64,000 bases of DNA from Crossaster papposus (lineage: Eukaryota > Echinodermata > Asteroidea > Velatida > Solasteridae), in assembly GCA_037893245.1 (NCBI GenBank), contig JBAIAA010000455.1, forward strand, positions 248,001-312,000, read 5' to 3'. Shown here piece after piece: positions 1 to 64,000 of the stretch (position 1 is its first letter; the number at the start of each line of letters is the position of its first letter). The notes beneath the pieces were generated by a model. The model worked only from the letters and a program-made list of their open reading frames with translations. It was not told the origin of the DNA and made no database searches. Made by a program: the position numbers and the translations under genes.

Positions 1-540
1 TTTAAAGGTGACATGTACTTTTGCAAGCATGCTTAAGGATTTTCTGTTTATTTGTTTGTTTCAGTTCGAATAACTAAGATTAAAGAGGACAACACAACCG
101 GAATTTACAACAGTTAATCATCAGGTGTTGTGTCTCTACGTCTCTATACGAATTGCAAGATTTCTAGTCCGTAAATTGGTTTTACGCTTCGACGATCCAA
201 ATATTTTAACAGGTTTTCAAATGCTTTTAGCTGTCAAAGTACTTTTATACACTTGTACAAGTTTCCCAAACAGTAGGAAACTTGATTGTTTCCAGGGTGT
301 ACATACAATAGCTCTTTTTTTCTTTTTTCTCATGTGTGGTAACATTTTCAAGAGTACAAGTACTTATCATCAGTATGAGTACATGTACATTTATCATGAG
401 TACTACAACACTGCTGTATGCCATGTACATGCTATGAAGTTCAGCTGCTCCGATTCCTTACCACATGTGTATTATAAAAAGCAAAAGCCATTTGGATTTA
501 ATTTGCGACACCATTTTTGTCCATTGTGTAATTGTAAGCT
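1..540. other. Intron or flank, no gene seen
   Basis: No coding signature, RNA gene or clear repeat is visible here. Reading frames are short and low in complexity. It probably belongs to the intron that ends at the splice acceptor before 1211. Confidence 0.5.
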
Positions 541-1190
541 ATAGCCAAGTAATTCAGAAGCAGCTGCTTCCATTGGGGCATGTACACTTGTAAGCCATAA
601 CCAAGTAATTAAGAAGCAGCTGCTTCCATTGGGGCATGTACATTTGTAAGCCATAACCAAGTAATTAAGAAGCAGCTGCTTCCATTGGGGCATGTGTAAT
701 TGTAAGCCATAACCAAGTAATTCAGACAGCCGCTTCCATTGGGGCATGTGTAATTGTAAGCCATATCCAAGTAATTCAGAAGCAGCCGCTTCCATTGGGG
801 CATGTGCACTTGTAAGCCATAACCAAGTAATTAAGAAGCAGCTGCTTCCATTGGGGCATGTGTAATTGTAAGCCATAACCAAGTAATTCAGACAGCCGCT
901 TCCAATGCAGCATGTGCACTTGTAAGCCATAACCAAGTAATTAGGAAGCTCTGCTTCCATTGGGGCATGTGTAATTGTAAGCCATAACCTAAACATTCAG
1001 AAGCAGCCACTTCCATTGGGGCATGTGTAATTGTAAGCTATTGCCATGCAATTCAGATGAGGCCGCAGCTGCTTCACTTCGGGCATGTGTAATTAAAGCC
1101 ATATCCAAGTAATTTAGAAGCAGCCGCTTCCATTGAGGCATGTGTGCCAAATGTAAGCCATAGTCAAGTAATTTGGACACAGCCTTACTG
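541..1190. repeat. Minisatellite, ~55-57 bp unit, ~11-12 copies
   Basis: The unit contains AGCCATAACCAAGTAATT, then AGAAGCAGCTGCTTC (palindromic around CAGCTG), then CATTGGGGCATGTGTAATTG. Copies diverge by substitutions and small indels, and the array decays toward its right end. It stops about 20 bp before the polypyrimidine tract of the next exon. Minus-strand open frames here merely reflect a unit length near a multiple of three. Confidence 0.9.
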
Positions 1191-1210
1191 TATGACCGTC
1201 TCTCCCCCAG

Positions 1211-1588
1211 GATATTACTGCATCCCCGAGCTGGTCGTGGAAGGTGACGGCTCCACAACCTACCACTGCTGCCCGCTGGGGTTCGTCTGTCCCAATGGCA
1301 CTGGGCACAACCACCAGCCCTGCCCGGCCGGCACCTACGGGCAATCAGACGGCCTTGCTGAGGCCGCAGAGTGCACACCCTGCGATGCCGGCATGTACTG
1401 CCAAGGCGTGAACCTGACAGCGCCCTCGGCACAGTGCGACGCGGGCTACTACTATGTGTCCGGGGTAGACAAGTCGGATCCGGTCATGCTAGGCGGGGAC
1501 CAGTGCCCGGCAGGGACCTTGCATCCCATCATCGGCAATGTGTGCCCGAAGGGTCACTTCTGCCTACAGGGATCTCAATATCTAACTG
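1211..1588 (+). CDS. GCC-repeat gene, exon 1 of window
   Basis: A strong pyrimidine tract and CCCCCAG acceptor precede 1211, and the donor GTAAGC starts at 1589. The exon has 378 nt with phase 1 at both ends and is fully open. It encodes about three Cys-rich modules: GYYCIPELVVEG at the start, CPAGTYGQSDG, CDAGMYC, CDAGYYY and CPAGTL. It is much richer in G+C than the flanking intron, as expected of coding DNA. Upstream exons must lie left of the window. Confidence 0.8.
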
Positions 1589-1882
1589 GTAAGCAGAGAA
1601 AAAACTTTTCTGATTTTAATCGGAAATCAAACTTTTTTAAATTAATTCTAAACATTTGGATTTTCCTTATGATTTAATTGCCCTGCCAAATCTGATATTT
1701 AACCAAAAATTGAAGGAAATGCTTGGATTTTCCCCAGGAGTTTTTCGGACTTTATCGAGCAAGAAAGGAAGTCAACTTGTTTATTAACGAGCAAGATACA
1801 CCAACTTTAAATAGCCTGTAGCCTGTCTTCAGAACAGATAAAGGAATTCAAAATATTTTATCCTGCGTTTCTTTCTCCCGAG

Positions 1883-2584
1883 GTTGCGAGGCCGGCACCT
1901 ACCAGGACCAAGTCCAGCAGTCCTCCTGCCTCCCTTGCCCACAGAGCTACTACTGATACCTCAACACCACCAACTACACCTCCAACGACTGCCCGACGGG
2001 CTACTACTGCCCCCTTAAAAGTAGGATACACCATTGGTAATTGCTTGAATTATCATGAATGAGTAGATTTGGAGGGTTGTGTTTTATAGTAAATATCGTT
2101 TAACTGACCTGTCCGAAGTTTTACAATCATGAATGCCGAGAAAAGCACGAAAAAACGATTTTTTTTCAACAGGCGTCGAGTAGTTATTCTTATGTTATCT
2201 TTGTTTTTTCCTGATCGCCGTCCGGCGATCGCGAATTTTTCATTATAAAATTATATTTTTCAGAATAACTCCAGGATATCTAGCGCAATCATTTTGCTGG
2301 ATGCCAAGAATCAACATTTACTTTCAAATGAGTAAGATATTTCTCAATAATTTGGTAGTAAATATTTTTGATATCTGCAAATGGTGTATCCTACCTTTAA
2401 CACCCCGCACCCTTACGCCTACCCCTGCCCGCCGGGTACTTTCAACAATCTGACCTTGCAGAAGGGACACGAGGCCTGTGTGGCCTGCACCCCTGGCTGG
2501 TACTGCGAGGGTTACTGGAACAGCTACCCCACGGCGCAGTGCAGTCCTGGGTTCTACTGCTCGGGAGGTGCCAACCAAACTAGG
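1883..2584 (+). pseudogene. GCC-repeat gene, exon 2, with nonsense codon and MITE insertion
   Basis: The acceptor is CTCCCGAG before 1883 and the phase-1 start matches exon 1. The coding parts are 1883-2014 and 2401-2584. They encode CEAGTYQ, CPTGYYCP, CPPGTFNN, CTPGWYCEG and CSPGFYCSG modules. In the first part the expected GYYC-like cysteine codon is TGA at 1954-1956. The exon is interrupted by a TTAA-flanked element (2019-2396). Removing it with one TTAA copy restores the reading frame exactly across the junction. The donor is AGG|GTGAGT at 2585 (phase 0), matching the phase-0 start of exon 3. Confidence 0.75.
2015..2400 (+). mobile_element. TTAA-flanked MITE, family 1, inside an exon
   Basis: TTAA target duplications lie at 2015-2018 and 2397-2400. 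The inverted termini are AAGTAGGATACACCATT on the left and AGGTAGGATACACCATT (reverse complement) on the right. The 378-bp body has no coding capacity. Related copies or fragments occur at 26478, 34007 and 47172. TTAA duplication is the hallmark of piggyBac-superfamily insertion; the assignment to piggyBac is inference. Confidence 0.85.
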
Positions 2585-2635
2585 GTGAGTTCCAGAATCC
2601 TTAATGATTAAAAAAACACTTTTGATGTGAGATCA

Positions 2636-2995
2636 AAAGTTGTATTTCTGTTTTGAAAATTGAACAAAGAAATTGACTGGGGCAGGGTTTAAATCAGCGA
2701 CCTCCTGAGCCTCCCGGTGCTCTGACAACTGAGCTATCCAGCCCTGTATTGGCAGCTCCCCAAATTAGTCATTATCTTTTTTCAGGGGGCACTAGTCAGG
2801 GATCAGGCTAAAAGTCCTGATATTATATGTTGAGCAAGGCAATTATAGGTTTGTGGCTTCTGACTATCGTCCCCTGAACACTGATATTGACTAATTTGGG
2901 CAACTGCCAACACGGGGCTGGATAGCTCAGTTTGTAGAGGTTGCTGTTTCAAGCCCTGCTTCAGTCAATTTCTTTGTTCATTTTCAAAATAGTAT
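2636..2995. mobile_element. Foldback element with tRNA-like heads in both arms
   Basis: Left arm (about 2651-2777) and right arm (about 2882-2990) are inverted copies. Each contains a tRNA-like B-type segment (CTGAGCTATCCAGCCC on the left, GGGGCTGGATAGCTCAG on the right) and the outer motif AACAAAGAAATTGACT or its complement. Both outer ends fall in TTTTGAAAAT-like sequence. The inner spacer is about 100 bp. It looks like two SINE-like units joined tail to tail, or a foldback MITE that captured a tRNA head. Confidence 0.75.
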
Positions 2996-3427
2996 TGACT
3001 TGCACCTAGCCGGTTTCCCTTGTGGTGCATTTTAAATGTTTTTATTCCTGTGGATGGATGTCCCCTTTTCATATCCGGGACAATTCCTTGACAAGTGCTG
3101 GGTAGAATCATTCAGTTTGTCCTGAAATACCTCTGCATTTTTTGCCCGGACTTGTTCTGTGGAAAGTTTTAGGAGCATCTGCTGGACTCAACAAATACTG
3201 ATAACTCTATTGCAGGAAGATTATGAGGGAAGTTGTTTAGAATCCTGCATCGTACAGTGTATATCAGACACTATGTCTGCAATTTGACTGAGACTTGTCT
3301 TAGATATGAATTGAGATTTAGAGGCAAGATGACTAATAAGTTACAATTGCTTGTTTGAATAAAGCTACAAATCCAGAAAGTGAAAGTTTTTGTATCGGCA
3401 TGCCCGACATTTTTTATTTTTGTTTAG
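2996..3427. other. Intron, nothing recognised
   Basis: A+T-rich intron sequence without clear repeats, ending in the TTTTTATTTTTGTTTAG acceptor of exon 3. Confidence 0.5.
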
Positions 3428-3776
3428 CCAAATGGTAATGGTGGGGAATGCAAAGCGGGCGAATACTGCCCTAGCGGCTCAGCCCAGCCCTGGCCATGCA
3501 CCCCGTGCTGGCACTGCAACACCACAGGCCTCTCCGACCCCTCAGGCCAGTGCAGCCCGGGCTTCTACTGTCCCGAGGGCTCGTCCAGTCCTGAGGAGCG
3601 GGAGTGCCCGGTCGGCCGGTACTGCCCATTGGAGACCAGCGTCCCAATCCCTTGCTCCAATGGGACTTGCAACCCGGCCACAGGGCAGGATGGTCTGGAG
3701 GATTGCTTGCCTTACCGGGCTGGGTTCTACTGTGACGAGATTGGGGCTTCGGCCACCAGCGGCATATGCTCGGCAG
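3428..3776 (+). CDS. GCC-repeat gene, exon 3
   Basis: The acceptor TTTAG precedes 3428 and the donor GTAGGT starts at 3777. The exon starts in phase 0 and ends in phase 1 and is completely open. It encodes CKAGEYCPSG, CTPCWHC, CSPGFYCPEG, CPVGRYCP and YRAGFYC modules, plus one less regular stretch (CSNGTCNPATGQDG). One sequon (NGT) is present. The next recognised exon starts 2.4 kb downstream, beyond two inverted-repeat elements and a SINE. Confidence 0.8.
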
Positions 3777-4082
3777 GTAGGTTCAATCTTCTCATGAAGA
3801 CGATCAGAGCATGCTGATCGGAACGTTGAGTCCGCACTCAAACGGTTCTCTTCAGAACTACACAATTTTCCTAAATAATTCAACCACAAGGTGTTGCTGC
3901 AAACCTTCACTAGTTTGTTACTACCACCATGCAAATCTTTAAATCCTATTTAATGGGAACATACAGGGTGTATATACACACAAAATGCAACTAAATATAA
4001 TGGAATACCTTGCGTATAATGTATAACTAGGTATAACTATATCTATGCATAACTATATCTGACAATGTTTAACAGAATATGG

Positions 4083-4425
4083 AGTGTTGTGGTCTCTTGG
4101 TTTGGAGCATCGCATTTGTAATCTGTAGGTTAAGCTACAGGTTGTGGGTTCGAGTCCTGCCCGAGACTATGGTGCGTGTGCCCTTGGGCAAGGCACTTTG
4201 TCACTCATTGCTTCTCCACCCAGGAGTAAATGGGTACCTGTGAGGGCAGAGATGGTTTAATTGTGGTTGATTTCGCTGCTTTGCGCCGAAATGGCAGCAT
4301 CGAGCTGTATACTCCCCAGGGAACTGAGATGGTATTTGGAATGTTTCATGGGCCCAATGACCGAGTTAATAATGTTAAGCGCTTTGAAACCTTGGTGATA
4401 AAGCGCTATATAAGCACCGCACAAT
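4083..4425 (+). mobile_element. tRNA-derived SINE, near full length
   Basis: The 5' part carries a degenerate tRNA-like head with the B-box-like GTGGGTTCGAGTCCTGCC. A conserved body follows (CTTGGGCAAGGCACTTTGTC, CATTGCTTCTCCACCCAG), and the 3' part ends in AAAGCGCTATATAAG. A 5'- and 3'-trimmed relative lies at about 7530-7735, in the same orientation and in another intron of the same gene. Confidence 0.8.
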
Positions 4426-4933
4426 ATGAGTATTTTTCCAAGAGAGGTCAAATTGACCATAGGACCAAGTTTTTTAATTTTGTTTGGATACTGTGCAAGT
4501 ATTAAAATCAAGTCCTCAGACACTTTTGTCTGTGTAGGCGCCACCGAAATAAACCAGAGCTGGAGGGAACGGGCATATTGGCTCAGTGCTGGCTCATTTC
4601 GGTGACGACTTGATTTCAGTCTAAACTATTTTCTATAGGGGCCTATTATCGATGTTAGTTCTATTATTTGTTAGTTAAATACATTCTACGTGTGGTATTC
4701 CGTTATTTTTTTTATATTTTTTTTTATACACTCTGTACAACATTCGCAAACATCAACAAAATAAAAACCCAAATCATCTCGAAACACTTGACTGGACTGT
4801 TAGGGAATGACAGTCTAAAGCATCCTGTAAAATAATGGCTCTTGGTGTGCAGACATTTTTCAAGTAAAGTTTTTGTATCAATTTTCTACACTGGTCAATT
4901 GACCAGTGTTGACAAAAAAAATGGCTTTCTTAA

Positions 4934-5447
4934 CCAGTTAGCGCCGGGATTATTGTAACATCACCGAGCCGACGCGCTGGTTTATTTTTAACGAAATACG
5001 AGGCGGGTTCAGGCCGATAGTACCGGGAAACACACCCACGCATTTCCAACGTTGCTTGCTGCTGACAGACATTTTCGGCCTTGCACGTGGCGTGTTTATG
5101 TGTCATCCGTTTTAGTCTGGGGAAAACTTTGCATTTATTTACGTCATTCGATGCGAACTGGTTAAAACACTGCTCTACTTGTTCATAATTTCTTTGTAAT
5201 TGATTACACACCCGAAGCCAGCTTGACTAATTCTCTGACCTTACAAGTTTTCCCCAGATTCAAAACGGGTGACGCATAAACACCCTCACGAGCAAGGCCG
5301 GAAATGTCTGTTAGCAACGAGCAAGGCCAGAAATGCGTGGGTGTGCTTCCCGGTACCATCAGCTTGAACCCGCCTCGGATCGTGTTTTGTTAAAAATAAA
5401 CCAGCGCGTCGGCTCGGTGATGTTACAATAATCCCGGCGCGAACTGG
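4934..5447. mobile_element. TTAA-flanked foldback MITE, family 2
   Basis: TTAA occurs at 4930-4933 and 5448-5451. Termini are CCAGTTAGCGCCGGGATT and, reversed, CCAGTTCGCGCCGGGATT, and inverted similarity continues for about 200 bp per arm (CCGAGCCGACGCGCTGG, GGCGGGTTCA, GGGGAAAACTTG). The core of about 100 bp has no coding potential. An orphan right end of the same family sits at 34262-34280, and a similar end (AAAACTGG-TTAA) lies at 5670-5681. Confidence 0.85.
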
Positions 5448-5681
5448 TTAAGTGTTGTCAGAAAACCAGACTACAAGAACAAGGTTGATTGTTTCTTCTT
5501 CAGCATGTACGGACCCAAAACGTCAAACAAGTTAGTGTAACAATATTGGCAATAACATTAACCCCAAAACCGTCAATTTCAAAATATTTCAGCACAAGTT
5601 CAATCAGACAGAATATGGCCACAGCTTAAATACTTTGTCACATCTGCCCATCTGTCCAGTCCGTGGCGAAAAACTGGTTAA

Positions 5682-6078
5682 CCCTGCAAGCAGCCATGAG
5701 GCCGATTCGGAAGGCACATTTCTTTTTCTAACTTCCATATAAAGTTGTCGGCCTATTCCATTCAAATGGTTTTATTCCTCAATGACACATTGTAGTTTGA
5801 GAAACCTGGGCCCCAGCGAAAAACCCATTCACTTGTGCACAAAATGGGCCCAATTCACTTGCGCACAAAATGGGCTCTTTGTGTTTCGCCGCCTAACTGT
5901 CTAGCCAGCCAGCCTCTCCAGGGGTGTCATAAGTCATCCTACTGCTGGCCTACAGTAGTGACAGGAAAAAAAAAACCACAGATGTATACAACTGCACAAA
6001 ACATAGGTAAACCAAGGTGCCTTCCAAATTTACCCCATGGAAGCTGCGCGAAAATTTTGGCTCGCGCAGCTTGCAGGG
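5682..6078. mobile_element. TTAA-flanked MITE with CCCT termini (piggyBac-like)
   Basis: TTAA lies at 5678-5681 and 6079-6082. The termini are CCCTGCAAGC and its exact complement GCTTGCAGGG, with a second inverted patch (GGAAGGCAC / GTGCCTTCC) further in. A CCCT start next to TTAA is typical of piggyBac termini. The interior has no open frame of note. It ends about 100 bp upstream of exon 4. Confidence 0.65.
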
Positions 6079-6185
6079 TTAAAGGCTGTTTTTTCTTTTC
6101 TTCGTAGAACCAACTTCTGTAGGTGTATGTGTGACTGTCCGCCATAACCAAGTCGATTTCTAACTTCTTTTTTGGTTTTGGTTAG

Positions 6186-6346
6186 GATCTTATTGCTCCT
6201 CCTGGTCAGAAAACTTCTACTCCGGCTGACTACCTGTGCCCAGCTGGTCATTTCTGCAAGGAGAACTTCCCCGACCCTGAACGGTGCAACAACGGAACGT
6301 ACCAAGACGAGGAAGGCAAGTCAGACTGCCTGCTGTGTGAAGAAGG
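6186..6346 (+). pseudogene. GCC-repeat gene, exon 4, frameshifted
   Basis: The acceptor is TTTTGGTTAG before 6186 and the donor GTAAAA starts at 6347. Entering in the phase-1 frame required by exon 3 gives G-S-Y-C-S and then a stop. The rest of the exon (LCPAGHFCKENF, CNNGTYQDEEGKSDCLLCEEG) is in another frame. One extra nucleotide around TCCTCCT at about 6199-6206 explains this. The exit phase (1) matches exon 5. Confidence 0.7.
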
Positions 6347-6500
6347 TAAAAAAAGAGATTGGCTCTCAGAACTATTGGAGGGAAGGGGGTGTTACTCAGT
6401 ACAATTGGCCACACGGGGACGTGCCACAAGCATGGGTCGCATTTTTAAATGTATGGTATATCATTAAACCCTTTTTCGCCCCTGTTTGGTGGTAAACTCG

Positions 6501-6804
6501 CACTCGGAAAGGGCATGATGTGGTTTTGCATTTAAAGTGGACACGGTCCTTAGCAGGATGTGATTTCAACAACAGATTTCAAATACCATATTCAAATGCT
6601 CGAAATTCACATCCTTCATTCAAATTCGCATCCTGGGTTAACTCGTTAAGATTCAAATTCACATCCACTGGATTTTTATTTTGGAAGAGGATGTGAATTT
6701 GGAGCTTTTTGGATGTGATTTTGGATTTCTTTTTTCAAAATCACATTCTGCTAATGACCTGGGGTCGCTTTGAATGCAAAATCACATCATGCCCTTTCCT
6801 AGTG
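6501..6804. mobile_element. MITE with CACT...AGTG inverted termini
   Basis: The left end is CACTCGGAAAGGGCATGATG and the right end is its near-complement (CATCATGCCCTTTCCTAGTG). The similarity continues into TTTTGCATT. The interior is built of repeated GGATGTGAATTT-like motifs in both orientations. No clear target duplication is seen. Confidence 0.75.
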
Positions 6805-7198
6805 TCATAGATTGTAATTCTATTCTCAGTATTGACATGGTGTTTTATCACATATGGTATATGAATGGGTGGTAAATATTCTAGCTTGCTCGTTATAATA
6901 ATAGTGCATGCTCACCATACCAGCTCGTAACGTTATGTATTTGATCTGTTTCCAACATTCAGGACATTCACGCACATGTGAGTTGAGTGTGCACAAAATA
7001 ACCTTTCTATGGGCCTGTCGATTTGTACTGTCGATTTGTTTATCAATGGATGGTATTTGAATTTAGTTTTCCAGTATAGTCATGGGTACCTATTCTAAGT
7101 TGGTATATGCATGGGTAGTGAAAACAAGTTCAAAGTGGTATAGCCATTGGTCTTACCTCAAAATCAACGTGACATGCATGTCTTTTTTACTCCGAAAG
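6805..7198. other. Intron, nothing recognised
   Basis: A+T-rich intron with several copies of TGGTAT(A)TG-like words (for example near 6855, 7050 and 7100), but no defined element. It ends at the acceptor CTCCGAAAG. Confidence 0.4.
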
Positions 7199-7427
7199 GT
7201 TACTTCTGCGACAACACTGAGTCTGCTGTGATTCACCTCAGCACCTTTGCCTGTCCGACCGGCTACTACTGCCTGTCGGGCACCCAGCGAGCCAGCGAGT
7301 ACCCTTGCCCCGTGGGGACTTTCAATAACCTGACCAATGCCGTCAACGAGAGCTGGTGCCAACCCTGCCTGGCTGGCTTCTACTGTCTGGCGGGGACCAG
7401 TGTATCTGAGTTGCCGTGCTATGCAGG
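7199..7427 (+). CDS. GCC-repeat gene, exon 5
   Basis: Acceptor CCGAAAG, donor GTAGGT at 7428. The exon enters in phase 1 and leaves in phase 2, matching both neighbours. It is open throughout and encodes GYFCDN, CPTGYYCLSG, CPVGTFNNLTN (a sequon), CQPCLAGFYCLAG and the start of the next GYYC module, which is completed by exon 6. Confidence 0.8.
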
Positions 7428-7529
7428 GTAGGTTCTCTGTCTGGATTTATATCCGAGACAAGTGGCCGGTCGCTTGTTGTGCACATGCGCAGTTGGAATA
7501 CTGAACTGGTTTACATTTATAAGTAATTC

Positions 7530-7735
7530 TGCAGGTCTGGGGTTTGACTCTAGCCTGGCGTTATGGTATATGTGCTCTTGGGCGAGACACTTTGTCTCTC
7601 ATTGCTTCTTCCCACCCAGAAGTACCTGTGAGGGTAGAGAGGGTTATTGTGTTTGATAAGATGGCAGTGACGAGCTGTACACTCCACGGGGAGCTGAGAT
7701 GGTATTTGTAATGCTTCAGTGGCCCAATGGTAATA
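7530..7735 (+). mobile_element. Truncated tRNA-derived SINE
   Basis: Same family and orientation as the copy at 4083-4425: GGGTTTGACTCTAGCC, CTTGGGCGAGACACTTTGTC, CATTGCTTCTTCCCACCCAG and the TCCACGGGGAGCTGAGATGG segment. It lacks the 3' GCGCTATATAAG end. Confidence 0.7.
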
Positions 7736-7849
7736 TTCTAGGTGCCATAATATTTGTTAGGTTCAATGAACTACTCTATACTTGCATATGACCCGGGCCA
7801 CAGCAATGAGCACTTTACACACTGCATCACTCGTGAGGTTTTCATAATT

Positions 7850-8112
7850 AGGGAGTCAGGTTGATGTAGTGGTTACTGTCCTTGCCCTTCCACCACTGTG
7901 GCCCGGGTTTGATTCGATGCCTGGTCTAGTTTCTACCTGATTCCGTGGGTTTTTCCCAGAATATTCTTCCGAGGCTTTTCTCCCACCTCCAAAACTGTAA
8001 TTATTTCTCACTGTCTTCTCTACAGGTTTCTTGCAAGTTTAATTTAGTCTTGCACTCTTGTGGATTCCTTGGTATCAATACCAGAAATATTATAATAATA
8101 ATAATAATATTT
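7850..8112 (+). mobile_element. tRNA-derived SINE abutting an exon
   Basis: The head reads TTGATGTAGTGGTTACTGTC, then GGCCCGGGTTTGATTCG. The body contains TTTTTCCCAGAATATTC and TCCCACCTCCAAAACTGTAA, and the tail is an (ATA)n microsatellite ending at about 8109. Only about a dozen bases, TTTCTGACTTCAG, separate the tail from exon 6. Relatives lie at 8795-8970, 9440-9730 and 26060-26230. Confidence 0.75.
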
Positions 8113-8122
8113 CTGACTTCAG

Positions 8123-8316
8123 ATACTACTGCAAAGGCGGTGACGGCATCCCCAACCCCAACGAATGCCCTGAGGGTAGCTACTGCGTGGAAGGTAGCTA
8201 CCAGCCTACTCCATGCCCTGCAGGGACCATATCGTCTGTAACAGGCAGCAAGAACGTGACAGACTGCGCACCCTGCGACATCGGGCACTACTGCAACGTC
8301 AACAGCTCTCAAAATG
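8123..8316 (+). CDS. GCC-repeat gene, exon 6
   Basis: Acceptor TTCTGACTTCAG, donor GTACAA at 8317. The exon enters in phase 2, matching exon 5, and leaves in phase 1. It encodes YYCKGGDG, CPEGSYCVEGS, CPAGTISSVTG, CAPCDIGHYC and three sequons (NVT, NSS, NGT, the last completed at the splice). Open throughout. Confidence 0.8.
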
Positions 8317-8794
8317 GTACAAGTCTAGCTTTTTTTGCTCATATGAACTGTCGGTGTAGATGTCTAGTGCATTTTTTATTTTTGTTTTGCTCGTGCCATT
8401 TGACAGTGCTCCCAATTTTGGGTCTGCGAATAGTTGCCCTTGCTGGGATGTGTTTTAAGGCAACAACATAGTTCTTGATACAGAGATTTACATGCGCGAG
8501 GCACGCACTGCACAATGAGGAGTGATGTGTCACAGAACAAAATGTTAGTGGTGTAGTGTGAATTTGGGATTATGAAATACAAACTCATGTATTGCACATG
8601 CTGTGTGAGGGTTTAACCAATGAAAGGGTAAAAGAAGGCACTTTTATTAGGAGTCCAAATTTCATATGACACCAGGAAAAATAAGTGTTCAAAACAGTTG
8701 GTGTTTTATCATCGTTTTTAAATCACCCTTGTGACAGGCTGACGACCAATAGAAATGGCTAGGTATTTCTGAATGCATGTTTAAAGGGATTTGG

Positions 8795-8970
8795 GTAGTC
8801 AGGTTGGCGTAGCGGTTCTTTCCTCGCCTTCTTTCCACCGCTGTGACTCGGGTTTGAATCCCGGTGTTCAGTCCCTGCTTGATTTTGTGGATTTTCCTCC
8901 CACCTTCCTCTCATTGTCTTCTCCCTGCAGTTTTTGTTTTGCTTTCGAGCCACAGTACCAAGGACACTTT
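8795..8970 (+). mobile_element. tRNA-derived SINE fragment
   Basis: Head GTCAGGTTGGCGTAGCGGTT and CTCGGGTTTGAATCCCGG, body TTTCCTCCCACCTTCC, same family as 7850-8112. It has no obvious microsatellite tail. Confidence 0.65.
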
Positions 8971-9021
8971 TCGAGGAATTCATGGTTTCATTAATGCAAA
9001 TAATCTGTACTGATGGGACCA

Positions 9022-9092
9022 AAAATAGGACCTTTTAGTAATTTGGGGGGGTACGTACGCACCCGTCGCACCCCCCCCTGCGTACGGGCCTG
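9022..9092. mobile_element. Fragment of a GC-rich palindromic-ended repeat
   Basis: The segment contains TAATTTGGGGGGGTACGTAC, CACCCCCCCCTGC and GTACGGGCCTG. The same words occur in the same family at 24105-24240 and 24625-24800. In context it is a truncated copy of that element. Confidence 0.6.
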
Positions 9093-9188
9093 TGGTGTCG
9101 TAATATTTGTCTGGAAACAGACTAGTGGTCACTAGTTCACAGTTTGCACTGATATTTTAAAACGTTTACTTCTTCTTCTTTTTTCTAG

Positions 9189-9290
9189 GATCAACATGTC
9201 CAGAGAAAGGAATGATCACCACGCTGCCATGCCTGGCAGGCTACTACTGTCCAGAAGGAACGGATAATAACAGAATGCCTTGCCCTTCAG
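9189..9290 (+). CDS. GCC-repeat gene, exon 7
   Basis: Acceptor TTTTTTCTAG, donor GTAAGA at 9291. A 102-nt exon with phase 1 at both ends. It encodes STCPEKG, CLAGYYCPEGTDN and CPSG, the last module being completed by exon 8 (DTFND). Short but well supported by splice signals and module pattern. Confidence 0.75.
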
Positions 9291-9439
9291 GTAAGATAGA
9301 ATGCAAAACTAAAAAGCAGGTACATGTAACTTTAGGTCTTACACCTCAAGGTTATATGAGGTTCTACTGGGATTTACAGGGCACTCCATGGTTAAACCTC
9401 AAGTTATTGCTTTAAAAAAACAACTATTTTGGCATGCTT

Positions 9440-9735
9440 CCCCGATGGGGATTAGGCTGGAATGCTGGTACTTTTGTTTGCCTTCCACCACTGTGATCCA
9501 AGTTTTATACCCCGTGGTTGTGTGATGTTTTGCCGAGTTTTATAGTGCACCTCATGGTTAAACCTCAAGTTGTTTATTTATTGAAGATTTTGCATCCTTG
9601 GGGTACTGGTACTTTCCACTGTGGGCTGGGTTCGTATCCCTGAAATGTGTGTTGGGTTTTCACTGTTTGCCTGATTTTGTGGGGTTTCCCTAGAATGTCA
9701 TTCTTGGGTTTTCTTCCCACTTGTTTTTCTTTATT
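9440..9735 (+). mobile_element. Degenerate SINE-like sequence
   Basis: Two decayed stretches resemble the 7850-8112 SINE: TGCCTTCCACCACTGTGATC with a TTTTGCCGAGTTTTA body, and GATTTTGTGGGGTTTCCCTA followed by TCCCACTTGTTT. They are probably two overlapping old copies. Confidence 0.45.
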
Positions 9736-9999
9736 TACATACATAAATAGCACATGCGCACTAGATTCCCCCCCCGTTTTCAGAAGGAGATTTTACAAAG
9801 TTTCAAAGATGTTGTTACTGGTGGTTCATTATTCTGAGCCACGCAGAGTTTAACAGGCTCTTGAATTGTCGCCCTCAAACCTTGCAGATATTCGCAGCAA
9901 TCACTAAACAAGTTGCCCAATACATGATATGAACGTCCACCCCTGGTAAAATGAAAATTTCTACCACTATACTTAATTATCATGGCGTTTACGTAGCTT

Positions 10000-10612
10000 T
10001 TCAGTTCTTTTATGTTTCTTATTCCGTATAATATATAATAATAATAATAATAATAATTTATTGATTTATATTGCGCCCATTCCATACAATGTACACAGGC
10101 GCATAACAACTATATAATTGCTAAAACATTGGTAATTAAAAATTATCACAAAATAATCAGTAAATAGCTCGAAAATATGCACATAAAATATGATAAGACA
10201 TACACTTTGAACAAGTAACAATATTATTATTAAACCTTATTATTATTAAACCACATTATTAAAAAGCTTGTTTAAAAAGGTGAGTCTTCAGGACTGATTT
10301 AAAAACACCAAGATTAGCAGCGTCCCTAACATGAAGTGGGAGTTTATTCCAGAGATATGGAGCACTATATTCAAAGGCTCGGTCCCCAAGAGTAGCCTTG
10401 CCACAACCTACAGGGTAGTTAAGAAAGATACCATCACTAGAACTACGAAGACAGTAACGAGATTGGGACTTGATAGAAACAAGCCGACTTAAATACTGTG
10501 GGGCTAAACTATGTAAAATTTTGTAAGTAATCAATAAAAGTTTGAATTCAATTCTAGACCAAACAGGAAGCCAATGTAGATCCATAAATAATGGTGTAAT
10601 ATATAATAGCAA
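10000..10612 (-). mobile_element. 3' end of a non-LTR retrotransposon (CR1/L2-like)
   Basis: On the minus strand the reading frame 10612-10259 is the C-terminal tail of a LINE reverse-transcriptase protein. It shows HWLPVWSRIEFKLLLITYK, LAPQYLS, GDRAFEYSAPYLWNKLPLHV and FKSVLKTHLF in the order usual for CR1/L2-type elements. It is followed by a 3' region ending in an (AAT)n microsatellite at about 10037-10057. The RT core and endonuclease are missing, a 5'-truncated insertion typical of target-primed integration. Confidence 0.8.
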
Positions 10613-10619
10613 AGCTTTA

Positions 10620-11318
10620 TTTCACGTTCTGTACGTTAATTTCTACAATTTTTCTGATAAATTTTAATTTGTACGTGGAACAATTGTGAGAACACCTCGG
10701 ATGTCCAAGCGAATGGACCAACAGAAATGCGCGTTGCGGAAGAACTTCAGGCCGAGAGGATCGGGTGAAAAAGGGCTGTTTTCCGAACCCCAACTTTCTC
10801 TTCGTCTCAGGCTTCATTCATACAGTTTAGCAATAGGGTGTAGCCGGAGCCAAAGCCAGGGGTTTGGAAAACGGCCTTGGTCTGTTTGTCTGATTAGGCG
10901 CATGAATCTTTGCGCTAATAACCACGGATCTTGCAGAATGTCCGCAGGGGTTTGAGCGATATTAGTAGAAGGCTTGTAAAAGCGCTACGTGGCTCAAGCT
11001 GGTGGTTCATGGGTAACAATGGTTTGTTGCGATAACGCTTTCTCGTGGCAGCGTGTTATTACAGAGGCGAATCACGGCGGTGGGGTAACGCGTATCTAAC
11101 GTACATGTCAACACTTAACCATCTTTCAACAGGTTTCACAGCTGCTCTGGAAAACCTTGAAAATGGGTTTCTATTTTTTCAGCTAGAGAAAATTTGGGGC
11201 CAAAAAATACAAATTTGGCAAAACCCACAGACTTTAATGTTAGTTCTTAAAAGTGACTTTGTCAGTGACTAAGAAAAGAACATTTGTTTTTGCCAGCTTG
11301 GCAGGTGTGACAAAAAAA
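10620..11318. other. Intron, nothing recognised
   Basis: No repeat family or coding pattern recognised. G+C is locally raised near 10690-10960, but the open frames there have no family resemblance. Confidence 0.4.
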
Positions 11319-11401
11319 TGAGAATAAATTAAAACGATTGTAGGCACATACATATAGAGACTTTCTAACCTTTGTTTTTTGGTTGGTTCGAATCCCACCA
11401 G

Positions 11402-11603
11402 ATACCTTTAACGACCGGCTCTCACTCGGGGAGGAAGCGGAGTGCCAGCCGTGCCTAATGGGGATGTTCTGTGAGACGCCAGCACTGTCCTGGCCCACGG
11501 GCAACTGCGACGCTGGGTTTCTATGCCTGGCTGGCGCAGCCACATCCAGCCCTGACGAAGGCACTAATGCACCCTGTGTAGTCGGTCACTACTGCGAAAA
11601 ATG
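11402..11603 (+). pseudogene. GCC-repeat gene, exon 8 (unit 1), donor out of phase
   Basis: The acceptor is CCCACCAG. It enters in phase 1, completing the CPSG module with DTFNDRLS, and encodes CQPCLMGMFC, CDAGFLCLAG and GHYCEK modules. The only good donor, ATG|GTCAGT at 11604, leaves phase 2, but the next exon requires phase 1. The pattern expected from sister exons is GAAAAAG|GT. One extra T at 11602 would explain it. The same base is present in the duplicate, so it is older than the duplication and not a random read error. Confidence 0.7.
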
Positions 11604-11774
11604 GTCAGTTTACGTTTCTCAATTATTCACTTGGGCTTTTTGCACGAATGAGAGAGGCAGTTTTGTTTGTACCTCTTTCAAGCGCCCTGTTGACAGGACT
11701 CACTGGATGCACGTACCACTTCGCATGCATATGGTGTGAAGTGTGCACGACTAAAGAGACTATGAAATCTCTAT

Positions 11775-11990
11775 TAGTCCGTATGTATGTACGTAGTCCG
11801 TATGTATGTATGTAGTCCGTAATTTACGTAGTCCGTATGTACGTAGTTCATATGTGTGTAAGTAGTCTGGATTTGCGTAGTCCGTGCGTGTGTGCGTAGT
11901 CCGTGCGTGTGTGCATACTCCGTGCGTGTGTGCATACTTCGTGCGTGTGTGTATAGTCCGTGCATGTGTGTATAGTCCATGTGTTTGTTA
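11775..11990. repeat. Minisatellite of TAGTCCGT...GTGTG units (16-19 bp)
   Basis: Units such as GTAGTCCGTATGTATGTAC and GTAGTCCGTGCGTGTGTGC are repeated about 12 times within the intron between exons 8 and 9. An identical copy lies at 15214-15430 in unit 2. Alternating purine-pyrimidine TGTG/CGTG tracts could favour Z-DNA (inference). Confidence 0.85.
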
Positions 11991-12120
11991 AATGTGTGTC
12001 AAATGTGTTTTTCTGATGCCAACAATTTGACGAAGGTTAGAAAACGACAAAAACTAAGGAGCTGAGATTTTGTAAACCCCTTTTATTTCACCCACTTTGT
12101 CTTTTTGTGAACCCTTCCAG

Positions 12121-12378
12121 GCACCAACTCGGCCACCGCTTGCCCCCCTGGAACAATCAACTCTGACGAGGGTGGACGATCCATGGACGACTGCGTCCCA
12201 TGCGAGGCTGGTCACTTCTGTCGGGGCACGGGCCTGTCGGCACCCACGGGCATCTGCTCAGAGCGCTACTACTGTCCGAGTGACGCCGTGATTGATTCGT
12301 TTAAGCCCGCCTGCTACGAGTGCCCGGCTGGGTCCTTCTGCCCGAATGAGACGGCGACGCCGGTGGCCTGCAACCTAG
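12121..12378 (+). CDS. GCC-repeat gene, exon 9 (unit 1)
   Basis: Acceptor CCCTTCCAG. The 258-nt exon is phase 1 at both ends and fully open. It encodes CPPGTINSDEGG, CVPCEAGHFCRG, CSERYYCPSD and CPAGSFCPNETAT modules. The donor lies at CTAG|GTACCT, but an 8-bp repeat creates a second CTAG|GTAGGA donor 8 nt further on, and use of that one would break the frame. Unit 2 has only the GTAGGA donor, in frame. Confidence 0.75.
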
Positions 12379-12730
12379 GTACCTAGGTAGGAATTAAACC
12401 CATGTTGTAGTAATTGCAAGACTGTCGCCAGTCCGAACATGTGGCTTGCGACTCGGGTAAGAATCCTACCAGTGTCGTAGTTGGTTGTATTCCGTGAATG
12501 TTAAGCTTTGACCAAAGCTATCAAGCTTGTTCCCTGAACGAGAATTTGTCGGCTAGCCTCATACTCATACTCAACAGCCTGCATGCACGTACATATACAC
12601 ACACGCCCCTCACGTACATCCTCAAACAGAATACGGCATAGTCGAGGCGAATGATAGCCTTGACCCAATTTAATCCGTTTATTTACATTTACGGCCAAAT
12701 TCGGCCGAGCCAATTAAACACTGTAAACTA
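12379..12730. other. Unique intron sequence before the satellite
   Basis: About 350 bp of non-repetitive intron, duplicated at 15818-16160. No coding or RNA signature. Confidence 0.5.
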
Positions 12731-13751
12731 TGATTTGATGATTTGATGATGGGATGATGGGATGATGGGATGATGGGATGATGGGATGATGGGATGATGG
12801 GATGATGGGATGATGGGATGATGGGATGATGGGATGATGGGATGATGGGATGATGGGATGATGGGATGATGGGATGATGGGATGATGGGATGATGGGATG
12901 ATGGGATGATGGGATGATGGGATGATGGGATGATGGGATGATGGGATGATGGGATGATGGGATGATGGGATGATGGGATGATGGGATGATGGGATGATGG
13001 GATGATGGGATGATGGGATGATGGGATGATGGGATGATGGGATGATGGGATGATGGGATGATGGGATGATGGGATGATGGGATGATGGGATGATGGGATG
13101 ATGGGATGATGGGATGATGGGATGATGGGATGATGGGATGATGGGATGATGGGATGATGGGATGATGGGATGATGGGATGATGGGATGATGGGATGATGG
13201 GATGATGGGATGATGGGATGATGGGATGATGGGATGATGGGATGATGGGATGATGGGATGATGGGATGATGGGATGATGGGATGATGGGATGATGGGATG
13301 ATGGGATGATGGGATGATGGGATGATGGGATGATGGGATGATGGGATGATGGGATGATGGGATGATGGGATGATGGGATGATGGGATGATGGGATGATGG
13401 GATGATGGGATGATGGGATGATGGGATGATGGGATGATGGGATGATGGGATGATGGGATGATGGGATGATGGGATGATGGGATGATGGGATGATGGGATG
13501 ATGGGATGATGGGATGATGGGATGATGGGATGATGGGATGATGGGATGATGGGATGATGGGATGATGGGATGATGGGATGATGGGATGATGGGATGATGG
13601 GATGATGGGATGATGGGATGATGGGATGATGGGATGATGGGATGATGGGATGATGGGATGATGGGATGATGGGATGATGGGATGATGGGATGATGGGATG
13701 ATGGGATGATGGGATGATGGGATGATGGGATGATGGGATGATGGGATGATG
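12731..13751. repeat. 8-bp satellite (GATGATGG)n, ~127 copies
   Basis: Essentially perfect array of GATGATGG (ATGGGATG register). The first two units are GATTTGAT variants. Because 8 is not a multiple of 3, all six frames are open or nearly so, which produces long spurious reading frames on the minus strand (HHPIIPSS periods). Confidence 0.95.
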
Positions 13752-14107
13752 AATTCCTGATTCGCTGATTCCCTGTTGAATCCCTGATTCGCTGATTCGC
13801 TGATTCCCTGTTGAATCCCTGATTCGCTGATTCGCTGATTCGCTGATTCGCTGATTCCCTGTTGAATCCCTGATTCGCTGATTCGCTGATTCGCTGATTC
13901 GCTGATTCGCTGATTCGCTGATTCCCTGTTGAATCCCTGATTCGCTGATTCGCTGATTCGCTGATTCCCTGATTCCCTGTTGAATCCCTGATTCGCTGAT
14001 TCGCTGATTCGCTGATTCGCTGATTCGCTGATTCGCTGATTCGCTGATTCGCTGATTCGCTGATTCGCTGATTCGCTGATTCGCTGATTCGCTGATTCGC
14101 TGATTCG
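13752..14107. repeat. Mixed 8-bp block GATTCGCT/GATTCCCT with TGTTGAATCCCT links
   Basis: Runs of GATTCGCT are punctuated by GATTCCCTGTTGAATCCCT, giving an irregular higher-order pattern. The run lengths between punctuation marks are the same in the copy at 17199-17554, showing that both derive from one ancestor. Confidence 0.95.
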
Positions 14108-14760
14108 CTTGATTGCCTGATTGCCTGATTGCCTGATTGCCTGATTGCCTGATTGCCTGATTGCCTGATTGCCTGATTGCCTGATTGCCTGATTGCCTGA
14201 TTGCCTGATTGCCTGATTGCCTGATTGCCTGATTGCCTGATTGCCTGATTGCCTGATTGCCTGATTGCCTGATTGCCTGATTGCCTGATTGCCTGATTGC
14301 CTGATTGCCTGATTGCCTGATTGCCTGATTGCCTGATTGCCTGATTGCCTGATTGCCTGATTGCCTGATTGCCTGATTGCCTGATTGCCTGATTGCCTGA
14401 TTGCCTGATTGCCTGATTGCCTGATTGCCTGATTGCCTGATTGCCTGATTGCCTGATTGCCTGATTGCCTGATTGCCTGATTGCCTGATTGCCTGATTGC
14501 CTGATTGCCTGATTGCCTGATTGCCTGATTGCCTGATTGCCTGATTGCCTGATTGCCTGATTGCCTGATTGCCTGATTGCCTGATTGCCTGATTGCCTGA
14601 TTGCCTGATTGCCTGATTGCCTGATTGCCTGATTGCCTGATTGCCTGATTGCCTGATTGCCTGATTGCCTGATTGCCTGATTGCCTGATTGCCTGATTGC
14701 CTGATTGCCTGATTGCCTGATTGCCTGATTGCCTGATTGCCTGATTGCCTGATTGCCTGA
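14108..14760. repeat. 8-bp satellite (GATTGCCT)n, ~81 copies
   Basis: Perfect array, ending mid-unit at CCTGA where unit 2 of the duplication begins. The corresponding array of unit 2 is about 250 copies, three times longer. Confidence 0.95.
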
Positions 14761-14840
14761 GAATAAATTAAAACGATTGTAGGCACATACATATAGAGAC
14801 TTTCTAACCTTTGTTTTTTGGTTGGTTCGAATCCCACCAG

Positions 14841-15042
14841 ATACCTTTAACGACCGGCTCTCACTCGGGGAGGAAGCGGAGTGCCAGCCGTGCCTAATGG
14901 GGATGTTCTGTGAGACGCCAGCACTGTCCTGGCCCACGGGCAACTGCGACGCTGGGTTTCTATGCCTGGCTGGCGCAGCCACATCCAGCCCTGACGAAGG
15001 CACTAATGCACCCTGTGTAGTCGGTCACTACTGCGAAAAATG
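14841..15042 (+). pseudogene. GCC-repeat gene, exon 8' (unit 2 duplicate)
   Basis: Base-for-base duplicate of 11402-11603 including the extra T before the donor (15041). If both pairs were spliced in, the protein would gain two modules twice over, but the shared phase problem affects both copies. Confidence 0.7.
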
Positions 15043-15213
15043 GTCAGTTTACGTTTCTCAATTATTCACTTGGGCTTTTTGCACGAATGAGAGAGGCAGT
15101 TTTGTTTGTACCTCTTTCAAGCGCCCTGTTGACAGGACTCACTGGATGCACGTACCACTTCGCATGCATATGGTGTGAAGTGTGCACGACTAAAGAGACT
15201 ATGAAATCTCTAT

Positions 15214-15430
15214 TAGTCCGTATGTATGTACGTAGTCCGTATGTATGTATGTAGTCCGTAATTTACGTAGTCCGTATGTACGTAGTTCATATGTGTGTAA
15301 GTAGTCTGGATTTGCGTAGTCCGTGCGTGTGTGCGTAGTCCGTGCGTGTGTGCATACTCCGTGCGTGTGTGCATACTTCGTGCGTGTGTGTATAGTCCGT
15401 GCATGTGTGTATAGTCCATGTGTTTGTTAA
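15214..15430. repeat. Minisatellite TAGTCCGT...GTGTG, unit 2 copy
   Basis: Duplicate of the array at 11775-11990 with no difference seen by eye. Confidence 0.85.
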
Positions 15431-15559
15431 ATGTGTGTCAAATGTGTTTTTCTGATGCCAACAATTTGACGAAGGTTAGAAAACGACAAAAACTAAGGAG
15501 CTGAGATTTTGTAAACCCCTTTTATTTCACCCACTTTGTCTTTTTGTGAACCCTTCCAG

Positions 15560-15817
15560 GCACCAACTCGGCCACCGCTTGCCCCCCTGGAACAATCAAC
15601 TCTGACGAGGGTGGACGATCCATGGACGACTGCGTCCCATGCGAGGCTGGTCACTTCTGTCGGGGCACGGGCCTGTCGGCACCCACGGGCATCTGCTCAG
15701 AGCGCTACTACTGTCCGAGTGACGCCGTGATTGATTCGTTTAAGCCCGCCTGCTACGAGTGCCCGGCTGGGTCCTTCTGCCCGAATGAGACGGCGACGCC
15801 GGTGGCCTGCAACCTAG
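15560..15817 (+). CDS. GCC-repeat gene, exon 9' (unit 2 duplicate)
   Basis: Duplicate of exon 9, 258 nt, phase 1 at both ends, open. Here the donor is a single CTAG|GTAGGA. Its exit phase fits exon 10 at 29506, giving a C-N-L-G-H-Y-C junction, so if the gene is expressed the following intron would span 13.7 kb of satellites and an H2A locus. Confidence 0.75.
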
Positions 15818-16160
15818 GTAGGAATTAAACCCATGTTGTAGTAATTGCAAGACTGTCGCCAGTCCGAACATGTGGCTTGCGACTCGGGTAAGAATCCTAC
15901 CAGTGTCGTAGTTGGTTGTATTCCGTGAATGTTAAGCTTTGACCAAAGCTATCAAGCTTGTTCCCTGAACGAGAATTTGTCGGCTAGCCTCATACTCATA
16001 CTCAACAGCCTGCATGCACGTACATATACACACACGCCCCTCACGTACATCCTCAAACAGAATACGGCATAGTCGAGGCGAATGATAGCCTTGACCCAAT
16101 TTAATCCGTTTATTTACATTTACGGCCAAATTCGGCCGAGCCAATTAAACACTGTAAACT

Positions 16161-17198
16161 ATGATTTGATGATGGGATGATGGGATGATGGGATGATGGG
16201 ATGATGGGATGATGGGATGATGGGATGATGGGATGATGGGATGATGGGATGATGGGATGATGGGATGATGGGATGATGGGATGATGGGATGATGGGATGA
16301 TGGGATGATGGGATGATGGGATGATGGGATGATGGGATGATGGGATGATGGGATGATGGGATGATGGGATGATGGGATGATGGGATGATGGGATGATGGG
16401 ATGATGGGATGATGGGATGATGGGATGATGGGATGATGGGATGATGGGATGATGGGATGATGGGATGATGGGATGATGGGATGATGGGATGATGGGATGA
16501 TGGGATGATGGGATGATGGGATGATGGGATGATGGGATGATGGGATGATGGGATGATGGGATGATGGGATGATGGGATGATGGGATGATGGGATGATGGG
16601 ATGATGGGATGATGGGATGATGGGATGATGGGATGATGGGATGATGGGATGATGGGATGATGGGATGATGGGATGATGGGATGATGGGATGATGGGATGA
16701 TGGGATGATGGGATGATGGGATGATGGGATGATGGGATGATGGGATGATGGGATGATGGGATGATGGGATGATGGGATGATGGGATGATGGGATGATGGG
16801 ATGATGGGATGATGGGATGATGGGATGATGGGATGATGGGATGATGGGATGATGGGATGATGGGATGATGGGATGATGGGATGATGGGATGATGGGATGA
16901 TGGGATGATGGGATGATGGGATGATGGGATGATGGGATGATGGGATGATGGGATGATGGGATGATGGGATGATGGGATGATGGGATGATGGGATGATGGG
17001 ATGATGGGATGATGGGATGATGGGATGATGGGATGATGGGATGATGGGATGATGGGATGATGGGATGATGGGATGATGGGATGATGGGATGATGGGATGA
17101 TGGGATGATGGGATGATGGGATGATGGGATGATGGGATGATGGGATGATGGGATGATGGGATGATGGGATGATGGGATGATGGGATGATGGGATGATG
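16161..17198. repeat. 8-bp satellite (GATGATGG)n, unit 2, ~129 copies
   Basis: Same array as 12731-13751, of nearly the same length, with one initial variant unit fewer. Confidence 0.95.
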
Positions 17199-17554
17199 AA
17201 TTCCTGATTCGCTGATTCCCTGTTGAATCCCTGATTCGCTGATTCGCTGATTCCCTGTTGAATCCCTGATTCGCTGATTCGCTGATTCGCTGATTCGCTG
17301 ATTCCCTGTTGAATCCCTGATTCGCTGATTCGCTGATTCGCTGATTCGCTGATTCGCTGATTCGCTGATTCCCTGTTGAATCCCTGATTCGCTGATTCGC
17401 TGATTCGCTGATTCCCTGATTCCCTGTTGAATCCCTGATTCGCTGATTCGCTGATTCGCTGATTCGCTGATTCGCTGATTCGCTGATTCGCTGATTCGCT
17501 GATTCGCTGATTCGCTGATTCGCTGATTCGCTGATTCGCTGATTCGCTGATTCG
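17199..17554. repeat. Mixed GATTCGCT/GATTCCCT block, unit 2
   Basis: Copy of 13752-14107 with the same order of run lengths and TGTTGAATCCCT links. Confidence 0.95.
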
Positions 17555-19602
17555 CTTGATTGCCTGATTGCCTGATTGCCTGATTGCCTGATTGCCTGAT
17601 TGCCTGATTGCCTGATTGCCTGATTGCCTGATTGCCTGATTGCCTGATTGCCTGATTGCCTGATTGCCTGATTGCCTGATTGCCTGATTGCCTGATTGCC
17701 TGATTGCCTGATTGCCTGATTGCCTGATTGCCTGATTGCCTGATTGCCTGATTGCCTGATTGCCTGATTGCCTGATTGCCTGATTGCCTGATTGCCTGAT
17801 TGCCTGATTGCCTGATTGCCTGATTGCCTGATTGCCTGATTGCCTGATTGCCTGATTGCCTGATTGCCTGATTGCCTGATTGCCTGATTGCCTGATTGCC
17901 TGATTGCCTGATTGCCTGATTGCCTGATTGCCTGATTGCCTGATTGCCTGATTGCCTGATTGCCTGATTGCCTGATTGCCTGATTGCCTGATTGCCTGAT
18001 TGCCTGATTGCCTGATTGCCTGATTGCCTGATTGCCTGATTGCCTGATTGCCTGATTGCCTGATTGCCTGATTGCCTGATTGCCTGATTGCCTGATTGCC
18101 TGATTGCCTGATTGCCTGATTGCCTGATTGCCTGATTGCCTGATTGCCTGATTGCCTGATTGCCTGATTGCCTGATTGCCTGATTGCCTGATTGCCTGAT
18201 TGCCTGATTGCCTGATTGCCTGATTGCCTGATTGCCTGATTGCCTGATTGCCTGATTGCCTGATTGCCTGATTGCCTGATTGCCTGATTGCCTGATTGCC
18301 TGATTGCCTGATTGCCTGATTGCCTGATTGCCTGATTGCCTGATTGCCTGATTGCCTGATTGCCTGATTGCCTGATTGCCTGATTGCCTGATTGCCTGAT
18401 TGCCTGATTGCCTGATTGCCTGATTGCCTGATTGCCTGATTGCCTGATTGCCTGATTGCCTGATTGCCTGATTGCCTGATTGCCTGATTGCCTGATTGCC
18501 TGATTGCCTGATTGCCTGATTGCCTGATTGCCTGATTGCCTGATTGCCTGATTGCCTGATTGCCTGATTGCCTGATTGCCTGATTGCCTGATTGCCTGAT
18601 TGCCTGATTGCCTGATTGCCTGATTGCCTGATTGCCTGATTGCCTGATTGCCTGATTGCCTGATTGCCTGATTGCCTGATTGCCTGATTGCCTGATTGCC
18701 TGATTGCCTGATTGCCTGATTGCCTGATTGCCTGATTGCCTGATTGCCTGATTGCCTGATTGCCTGATTGCCTGATTGCCTGATTGCCTGATTGCCTGAT
18801 TGCCTGATTGCCTGATTGCCTGATTGCCTGATTGCCTGATTGCCTGATTGCCTGATTGCCTGATTGCCTGATTGCCTGATTGCCTGATTGCCTGATTGCC
18901 TGATTGCCTGATTGCCTGATTGCCTGATTGCCTGATTGCCTGATTGCCTGATTGCCTGATTGCCTGATTGCCTGATTGCCTGATTGCCTGATTGCCTGAT
19001 TGCCTGATTGCCTGATTGCCTGATTGCCTGATTGCCTGATTGCCTGATTGCCTGATTGCCTGATTGCCTGATTGCCTGATTGCCTGATTGCCTGATTGCC
19101 TGATTGCCTGATTGCCTGATTGCCTGATTGCCTGATTGCCTGATTGCCTGATTGCCTGATTGCCTGATTGCCTGATTGCCTGATTGCCTGATTGCCTGAT
19201 TGCCTGATTGCCTGATTGCCTGATTGCCTGATTGCCTGATTGCCTGATTGCCTGATTGCCTGATTGCCTGATTGCCTGATTGCCTGATTGCCTGATTGCC
19301 TGATTGCCTGATTGCCTGATTGCCTGATTGCCTGATTGCCTGATTGCCTGATTGCCTGATTGCCTGATTGCCTGATTGCCTGATTGCCTGATTGCCTGAT
19401 TGCCTGATTGCCTGATTGCCTGATTGCCTGATTGCCTGATTGCCTGATTGCCTGATTGCCTGATTGCCTGATTGCCTGATTGCCTGATTGCCTGATTGCC
19501 TGATTGCCTGATTGCCTGATTGCCTGATTGCCTGATTGCCTGATTGCCTGATTGCCTGATTCCCTGATTCCCTGATTCCCTGATTCCCTGATTCCCTGAT
19601 TC
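17555..19602. repeat. 8-bp satellite (GATTGCCT)n, ~250 copies, ending in GATTCCCT
   Basis: About 2.0 kb of perfect GATTGCCT units followed by five or six GATTCCCT units from 19558. The switch to GATTCCCT immediately precedes the 17-bp satellite. Confidence 0.95.
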
Positions 19603-21602
19603 CCCGACAAGTCCCCCCTCGCGACAAGTCCCCCCTCGCGACAAGTCCCCCCTCGCGACAAGTCCCCCCTCGCGACAAGTCCCCCCTCGCGACAAGTCCC
19701 CCCTCGCGACAAGTCCCCCCTCGCGACAAGTCCCCCCTCGCGACAAGTCCCCCCTCGCGACAAGTCCCCCCTCGCGACAAGTCCCCCCTCGCGACAAGTC
19801 CCCCCTCGCGACAAGTCCCCCCTCGCGACAAGTCCCCCCTCGCGACAAGTCCCCCCTCGCGACAAGTCCCCCCTCGCGACAAGTCCCCCCTCGCGACAAG
19901 TCCCCCCTCGCGACAAGTCCCCCCTCGCGACAAGTCCCCCCTCGCGACAAGTCCCCCCTCGCGACAAGTCCCCCCTCGCGACAAGTCCCCCCTCGCGACA
20001 AGTCCCCCCTCGCGACAAGTCCCCCCTCGCGACAAGTCCCCCCTCGCGACAAGTCCCCCCTCGCGACAAGTCCCCCCTCGCGACAAGTCCCCCCTCGCGA
20101 CAAGTCCCCCCTCGCGACAAGTCCCCCCTCGCGACAAGTCCCCCCTCGCGACAAGTCCCCCCTCGCGACAAGTCCCCCCTCGCGACAAGTCCCCCCTCGC
20201 GACAAGTCCCCCCTCGCGACAAGTCCCCCCTCGCGACAAGTCCCCCCTCGCGACAAGTCCCCCCTCGCGACAAGTCCCCCCTCGCGACAAGTCCCCCCTC
20301 GCGACAAGTCCCCCCTCGCGACAAGTCCCCCCTCGCGACAAGTCCCCCCTCGCGACAAGTCCCCCCTCGCGACAAGTCCCCCCTCGCGACAAGTCCCCCC
20401 TCGCGACAAGTTCCCCCTCGCGACAAGTCCCCCCTCGCGACAAGTCCCCCCTCGCGACAAGTCCCCCCTCGCGACAAGTCCCCCCTCGCGACAAGTCCCC
20501 CCTCGCGACAAGTCCCCCCTCGCGACAAGTCCCCCCTCGCGACAAGTCCCCCCTCGCGACAAGTCCCCCCTCGCGACAAGTCCCCCCTCGCGACAAGTCC
20601 CCCCTCGCGACAAGTCCCCCCTCGCGACAAGTCCCCCCTCGCGACAAGTCCCCCCTCGCGACAAGTCCCCCCTCGCGACAAGTCCCCCCTCGCGACAAGT
20701 CCCCCCTCGCGACAAGTCCCCCCTCGCGACAAGTCCCCCCTCGCGACAAGTCCCCCCTCGCGACAAGTCCCCCCTCGCGACAAGTCCCCCCTCGCGACAA
20801 GTCCCCCCTCGCGACAAGTCCCCCCTCGCGACAAGTCCCCCCTCGCGACAAGTCCCCCCTCGCGACAAGTCCCCCCTCGCGACAAGTCCCCCCTCGCGAC
20901 AAGTCCCCCCTCGCGACAAGTCCCCCCTCGCGACAAGTCCCCCCTCGCGACAAGTCCCCCCTCGCGACAAGTCCCCCCTCGCGACAAGTCCCCCCTCGCG
21001 ACAAGTCCCCCCTCGCGACAAGTCCCCCCTCGCGACAAGTCCCCCCTCGCGACAAGTCCCCCCTCGCGACAAGTCCCCCCTCGCGACAAGTCCCCCCTCG
21101 CGACAAGTCCCCCCTCGCGACAAGTCCCCCCTCGCGACAAGTCCCCCCTCGCGACAAGTCCCCCCTCGCGACAAGTCCCCCCTCGCGACAAGTCCCCCCT
21201 CGCGACAAGTCCCCCCTCGCGACAAGTCCCCCCTCGCGACAAGTCCCCCCTCGCGACAAGTCCCCCCTCGCGACAAGTCCCCCCTCGCGACAAGTCCCCC
21301 CTCGCGACAAGTCCCCCCTCGCGACAAGTCCCCCCTCGCGACAAGTCCCCCCTCGCGACAAGTCCCCCCTCGCGACAAGTCCCCCCTCGCGACAAGTCCC
21401 CCCTCGCGACAAGTCCCCCCTCGCGACAAGTCCCCCCTCGCGACAAGTCCCCCCTCGCGACAAGTCCCCCCTCGCGACAAGTCCCCCCTCGCGACAAGTC
21501 CCCCCTCGCGACAAGTCCCCCCTCGCGACAAGTCCCCCCTCGCGACAAGTCCCCCCTCGCGACAAGTCCCCCCTCGCGACAAGTCCCCCCTCGCGACAAG
21601 TC
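19603..21602. repeat. 17-bp satellite GACAAGTCCCCCCTCGC, ~117 copies
   Basis: Almost perfect array; one C-to-T variant is seen at about 20412. Minus-strand translation repeats a 17-residue period in every frame (three units make 51 nt), giving spurious open frames over 1800 codons. The same 17-mer recurs at 22376-22522 and 23552-23940, and a decayed form at 24247-24277. Confidence 0.97.
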
Positions 21603-22375
21603 AATTTTTAATTGCATCAATTTGTATTCGCATCAATTTGTATTAGCTTTTAATAGTAGACTTTTTCGCATTTTATTTTTTTCCGCATTTTTCTTTTTTT
21701 CGCATTTTTGTTTTTTTCACATTTTTTTTTTTTCCGCATTTTTGTCATTTTGGTCTTTTTCGCATTTTTTTTTTTCCGCATTTTTGTCTTTTTCGCCATT
21801 TTTGTCTTTTTCGCATTTAATTTTTTTCAGCATTTTTGTCTTTTTCGCATTTTATTTTTTTCCGCATTTTTGTTTTTTTCGCATTTTTTTTTTTTTCGCA
21901 TTTTTTTTTTTTCCGCATTTTTGTCATTTTGGTCTTTTTCGCATTTTTTTTTTTCCGCATTTTTGTCTTTTTCGCCATTTTTGTCTTTTTCGCATTATTT
22001 TTTTTCAGCATTTTTGTCTTTTTCGCATTTTATTTTTTTCCGCATTTTTGTTTTTTTCGCATTTTTTTTTTTTTCGCATTTAATTTTTTTCCGCATTTTT
22101 TTTTTTTTCGCATTTTGTCTTTTTCGCATTTTGGTCTTTTTCGCATTTTTTCTTTCCGAATTTTTGTCTTTTTCGCATTTTATTTTTTTCCGCATTGTTG
22201 TCTTTTTCGCATTTTTGTTTTTTTCTCATTTTATTTTTTTCCGCATTTTATGTTTTTTCGCATTTTTGTCTTTTTCGCATTTTGGTCTTTTTCGCATTTT
22301 TTTTTTCCGCATTTTTGTCTTTTTCGCATTTTATTTTTTTCCGCATTGTTGTCTTTTTCGCATTTTATTTATTTC
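21603..22375. repeat. T-rich satellite, block A, mostly 17-bp periods ending CGCA
   Basis: The block starts with ATTGCATCAATTTGTATTCG-type units and TTTTAATAGTAGAC, then runs as T-rich words each ending in CGCA. Most CGCA-to-CGCA distances are 17 bp, with 26-bp and 18-bp variants. The strand asymmetry is extreme (T on plus, A on minus). Confidence 0.9.
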
Positions 22376-22522
22376 TCGCGACAAGTCCCCCCTCGCGACA
22401 AGTCCCCCCTCGCGACAAGTCCCCCCTCGCGACAAGTCCCCCCTCGCGACAAGTCCCCCCTCGCGACAAGTCCCCCCTCGCGACAAGTCCCCCCTCGCGA
22501 CAAGTCCCCCCTCGCGACAAGT
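22376..22522. repeat. 17-bp GC-rich satellite, second block
   Basis: Eight to nine units of GACAAGTCCCCCCTCGC, ending GACAAGTCAATTTG exactly as the first block ends at 21602. This shows that block plus following T-rich segment was copied as one unit. Confidence 0.95.
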
Positions 22523-23551
22523 CAATTTGTAATTGCATCAATTTGTATTCGCATCAATTTGTATTAGCTTTTAATAGTAGACTTTTTCGCATTTTATTTT
22601 TTTCAGCATTTTTCTTTTTTTCGCATTTTTGTTTTTTTCGCATTTTTTTTTTTTCCGCATTTTTGTCATTTTGGTCTTTTTCGCATTTTTTTTTTTCCGC
22701 ATTTTTGTCTTTTTCGCCATTTTTGTCTTTTTTGCATTTAATTTTTTTCAGCATTTTTGTCTTTTTCGCATTTTATTTTTTTCCGCATTTTTGTTTTTTT
22801 CGCATTTTTTTTTTTTTCGCATTTTTTTTTTTTCCGCATTTTTGTCATTTTGGTCTTTTTCGCATTTTTTTTTTTCCGCATTTTTGTCTTTTTCGCCATT
22901 TTTGTCTTTTTCGCATTATTTTTTTTCAGCATTTTTGTCTTTTTCGCATTTTATTTTTTTCCGCATTTTTGTTTTTTTCGCATTTTTTTTTTTTTCGCAT
23001 TTAATTTTTTTCCGCATTTTTTTTTTTTTCGCATTTTGTCTTTTTCGCATTTTGGTCTTTTTCGCATTTTTTTTTTCCGCATTTTTGTCTTTTTCGCATT
23101 TTATTTTTTTCCGCATTGTTGTCTTTTTCGCATTTTTGTTTTTTTCTCATTTTATTTTTTTCCGCATTTTATGTTTTTTCGCATTTTTGTCTTTTTCGCA
23201 TTTTGGTCTTTTTCGCATTTTTTTTTTCCGCATTTTTGTCTTTTTCGCATTTTATTTTTTTCCGCATTGTTGTCTTTTTCGCATTTTATTTTTTTTTGCA
23301 TTTTTGTCTTTTTCGCATTTTGGTCTTTTTCGCATTTTATTTTTTTCCGCATTTTTTGTCTTTTTCGCATTTTATTTTTTTCCGAATTTTTGTCTTTTTC
23401 GCATTTAATTTTTTTCCGCATTTTTGTCTTTTTCGCATTTTATTTTTTTCCGCATTTTTGTCTTTTTTGCATTTTATTTTTTTCCGCATTTTTGTCTTTT
23501 TTGCATTTTATTTTTTTCCACATTTTTGTCTTTTTCGCATTCTTTTTTTTT
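22523..23551. repeat. T-rich satellite, block B
   Basis: Repeats block A in the same order of variants from its start (GCATCAATTTGTATT, AATAGTAGAC, then CGCA words) and then extends by about 280 bp. It ends in TTTTTTCAAGTC where the third GC-rich block begins. Confidence 0.9.
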
Positions 23552-23940
23552 CAAGTCCCCCCTCGCGACAATTCCCCCCTCGCGACAATTCCCCCCTCGC
23601 GACAATTCCCCCCTCGCGACAAGTCCCCCCTCGCGACAAGTCCCCCCTCGCGACAAGTCCTCCCTCGCGACAAGTCCTCCCTCGCGACAAGTCCCCCCTC
23701 GCGACAAGTCCCCCCTCGCGACAAGTCCCCCCTCGCGACAAGTCCCCCCTCGCGACAAGTCCCCCCTCGCGACAAGTCCCCCCTCGCGACAAGTCCCCCC
23801 TCGCGACAAGTCCCCCCTCGCGACAAGTCCCCCCTCGCGACAAGTCCCCCCTCGCGACAAGTCCCCCCTCGCGACAAGTCCCCCCTCGCGACAAGTCCCC
23901 CCTCGCGACAAGTCCCCCCTCGCGACAAGTCCCCCCTCGC
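23552..23940. repeat. 17-bp GC-rich satellite, third block with variants
   Basis: About 23 units. The first few carry GACAATTCCCCCC, and two carry GACAAGTCCTCCC, so this edge is more diverged than the main array. Confidence 0.95.
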
Positions 23941-24060
23941 ATTCGCATCAATTTGTATTCGCATCAATTTGTATTCGCATTTAATAGCAGACTTTTTCGC
24001 ATTTTTGTCTTTTTCGCATTTTTGTCTTTTTCGCATTTTATTTTTTTTTTAATTAGAATT
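23941..24060. repeat. T-rich satellite, block C (short)
   Basis: GCATCAATTTGTATTC units, then AATAGCAGAC and three CGCA T-rich words, a short third repeat of the higher-order pattern. Confidence 0.85.
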
Positions 24061-24800
24061 CTTTGAATTCTTCTTTGCATTCAAATAATATTTAATCGAC
24101 ACACTGTTTCAGGCCCGTACGGAGGGGGGGAGGGGGGAACCGCTCTTACGCACCCCCCCAAATTACCAAAAGGTCCACATTTTCTGGGGTAAATAATAGT
24201 ATTTTGATGTAGAAATAACAGTACTGGCACACACAAAATGTTGGTTGCGACAAGTTCACCCGCGACAAGTTCACCCACAATTTGTCTTTGCATTTGTCTT
24301 TGCATTTGTCTTTGCATTTGTCTTTGCATTTGTCTTTGCATATTTGTATTCGCATAAATTGGTATTCGCATAAATTGGTGTTCGCATAAATTGGTGTTCG
24401 CATAAATTGGTGTTCGCATAAATTGGTGTTCGCATAAATTGGTGTTCGCATAAATTGGTTTTTCGCATAAATTGGTATTCGCATAAATTGGTATTCTCAT
24501 TTAATAGCAGACTTTTTCGCATTAGAAGTTTTTTCCTCATTTTTTTTTCTAAATTTTTTTTTTGCATTCTAATTAGAATTCTTTGAATTCTTCCTTGCAT
24601 TCAAAGAATCTTTAATCGACACACTGTTTCAGGCCCGTACGCAGGGGGGGTGCGACGGTTGCGTACGCACCCCCCCAAATTACCAAAAGGTCCACATTTT
24701 TTTGGGGTAAATAATGGTATTTTGATGTAGAAATAACAGTACTGGCACACAAAAAATGTGGGTTTCATTTTTGGTCCTATCAGTACAAATTCGCACCCCC
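24051..24800. repeat. Duplicated GC-ended element flanking 12-bp and 16-bp arrays
   Basis: Two similar segments (about 24051-24245 and 24570-24800) share AATTAGAATTCTTTGAATTC, TTTAATCGACACACTGTTTC, AGGCCCGTACG with a G/C-run hairpin, and GATGTAGAAATAACAGTACTGG. Between them lie five TTTGTCTTTGCA units (about 24281-24341) and about nine GCATAAATTGGTGTTC units (24353-24495). Confidence 0.8.
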
Positions 24801-25034
24801 CATAAAAAAATCCTGCATAAGGGTCTGTATTTGACGCAATGTTTGACCCATTGGTCAATACATTCTTTGATACATTCTTCTATACATTCTTCGAATTTGA
24901 ATTCACGTTCTTAACATTCTTTTTGCACTCGGATTTTTGCAAGTTCTTGGAATTGTTATTTCTTAGAATTTTTCAAATTATTTTTTGCATTCGCATTTTG
25001 TTGTCGCACTCGGAGTTCTGCAAGTTCTTTTAAA

Positions 25035-25600
25035 AAGGTGTGTGCTTGTTGAGACCACCTCGGTGAACCACCGTCTACCAAACAGAGATGAGGGCAAATC
25101 GTGCATCCTGGGGGGCGTCAAGTCGGCATGGTGTGGTACAATTGGTGCGTTACTGGTTGGTGCTAATTGTGAAATGGACATAATGGATATTTTGCAATGT
25201 TATGTTGTAAAAGGCCACACTCAAAAGCATTTCCTAAGCCTAACCCTAACTCCACTCTAACCTTAACTCTAACCGTAACCCCTAACTCTAACCGTAACCC
25301 CTAACTCTAACCCTAACCCCTAACCCTAACCGTAACCCCTAACTCTAACCGTAACCCCTAACTCTAACCGTAACCCCTAACTCTAACCGTAACCCCTAAC
25401 CCTAACCGTAACCCCTAACCCTAACCGTAACTGTAATCATAATCCTAACCCTAACCCTAACCTTAGCACCAACCGGTAACGCCCATTTTGTACCACAACC
25501 AAGCCGACTTGACGCCCCCTAAGATGCACGATTTGTCCTCATCTCTGTTTGGTAGACGGTGGTTCACCGAGGTGGTCTTGACAAGCACACACTTTTTTAA
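25035..25600. mobile_element. Foldback element with telomere-like core
   Basis: The arms, about 25035-25167 and 25472-25600, are inverted copies (GTGTGCTTGTTGAGACCACC, CGGTGAACCACCGTCTACCA, AACAGAGATGAGG, GGGGCGTCAAGTCGGC). The core at about 25230-25470 is degenerate CCCTAA-type repeat. It is an interstitial telomere-like array enclosed by inverted repeats, not a chromosome end. Confidence 0.85.
25230..25470. repeat. Interstitial telomere-like repeat (CCCTAA variants)
   Basis: Mixed CCCTAA, CTCTAA and CCGTAA words form a higher-order unit close to CTCTAACCGTAACCCCTAA (about 19 bp), repeated several times. Every position is on the C-rich strand. Confidence 0.9.
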
Positions 25601-26060
25601 TCGTCACCGAGGTACTAGCGGCCAACCCGCACCAGGGGAAAACTGGGTAGTATTATGTACTGTGACCCAAATAAATGCCTAGGGCGTTAGGGTAAAAAAA
25701 TACTTTACATTTTTTGCCTTTAATAATCCATTTTCATGAAACTCGTCGTAACTTCAATGCATCTCAGGTTGCAGCTGTGTCGTGTCCTATGAATCATTTC
25801 ACAAAGCACAAAAGTACAACTTGTAATAGGTGTATTTTTAGTACAATACAATGACTTATATGTATTTTTTAGCACAGAGTAAATAGTCATGATATTTAAA
25901 CAGCAAAGAGTCGTCGAAAGGTTTCCGAAACGTATTAGTGGCGGATGTTGGACTTATTTCAAGTTTTAACTCCATTAATCAAGGTTTCAATTCGCATCGG
26001 AGGGTGGGTGTACAGATACCCTGCACATTTTTTTCGTGATTCAAAATGGATGACGGTAAA
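25601..26060. other. Intron, nothing recognised
   Basis: A+T-rich sequence with no repeat family or coding signature that I can support. Confidence 0.4.
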
Positions 26061-26235
26061 CATGTCACAAGTAAGACTGGCATTATCTGTCAGCCACCGG
26101 CACACAGCAAGCAGGTTTTTCATTCCCTACCTGATTTATATGTCGATTTTCCCCAGAATATTCCTCTGGGGTTTTTCTCCCACCTCTAAAACTGTAATTT
26201 CTTTTGTCTGCTCTACAGGTTTATATTTTGTGCAG
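26060..26235 (+). mobile_element. tRNA-derived SINE fragment
   Basis: TTTTCCCCAGAATATTC, TTTTTCTCCCACCTCTAAAA and CTGTAATTTCTTTTGTCTGC match the body of the SINE at 7850-8112. The tRNA-like head is poorly preserved. Confidence 0.65.
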
Positions 26236-26310
26236 CTCAATAAAGATGCGTCTAAGACGGGAGGTGAATTGTTACTTGCCAATTTGTATGCAGTCAAGTG
26301 CTTCTTTGCA

Positions 26311-26494
26311 TTGTTTTCGACTGGCATTTGAGGTAACAAAAAATGATTTAAATATGTAATGCAGAGAAAATTAAGTACACGTTTTATTTAAAGGTTGGGT
26401 ACATTGTTTTCGACCGGCATTTGAGGTAACAAAAAATGATTTAAATATGTAATGCAGAGAAAATTAAGTACACGTTTTATTTAAAGGTTGGGTA
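26311..26494. repeat. 92-bp direct duplication at a MITE edge
   Basis: TTGTTTTCGACTGGCATTTG starts at 26311 and, with one change, again at 26403. Each copy ends in TTTAAAGGTTGGGTACA, the first bases of the TTAA MITE that continues only after the second copy. Flank and MITE tip were thus duplicated together. Confidence 0.85.
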
Positions 26495-26740
26495 CACCAT
26501 TTGTAATTGCTTGAATTATCATGAATGGGTGGATTTGGGGCGTTGTATTTTATAGTAAATATCATTTAAATGACCTGTCCAAAGTTTTACTATCATGGAT
26601 GCCGAGAAAAGCTTGAAAAACAGCGTTTGTTTTCAACCGGCGTCGAGCAGTTATTCTTATGTTGTTATTGTTTTTTTCGCGCTCGCTGTCTGGCGATCGC
26701 AAGTTTTGTTTTATAAAATTCAATTTTTCGGGCTTGAGTC
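26478..26740 (+). mobile_element. TTAA MITE family 1, 3'-truncated
   Basis: The left end TTAAAGGTTGGGTACACC is followed by TGCTTGAATTATCATGAATG, TTTTATAGTAAATAT, TCATGGATGCCGAGAAAAGC and GCGATCGC as in the full copies. The right inverted terminus is absent. Confidence 0.75.
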
Positions 26741-27516
26741 AAAGCTGTGTGCGCAAAACAAACCGAACGGAGAAAAGAAGATCAACATTAACATTCTGTT
26801 CTCGTCGCCTTTGAAAACAAATATGTGACTTGAAAAGGCATGACGGGGAAAAGTATTTCTGTAGTATTTGGAGTTCTATTGTTTGACACTCTTGTAAAGA
26901 GCGATTCGTTAGCTTTCCAATGATACCAAAAGTAGTTATGTACATCATTTAATTACAATGATATATACCACAGCAGGGCTGACAGTGCGCCGCCCAACTT
27001 TAGCGATCAAATTTTTAAAACCAAAATATCGCTTTGACCAAAACAAATATACGCGTGCCCGCCAACAACGAAATTGACAAATGGTGGTCATTGTTAATTT
27101 AGCCTCAGTAAGTCACGTAAGAATTTCAAATGGCGGCACAGCCTTTTGTTATTCAGCACCTGTGCGCGCACTGGTTTCAGTTCATTCAGTCTCCATTACG
27201 AGAAGTAGTGGTTTCTTGTTTGATGTATGTTTAATATATGTGTTTGTCATATCTCCGTGCAGACAAATCCGTGACAGTTTTCAATGCGGTATATGACGGC
27301 CGATCTGCGGCCAGCGTGGAGGCAGGTCAATCGGTAGGCAACAGGGACACTCCGTCGGGATGACAGAAATCGTCTGAGAAAGCAGGTAAGGTTTTTGGGT
27401 GCTTTGGGTTTTTGCTGTTATGATTTCATCGCTTAGATTGAAAATGTATCTCTGTCTCCACGCATCAAAAAAATGGATGCGGTGCACTCAACCGTACAGT
27501 CAGTGTGTCGCGCGTG

Positions 27517-27561
27517 ATTGGCTACTTGGTGTGCTTCGGCCAATCCACCGGAACGCTATAA
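27517..27561 (+). promoter_or_regulatory. Histone-type promoter: CCAAT boxes and TATA box
   Basis: An inverted CCAAT (ATTGG, 27517-27521), a direct CCAAT (27540-27544) and TATAA (27557-27561) lie 72-116 bp before the H2A start codon. This is the usual compact arrangement of replication-dependent histone genes. Confidence 0.7.
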
Positions 27562-27632
27562 CTAGTGCCGTCACCCCCCTCGTACGGCACTTTCACTGCA
27601 GATCGCAATCTACTGCCACCAATTACTTCAAG

Positions 27633-28010
27633 ATGACTGGATGAGGAAAGAGCGGAAAAGCAAGAAGCAAGGCCAGGAGCAGGTCCTCAAGGGCGGGACT
27701 GCAGTTCCCCGTGGGTCGTGTTCATTGATTTTTGCGAAGCGGCAACTACGCTGAGCGGGTTGGAGCCGGTGCACCGGTCTACCTGGCAGCCGTGATGGAA
27801 TACCTGACCGCGGATATCCTCGAGCTGGCCGGTAACGCAGCACGAGACAATAAGAAGACGAGAATTAACCCTCGACACCTGCAGCTTGCTATACGCAACG
27901 ACGAAGAGCTTAACAAGTTGATGAGTGGAGTTACTATTGTGCAAGGCGGTGTGCTTCCCAACATCCAGCAAGTACTTCTGCCCAAAAAGACCGCCAAAGT
28001 ATCAAAGTAA
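27633..28010 (+). pseudogene. Histone H2A gene with two nonsense codons
   Basis: The reading frame from ATG 27633 to TAA 28008 has 125 codons plus stop, the normal H2A length, with no indel. It runs MTG-stop-GKSGKARSKARSR, GLQFPVGRVH[15 protein letters not shown], then [47 protein letters not shown] and [19 protein letters not shown] codons at 27642-27644 and 27726-27728 occupy positions where H2A has Arg, consistent with two CGA-to-TGA changes at CpG. Other deviations include AD for the acidic-patch AE and an Asn before PRHLQ. Promoter and 3' processing signals remain. In histone genes the product would form the nucleosome core with H2B; here no full-length product is possible without readthrough. 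Confidence 0.92.
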
Positions 28011-28043
28011 TACAAATAAATTACTTGGCCTCCACAACCAAAA

Positions 28044-28083
28044 GGCTCTTTTCAGGGCCACCACATAATTACAAGAGAGAAAC
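28044..28083 (+). promoter_or_regulatory. Histone mRNA 3' stem-loop and purine-rich downstream element
   Basis: GGCTCTTTTCAGGGCC (28044-28059) forms the 6-bp stem, 4-nt loop structure bound by SLBP, with one G-U pair replacing the canonical A-U. It is followed by ACCACA and, 13 nt later, CAAGAGAGAAAC, a match to the U7 snRNA-pairing histone downstream element. It starts 33 nt after the stop codon. Confidence 0.9.
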
Positions 28084-29505
28084 ACCGCTGTCTGTCTGTT
28101 CTTCATTTTTAAATAAAGTTTTAAAAGAGACAAAGTTAGATATTACATCTGTAGATTTTCAAGAACTTTTTACTTACACGGCCATTTACATTTTCCACTT
28201 TTATTTACACTTTCACAGCCAAAGGCCCGCTGGGTTTGTCCAATAGCTTCGTTTATTTTGTAAAGAATTTTCCCTTTTTCTGCTTATAAAAACATTGTGA
28301 AAGTGTTTGTTTTCATCCTCGCGCGGGTGTGTTTTAACGTGTATCCATGTGACATTCAATAGATATGAAACTAGCTCATTAAATATGCAACGCGCGCACT
28401 GTGACTTCAACAAAGCAAAAAGAAATACGCGTTGTGTCTGTACTCTATATATACACGTACTACGCGTACTTGTACTTGTAAAAGTAAAAGTACGTGAATG
28501 ATATTATACCTGTGACCCAGCACATCAAAATCAAGAACAGTCGGAAAATGACTTTCAGAGATATAAATATAATAAGATTGGAAATTCATTAAGCTTTGTA
28601 ATGACATCCATCACAAGCCTTTAGCTCGGAAATTATTGGTTACGAGTTACAGACTAGGGATGGGTATCATTAGAAAGCCTATGGAATTTCCAATGTTACT
28701 ATGTACCTTGCTCGTTACTATGCGAATTGTCATTTCCCGCTTATTAGTGATTTTGATATCCTGGGTCACATTTTCATGGATTTAAAAAAAACATTGGAAA
28801 TGTGGTGAGTTGACACTTCGCGTGTGGTCTATTAGCTTTGTTCTCGTGTTCTGTTTTACCTGGGCCCAATTTCATAACAAATGTAAGCACACCAATTTGC
28901 TTAGCACGAAACATTTTCCTTGGCCAAACTTTCGTTTCCAAAAATGTCTGAAGATTTCCGAACACGTTTTATTGACGGTCGGGTATTATCGTTAACGTTC
29001 GCGACTACAATTTCGACGTCTGGGTGTACACAATTAAATGGTCAGGCCATGGAACCAGACTATTTTCACCGCCCACAACAAATGAACCGGTGTATTTACA
29101 GCGGCGAGGCGCAGTGCAGCATGGCAATAATTATGATACCAGTCGCATTTTTCAAGTGACTTTTGGTTAAAAAAATGAATTTGTAAAAGAATATTGTCGA
29201 TGTGTATGAAAATGTGTTATGAAAACCCCCCAAGCTCATGAATATTGATGTAAATTAACGTGCCAAAAGTTGGTAATTTCTCTAAACGGGTTTTGTCGGG
29301 TTTGCGTCGGGCTCTGTGAGGAGTCCTTGTCTCATTTTTACTGAAGCAAATGGTCATTTGAGGTCAAGTTTTAAAATAGGGTAATCGTGAAAGTAGGCGA
29401 GACTCGTGGTAAGAGAACCATTCTTGTGGACTGAACATGTGAATTAATACTTTGGTCATATTATATTACTGCTGTTTTTATTAATCCATGTAATTATTAA
29501 ACCAG
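28084..29505. other. Intron downstream of H2A, nothing recognised
   Basis: No other histone gene is visible on either strand. Around 29330-29430 a stretch (GGTCATTTGAGGTCAAGTTT, TAATCGTGAAA) is related to 34490-34570, so an unnamed dispersed repeat is present. Confidence 0.5.
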
Positions 29506-29831
29506 GTCACTACTGCCCCAACGGAACCCACGCCGCCACTGAGTACCCCTGCCCTATTGGTACTTTCAACAACGCCACGGGCCTGGCTAGCTGGGAGCAG
29601 TGCCACTGCGGCCAGCCTGGACTGACTTACCCCAACATCTGCTGTTCGGCGGGCTACTTCTGTCGGATTAGGGCCGAGAGGGCCGCGCCTGACCAAGGTT
29701 CAGATGCCGGGATGTGCACGGCCGGTTACTACTGCCCTGGGGCACGACGGAACCCGTGGCGTGTCCCCGGGGGACGATTAGTAATGAGGAAGTGCTGATA
29801 AACATGACGGAGTGTGAACCGTGTCTGGCAG
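29506..29831 (+). pseudogene. GCC-repeat gene, exon 10, frameshifted
   Basis: The acceptor is AAACCAG and the donor GTAAGT starts at 29832, phase 1 at both ends. It encodes GHYCPNGTHA, CPIGTFNNATG, CHCGQPG, CSAGYFC and CTAGYYCPG modules. After TGCCCTGGGGCA (about 29730-29741) the family-like frame is lost, and it reappears one position over as TTEPVACPRGTISNEE and CEPCLAG. A single missing G in the G run explains this. Confidence 0.75.
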
Positions 29832-30401
29832 GTAAGTTTTTTTTTGAAAATACAAAAATTGCCATAGTATGAAGCCATTATAGCCATTGTATCTGCAATC
29901 CTAGAGATAGAGAAACTAATTTGCTGGAGTGCGACAAAAACCTTTAGATTTATTTACAAAAACTGAAATTACAGACATAAGATATCTTATAGAAATGGGA
30001 GAGCAATTTTTGTGAATTAGTATCAAAGGAATCCTTAATATTTTGATAGTTTTCAACACACGCTAATTGCCCGAAACCTTTTTACGTTGTTACTTTTTAC
30101 GTTGAACATTCGAGCATGTAACATGTGCACGCTAGCTCCCACTTCATTCAATATATTTCTTGTTGTCTATCTAGCAGTGGGAACTAGTTGACGATTGCAT
30201 GCAAACTAGCGTTATCGAATTAGAAAACAGAGTCAGGTGGGAATTTCATCGGGGGGGGCGAAATTTGTATTAAAAATACACTTTTTTATTAAAAAAAAGA
30301 CGCGGATGGTAATGAAAACCTAAACATAAATTATTGGCCTTATCAGCACCACTTTATAATTATTTCCTTTATAATTATTTCCTTTGATATCCACTGAACA
30401 G
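29832..30401. other. Intron, nothing recognised
   Basis: A+T-rich intron between exons 10 and 11 with a short G run near 30250 and an internal TTTATAATTATTTCC direct duplication just before the acceptor. Confidence 0.4.
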
Positions 30402-30689
30402 GCCAGTACTGTGATGAAGATGCCCTCCTTGCCCCTGCCGGCTACTGCCTCTCGGGCTTTTACTGCGGGCATGGCTCGGACTACCGTCAGCAACACGTCT
30501 GCCCAGCCGGCCGGTACTGCGGCAACGGCACGTCGGTGCCTGAGAGGTGCCCCAGTGGAACCTACTCCAACGACACCGGACTGAGCAACGTTTGGGAGTG
30601 CCGGAACTGCACGGCCGGATGGTACTGCCGACAGGTCGGGCTGACTTTGCAGGAAGGACTGTGCATGGAAGGCTACTACTGCCCTGAAG
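30402..30689 (+). CDS. GCC-repeat gene, exon 11
   Basis: Acceptor CCACTGAACAG, donor GTAAGC. The 288-nt exon is phase 1 at both ends and open throughout. It encodes GQYCDEDA, GYCLSGFYCGHG, CPAGRYCGNGTS, CPSGTYSNDTG, CTAGWYCRQ and MEGYYCPEG modules with two sequons. It is the best-preserved exon of the right half of the gene. Confidence 0.82.
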
Positions 30690-30959
30690 GTAAGCAGGAT
30701 TAAAACAAAAAGAATTGTGTGTGTGACCAGACACCTCGTGACTCAAATCTGAGTACTTCCTGTTTACGGTTGGTTTGAATGGATCATCAGTTGTCTTAGA
30801 ACAAGATGTCTTGCTGCATCCCTTCGGAATTCCTTACCTGGTGCTTGTTTCCCACAACCTATGATCTGCCGCACTTTAAGAAGAATGTTAATTTCAACCT
30901 TTAGTTTTCCTAAGTATCTTTTCTTCTTTTAATTTCTCTTGTAGTTCTGTACCTAAAGT

Positions 30960-31265
30960 AGATTCTACGAGGATTGTTGATAAGTTCGTTGCCAGAAGGA
31001 GTCAGTTTTTGAAAATGAAACACATTTATTTTTCAACAGAGTCCCCTCTTACATTAACACACGTAGTCCATCAGTCATGGAGCATGTAATTACCTTCAGT
31101 GTAGAAGGCATTGTCTTAGGCCCTCAGAAGGAGATCCACAGAATTAATTACGTCATCATCTGAGGCAAAGTGGTGACCACCAAGCTCTTTCTACTTCGGG
31201 AAGAGGTAGTAGTCAGAGGGGTGCCAAATCAGGAGAATAGGGCGGGTGTTGGACCAGTTCAAATC
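30960..31265 (-). pseudogene. Mariner-type transposase, C-terminal part
   Basis: Minus-strand reading from about 31258 shows HPPYSPDLAP, then with a frameshift YYLFPK, FASDDDVIN, NAFYTEGNY and NVRGDSVEK. This is the order found at the C-terminus of mariner transposases, including the last catalytic acidic residue in PDLAP-x-D. Several stops and a frameshift make it inactive. Confidence 0.85.
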
Positions 31266-31266
31266 A

Positions 31267-31896
31267 CAGAAATGCCAACCCTCCCGATTTCACCAGAAGG
31301 CTCCCGGAAAATCATCTAAACTCCCGACCTTACGGGCACATAAGATATCCTCCCGGATTTGCAATATTAATGCGCCTTTTTTTTTTGTATCAGCATTTTG
31401 TTTGCTTTCTGCGCACGCGCTGCCGTTCAATGCATTACAGCATGCACAGTTACCATACCAAGCATGCCGGTGCGGCCTGATGGAGCACTCGGTACACGGC
31501 TAGCTGCAACGCGCCTGCATATACTTCTGTAGTAAGCCATTAACGTATGCATGGTGCACAGTGATTACAATGAATGTACATGTACATGTGTACATTACAT
31601 GTGGTACACGCAAGTCACAAGACCGGCGGAAACACAGTTTCGCGACTTGACTTTACGTGAAAATCGGACTTCTTTTCCCTTTTGGTTAATCTCTCTCATG
31701 TGATCAGTTGCTGTCGTAATTATCATACGTACGCATGCGCAATACTACCAATGAGCCTAAATGAAAAAGCAACCAAGCAACTCTGTTCAACGTTCAACAT
31801 GACGGAGAATATTGTAAAAAGCAAATAAAACGACCTAAAAATGTACTTTACAAATCCTCCCTGACAACAGAATTCAAAAGTTGGCATCTCTAAAAT
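31267..31896. mobile_element. Non-autonomous element inserted in the mariner relic
   Basis: The ends are AGAAATGCCAACCCTCCC on the left and GTTGGCATCTCT on the right, an inverted AGA(A/G)ATGCCAAC. It splits the mariner coding region between residues KCGF and FELVQHPP. Diverged GTGGATTT/GTGATTT flanks suggest an original duplication of about 8 bp, as in hAT-type elements. No coding capacity is seen. Confidence 0.65.
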
Positions 31897-32070
31897 CCAC
31901 ATTTCTGGTTGGCAGCCATGGCCACTGTGGTCATGTGGGCTGGAGCATTGTCCTGGCAGAAGAGCACCCCTCTTGTCAGTTTCCCACTTCAAATCTTTAT
32001 GATATTCAGGAGATCTGCATAGTATTCCCTGTTGATATTGTGGCCCTTTTCAAACCTTCTGTGTAATCAC
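31897..32070 (-). pseudogene. Mariner-type transposase, central part
   Basis: Minus strand from about 31980 reads GVLFCQDNAPAHMTTVAMAA followed by NQKCGF, the mariner segment around the second catalytic Asp (QDNAPAH). With 30960-31265 it forms one element broken by the 630-bp insertion. The N-terminal part is not recognisable. Confidence 0.8.
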
Positions 32071-32785
32071 TTAATGTAAAGTTGAACTGCACACAAATTC
32101 CGTGAAAAATGTATAGTTCATATTATTCTACCATAAGCTACAAACTTATCTTGTACAAATTGATTTGGACAAATGTGACCAGCTCTACAAAAAAAGTGTA
32201 TTATGTCGCAACAAAAATTGGGTTATATACATGGTTGAAAAACCCACAATGTAAGCTTTCATTTGGTATATAATAGAGCTCTATAGCCGCTTTTATTTTA
32301 AAAATATGACGTGTTTACATATTTATTACTTCCTTGGAGTTCAAATAACACAACTTAGAAAACGGGCTTTGAAATAGCCGGCTCTGTTGTACTACAACAG
32401 AACGATGTACACAAAATGGTATTTGTTCCCACTTTAATCATCAAAATCAACATTTCTTTGAATGAAACCTGAAACTGTAGGTATTGAAGATGTCATTCAT
32501 GACAACAAATCACTTTTGTATGAAATGTTTACCCTCTCAACATTGAGCGGGCCATTACATGATAGTGCACAGCGCGACTTAATACACCTTTTTGTAGAAC
32601 CGGTCACAAATATGCATAAAAAAGCAGTATGTGAAGTAATGAAAACCATGTGCAGGACCAGATTCCTCGTCACTGAATACAGATACTTTTTTTTGTACAG
32701 TTATTTGTTGGTTGTGATCCATTGCAATTATCTTCACTTCAATACTAAACTGTAATGCCACAAATTTCTACAATTGATACAATAG
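32071..32785. other. Intron, nothing recognised
   Basis: A+T-rich, no family resemblance seen. An open frame at 32462-32755 has no recognisable motif and ends inside the acceptor region. Confidence 0.4.
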
Positions 32786-32921
32786 GTTCTGACAGGCCCA
32801 ACCCCGTCGAGTGTCCCATAGGACTGCACTGCCCAGCGGGCTCCCCGGATCCCAAGGCCTGCCTGGCCGGTTACTACACGGACCGAACCACGCAGTATGA
32901 ATGCAAGATATGCCCCAGAGG
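32786..32921 (+). CDS. GCC-repeat gene, exon 12
   Basis: The acceptor is GATACAATAG and the donor GTGAGC starts at 32922. It enters in phase 1 and leaves in phase 2, matching both neighbours. It encodes GSDRPNPVECP, GLHCPAGSPD, CLAGYYTD and CKICPRG. The GYYT replaces the usual GYYC, so one module lacks a cysteine. Confidence 0.75.
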
Positions 32922-33696
32922 GTGAGCGTCATCATCTGTTGTTTTGTCAATTATTGCTTTCAGGTTGTGGCCAATTTGGCTGATTAACGATAAAACAACC
33001 AAATTACTGTGAAATCCCCTGCTTGACTATAAGTAAATAACAGTCTCAAACATCCTGTGAAATCGCGGCACCTGGTGTGCTGTCATTCTCATGGAAAGTG
33101 AAATGTTTGTATTATATAGGTGATTCGCAGATATAGCCATCCAAAGTCAAAATATGGAGGGGTGGTCAATTTTAAGATTTTGCGCAATTTGGAAAACCTA
33201 AAGTCCTCCTCTACATATTTCCATTTTTTAGGTGCGATAATCGGGAATCTCTTAAATTACACTATTTTGCATAGTGTTTGCGCAGTTTAAGTGTTTGGAT
33301 TAAAGTCCGTTATTGGTCTAATTAACGCGGTAATCAAATTAGGTCCTCGTAACTATTTCACAGTCTCGAAATTTGGATATTTTGTTGTTTATGCAATAGT
33401 TTCGTATGTGTGGAAATCTTCAAAAAAAAAAAATGATTAGAACAGAGCTGTTGCTATGCTCAACCAAACCTTACTTGTCCTGTTTTACAATCTTTTGCGT
33501 GTTTTGTGGACATTTAATCTAAAACAATTTCTGCTTATTAGATTCTTATTTAACTTTTTTTTTGTTTTAATTTTTCAAGAAGGACCTTTTAGAAGTATGA
33601 CAAAGAACTGTTCCATTATTTTTTCAATTTTGGTTTCTATCCAAATCATCATTTAAATTGTTTTTCTTTCATTTTTCTGATATTGTCGTACAACAG
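32922..33696. other. Intron, nothing recognised
   Basis: A+T-rich intron without recognisable elements, ending in GTCGTACAACAG. Confidence 0.45.
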
Positions 33697-33880
33697 TTTC
33701 TACTGCCTGCCAGAGAATGAAACAGTCGGGAACCCAGACCTACAGCCAGGCATCACTGACTGCCCTGCTGGTTACTTCTGCACCAATGGCACCGGTCTAG
33801 ATTGGAGTACCTTCCCAGCCGGTACATACAGTAACCAGACCAACTTGTACAATGTAACCGTGACTAACATGTCTGTCTAA
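33697..33880 (+). pseudogene. GCC-repeat gene, exon 13, running into stops
   Basis: It enters in phase 2 as required by exon 12 and encodes GFYCLPENET, CPAGYFCTNGTG and FPAGTYSNQTNLYN. A Phe replaces the usual Cys before PAGTY. After NVTVTNMSV comes TAA (33878), and the same frame continues with CHPC and another stop. This suggests a further C-x-x-C module decayed here, or that a donor at AAT|GTAACC is used. No later exon is recognised. Confidence 0.65.
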
Positions 33881-34006
33881 TGTCACCCCTGTTAATCCAG
33901 TTGAAATATTTTTAGTATTCCTACTTTTTCTACTTTTTCTATCTGGCTCCTATTTTTCTCCTATTTTTCGTACTATGTGACCGGTCACTCTCCCCATTAT
34001 CCACAC

Positions 34007-34280
34007 TTAAAGGTATAATACACCATTGGTAACTGCTTGAATTATCAGGAATGGGTGGATTTGGGGGAGTTGGTTGTATTTTATAGTAAATAGTATAGTT
34101 TTTTTTATAGTATAGTTTAATCGACCTGTCTGAAGTTCTACAATCATGGATGCTGAGAAAAGAGCAAGGAAAATGGCGTTCGTTTTCAACCGGCGTTGGG
34201 CAGTTGTTCTTTTTGTTCTTGTTCTTGTAATCCTGCCAGTGGTCTCGGTAACTTGAAATAATCCGGCGCGAATTGGTTAA
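34007..34280 (+). mobile_element. Chimeric TTAA element: family-1 left end, family-2 right end
   Basis: TTAAAGGTATAATACACCAT at 34007 and the following 220 bp match MITE family 1. The last 35 bp (AATAATCCGGCGCGAATTGG-TTAA, ending 34280) match the right terminus of family 2 at 5410-5451. TTAA borders both ends. Confidence 0.65.
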
Positions 34281-35220
34281 ACATGCACATTTTATCTAAT
34301 ATCCACATTTTATAGAGTCTGACATTCACGCTTACACAGGATCATACTGATCGTTATCTGGATTGTTAAGGCTAAAACAAACGACCCTAATATATGATTG
34401 TATAACTTGTCTCATTTGAAAACTTGAAGTCCAATTGCAATCAAACTTGGGTCATAGATGCAATATGGAAACAGCCATGTGGGGGTCACGTGCTGAGTGA
34501 AAAAGGTCATTGAGGTCAAGTTGTAAAATAGAGATATCGCGAAAATCATGGTTCGAGAACCGCCTTGTCTCTTTTTAGTAACCAATATCAGGCATGAGAA
34601 TTCCCCGCCGTTCCGCGGTTTCCTGCTTTTTGGAGGCCAAAATATGTCCTCTCCGAGTTCAATGTGAATCCGGTTTAAAATTGGGGGGGGGGGGGGGGTA
34701 GAGTTGGTTTAGGGTGATTTTTTTTTTAAAGAGAAATTGTGGAAATATCATTGCTGCAATGCCCCGAGATCGGCACTTTTAAATGCGCACGCGATTTCAC
34801 GCAACGATCAGCACACAGCCTGCGGTTAACGTACATGTACATAATGATGATTTAGCACTCAGCAGCGCTGCATGACATGTACAATAGCAATAAAAAGCTG
34901 TCCTGTGGACGTTTTCTAAACGTTTTTTTCGTCTACGTTCCGGCTTCATGCAATTCACCATCCGAACTACACAGTGCGGAGCATTCAAAACGACTAGAAA
35001 AAAGACTAGGGGGTGTCGCAATTGAGCAATTAAGAAAAACCCTCTCTGGGTGCGATCGCTCCATGTGTATGATACTGCAGTGATACATGTATCGGCAAAG
35101 TAAACCTCATGCGATATTGTGACGATCCCCTACAAATATACAGCGTTTGGAAATGCTGTTGCTGATTGAGCAGCCATCGTGTTAACGCTTATTTGTGTAC
35201 GTGAAAGAAAAACAGTTATA
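34281..35220. other. Intergenic, nothing coding recognised
   Basis: Contains an 18-nt G run (about 34682-34699) and a dispersed-repeat stretch near 34490-34570 shared with 29330-29430. Confidence 0.4.
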
Positions 35221-35260
35221 GTAAAATTATCGTGAAATATCGGAGGCATCCGACTTCAAA

Positions 35261-35499
35261 ATGCCGAGATTTTTGGATAGAAATGAAGAATACTTCATAC
35301 GGGAGTCGGATAAAGGTGTCAAAGAAAAACGGAAGTGGTCTTGGTTAGAGGCCGATGTGGATATTAAACTGCCTGGTAAAAGTGGTATTGCCAATAAAGT
35401 AAAGTGCAATCTCGGCGAGTTCGCCAAAAAGGTAGATGTACCAGGGAAGTCGATGTGCACGCTTTGCAATAAACTGATCATGTTACCACAGCGGAACAT
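35261..35499 (+). CDS. Possible first exon of an unknown protein
   Basis: ATG in good context (TTCAAAATGCC) opens a frame MPRFLDRNEEYFIRESDKG, WSWLEADVDIKLP, then KSMCTLCNKLIMLPQRN. The C-x-x-C followed by NKL looks like the first half of a zinc-binding domain, as in BED-like or TTF-like fingers, whose second half would be in the next exon. A donor CAT|GTAAAT follows at 35500. The next exon is not seen; the 5.66-kb palindrome begins 100 bp downstream, inside the putative intron. Function unknown. Confidence 0.4.
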
Positions 35500-37416
35500 G
35501 TAAATCTAGTGAATATAAGGACAAATTATGTCATTTTGATACAGTTTGTATTTTAGTACTTGAGTCTGAGGTGAATCAGAATGATATTGGTTTTTGTTAT
35601 AGTCCGTGGGCCAGAGGGGGCTACCGTGCACCCCCCCTATGATCCTACTTCTTGGGTGTCATCTTGTTCATTGGGATCCATAATATCAGAAAAAAGATGT
35701 TCCCAAGAAAAAAACTCATTTGGACACTGTTTTTTTGCTCCTTATTTGAAGATATGTAAAAATTTCAGTTTTTCGTGTTTTGAACACTTTCTTAGGGTTC
35801 GTGAATTATGTGCTTACATTTTACCCTGTTTCTCAGCAGATATAACTCTAATCTCCACCAAATCAATACACAATCTTCATAAATCATACAACAATGGGTA
35901 GACAAAATTATTTTAATATGTTTTATTGTCTTCTATTATTAATGACATCATAAATTTGCATATAATTAAATATGCACATTTTCATCTCAAAATCTGTCAA
36001 AATCACCTGGAAGTTGTATTTTGTCTGCTATAATCATGAAATAAGTTTGCTAACCCCCTAATTTCGTGTAAAATTATTCATTGATATGTTATCTGATGTT
36101 TCCTGCAAAAAAAATAGTATCAGTCAACTCGTAATTAACCCCCTCCCCCGCATTACGGTTACTACATTCTGTATATTTAATGCACATTCAATCACAGTTT
36201 CTGTTTATAAGAACAAAAGCTCGACAAGCAGTATTTTAATGACTGTTAGGGCTAGCCTGTTAACATTAAACTAAATCAAATCAAATTCCAGTTCTCCTGA
36301 GAATACACATAACATATGCACACTATTTGAAATGCAATGTACTTTCTTTTCCCTTTATGATATCATGAAGGGAAGTACTCTGTACATCTTTGTTATTGTG
36401 AAGTAAAATGATATATAAAATGACAGTGATCTTCTTTCACTGTCCGTAGGATGATTTCTATTCCTATTATGTTTATAAATTCAATACAGTATATTACCGC
36501 ATACAATATGGCTTTTTGATAGTTATAAACATGTATCAGTCTGAAAGGGGGGCTCAGACCAAGCCAACTTATTCAACTGTTGGTCATTAATCGCATTATA
36601 TGCTATAACACAGGGTTGATGATTATACAAACGAATGAATGAACGTATACGGGGTGCAGTTTCATGAATTTCAACTGACATGACACACTGAGCAAAACCA
36701 ATCAGTGAATGAATCTGATTATAATCATGGTATATAACAAAGACTGATATTTAAATGTTTAACAACACCTTAAATGCACTACGTTTCTATATTTCTATTC
36801 ATACTTTTTCAGAAACACAGGTACATTTTTTCACTAGCACAAAATATTATGTAACTGCAACAGTGACAGAATGTTTTCCTCAAGTCCTTCATTCAAGGAT
36901 AAACACATAAATGGCTTATCAAACTCAAATTTAAGGATGACATAATGAGTATTGTTGAAACTTTGCATTCTTTGAAAATACATTTTAACGATGTGACCAC
37001 TTTGGTGTCGACAATCTTTCTAGTTAATATTATGCAGTTATCTGTTTATCGTACATAATGTACATTTATTATTTCAAGACGGAAGAATCAAGGGAAAGAA
37101 AATTAGATATCACAAGAAATCATTACTGAAATTCCTTATACAGCATTGAGTGTCCTTCAGTTATAAGTGATAGAACATATATATATTTTTAATCAACTCT
37201 TGTTTACATGAATGGAGTAAAGGTGTAAGGAAGTAAACACCTACACGTGACAAAACTAACAGCACGTGATCTTTCTGTGTTGAACCAGATTTATATTGCT
37301 AATATTTACTTAAAATTTGATGGTTTGTCATTTTCTATGGGGCATGTTATTAACATTAATTATCACAAAAGCAAAACATGTCATACTGTACTACTGAAAC
37401 AAATAATGAAGCCTTT

Positions 37417-38307
37417 TCAGACTTCATCTTCGCTATCTGCGTCTTTGTCCGAGTCATAGTACTGGACATCATGATCTGAATCGTAGTCGTCATCACTTGA
37501 GTCATCGTCTCCCATACAGTCAAGAACATCTACCAACCTTGGGGGCAGAATGTCTCTCGTTGACCATAGTGGTTCTAATTTGTCTAAATTCTTTGTCCAA
37601 CCATGACCATCTGTAGGTGGTGGAACGATGGGTTTAGGCTCATGAGCCCTCTTCCATATCGCCACCTGGTAGTTCACTCTCCTGATGTGTTGTTGAAGAC
37701 TGTCCTTGCATGGAGGAAATAAAGACAAGTCTACGTGGACCGACTTGCTGATTTTCTCTCCATCACTTTTACACTTTTTCTTCATCAGAGCAAATCTAGC
37801 CTCATCTACATCAGTAAACCTTGGTTTCCCATACAGGGCACATGTAAATTCCTCCAGGTTGGACATCAACTCCTCTGGTACAGTCCACGAATCACCAAGT
37901 CCTGCAAGAGGTTTGACAAATTTGTTGCGTTGCTGCAACAGTTTGATAGGCTTGACTTTGCCAATTCCTTTAAAGGCGCTTGTGGAGTCACAGCCTGAGA
38001 AAGCATGTAGTCCAAGGAGTGCTGTGCAATATTCAGGGGAGGACTGCTTGGCAAAATGAGTGACATCAATGAGCCGCTGCTTGCTTCCTCTCTCTGTGTG
38101 GAAGAGTAATGTGATGTCTGGAGTGAGATGCGCGTAATGAAGCAATATGAAAAATATATCGGTGTCTGGGCTTTTGATCTGCACATTAGCCATGTCATGC
38201 TCACTCCAGACATCCAGAATAACTTGAATAAGTTGTTTCTTATTCTCATCATTCGTTAGGAACTGCTTCCAGTCAGGTGGTCTTTTGGTTTTGCCTCCTG
38301 TAATCAT
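37417..38307 (-). pseudogene. FEN1/XPG-like (PIN-fold) nuclease, left-arm copy, N-truncated
   Basis: A 296-codon open frame runs on the minus strand. It shows PPDWKQFLTNDENKK, WSEHDMA, then IKSPDTDIFFILLHYAHL (the acidic D-x-D core), LGLHAFSGCDSTSAFKGIGK (similar to the GCDYC-x-GIKGIG region of FEN1/XPG nucleases), and an acidic tail ending SEDEV. The segment between HDMA and the SPDTD core, present in the right copy (about 59 residues), is deleted, and the N-terminus encoded in the spacer is outside this arm. The family is widespread in marine invertebrates, often transposon-linked. Nuclease activity is inferred from motifs only. Confidence 0.75.
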
Positions 38308-38549
38308 CCTCTTCTCTGCACACCCACGCCGTGTCCGGCAAGGGCTTCTGCGGTTGAGGGCCAGGGAATATCTTTAGACTCTTCAAATGCACACAACTTG
38401 ATCTACGAGAAATCATGAAATATTCTTTGATCCTGTTCCCTACTCAATTGGAACATCAGACAACTTCTTTGCTAAGACAGATAAAGCTAAGGGCCTACAC
38501 TGTATCTTCTGAAGGATGTAGAGAACTCGCAACCTCCACCCACTGACAA

Positions 38550-39558
38550 GACCTTGGTAGTGGAAGATGGTAATGCTGTTTTCTACTACCTAAAAGAGAT
38601 GCCTGCAAACTTCCACGATATTTGCATCAAAATTCACAATGTAGTGTCATCCAAATGCGATGTCATCTTCAGCACAGACATGTACAAGCCAGACTCTGTG
38701 AAGTCAAGTGAACGGACGGACACGGCGTGGGTGTACAGAGAAGAGGATAATTACAGGAGGCAAAACCAAAAGACCACCTGACTGGAAGCAGTTCCTAACG
38801 AATGATGAGAATAAGAAACAACTTATTCAAGTTATTCTGGATGTCTGGAGTGAGCATGACATGGCTAAGAGGCTGTATGGGAAAAAGATGATATTCATCA
38901 AAGGAGAAGCCCAACTGCTCACTTCTCAGAATGGGAGAGAGACACTGCGTTCTGAGATTCCATCTTTCAACTCAACCCAAGAAGTAACAGATTCACGCGT
39001 GATCCTCTACTGCCAATACGATAAGGAGCAAGGCTATGATCATGTGCAGATCAAAAGCCCAGACACCGATATATTTTTCATATTGCTTCATTACGCGCAT
39101 CTCACTCCAGACATCACTCTTCCACACAGGGAGAGGAAACAAGCAGCGGCTCATTGATGTCACTCATTTTGCCAAGCAGTCCTCCCCTGAATATTGCACA
39201 GCACTCCTTGGACTACATGCTTTCTCAGGCTGTGGTCCACGTAGACTTGTCTTTATTTCCTCCATGCAAGGACAGTCTTCAACAACACATCAGGAGAGTG
39301 AACTACCAGGTGGCGATATGGAAGAGGGCTCATGAGCCTAAACCCATCGTTCCACCACCAACAGATGGTCATGGTTGGACAAAGAATTTAGACAAATTAG
39401 AACCACTATGGTCAACGAGAGACATTCTGCCCCCAAGGTTGGTAGATGTTCTTGACTGTATGGGAGACGATGACTCAAGTGATGACGACTACGATTCAGA
39501 TCATGATGTCCAGTACTATGACTCGGACCAAGACGCAGATAGCGAAGATGAAGTCTGA
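38550..39558 (+). pseudogene. FEN1/XPG-like nuclease, spacer plus right-arm copy, internally deleted
   Basis: The spacer encodes an N-terminal part (VVEDGNAVFYYLKEMPANFH, VIFSTDMYKPDSVKSSER) in the frame from 38554. A frameshift near 38716-38760 passes into TEKRIITGGKTKRPPDWKQF (frame 38708-39157). This keeps the KRLYGKKMIFIKGEAQLL segment missing on the left, and the SPDTD core. After HAFSGC the nuclease I-region and about 80 residues are deleted, and the remainder (VHVDLSLFPPCKDSLQQH to SEDEV) continues in frame 39154-39558. It is therefore inactive as read, and its losses complement those of the left copy. Confidence 0.75.
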
Positions 39559-41264
39559 AAAGGCTTCATTATTTGTTTCAGTAGTACAGTATGACATGTT
39601 TTGCTTTTGTGATAATTAATGTTAATAACATGCCCCATAGAAAATGACAAACCATCAAATTTTAAGTAAATATTAGCAATATAAATCTGGTTCATCACTT
39701 ATAACTGAAGGACACTCAATGCTGTATAAGGAATTTCAGTAATGATTTCTTGTGATATCTAATTTTCTTTCCCTTGATTCTTCCGTCTTGAAATAATAAA
39801 TGTACATTATGTACGATAAACAGATAACTGCATAAGATTAACTAGAAAGATTGTCGACACCAAAGTGGTCACATCGTTAAAATGTATTTTCAAAGAATGC
39901 AAAGTTTCAACAATACTCATTATGTCATCCTTAAATTTGAGTTTGATAAGCCATTTATGTGTTTATCCTTGGATGAAGGACTTGAGGAAAACATTCTGTC
40001 ACTGTTGCAGTTACATAATATTTTGTGCTAGTGAAAAAATGTACCTGTGTTTCTGAAAAAGTATGAATAGAAATATAGAAACGTAGTGCATTTAAGGTGT
40101 TGTTAAACATTTAAATATCAGTCTTTGTTATATACCATGATTATAATCAGATTCATTCACTGATTGGTTTTGCTCAGTGTGTCATGTCAGTTGAAATTCA
40201 TGAAACTGCACCCCGTATACGTTCGTTCATTCGTTTGTATAATCATCAACCCTGTGTTATAGCATATAATGCGATTAATGACCAACAGTTGAATAAGTTG
40301 GCTTGGTCTGAGCCCCCCTTTCAGACTGATACATGTTTATAACTATCAAAAAACCATATTGTATGCGGTAATATACTGTATTGAATTTATAAACATAATA
40401 GGGATAGAAATCATCCTACGGACAGTGAAAGAAGATCACCGTCATTTTAGATATCATTTTACTTCACAATAACAAAGATGTACAGAGTACTTCCCTTCAT
40501 GATATCATAAAGGGAAAAGAAAGTACATTGCATTTCAAATAGTGTGCATATGTTATGTGTATTCTCAGGAGAACTGGAATTTGATTTGATTTAATTTGAT
40601 GTTAACAGGCTAGCCCTAACAGTCATTAAAATACTGCTTGTCGAGCTTTTGTTCTTATAAACAGGAACTTTGATTGAATGTGCATTAAATATACAGAATG
40701 TAGTAACCGTAATGCGGGGGAGGGGGTTAATTACGAGTTGACTGATACTATTTTTTTGCAGGAAACATCAGATAACATATCAATGAATAATTTTACACGA
40801 AATTAGGGGGTTAGCAAACTTATTTCATGATTATAGCAGACAAAATACAACTTCCAGGTGATTTTGACAGATTTTGAGATGAAAATTTGCATATTTAATT
40901 ATATGCAAATTTATGACGTCATTAATAATAGAAGACAATAAAACATATTAAAATAATTTTGTCTACCCATTGTTGTATGATTTATGAAGATTGTGTATTA
41001 ATTTGGTGGAGATTAGAGTTATATCTGCTGAGAAACAGAGTAAAATGTAAGCACATAATTCACGAACCCTAAGAAAGTGTTCAAAACACGAAAAACTGAA
41101 ATTTTTACATATCTTCAAATAAGGAGCAAATAAACAGTGTCCAAATGAGTTTTTTTTCTTGGGAACATCTTTTTTCTGATATTATGGATCCCAATGAACA
41201 AGATGACACCCAAGAAGTAGGATCATAGGGGGGGTGCACGGTAGCCCCCTCTGGCCCACGGACT

Positions 41265-41780
41265 GCGAAGACGGGTTTGTGCGCGATCGCCGGTTTTGAA
41301 CGGTTCAAAAATTTTTCCACGCACAACGTGCGCGATTATACGCAGTTTATGCGCAGTTTGTACGTAGTTTGGACGTGGAAGGTGCGTGATATGTCCGTGT
41401 TCTGTCAGTGTTCCGTCAGTGCTTGTGCGTCAGGAACTGGCTCCTAGCACGCACATCACTGACGAATCACTTACAGAACACGCACATATCACTTACAAAA
41501 CACGCACAATCCACGTATGTTCCACTTACAATCACTTACCAAAATTATTATTGTGCGTGGAATGTTCTTTGTCAGTGATTGTAAGTGATACATGCGCAGT
41601 TTATACGCGATTCATCGGTGATTCTGACCACGCACAACCCCAGAAAATGACCAATTTCTCCACGAACAATCACGCACAAACCAATTTTATGCGTGATTTA
41701 TGCGTGATTTATGCGTGATTTATGCGTGATTTATGCGTGATTTATGCGTCATTGGCAATGGGACTGGGCCTTTACGAATA
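41265..41780. mobile_element. MITE-like segment built of GTGCGTG / TGCGTGAT motifs
   Basis: Dense GTGCGTG, TTGTGCGTG, CACGCACA and ACTTACA words occur in both orientations. It ends in five TGCGTGATTTA units (about 41689-41745) and TGGCAATGGGACTGGGCC. The right terminus, read inward as GGCCCAGTCCCATTGCC, resembles the ends of the MITEs at 51795 and 59869. The left terminus is not visible and may have been replaced by the palindrome. Confidence 0.55.
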
Positions 41781-42599
41781 ACGATAGGGAGTCATGCAAC
41801 CCTATACACAGCTAGCTTTTTCACACTTTGTTGATATAGGCCTACTAATTTTTCCTACGTAATTTAGGCCCTTCCCTGAAATTGGTTTCTAGTATATTGC
41901 TCTTTCATGTCATCACTCTGTGTAGAATGTACATCATTTAATAGTTTGGTTGGAGACAAACACAGAGTGAATTTATTGGTCGTATAAATTTCTAAAATGA
42001 CATGGAACACTCATATGGCCTATATAACCATGGAAGAACGAAATTGAACCGCACAAAAGAAATTATATTTGCATTTTAAATGCAAAACAAATTTATTACA
42101 AAAAGGACATAAAAACCAAGTACGTTTTTTGTGTTCGTGTTGCTCTCTTCATCACACCAACTTTTATATCAATAGACATTTGTATATATAAGACATTAAG
42201 TATAACTTCCGATATACATGAGTCAAAAAACATTAGGCCTATTTCTGAAAATATTCAGAAACATGGAATTGCTTCTATCGTTGGTCCACATGAACAAAAT
42301 GACACCATTTAAAAACCCAATTTCAAATTACTTTCAAACTGGGGACAGCTGCAAAAAGAAAGTAGGGTCACAACTGATGTAACTTTGGAACCAATTTAAA
42401 TTTGAATTATTGTTGTCCAGTTTGAATTCCATTTTTTTAATTTCAGAGGCCCAATTATTTTTTATATATTTATTTATTTATTAGGCCTACAACATTTTTT
42501 AACTGGATAAAAAAATCAGCACAAGCTGTTTTATATCAATGTCATGTAGGCCTACAAATGTTATAAAAAAGTAGGATAATTTAAACAGCAATACAAAAA
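41781..42599. other. Intergenic, nothing recognised
   Basis: A+T-rich with several TAGGCCTA words. No gene or defined repeat. Confidence 0.4.
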
Positions 42600-43640
42600 G
42601 CAACAATTAAAATCATTTAAAGTAGAGTTTCTTATATAAACATATAAAATTATAAAACGATGACGACATCTGAATTGATAAAGGAATGTTATTCAAAACT
42701 TTGGAACCAGCATACTTATACGACTGCTTGAAGAAATCAATATTGATTTTAGGGAAAACGGCATTTAAAGAATCAGCATTTCTGTATATTAAATCCATGT
42801 CTATCAAAATACATTTTAATTTCATAACATAATCTAATTGGAGCAATCCCATGAACACATTTTTACATTAAACAGGCTAAGAAGAAATCTCTTTTTACTT
42901 TTAGGGTTTGCCAAGATAATTGTTGAATAATGTCTTAGCCATGATAATTAACATAGTCAAAATTATTAGAGACAATCCGAGCAGCTTTTTTTTGCAATCT
43001 GAGAAAAGCCTTTCTACTGGTCAAGGAACAATTTCCCCACACAGAACAAGCATAGTCAAAACATGGTTGAATTGTGGTTTTATGAAGAGTGTCAAGTAAC
43101 TGACTAAGTATTAATAGTATTTCCAAGTCTTGATAATGAATATACTTTGTAGGCAATTTATTTTACAGAGATTCCTTACATGTGGTTCCCAAGTGAGGTT
43201 ATCATCAACTTCAACTCCTAAATACCTAACACTGTTTACTTGTTAAAGCTAGGTGCCTTTAGGAACAATATTCAATTTGTCAGACTCGTTAGTATAACGA
43301 GATTGCAAAAGCATGATTTAAGTCTTATTTGGATTAATGCGAAGTCTATTATTATACCTACAGTAAAAATATCATCAATATTAGATTGTAACACCCGGTT
43401 TGTATCATGGACATTATTTCCTGTCACATAAATAACATCATCTGCGAAGATATTAAGAGTACTAAAATTAACATTTTGTGTAATGTCATTAATACAAACT
43501 GATCGACACTAATCATACCATGATCGTTAAGATAATCCAGAAGTTGAACTTGAACTTCTTTTTCAATACTTTTGCCTACGTGACACACCACTGATATAGG
43601 TCTATAATTACCCTTATACTAGCAGCAGAGGCCTGACAAA
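42600..43640 (-). mobile_element. Decayed LINE with reverse-transcriptase fragments
   Basis: The minus strand shows, in order, RPISVVCHVGKSIEKEVQ near 43600-43545 (RT domain start), then SVCINDITQ and IFADDVIYVTG with the FADD catalytic motif at 43448-43437. TTIQPCFDYACSVWGNCS and KKAARIV lie at 43100-42990, and a C-terminal tail SYKYAGSKVLNNIPLSIQ near 42700. Roughly 90 residues between the first two motifs are missing. Stops and frameshifts are frequent. Distinct from the CR1/L2-like relic at 10 kb. Confidence 0.8.
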
Positions 43641-44315
43641 GAGGAGGGTACCGGCAGCCGAATAATAACATTTGTCCTCATGTCTAAAATTGATCATTAG
43701 GGTGACATCGTCAAAATTGCGTGCGATTTGCGTACGGCCGCCATTTCTCTACAGCATCTAATAACTCGGTTACAGGCCAGCGTAGAATGTTTTTTTTTTT
43801 GGTGTCAAACCATCATGTTTTCGGGGTCAAGGAATCCAATGAAAATATTTTCAGATCATTTAGACGAAGGCGAGGCTGAAATTCAAAATGGCGGAACAAA
43901 ATGGCGCGACTGAGGTACTGGAAGCAAGCACGTTCCGGTCAAAATGCACCCCTGGATTATATTTATATAATTAAATACCAGGATTTAAGGGTTTATTAAA
44001 CTGCCTTGGATATATTTGAATCATTTTAAATGTAAACCACTCATTCCTGTCATTCCGGAACACACGAGCAACCTGCGAAATGCCCAAACCTCAATTTTAG
44101 CGAAAACGTCAACATTCCATATCTTGGAAACTATATACCACAAGTTCTAGTCTCTATCCCTATGTTTTCTGGGTCAGAGATTGCAATTAATGTGGTTTCA
44201 AGGCATTGCTTCGGAAAGATATTGTCGGTGCTTGAAAGTGACTTTTCGGATGGCAAGGGGGGTAAAGTGTCATAGGAAGATATCAAATTTCTGCATATTC
44301 TAGAGCCTTCCATCA
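43641..44315. other. Intergenic, nothing recognised
   Basis: Contains CCGCCATTTC / AAAATGGCGG-like words in opposite orientation (43738-43910), possibly an old inverted-repeat element, but no defined ends. Confidence 0.35.
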
Positions 44316-46490
44316 CGCAGCTTGAGGATGGCCATCTTCAAATGCCCTTGCCTTTCCGCTTTCGTCATGGCTTGCCGGTTAACAAAGCTCGCAAGCATTC
44401 CTTCGCCTAGGCCATCTCAAGCGCAAGTTAGCTAGAGACTCTAAGTATCGTGATGACTACGTTAAGTTTGTTCAGGATGTCATCGAGCATGGTGATGCAG
44501 AGGAAGCCCAAGCCATGTAGTACATCCCTCGTCACGGTGTGTACCACCCTAGAAAGCCAAAGGATTCGAGTTGTGTTCGATTGCTCAAGTCAGCACAGAG
44601 GCACTTCCTATAATGACCATCTTCTGAGTGCCCCCGATCTGACGAATGCCCTAGTAGGAGTACTGAGCCGCTTCAGGAGTCATCCAGTATAGCTATAGTT
44701 TGCGACATCGAAAGAATGTTCCATCAGTTCATTGTCAGACAAGAAGACCGAGATTTCTCACACAGGAGCCAACAGAGTACAGGATGAAGGCACACCTATT
44801 TGGAGCTTCATCATCTCCTGGCGGGGGTGGGGGGGGGGGGGGGGGGGGGGGGGGGTGGCAACTACAGTCTCAAGTTTTTGGCCAAGAAATATGAGAAGGA
44901 GTTTCCCTCTGCAGCCCTGTTTATCAATCACCATTTTTACGTAGACGATGGATTGATCAGTATAGAAACCAACGATGAAGCAATTCAGCTCATTCAAGAG
45001 ACTAGGGATCTGTGTAGCAAAGGCGGCATACATCTACACAGGTTCATCTCCAACAGTCGAGGTGTTGGAATCTGTCCCTGCCAAGAAACGCGCTGCATCT
45101 GTTAAGGAAGTTAACCTCAATAAAGATAACCTGCATATGTCCTCCACGCTTGGGATTCAATGGGATGTGGAGAAGGATGAATTCTTCTTCAGAACTGAGA
45201 CCAAGGAGGCAGCGTTGACCCGTAGGGGAATTCTGTCTATGGTTGCATCGGTTTATGACCCCTTGGGATTTCTGGCTCCATAGGTAAAGTATTGCTGCAG
45301 CACATGTGTCGCAACGGAAGTGGACGGGATGATCCTTTGCCTAAAGAGTTATGACCACGGTGGGAGAAGTGGATGGCGGACCTTCCCAACATTGCAGCAA
45401 TTCAGATTCCACGCTGCGTGAAGCCGAGTGGTCTTAGGAAAGTTAAGTCTACACAGCTTTGCCACTTCTCAGACGGCAGCACTTTGGGTTATGGTCGATG
45501 CTCCTACCTCAGAATTCAGGATCAGTAAGACAGGATATACTATGCACTCCTGATGGGCAAGTCTCGAGTGGCCCCGACTGAGGTCACAACAATCCCCCGC
45601 CTTAAGTTAGCTGCAGCTGTGGTGTCGGTGAAAATCAGCAAGGTCTTGAAGAGCTCCAGCTCTCAAATGTGGAAGAAATTGTGGACCGATTCTCAGGTAG
45701 TCTATAGGGTATATCAACAACGAGGCGCGACGTTTTCATACATTTGTGGCCAACCGTGTACAAATAATCAGAGACAGCACAATCATATCCTGATCAGTGG
45801 TTCTACGTCGAGTCTGAATTCAACCCCACTGATCATGCTTCAAGAGGGCTCACCGCATCGACTCCCCTCCAGTCTACCTGATACACGAGTCCAGAATTTT
45901 AGATCCCTTCACTGATGACTTAGGGAGTCTGCGTGTAGGTGGTCGCCTGAGGAATTCGTCACTCTTGTTTTTTGTCAAGCACCCGGCAATACTAGCCAAG
46001 GACAGCCACATGTCCAGACTCATCGCTAATCACTACCATCATAAAGTCCACCACCAAGACCGTGGGATCGGAATGAAATCAGAGCGAACGGGTTTTGGAT
46101 CATCAGCGGTGGAAGGATGGTTTCGGATATCATTCGTAAATGTGTGGTCTGTATAGGAGAAACCGGCGACCCACTCAAGAACAGAAGATGGCAGATCTCC
46201 CTGAGGATCGTGTGGAATCATCTCCGCCATTCTTATTCTGTGCATGGACTGTTTCGGTCCCTTTATCACCAAGCAATGCCGCAAGGAGTTCAAGAGATAC
46301 GGCCTATACTGTTCACCTGTTTGTGCTCCAGAGCGGTTCACGTAGAGTTACTGGATGACCTCTCCACTGATGCCTTCATCAATGGACTGCGATGTTTTAT
46401 CGCCATACGAGGCAAGGTTCGGCAAATCAGGTCGGACCAAGGCAATAACTTTGTTGGAGCAAAAAGTGAACTAGTGGACAGGCCCTGCGT
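44316..46490 (+). pseudogene. Decayed BEL/Pao retroelement pol region
   Basis: Plus-strand fragments in the order of a BEL/Pao polyprotein: a segment before the RT (near 44330-44500, LPFRFRHG and a Lys-rich helix), RT fragments (44560-45110), the diagnostic RRGILSMVASVYDPLGFLAP region at 45220-45282, RNase-H-like part (45430-45720), HHQ-type integrase zinc-binding part (45950-46170) and integrase core with IRSDQGNNFVGA near 46430-46465. Multiple stops and frameshifts, a 27-nt G run (44829-44855) inside the RT, and no LTRs recognised. It breaks off at a tandem-repeat array. Confidence 0.85.
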
Positions 46491-46519
46491 CTTGAATTTA
46501 AAACTAACATCGTTAAGAT

Positions 46520-46862
46520 AATAATATAATAATAATAATTGGGGAGGCTAATCATCCTTACTCGCAGCTGGTGTGCTGAATTGCGAAGGACGCGGCTACA
46601 ACGTGGTCGAGTCGCTGGCACGTAAAGGCGCCTATGGCAGCCGGCCACATCGACTCATTATGACTACGGAGCACAGCCTGAGATCGAAAGTGTTTAATTT
46701 TTCAGGAGGGAGGAAAACCGGATGACCTGGAAAAAACCCTCGTGGCACAGGAGAGAACCAACGCACAACTCTACTCACATTATGGTCCGGCCGGGAATCG
46801 AACCCGGGCCACATTGGTGAAAGGCAAGCGCTTTACACACAAGCCACCCATGCCACCCTATA
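46520..46862 (-). mobile_element. tRNA-derived SINE with (AAT)n tail
   Basis: Read on the minus strand it begins TAGGGTGGCATGGGTGGCTT, with GGCCCGGGTTCGATTCCCGG as B box, then GGTTCTCTCCTGTGCCACGA, TCCGGTTTTCCTCCC and a tail of ATT repeats at 46520-46540. The TCCGGTTTTCCTCCC core is a motif I know from several marine-animal SINE families. Confidence 0.8.
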
Positions 46863-47171
46863 GATCACAGGATAAGAGAGAATAAAAGTTACGCAGGGGA
46901 CGGTCCCTGCGTGATGAATGTTTATCTTACATGGATATCATCAGAGGATAAGAGAAAATAGAAGTTACGCAGTGGACAGGCCCTTTGTGTTGAATTTTTA
47001 ATCTAACATGTTTATTTTTAGATCAGAGGTGGGGCCTCCGCGTGAAAGACAATAGAAACTCCGCGTGGACGGGCCCTGCGTTTTAAATTTGAATGTAACT
47101 TATTAAGATCAGAGGACGGGCCTCTGCATTTAAGACAAATGGAAGTTCCGCAGTGGATTAGGCCCTGCGTG

Positions 47172-47555
47172 TTAAAGGTAGTATACACCATTGGTAAATG
47201 CTTGAATTATCATGAATGGGCGGATTTGGAAGGTTGTATTTTATAGTAAATATCTTTTAACTGACCTGTCCGAAGTTTTACAGTCATAAATGCCGAGAAA
47301 AGCACGGAAAACAGCGTTTATTTTCGACCGGCGTCGAGGAGTTATTCTTATGTTATTTGTGTTTTCTCCCGATCGCCGTCCGGCGATTGCAAATTTTTCT
47401 TTATAGAATTTTATTTTTCAGAATAATTACTATACAGGATATCTAGCGCAATCATTTTGCTGGATGCCTAGAATCTTTATTTACTTTCAGATGAGTAAGA
47501 TATTTCTTAACAATTCGGTAGTACATTTTTGTCTTCGATATCTGCAAATGGCGTG
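47172..47555 (+). mobile_element. TTAA MITE family 1, near full length
   Basis: The left end TTAAAGGTAGTATACACC lies at 47172. The body is colinear with 2019-2396 (GCTTGAATTATCATGAATGG, ATGCCGAGAAAAGCACG, CGATCGCCGTCCGGCGATTG, GATATCTGCAAATGG). The last 12 or so bases of the right terminus are lost. The target GCGTG-TTAA-ATTTGAATG is the TTAA of the surrounding tandem unit. Confidence 0.8.
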
Positions 47556-47690
47556 TTACATTTGAATGTAACTGATTAAGTTCAGAGGGCGGGCATGAGT
47601 GACAAATGAAGTTCCGCAGTGGTCGGGCCACGCGTGTTAGATATGAATCTAACCGATTAAGATTAGAGGACGAGCCTCTGCAAAAAGAAA

Positions 47691-50147
47691 AAATAAAATA
47701 AAAAATGCTATGGATTAAAGGATACTTCCTAAAATGTTTAAATGGTATTTGTTTGTACCAGCATGGCATCCTTAATAACATAAACAAGTTTCGGCCAATC
47801 CTTGTCTATTTTTAATTTTGTGGTCATCTTTATTTCACTTCTTAGAAGTCTTATTTTGGGATCGGAACTTTTGCCTAAAGACCTCAAATAAATTATAAAA
47901 AGGAATAGTGGCACGTAAAGTAGTTGCCATAATAACCAGTTTGGCCTAAATTATACACGATTTTTAACGAAGTGTTCTTTATTTTGCTTTCTGTTTCCTA
48001 AATGACGTTTAATGATTGATCGAAGTCACATTTTTTCTTCACAGATCCTAAGAACCATTTCGGTGGTGAAAAGCTGTGTTGTTGTTTCCACGGTCGCCGC
48101 TGAACCTGGCGAAAATTGCGTGTAGATGGGTCAGCAACTGTCCATCGGTGCAGCCGTTCTGCAAAACTGCCCGTTTCCAACGTATAGATGAATCCAATCA
48201 AACATACATGGACATTGTGGGGGCCAGCAGCCCTGTATCCCTATAGTAATTTAACGTCACATGGTCTTCCTGCACTGTTAAAAATTGTGTAACTTCACAG
48301 TTGTTTTTCTGTTGAAAATGTCAAAATATAGCAGTAGATATTACTGTTTTGGGATTTCTTTGCATAGAAACAAAACTAGTACTGTCTATGTACATTTTTC
48401 TGAATTTCTCTGTTTGGTTACAGAATGTTCGCTGTTAAATTAAAGTTTTGTACTGGAACAAGAAACATCATCTTTTGAACAAGTATTTCCTTCCGTTATG
48501 TTAAGACACATCAACATTACTGTTTCATAACAACACATTTTGCTGTAAATATACAGCAACGCCAACGAAGTATTTATTTACAGAGAATCTACTGTTCTCC
48601 CAGGGGGGGGGCGGAAGGGGTCCCAAAAAAGTGCGCCACCAACGTTGAAATGTATCTCATTCATTCTTCCACGCTCACGAGTCGAACATCTCATACAGTA
48701 AACACGTATAGATCGCTGCCTCGAAGCGCACCATTGAAACACGTACAAATTTGCTCCGTGCATAGCTCTCCCGAATTCAGTGATTTATGCTACGTCCGCA
48801 AAGCCAGATTCGTACAGTACAGGCATGGCGTAAACTTTCGCGATTGAGAATTGGCAGAAACCATTTTCAAAAACAAATTAAAAAAAAAGGTCAAATATCC
48901 AGAGGATGTACCGAGGGATTTTTATTTAACTTTCAGGAATGAAAGATCTATTCCTAATTATTACGTTAGTGGAAAAAAATCAGAGGATGAACGATAATTT
49001 TTTTTCACATTATGTCGATATTTGTAGCCATTTTAGGGGAGACGTTTAGTAACGAAATTCCCACCTGGACCCATTCATACACGTTAGCTGCTGCAATAAA
49101 CCAACGGGAAATTGTCGGTAATATTTGTACGCATTTTATTTAAAACTAAGCACCTCAACAATTGAAAATACTCTTTCAATATAAACTATTATGTTTTCAG
49201 TGCTGTTAAAGAGAAAATGTTAACAGTATACATGGATTATTTATTTATGTTTAATGGTCATTACCTTTTTTTTAAATGGAGTGTACCCAAACTGCGATTG
49301 CAAATGATTGCGCAACACCCCTTCCGCCCCCCCCCCCCCCCCCCCCCTGTGTTCTCCTACACGAATCTCATTACGCAGCAACTGACCAATCAGAAGTGAG
49401 GAAATTAGTGTTCACAAAAGTCATGTTAAACTGTGTTTTTTACCACAAAACACACTCACAGTGAGAGTGAGGAGCTTTATTTGATGGTGTTGGGTGTGTG
49501 TGTCTGAAGCAGACTAATACTTCTCAGAAACCAGATACACCGAAGACAGGCTAATACCTAATCTGAGCATAGAGTAAGGATCTGAGGAACATAACAAGTC
49601 ATTTGAAACAAAGATTTCCTTTTCGATACATGTGCTCTTAAACTTATCAACTGGACACAAAATCGTTCTCCATAAACTTAGTGGGTTGGCCTTTGCCTGT
49701 AAGCAGTTAATTATACATTGTACTAAGATAAGACATTGTTCGTAAATTTGTGTCCACCCTGTAAGTATAACTCAGTTCCTAGTATTGTACTGTTACATGT
49801 GCATGAATGGGTTTAAATGCCAACTGTATGCAAACTATAATTGCACTGTCCATGTGCATAATGATATAAATATTGTTATCACAATATATCAGTACAATTT
49901 ATGTCTTTGGTATGTAGCAGATTGCTGCTCTGCAATTGAAGCAGTCTTTTTCCACTTTCTTTTGCATACGATGTAGCAAATGTAGGATTAGAAAAAGACT
50001 GCCATTTTGAGTGCCATCAAGTGCCTCAAAAGTCAGTTTTGTAGTGCTACTTGTGACATACTCAATGCATGTGAACTGTTTTAGGAAACATCAAAGAAAA
50101 TGATAACCAAAAAAGTAAATAAGTTCATTTTGTAAATATTTTTTCAG
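47691..50147. other. Intergenic or intron, nothing recognised
   Basis: No coding pattern recognised. There is a G/C run near 48602 and a long C run at about 49328-49346. Any earlier exons of the HECT gene would lie here or be lost. Confidence 0.4.
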
Positions 50148-51783
50148 ATCGATGCAGCCGTTTTGGTAATGATGGATGATGCATCACGAGAATTTGTGCC
50201 AATCTTGGGAGACAGGATAGCCTTGCGGAACTTTTGCTCCAAAATGCAAAACCCTCAGGGTGGCAATGGAAGTTCTTCAAGAAAAGACACACTCCTCCAG
50301 AAACTCCGAGTCAAGCTAGGAGTTAAACATGCACAAGAGGAATCAAGTGCTACATGTACCAACAAATCTGAAAGACTAAAAGGGAATCGAAATGCTGCGA
50401 AGGATAACAGAAAAATTGACATTGGGTGGATCGATTTCGACTTTGCTAGCCAAAGCTTTAAGCAAGTACGAAAACAAACAGTGGGTGGTACAAGACAACT
50501 AAGTGTTTCAAAAACAATGGGTCATGCTGATCTTCTTGAGCTTGCCAGAGGTTTGTTTTTTCAGGGAGGGTGTTTCTTCCAAAGGGCAAGAGAGTGAGTT
50601 TGAGCTTGACCTCTGTGATTTTAGACATCGGCCACTAGGAGAGGCAGTAACTGTTGGCCAATTATACGATGAGACAAAAATGCCGACTTTGAGATTTTAC
50701 CTGAGAACGAAAATCAAGTGCAAGAAGGACAGTAAAAAGAAACGCAAGGTAATAGAGTCAGACTCCTCAGAAGAGCAGGACTTCGAAGATTCGATCTTTT
50801 TAGATCCTTTTGAAGTTCCAGGAAATGAAGTTGAAGTACATGACAGTACATCTCCAGAACCTTCTCCATCTCCAGAACCTTCTCCATCTCCAGAAGTTCC
50901 GCAATCTGCTGACACCGAGCAATCAGACACACCAACTGCTGCATGCTCATCACTAAATGTTAACATACAAGAACCAGATACACCAACTGTCTCATTCAGG
51001 CACAGAGACTTGCCAAATCATCAGAGCCAGCTAGATGACACCATGCCCTCCACATCCTTCAACCAAGGCTCTTGCGATGAAACTAGCCCCTCACAAGTAT
51101 TTGAGGTGCTCGTCATAAGAAGAGTGGCGATTGTGGAAGACATGATCAATTCATTTTCCAATCCAGAAATCATGGATGCTACAATTTCTATGCACATGGT
51201 TTTGCCAAATGGAGACATGGAAGCTGGGCAAGGTAGTGGTGTGTATCAAGATGCCCTAACACAATTTTGGGAGGAATTCTTTGCAAAGTTTACAGTAGGT
51301 GACACTCAGAAAGTGCCTATCATCCGCCATGACTACAAAGAAGAAGAGTGGCAGGCAGTTGGAAGAATTCTTGCAAAAGGGTGGCTGGACAATCACTATT
51401 TTCCTCTGTCACTTTCGCCAATTTTTACAGAAAGTGCAATTTTTGGAGCTACACCAAGCGACGCAGACACCAAATCAGCATTTCTGTCTTTCGTCCCAGA
51501 AGTGGAGAGGACAGTTTTGACCAGTGCGCTCGAGGAATTTCCCATAGATACAGAGGAACTGCTTGACATCCTTGGTGAATATGACTGTCGAACAGTCGTT
51601 AACAAAGAAAATCTACCAAAGATAATTTCTGAGATGGAATTTAAGGAACTTTTCCAAAAACCAAAGTGTATCGCAGATTTTATGCAGCCAGTGATGAAAC
51701 CACTCCGCCGTGCCTTCACAAAGGCTGAATTTCTGAACCTCTATGAAGAATTGCGGCCTTCGTCCAAGAAGGTCTTTGAATGA
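50148..51783 (+). pseudogene. SAM/HECT-type E3 ubiquitin ligase-like gene, main part
   Basis: An intron acceptor TTTTTTCAG precedes 50148. The first frame (to 50597) begins IDAAVLVMMDDASREFVPIL with LGDRIALRNF, resembling the C-terminal half of a SAM domain, then a basic linker and a conserved HADLLELARGLFFQGG motif. Near 50570 (GGGAGGGTG) the frame shifts by one nucleotide into frame 50503-51783, which continues SSKGQESEFELDL, VGQLYDETKMPTLRFYLRTK, an acidic and SPEPSPSPEPS-rich linker, then the HECT N-lobe (GQGSGVYQDALTQFWEEFF, EEWQAVGRILAKGW, FMQPVMKPLRRAFTKAEF). It stops at TGA 51781. Such ligases transfer ubiquitin via a C-lobe cysteine; the C-lobe exon lies at 52733. The shift sits in a G-rich run, so it could be a sequence error. 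Confidence 0.75.
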
Positions 51784-51794
51784 GTGCATGCTTA

Positions 51795-52721
51795 TACCCC
51801 AGTCACAATTAAAGCGGAGCCCGGGCGGCGTGTGCGATTTCTAGGCATCGGCCGGCGTGTAGAGGTCGGCGAAAGATCGTGCGATATGGCGGTCACAGTC
51901 ACAATTAAAAGTGCCCCGTACGCTGCCATGACGGGGCCCGGGGAGTCGCCGATCGGCGATCGGCTGACTTTCTTGGACATGGGGTCGAATTCTTGGCCCG
52001 TTTATCGGCCGGTGACCGGCAGGCACTCGTCCGGTGCTCTGCTTATGTCCTTGCGATACCCCTGCGGTATCCGGCAGGGTGCCAACCAATTCGTACAGGT
52101 CGTACGGCGGCCGGACGGGCATCTGTAGTGTGCCTGTCTAGTGGCCAGCGATCAACGGCCGAGGTTGGCGTTTGCACGCTATACCGCTACAACCTAGTTC
52201 TTGTTGCATTGGTGGCTGAAGAAGAGATGTAGTACTTGCACTATGAAACTTGTGTGATAAACTGTGTGTAGATGTAGATGTAGATGAGCCGCTTTTTTTA
52301 CCCTGCGAGCCCCGGCCGATGCATGACCGATTCCAGGCTGGGCGCCGGCAGGGCGCCGTCCGGCCCCCGGCTGATTTCTGGCCAGGCACCGCCAAGTCGG
52401 CCGGACGCCTGGCGGGACCCGGCCGGCGTGTGGGCGGCGCCTGGCCGATATATTGATTGTCTGGGTTGTCCAAAATTTTGCTCGGCGCCCGCCCGCCCTG
52501 CCGGACATCGGCTAGGCATCGACCGATTTATTGGCGATCAGTTTGCGATGCGAAACGCCGCACCAGGTTTTAAGTCCGAGTTAAAAGTAACTCGATGCCC
52601 GCCCGATGCCAAAAAATGACCCGGCAGCCGCAAGGAGTCCCGTGGGGCCCCGGCCGAAAATGCCTATAAATCCGCCGCAAACTAATCGCAAACCCATCGC
52701 AAGCCAATTGTGACTGGGGTA
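51795..52721. mobile_element. 927-bp MITE with TTA target duplication
   Basis: Perfect 16-bp inverted termini TACCCCAGTCACAATT (51795-51810 and 52706-52721), flanked by TTA at 51792-51794 and 52722-52724. A TWA-type 3-bp duplication is typical of PIF/Harbinger. The interior is G+C-rich and built of GGCCGG, CCGGC and GGCGATCGG words in both orientations, without protein-like frames. Confidence 0.9.
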
Positions 52722-52727
52722 TTAAAA

Positions 52728-52939
52728 GGTTTTTGCGATTTTGCACTGCATCAGATGTACATTCTGATAAGGCAATCAGTATAATATTTACCAGATTGGA
52801 CGGCTTTCAAAGAAGACCAGTCGCACACACATGTGGCTGTGTACTTGAGGTTCCAGCAACCTATGAAGGTTTTGTCGACTTGAGACAAGAGTTTAATGCA
52901 GTCTTGGAAAGTTGTGTGTGGATAACGGATGTTATCTAA
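52728..52939 (+). CDS. HECT C-lobe exon
   Basis: The frame reads FLRFCTASDVHSDKAISIIF, LDGFQRRPVAHTCGCVLEVP, YEGFVDLRQEFNAVLE and ends WITDVI-stop at 52939. The A-H-T-C motif contains the catalytic Cys of the HECT C-lobe, and the xLRFCTxS start is the usual C-lobe entry. A possible acceptor is AAAAG before 52728. About 30 residues normally between 51780 and this point are not found. The MITE occupies the gap. Confidence 0.8.
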
Positions 52940-54985
52940 ATTTGCAAATGTTTGGCAACTGTGTCAGTCCTGAAAGAGTTGCCGCCTTACAAACCTAATG
53001 TTGAAAATGTTTTACTACAGTGTAGCTGCATCTATTATGGAAATTTTTAATAAGGCCTTAAAACAAATATTGATTGTATTTACACATTGTGGGTTTTACA
53101 TGTACAAGTGTACAAACACCTCATAGAAGAAGGTGATTTGGTTGAAAACCTTTTACTTGGAGAACAGAATGTCTAGTCTGCAGGAGTCATGAATCATGTT
53201 GTAGTTGTTATTTTTAATGTTTTTTATTGGTATTATTTTTTGTTCTATTTGTCCTTGTCAAAGCCTTTTCAAACAGTATCAATAACGCCAAAATGATGCG
53301 TTGGTAATGTCATTTATTGTCTCTAAGGAGTCCTTAGAGATGAAAAAAAGTGTACACTGAAAAAAAAGCATTAACTTGTTGCCCCATTTAAAAACAGTGG
53401 CATCTGACTGATAACTTAAATGCAAGATTGTGACATTTACCCCATTTGACAATTGTATTACCTGCATGCTGTGTTACAGAGCACTTTCTGAAAATATGCT
53501 TTTAACTATAACTTAAAACTTATTTTTCACTATTTTCTATAACTTTTGTGCAGTCCGTTTTTAGATTTGTAGCACATACCAACTTGTGCCGTAGTGTACA
53601 AAACATAGTATTTTTTATTAGGCCTAATCATGACAAGTTTAAGGTCAACTTGCCGACAGAGTGTATAACTTAATTTGGTATAACTCTTGCCAGTTGCCAT
53701 CACCTAACAAAGCCTAAGTAGTCCATAAATAATTTAAATTTATGAGAATGCACTTCAAACTTGATACATATACTGTATGTACTTCATTGTATATTCTAGG
53801 GTAATTGACATCGTGATCATGGAACACATCTGATTTGCTTGGCAAACTGTTGACTGCTTTTATACTGTTAAAGTAAACTCGTCACAGTTATGTACTTTTT
53901 TATATTCCAACAGTTTTGTACTTTTTGATATTACGACAGTTTTGTACTTTGTTGGATATTCCAGTTTTCAATATTGTTTAGTTTAAAGTTTTTGTATAAC
54001 TGTACTATAACCACGTTTTGATGGGCAACACAGTTTTGGAATTAATTGGTAATTATCATGATGAACAAGTTTCCTGTGAGCAGTATGTCATAACATATGG
54101 TCACCATGTGTGTCTTCAGGATTTGCCATGGTGCATGTTTTCTAAATTTTAATGCAACAAACAAATATTTTCACCAGGATATTTTTGAAATTAGGGTAAT
54201 TCATGAGTGCATTCGTCACTTCAAATGTAATACTGAAAATCTTGGAAAATTTGGATGACAGTGTGGGTGTGAGTTCAAATTATAGGCCTAGTCTAGTTTG
54301 GAAAACAAAAAGTAACTTATAAAATAATAGAACAGCTCGCTATCAACACTTTTAATCAACGTACTACAACACAAGCCCTTCAAAGTCGTTGCTTTTTTGT
54401 AATATCTTTGTATTTTAAAATGTTTGTAGTCAAACTTATTACCTCAGAAGTGCAGATAAGATAAGAGAACCTGAATCTTTTGATAGTAGATAGGATCATT
54501 TCCATGAGTAGTAAAATAATCGCTGTGGTCAGTCTCTAGAAGTATTTTGCTGATTAGAAGCCCTGAGTTATGAAATTCCAACATTATATTTGATCACAAT
54601 TTCCGAACAATAATATGCGGGAAGAAAGTCTATTTTTCAACCTTAAAATCAGGCAGATAGTAATCAACATGACCAGTCAGCTCAGCCAACAATATATTTT
54701 CACGTGTGTTGATTTCTTCTTTATAAAGTTCTGTTTATACTCGATATCATCTTGTTACTGTTTGCTGTGCATTTGGTTTTATAGGAAGCTCAGGAAAGTA
54801 ATGCAGTAAAATAAATAAAAAAAGAAAAGAATAGCAATTGCACTAATGGTAAGTTTCTATTAGATGGGAAATCTAATATGAAAAGAAATCTTTGTAGTTT
54901 GTTTTTGTCCATTATGTGATTTTGCCTTAAATTTGTACTCTGTTTAAGTATTTTTAATAGATAATCAATAAACTATTTAACATTT
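52940..54985. other. Possible 3' UTR and intergenic, nothing recognised
   Basis: A+T-rich. Short repeats of TTTTGTACTTTTTGATATT-like words occur near 53890-53960. Could include the HECT gene 3' UTR. Confidence 0.4.
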
Positions 54986-55375
54986 CAAATTAATTTCAGT
55001 TGGAAAGAATTGGAATGAGTTGGTATTGAGTTGGTGTGAGTTGGCCTATATTGCAATTACTGAACTTTTTGGAATTCCAATTTGAATGAATTTCAGACCA
55101 ACTCATTCCAATTGGAAATTTAATTGTTGACTGTTTATTTGATTTGATTGAAATTAGTTGTAATTTGTTTCTATCAACTGGAAATTTCACATCCTAATAA
55201 TATATTTCCAACTGGAAATTGTATTTCCCAAAAGGGTCTAGTTGGAAACAAATTCAAACTGAATCCAACGGCGTCAAATCGGGTGCAATTGGCTTTGTGC
55301 CAAAACACAACAATAGAAAAATTCGAATTAGTTTCAACTGGAAAATTGAATTGGACATTTTGATAAGGGAATTAT
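54985..55375. mobile_element. MITE-like segment built of CAATTGGAA / CCAACTGG motifs
   Basis: Repeated AGTTGG, CAATTGGAA, TTCCAACTGGAAAT words in both orientations over about 390 bp resemble the motif-shuffled interiors of the MITEs at 51795 and 59869. Ends not determined. Confidence 0.4.
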
Positions 55376-56129
55376 AAAGCTGATGCTAATAAAAATATCA
55401 TATTTAAGTATTTAATTGTATTGTAGAGTTTCACTGCAATTTCTCATGCAGGTTTTGTTATGTTCTCAAAAACAAAATAAAAACATCAGTTGATCAACAT
55501 TAGCAACTTCTATTCCCATGTTGTTATTTAATTTTATTTTCTGTTATGGACTCCTTAAATGAACTTAACAAAAGCTATGGACTTTACTCTCTCTTTTTTA
55601 TTTACCAAACACATTCAGTGTGCTTTTGTGATTTTAGTGTACAAGTACGATGTAGTGTTCTACACTTCAACTCATGGGCGTCAATCAGTGGGGGGGTGGG
55701 GTGGGTCATGGGTCATGTGTCATGTCCCCCAAACTTGTCAAGGACGGGGGGACACAATATCAAATGTTCCCCCACGTTTTTGACACTGGTCTCTCTGTGA
55801 ATGAGTGAATACAACCTCACAAAGTTTAGAACAGCCTCTCAGTTTATACAAATCATGTCCGCCCGTGAAAACTTAGACTGAGTATTCAATCTTCACCCCC
55901 AATGACCCTTTGAGAGTAGGTTGATAGACCACATTTTCCTTTTTTATCATCATGTTTAAGCACCCTACTTTTACCCATGATGTGCAAACTGTACTGAAGA
56001 CTTGAAGGATGCCTGCTCAACTGTTTAGTTTACTTAAAAACAATGCCCAAGGGTAGGCCTACCTTCTGGGCCAAAGCATACTAAAATTACGAGGTTAACA
56101 AAACAAAAATTTAAGGGGGGTTCAAAAGG
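55376..56129. other. Intergenic, nothing recognised
   Basis: No gene seen. A G-rich stretch (about 55690-55750) carries CCCCCAAAC/GTCAAGGACG-like words of an unidentified dispersed repeat. Confidence 0.35.
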
Positions 56130-56400
56130 AAGGGTATACCTTTGGTGATTACTCAAAAAAATAATGAGCATTAAATTACTTGGTAAAGACCACTTGAGAT
56201 GTTGATATTATAAGACATTGTTATAGAAACGACCTCTTAGAATAAATGTAGTTTAGTAGCGTAATTTTTCTCACCAAAATTTGAATCTGAGAAAGGCTTC
56301 AGTGATAACCCTTTCTCGGACATCTGAAAGCACACAATTCTATGCAACAAGGGTGGTTTTGTTTGTTTGTTTACTGGGGTGTATGACCTAACACCTGCAA
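56130..56400 (+). mobile_element. Short interspersed repeat, echinoderm-like
   Basis: AAGGGTATACCTTTGGTGAT, TACTCAAAAAAATAATGAGC and ACATCTGAAAGCACACAA with ATGCAACAAGGGTGG occur in this order. I associate this pattern with abundant echinoderm repeats (from memory, not checked). No coding frame. Confidence 0.5.
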
Positions 56401-56452
56401 TCCTGGGACCAGTGTTGGAAAACAAACCAATAAAGTCGGGACATTTTGAAAT

Positions 56453-56478
56453 GTCGGGACCGGATTTCCGGTCCCGAC
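56453..56478. repeat. Perfect 12-bp-arm palindrome
   Basis: GTCGGGACCGGA and TCCGGTCCCGAC are separated by 2 nt, followed by T7. A partial third copy (GTCGGGACATTTTG) lies 20 bp upstream. It could form a strong hairpin. It sits between repeats, with no gene near enough to suggest a terminator role. Confidence 0.85.
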
Positions 56479-57235
56479 TTTTTTTAGTCCAGAAAAGTGA
56501 TTAGATGATGCCGCCCTCTGTTGTTCAATACTTTACAGCCCGGTCCTGCAATTCGCGTTTGTTTTCGTTTTGTTGTTTTCAAGATCATCTCAGATGCCGA
56601 CGTGTAGACTGTCGAAATGTATAGCGCGCCCTCTTTTGTCGGACTCGAACAGTGTAACGATTGTTTCTCTGTACGTACAGCCTATACAGGTAACCCACAC
56701 GTATTCTTAGTGTTCCTTCGTTTTGAACGTACGTACGACCGTACACCGTCAAGACTTCTCCATCGCCCAATGAGAAGCTCTGCACAACAGGCTCCGCCCA
56801 ATTCAGACCGTTGTATTGATTGAAAATCATAAATATTCATGTTATACATAAGAGCTTTTTCAAGAAAGGCAGTGCACACAGAAAATCCCGTATTGTACAT
56901 GTACCTGTAAAGTAGGTACATGTACAAAGTTGATATCTAAGCGCAAAGCTGCATCAATATGCACCTATTCCATGTACCACACGTTGCTATTCCCCATAGC
57001 ATGCACTGTGCGGTACGAACAATAAAAAGAATGCCACCTGTTAATAGGAATTGAGCCCGTAAAAGAATGTCATTTGAAAGTAGGTTGTGTTGCGTAGTTG
57101 AAAGTAGACCCTGTTTCTATTGCAAGATGGAATAATATACAAACAGTTTTCGCTATTAAATAATAAATAAAAAAATGCTATGTTCAACAGAAATTTAAAT
57201 GTGTTAACATTTTAACAAATTCGAAGAAGTTAGAA

Positions 57236-57743
57236 ATGTTTTCTGATTTAGTCGTTGACATTCACCTCAATCCAAGAAACCTCTTTGATGATCTGGTGAG
57301 GGACCCGCCAGGGTTGTTTCGTCTCACAGGAGAAACACCAGAGTCGATGCTGATGGTCACCCGTGATCTGCAGTCTTTTATCACTAACCAGGGACCCGGA
57401 AGGAGACATCTCTATCGCCCCATTAATAGAATCCTGATGGCTTTGATATGGCTTCGACAGTACCCAACTTATGATGTACTCGCTGCATTATTTAATATGA
57501 ATGAGGCTGCTGTCACGTACGAGAGACATTTATTCTGTCATAACTTTACTTTGGTATTATTTCGAATCAAACATTTCTTGGCCAAGTAGGGAGAAATGGA
57601 TCGCCATTAGAGGGAAGTGGGATGTATTTCCTACTGCAGTGGGGGCCATCGATGGCACCCTACATGAAATACAAAAGACCACAGTCAGAGAACCAAGAGG
57701 ACTTTTACAGCGGATATTCTCGATATCACTGTATGAGCACACA
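57236..57743 (+). pseudogene. Harbinger-like (DDE) transposase, 5' part
   Basis: Frame 57236-57589 shows LFRLTGETPESMLMVTRDL, RHLYRPINRILMALIWLRQY and PTYDVLAALFNMNEAAV, the N-terminal helical region of PIF/Harbinger nucleases. It then shifts into SNISWPSREKW, FPTAVGAIDGTLHEIQ (first catalytic Asp in A-x-D-G-T), and shifts again into RPQSENQEDFYSGYSRYHCM. A donor CAT|GTAAGA follows at 57744. Two frameshifts make it a pseudogene. Confidence 0.85.
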
Positions 57744-58857
57744 TGTAAGAGTTTTGCAATTGCCATTTTTTTCACTCAAGTTTACGTTCAACTCTTTTCT
57801 TACCGAGCACTGTTGTCTAGGTTACCACACTCCGGTTACTATTATTACCACAGCAATGTTTTTAAGTTTTATTGTAAAACGCCTTCGCGTGACAGTGCAA
57901 TGGAAATGAAATTTGTGTATTCTTAACAAGGGTTGTCATAAATTATTAAGAGTGGATCCACGTAAATATTTCATATAAGTGTCCTCGGCATTTTTTTTTT
58001 TTTTGTAATATGAAAGGACTTGGTAAGCAAGTAACCAAAATTGAACTAATTTTTTTTTCTTATGCCCGTTGCCATGGTAACGGGTCATTTGGTGTTTTGG
58101 GCATTTTAAGCCAGTTTTGGGGCCGTAAAAACAGTTTTTTTGCTTATTTAAAACAAATCACCCAGCCAAATTACAAAATGTTATCACAAAATTAACTATA
58201 TCATTACAAAGTATCACCCTTGCCCTTACTTGAGAACAAAATAAAAGTGTTTAAATTGCACCCTAATGCTATTTTTAGAACATGCATTAAAGCATGTTTT
58301 CAGAACTTGTAAAATTGACATTTTTAACAAATTGTTGTCCCTCAAAAAGTAAACTTGCCAGGGGTCTCAGAATATTTTCCTTTTGGATTGGATTAGAGCC
58401 AACATTGGTCTTTTCATATCTGGTGAGAAAAGTTTGGGGGATTGTATCCTCTTGAGGCAGTACTGCATCAAAAATTGTAATTTTCCCAAAAAACGAAAAA
58501 AATGAAATTTGAACTTTTTCTTTAGTTTGAAGTAATAATACACACAAACAATAATATTTATATGAATCTTGCGCCTTTTTCAAATCATAAGAGTGAATTG
58601 TAGGCCTATCAATTACACCTATTGAATAAGCAGCATTTTTGACGGCGAAAATCTAGACTAATCCCCTCCACAACATTTCTTACATACCATTTTCTGATAA
58701 CATTTTATTAGTGACATATACAAAGAGGATACTTGTTGTGAACTAAAACATTATTTCTACAGAACCCAACAGCCCCTTTAAGCACGTCACCCCTCAAAAA
58801 CACAGCTTTATCGCCTGCAAGTGTATCCAAAGTGTTGCGTTATAGCGCCCCCCTATT

Positions 58858-58920
58858 GGCGGGACTCGAACCTGCGACCTCCGGAATAACGGACCGGCGC
58901 TCTACCAACTGAGCTATCTT
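58858..58920 (-). mobile_element. tRNA-Asn-like (GTT) SINE head or pseudo-tRNA
   Basis: The minus strand reads TAGCTCAGTTGGTAGAGCGC (D arm, A box), an anticodon region around CCGTTAT, and GCAGGTTCGAGTCCCGCC (T arm, B box). The anticodon stem has a mismatch, position 33 is C instead of U, the T stem has a mismatch and no acceptor stem forms. It is not a functional tRNA. Confidence 0.7.
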
Positions 58921-59868
58921 ATAGTCTTTGCCAACGACCACTGTATTCGACAGTGCAACCGCACACGATTTATATTCCCATCAGCTCCCTCGATCACGCA
59001 ATGGTCTTTGCAAATTGCTTAAATGGGGCGTGACTTTTAAATACAAATTCGACCATTCGAATATAGGCATAGCTTCTTCACGCAGTCAACTACCATTCAA
59101 CTATGTTGGCAGTCTCCCAAATTGTCAGTATCTTTGTTCGAGGACGCCAGTCGGAAGTCACAAACACCATAATGCCGTGTCGCCATGGGATCACACTCGA
59201 TTTTACGATACAACCTGGGAAGCGACATTGTGGGGATCACTCAATGAGGATACAGCTTTTTATCTTATACATGTGTACCACACAAATAAACCACATACAT
59301 TTGTTTGTTTTGATTGGTTTTAAAAAGTTGTTATATGGTATAATAGTTCAAATATAAAAATATACAAGTGCAAAAAAGCCCTATGTTTTGTTCTTCGAAC
59401 TGACATAGCTCTAAGGGAGCGCTATAATGTAGCACTTTGAATACACTAGCAGGCAAGAACGTTTTGTTTTTGAGAGGTGACGTGCTTAAAGGGGCTGTTG
59501 GTTTGTTTTTTTGAAATAATGATTTAGTTGGGTTCTGTAGTAATAATGTTTTAGTTCACAACAAGTATTGTTTTGTCTTTATATATACCACTAATAAAAT
59601 GTTATCAGAAAATAGAATGTAAGAAATGCAGTGGAGGGAGTTAGTCTAGATTTTCGCCATAACAAATGCAGCTTATTCAGTAGGAGTAATTCACAGGCCT
59701 ACAACTCACTCTTATAATTTGAAAAAGAAGCCAGATTCATACAAGTACAATTGCTGTGTGTATTATTACTTTGAAGGAAAAGCTCAAATTTCATTTTCCC
59801 AGATTTTTGGGGAAATTACCATTGATGCAGTACTGCCTAAAGAAGATGCAATCCCCTAAACTTTTCTT

Positions 59869-60650
59869 AGGCCCCTGTCACACTTGTCCGAATCTATAAT
59901 TCCATTCATAAACCGATCTGAAATATTATTAATTCGAACACGTTCGGAGAGAAATGTCAAAAAACCAGCCAGAAATGATAATACACCGATCATAATCCGG
60001 TCTTATTCCGGATCTAATAAGTTGCTATTCCGATTGCAATCCGTCTATATTCAAAACCTCTCCGATCATCACCGGACATGCCACTTTGAAAAATGTATTG
60101 ATCTCAAGACCGACCGCTTTTATAGCAATTTTGCCGTCCCCGGATCTCCCGCTGAACCGGAATTTATTCGTTATATGATGTTATATATAATTACATCGTG
60201 GTAATGCGGTATATCGTCGGATTTAGTGACATCAAAGTCGGTGCGTCCGTTTTTTGATCGGCATTACAATGGTGTGGGTTCGGAATGAAATCTGAATACA
60301 TACGGTTATCGATCGGAATCGGAGGCCTTTTCCGTACTCTTCCGTACCTATTCCACATTGCAACGAATGGCAACGAATGAGTACAGTGCATATTCCGTGT
60401 GTATACCGGATACCGTCCGTATTGAGGTTGCCGCGACAATTCGGATAAATTATTAAACAGGTTCAATAATTTCTCCGAGTTTCTCAGTGCATCACCGAAC
60501 GTACACGAGTATATAGCGTTGGAAAACCGAGGGAAACCGAGGGAAAACCGTTTGAGTTCAGTTCAAACCGATTAAACACCGAATTCACAATTTTTTACTC
60601 GGAACATGAACGGAGTGACGATTCGGACAAGTGTGACAGGGGCTTTACCA
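59869..60650. mobile_element. MITE nested in the inverted arm, CCCCTGTCACACTTGTCC termini
   Basis: Left GGCCCCTGTCACACTTGTCC and right GGACAAGTGTGACAGGGGC are inverse complements at about 59871 and 60648. The interior repeats CCGATC, TTCCGGA and TATTCCG words in both directions. It interrupts arm sequence that is continuous in the other two arm copies, so it inserted last. Confidence 0.85.
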
Positions 60651-62179
60651 GTATGGAAAGACCAATGTTGGCTCTAATCAAATCCAAAAGGGAAATATTT
60701 CAGGCTAAAACCCCTGGCAAGTTGACTTTTTGAGGGACAAAAATAGAATTACAATTTTACAAGTTCTAAAAACATGCTTTGACGCATGTTCTAAAAAAAT
60801 TTAACCATTTAATTATTTTCTCAAGTAAGGGCAAGGATGATTCTTTGTGATCGTTGATTTTGTGATTTAATTTTGCATTTTGGTTGCATAACGGGACTGT
60901 TGGGTTATGTAGAAATAATGCTTTAGTTGGGTTCTGTAGAAATAATTGTTTCGTTCACAACAAGTATTGTTTCCTCTTTGTATATGCCACTAATAAAATG
61001 TTATCAGAAAATGGTATGTAAGAAATGTTGTGGAGGGGGTTAGTCTAAAGTTTCGCTGTCAAAAATGCTGCTTATTCAGTAGAAGTAATTCACAGGCCTA
61101 CAACTCACTTGTATGATTTGAAAAAGGCGCCAGATTCAACAAATGTTATTGTTTTCGTGTATTATTACTTCAAACTAAAGAAAAAGTTCAAATTTCATTT
61201 GTTTAGTTTTTTGGAAAAATGACAAATTTTGATTCAGTACTGCCTTAAGAGGATACAATCCCCCAAACTTTTCTCACCAGATATGAAAAGACCAATGTTG
61301 GCTCTAATCCAATCCAAAAGGAAAATATTCTGAGACCCCTGGCAAGGTGACTTTTAGAGAGACAAAAATAGGTTAAAAATGTCAATTTTACAAGTTCTGA
61401 AAACATGCTTTAATGCATGTTCTAAAAATAGCATAAGGGTGAAATTTAAAACATTTATTTTTGTTCTCAAGTAAGGGCAAGGATGATACTTTGTAATGAT
61501 ATAGTTTATTTTGTGATAAAATTTTGTATTTTGACTTGGTGATTTTTTGAAAATAAGCACAAAAACTGTTTTTGCGGCCCCAAAACTGGCTAAAAGTGCC
61601 CAAAACACAAAATGGCCCATTACCATGGCAACGGGCAATAGAAAAAAAAAATTATTTCAATTTTGGTTACTTGCTTACCAAGTCCTTTCATATTAAAAAA
61701 AAAAAAAAAAATGCCGAGGACACTTATATGAAATATTTACGTGGACCCACTCTTAAGTGCTCTTAGGGCCATGAAATGAACTTTACAATAGAAGATCACC
61801 AGTCCAGTTATATTTGCCTCAGTTTGTATCTCCCACCATGCAAAGCCTCAAGTTTTATTTATTTGGTTATATACTCTGTATATATCCCTATAACATAATT
61901 CCGTGTAAGGTCTCAAACTGAAGATATATATTTTTTTTTAAGAAATAAAAAGAGAAAGGTTTTTAGTAAGAAGGATATTACCTGATCCCTCATCATCGTC
62001 TCATATCTCCTATCTATCATCTCTCATCTTCCCCATCGTCATATTTTACGATCAACTCTAATTATTTTCCCCTCACCGTCTTCCATTTTCACTAACGTCT
62101 CTCAATTGTCATATTTCTTTAATTACACCACAATCATCCCTTGAAAAACATCATAATAAAATCATAGATTTGTTTTCTT

Positions 62180-62582
62180 CACAGATAATCATCGACAACA
62201 TCCGCTATGTTCAGAGTGGCTTTCTTGGACATCAGAACGATGTTGGCCAGGACCACCATACATTGGCCCTGACCTGGATTTGAACTTTCCGGATGACAGT
62301 TGTCTTCTTGGGGATAACTGCTACGCCAACAGGTATCCAGTAATGACAAGATACAGACGGGATCAGATCCGAAATGTGGCAGATGCTGATGAACGTATGG
62401 CCATGGGTGTGTTTAATGAGGAACATTCGAGATGTAGAATTGAGCACGTTATAGGATTCTTCAAGACATACCGAGCAGTGAAGGGTGTGTACCGACATCC
62501 AAGATGGCTGATGCCCATTGTCGCGGAACTCTGCGCCTGCCTAGCCCAGCGACATTTGAGATTAACAGACAATATTCATTGA
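62180..62582 (+). pseudogene. Harbinger-like transposase, 3' part
   Basis: After the acceptor it reads IIDNIRYVQSGFLGHQNDVG, then one frameshift into PPYIGPDLDLNFPDDSCLLG, DNCYANRYPVMT (second catalytic Asp in L-x-D-N), and EEHSRCRIEHVIGFFKTYRA with the E-x-x-IG motif of the DDE_4 class, ending RLTDNIH-stop. The residue order matches the 5' part, so the two pieces are one gene separated by an intron. At least three frameshifts overall. Confidence 0.85.
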
Positions 62583-63185
62583 TTTAAATTAAAGGCATAC
62601 CGTTGGTTGTTTAAAGGTTAAATATAGACTTAGTAAAGCTGACAGTGCAGTGTTTTTACTTTGTGTGATTCAATATATACATGATAAAACAAACCCGTAA
62701 AAATTTAGGCTTAATCCTTCATCTAAGTCAGGAGAAAATATTAAAAATCCGTGCAAACTTTCAGCGTGTAAACACTGACATTGTCCTTAATTTCGATTGT
62801 TACAATCAAAATTGCTTAAAATGCTATTTTCTCGACTTTTGGAGTATTTCAGACAGAAATATTTTCATGTTGCGATTTTCATTCTCCAATTCGTGTTTCA
62901 AGTTTGGGGACATTGAAACTAAATATGGTCACCTTTTGTTAATGTTCACACCGGCACTTTCTAGAAGTTTCACATATACTTTCATCTTAAAAGAAAGATC
63001 CTGCAAGGATTGAAACATCAGGCCCTAACTTTAAGCAAACAAAAACAACTTTGTAAGAGAAAGGTAAATTTCCGTCGTTACGAGTACTTTATAAATGTGT
63101 GTATTTACCAGGGAGTTGGACGGGGCCCTGGTCAAACATATAGCAAGGGTTTGGTTGTCCGGTCAGTTGTCCGGCAATGTAACCA
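62583..63185. other. Intergenic, nothing recognised
   Basis: A+T-rich. No gene or defined element seen. Confidence 0.4.
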
Positions 63186-64000
63186 AAGGTACAGCAGTGT
63201 GGTCTATGATCAAACCAAATCTCATTTGAATGTGAACAGCAGACCTGAATAGCATTACGACCGAACGAAATCTCATTTGAATGTGAACAGCAGCAACCTG
63301 AACAGCATTACGACCAAACGAAATCTCATTTGAATGTGAACAGCAGACCTGAATAGCATTACGAACGAACGAAATCTCATTTGAATGTGAACAGCAGCAA
63401 CCTGAACAGCATTACGACCAAACGAAATCTCATTTGAATGTGAACAGCAGACCTGAACAGCATTACGACCGAACGAAATCTCATTTGAATGTGAACAGCA
63501 GACCTGAACAGCATTTCGACCGAACGAAATCTCATTTGAATGTGAACAGCAGACCTGAACAGCATTACGACCAAACGAAATCTCATTTAAATGTGAACAG
63601 CAGACCTGTAAAGCCTTACGACCCAACGAAATCTCATTTAAATGTGAACAGCAGACCTGAACAGCATTACGACCGAACGAAATCTCATTTGAATGTGAAC
63701 AGCAGACCTGAACAGCATTACGACCAAACGAAATCTCATTTAAATGTGAACAGCAGACCTGAACAGCATTACGACCGAACGAAATCTCATTTGAATGTGA
63801 ACAGCAGAACTGAACAGCATTACGACCAAACGAAATCTCATTTAAATGTGAACAGCAGACCTGAACAGCATTACGACCGAACGAAATTTCATTTGAATGT
63901 GAACAGCAGAACTGAACAGCATTACGACCGAACGAAATCTCATTTGAATGTGAACAGCAGACCTGAACAGCATTACGACCGAACGAAATCTCATTTGAAT
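63186..64000. repeat. 51-bp minisatellite, ~16 copies, running off the window
   Basis: Unit: GACCGAACGAAATCTCATTT, GAATGTGAACAGCAGACC, TGAACAGCATTAC. Early copies alternate 51 bp with 54 bp (an extra CAG in GCAGCAACC). Because 51 is 17 codons, the minus strand stays open with the period FGRNAVQVCCSHSNEIS over 63273-63626. Substitutions scatter without codon bias, so coding is unlikely but not excluded. Confidence 0.93.

Follow-up and report, generated by a model that had tools for sequence, protein, structure and literature searches.

The stretch of DNA analysed here (the window) comprises 64,000 nucleotides of Crossaster papposus contig JBAIAA010000455.1 (positions 248,001 to 312,000) and contains a palindrome whose two arms, of 2,737 nt on the left and 2,548 nt on the right, flank a spacer of 379 nt and end in the termini AGTCC...GGACT (Table 1). 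Arm alignment and the open reading frames confirmed the observation of a preliminary description of this DNA that the palindrome carries two broken copies of a FEN1-like nuclease gene, while the interpretation attached to it was supported in part. Complementarity between the arms is 92-100% by block, mostly 98-100%, and is interrupted by 22 substitutions, two 1-nt indels, one 5-nt indel and three large indels; segments of 110 nt and 248 nt occur in the left arm only and a segment of 174 nt, in frame and equivalent to 58 codons, in the right arm only.

Table 1. Features of the palindromic element and its flanks, in window coordinates.
Feature	Position	Strand	Basis or remark
Whole palindromic element	35601..41264	.	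First base possibly T at 35600, by target-duplication register of other copies
Left flank, identical to one side of site A (main insertion site)	35571..35600	.	Flank comparison
Left arm, inverted copy of parental 3' half	35601..38337	-	Arm alignment, C472 comparison
Parental TIR, left copy, ~423 bp	35601..36023	.	Common to both ends of non-palindromic L010; C472 inverted ends 488 bp, 90.6%
Left-arm-only segment, 110 nt	37171..37280	-	Arm alignment
Left nuclease fragment, 296-aa ORF without QEETD block (58 codons)	37417..38307	-	ORF list, motif comparison
Left-arm-only segment, 248 nt, GCDSTSAF region	37741..37988	-	Arm alignment
CCG, 3-nt overlap, palindrome junction 1	38335..38337	.	Junction mapping
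Junction insert, 58 nt, 98.3% match to upstream C472 coding stretch, inverted	38335..38392	-	Junction mapping
Single-copy spacer; carries nuclease part with DGNA and FSTDMY	38338..38716	+	Arm alignment, C472 comparison
GCAC, 4-nt overlap, palindrome junction 2	38389..38392	.	Junction mapping
Right nuclease fragment, N-ward part, QEVTD and SPDTD	38702..39157	+	ORF list, motif comparison
Right arm, parental 3' half, collinear with spacer	38717..41264	+	Arm alignment, C472 comparison
Right-arm-only segment, 174 nt	38869..39042	+	Arm alignment
Right nuclease fragment, C-terminal part, other frame after 5-nt and 248-nt losses	39040..39558	+	ORFs, arm alignment
Parental TIR, right copy	40842..41264	.	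L010 and C472 ends
Right flank gcgaagac..., not site A; common to 5 other fetched copies	41265..41294	.	Flank comparison

The left nuclease copy retains the SPDTD and GCDSTS motifs and lacks the QEETD block; the gap, described earlier as about 59 residues, is real and in frame, its size being 58 codons. Motif comparison agreed that the right copy holds the block missing from the left one, where it reads QEVTD in place of QEETD, and that it retains SPDTD and is without GCDSTS. Likewise, the N-terminus is present once, as DGNA and FSTDMY were located only in the spacer. Since its sole QEETD block reads QEVTD, the window element has lost an invariant Glu, and QEVTD was found in all 25 fetched copies with the indel genotype of the window (25 of the 40 loci typed; C20 and C879, which carry large insertions, were left out of the typing), although these 25 copies stand for few independent insertions. 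The proposal that the element holds every part of the gene is wrong: it lacks the transposase, and its one copy of the QEETD block is without the invariant Glu. Read from the sequence, the gene pieces of the window copy cannot yield a full protein.

As the preliminary description had anticipated, structure comparison of the predicted nuclease model gave a match to the EXO1/FEN1/XPG fold; XPG is also the name of the nuclease type of AcademX transposons. The best Foldseek matches of this model were XRN2 (E 1.8e-5) and T5 FEN (E 7.7e-5), with a query TM-score of at most 0.40, and FEN1 was listed at E 1.2e-3. When sequences were compared with those in the PDB, the window protein gave weak matches (E 0.027 and 0.28) to a 5'-3' exonuclease family protein, and the full-length profile reached a best E value of 0.43. 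A Pfam search with the window ORFs returned one match, below threshold, and the motif GCDSTSAFKG had no match in a literature search.

We searched the genome from which the window derives (a 1.02-Gb assembly of 1841 contigs) and obtained at least 48 matches to the full-length protein (35 of 1529 candidates scored), of which the two best lie in open frames of 1616 and 1581 aa with the match free of stops; on this count we rejected the possibility that the nuclease is an ordinary single-copy host gene. Full-length relatives measure about 1,300-1,600 aa and carry the nuclease at the C-terminus of a larger gene, behind a region whose similarity to DUF6589 stays under the Pfam cut-off (best E 7e-4, with no match above threshold). 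Invariant D467 and E471 were found in relative A3, the transposase core was otherwise seen only as DUF6589 matches below cut-off, and the hit lists for predicted folds were filled by the nuclease, so that a transposase fold did not appear. The DUF6589-like region is probably a DDE transposase. Scans of viral and prokaryotic contigs confirmed no relatives, a negative that says little because of the origin of these contigs.

The nearest non-palindromic relative, C472:54403-62950, starts with the same terminus as the palindrome and, toward its 3' end, is about 98% identical to the palindrome arm. Its single gene, which joins the DUF6589-like transposase region to the nuclease, runs in one direction and is broken into four pieces in shifted frames; the copy is degraded, having lost the terminal 30 bp at its 3' end and undergone an internal deletion. 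The preliminary description had asked whether full copies are bounded by the long inverted repeats of the palindrome; the inverted ends of C472 span 488 bp (90.6% identity). L010 and L049 are further non-palindromic members, the ends of which share about 420-520 bp, and the other end of L010 and C472 diverges from the arm past about 420-510 bp. We therefore rejected the idea that the arms are long natural TIRs of an autonomous form. An intact member of exactly this family was not found among the copies examined, and tblastn of the relatives against the centre of L010 gave a best E value of about 0.004 among the matches listed, which is unconvincing.

When mapped onto C472 (positions counted from 54403), the left arm is inverted and runs inward to position 5450, where it is followed by 58 nt in the same orientation from the upstream coding stretch 2955-2898 (98.3%), after which the sequence switches to the forward strand at 5155 and continues out to the same 3' end. 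The two joins overlap by CCG (3 nt) and GCAC (4 nt), each of which is singly short enough to have arisen by chance. This mapping identifies the palindrome as the parental 3' half and its inverted copy, connected by 58 inverted nt of the same gene with a microhomology at either join, and both palindrome ends derive from the same parental end, since the 3' end of C472 corresponds to both arms. Such a structure was probably generated by template switching or foldback, either in the course of replication or while a gap was being repaired. The same junction is present in the window, L045, L048 and L053, so at least these copies stem from one event; no match to the junction sequence turned up in L037, L038, L019 and L020.

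A search for the terminus with up to two mismatches yielded 407 + 238 matches in its own genome, against 50 + 30 for the reversed control, and 34 of the 48 convergent pairs among the exact matches listed were spaced 5,658-5,675 bp apart. We analysed 40 copies with both ends (39 of the 48 listed convergent pairs, including the window, and one further pair), a sample that is biased to exact termini. They fall on 11 flank pairs, seven of which show a perfect 3-bp target duplication in the register T-AGTCC...GGACT-A, chosen after the flanks had been seen. Thus, the expected target duplications do exist at most sites, but not at the window copy, which together with L045 is among the four flank pairs without one. 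A 2-bp TA duplication was rejected, as L009 is at odds with it and seven of the 11 pairs agree with the 3-bp register. Palindromic copies occupy four of the seven duplication-bearing sites (site A, L019/L020, L038 and L048), and the others hold the non-palindromic L010 and L049 and a lopsided deletion form, L044.

Site A alone holds 24 of the 40 copies. Between the 21 of these without large indels there are on average 10.4 substitutions (range 0-18) across about 6.26 kb, and copies on the same contig recur at roughly 100-290 kb. Most of the 5.66-kb form thus seems to stem from segmental duplication, and would have multiplied largely by duplication of one insertion site. The window copy, L033, L034, L035 and L043 combine one site-A flank with one foreign flank, and L026 has only the foreign flank in common with them. 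Both flanks of L045 differ from those of the window copy and its indel set is identical, so the window form is present at a second place, where no duplication is visible.

Exchange between the arms, which had been suggested as a route to regenerating an intact gene, was examined at 2,387 sites polarised with C472, L010 and L049 as outgroups; columns in which the outgroups disagreed or fewer than six arms had a letter were dropped, and L019_R was left out. Derived changes confined to a single element but present in each of its arms numbered four in L048, six in L037, two in L038 and two in L020, and none in the window or L045, while one-arm derived changes amounted to 3-20 per arm. In addition, L048 carries the 248-nt deletion in both arms, with edges identical to those in the right arm of the window. 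Because L048 has its junction in common with the window and L045, the simplest reading is that its arms were homogenised after the palindrome had formed, although exchange between elements may alternatively have supplied these changes. Arm-to-arm conversion is hence supported in L048, where its effect was to copy a deletion to the other arm. Common to the window copy and L045 are five left-only and six right-only changes (two of the latter in a stretch missing from the left arms), one change that all four arms carry and a single crossed change, and this mostly arm-specific pattern indicates that their arms mostly stayed apart. At eight further sites (132, 161, 301, 380, 600, 911, 1293 and 2491), changes are shared between elements in patterns that a simple tree does not explain, and conversion inside single elements does not explain them either.

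We consider it highly likely that the element is a palindromic DNA transposon, non-autonomous and descended from an Academ-type (AcademX-like) ancestor. In the accessible text of the source, a nuclease and target duplications of 3-4 bp are reported for AcademX and duplications of 9-10 bp for AcademH, the two differing by nuclease versus helicase (PMC10045372). The nuclease of our family is similarly encoded with the transposase, in one gene in the full-length relatives and C472, and its 3-bp duplications fall inside the range given for AcademX in that text, whereas the window element is a palindromic derivative without transposase. We use the term 'AcademX-like' only, because nuclease and duplications agree, the comparison with AcademX is by description and the DDE core is recognised by weak similarity. 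Palindromic Academ derivatives were not found in a literature search that is weak, since subscription journals lie outside its coverage, and the combination of an Academ transposon with XPG had no match. Both ends, as copies of the parental 3' end, could be acted on by a transposase that related full-length copies supply in trans, and the palindromic element has probably moved in this manner; its arms would then diverge by mutation and deletion and would sometimes be homogenised.

An assembly fold-back, or a chance inverted duplication of a genomic segment, would account for the palindromic shape and for the lack of a target duplication at the window copy, but it is almost certainly wrong: the ends are sharp, the same junction recurs amid other flanks and the 40 copies on 11 flank pairs, with duplications at seven, identify a DNA transposon. 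The palindrome is thus beyond chance and no artefact, as it recurs elsewhere between different flanks, its arms having diverged by different indels. A different question is whether palindromes of this kind arose several times, such that the both-arm changes in L037, L038 and L020 reflect separate births and not conversion. This is possible for these copies because the junction sequence was not found there, but it fails for L048, which has the common junction and insert, and with one junction and the same insert in the window, L045, L048 and L053 we regard several origins as unlikely overall. The proposal that palindrome and nuclease form one self-linked unit, in which the nuclease acts on its own hairpin and arm exchange regenerates it, draws on the FEN1-family fold and on the exchange inferred in L048; nucleases of this family act on flaps and branches. 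It is very improbable, however, given that the transposase part is absent, the invariant Glu is changed in every fetched copy of the window genotype, derived substitutions specific to the window or L045 never occur in both arms and the nuclease belongs to a larger gene in the relatives.

The non-autonomous transposon that we favour has precedents in its layout. In Galileo, a foldback-like member of the P superfamily, the end of the transposase ORF was recruited into the TIRs, inserts are thought to pass from TIR to TIR and target duplications are 7 bp, according to the part of the report available (PMC4168063). Our element resembles it, as far as described there, in having an ORF end within inverted repeats and in transfer between these repeats, and differs in its 3-bp duplications, its transposase, its almost complete occupation by arms and its mapped junction. 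For Mu killer of maize, the accessible text describes both TIRs as derived from one parental end and two partial transposase-gene copies in an inverted duplication (PMC3440606), the same arrangement as that found here. Mu killer belongs to the Mutator superfamily, occupies one locus and has a demonstrated silencing effect, in contrast to an animal, Academ-like element that is multicopy, present at several sites and known from sequence alone. By analogy, hairpin RNA across the palindrome might feed small RNAs against the full-length relatives, for which the shared layout and the mostly 98-100% complementarity of arm blocks would be suited. We nevertheless think such silencing quite unlikely, since the complementarity follows from the origin of the palindrome alone and antisense transcripts, not a long hairpin, have also been offered for Mu killer itself in the same text (PMC3440606). 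A full animal counterpart of Mu killer, which would be mobile and multicopy, moved by the transposase of its relatives, matched between its arms by conversion and a source of RNA silencing those relatives, appears improbable.

The element instead represents a recurring broken mirror-image offshoot of what its sequence marks as a cut-and-paste animal transposon with a FEN1-like nuclease in its enzyme, and it provides a clear case of palindrome formation, movement and exchange between halves, not a self-contained new system. While the layout is known from Mu killer, its multicopy occurrence at several sites in an animal appears as the new aspect. If the arms are transcribed, the idea behind Mu killer, namely that an inverted transposase duplication can shut down its own family, could be tested in an animal. 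One genome brings together a near-complete relative, members that are not palindromic, the junction and a number of placed copies, and therefore the birth, mobilisation and arm homogenisation of a palindromic transposon can be read and tested there.

Copies of the palindromic element recur within single contigs of the window's own genome assembly, and among the matches listed we found such recurrence, at a spacing of about 100-290 kb, on the window's contig C455 and on contigs C750, C812, C156, C186, C233 and C390, and likewise on contig C173 for the insertion site shared by copies L019 and L020. Since the flanks were mostly identical between same-contig recurring copies among those fetched, this spacing suggests large, recent segmental duplications. 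When C455 and C750 were compared among the matches listed, the two contigs gave similar size series, whereas orientation and flanks differed.

To the right of the window element, the initial bases of the flank are common to several element copies (see table for this and other features).

Features of the window outside the element
Feature	Window position	Description
Satellites	12737-24039	long, highly regular
Right flank of element	41265-41760	repeat-rich; 11-bp TTTATGCGTGA array and inverted repeats
ORF	46045-46521	integrase core match PF00665 (E 4e-5, sub-threshold)
51-bp tandem array	63213-64000	reaches window end; open frames on both strands

The satellites comprise two arrays each of the octamers GATGATGG and CCTGATTG a 17-mer array of CGACAAGTCCCCCCTCG, and related 17-mers, from which spurious long ORFs arise. 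The tabulated ORF is perhaps a retroelement remnant. At the centre of L010, a non-palindromic member, lies an ORF resembling a Penelope-like reverse transcriptase, with a YRDD motif that we take to be a feature of such enzymes. P0250, a long relative, is entered under the bacterial MAG name Candidatus Thiodiazotropha endolucinida and probably derives from host-animal DNA inside a symbiont assembly.
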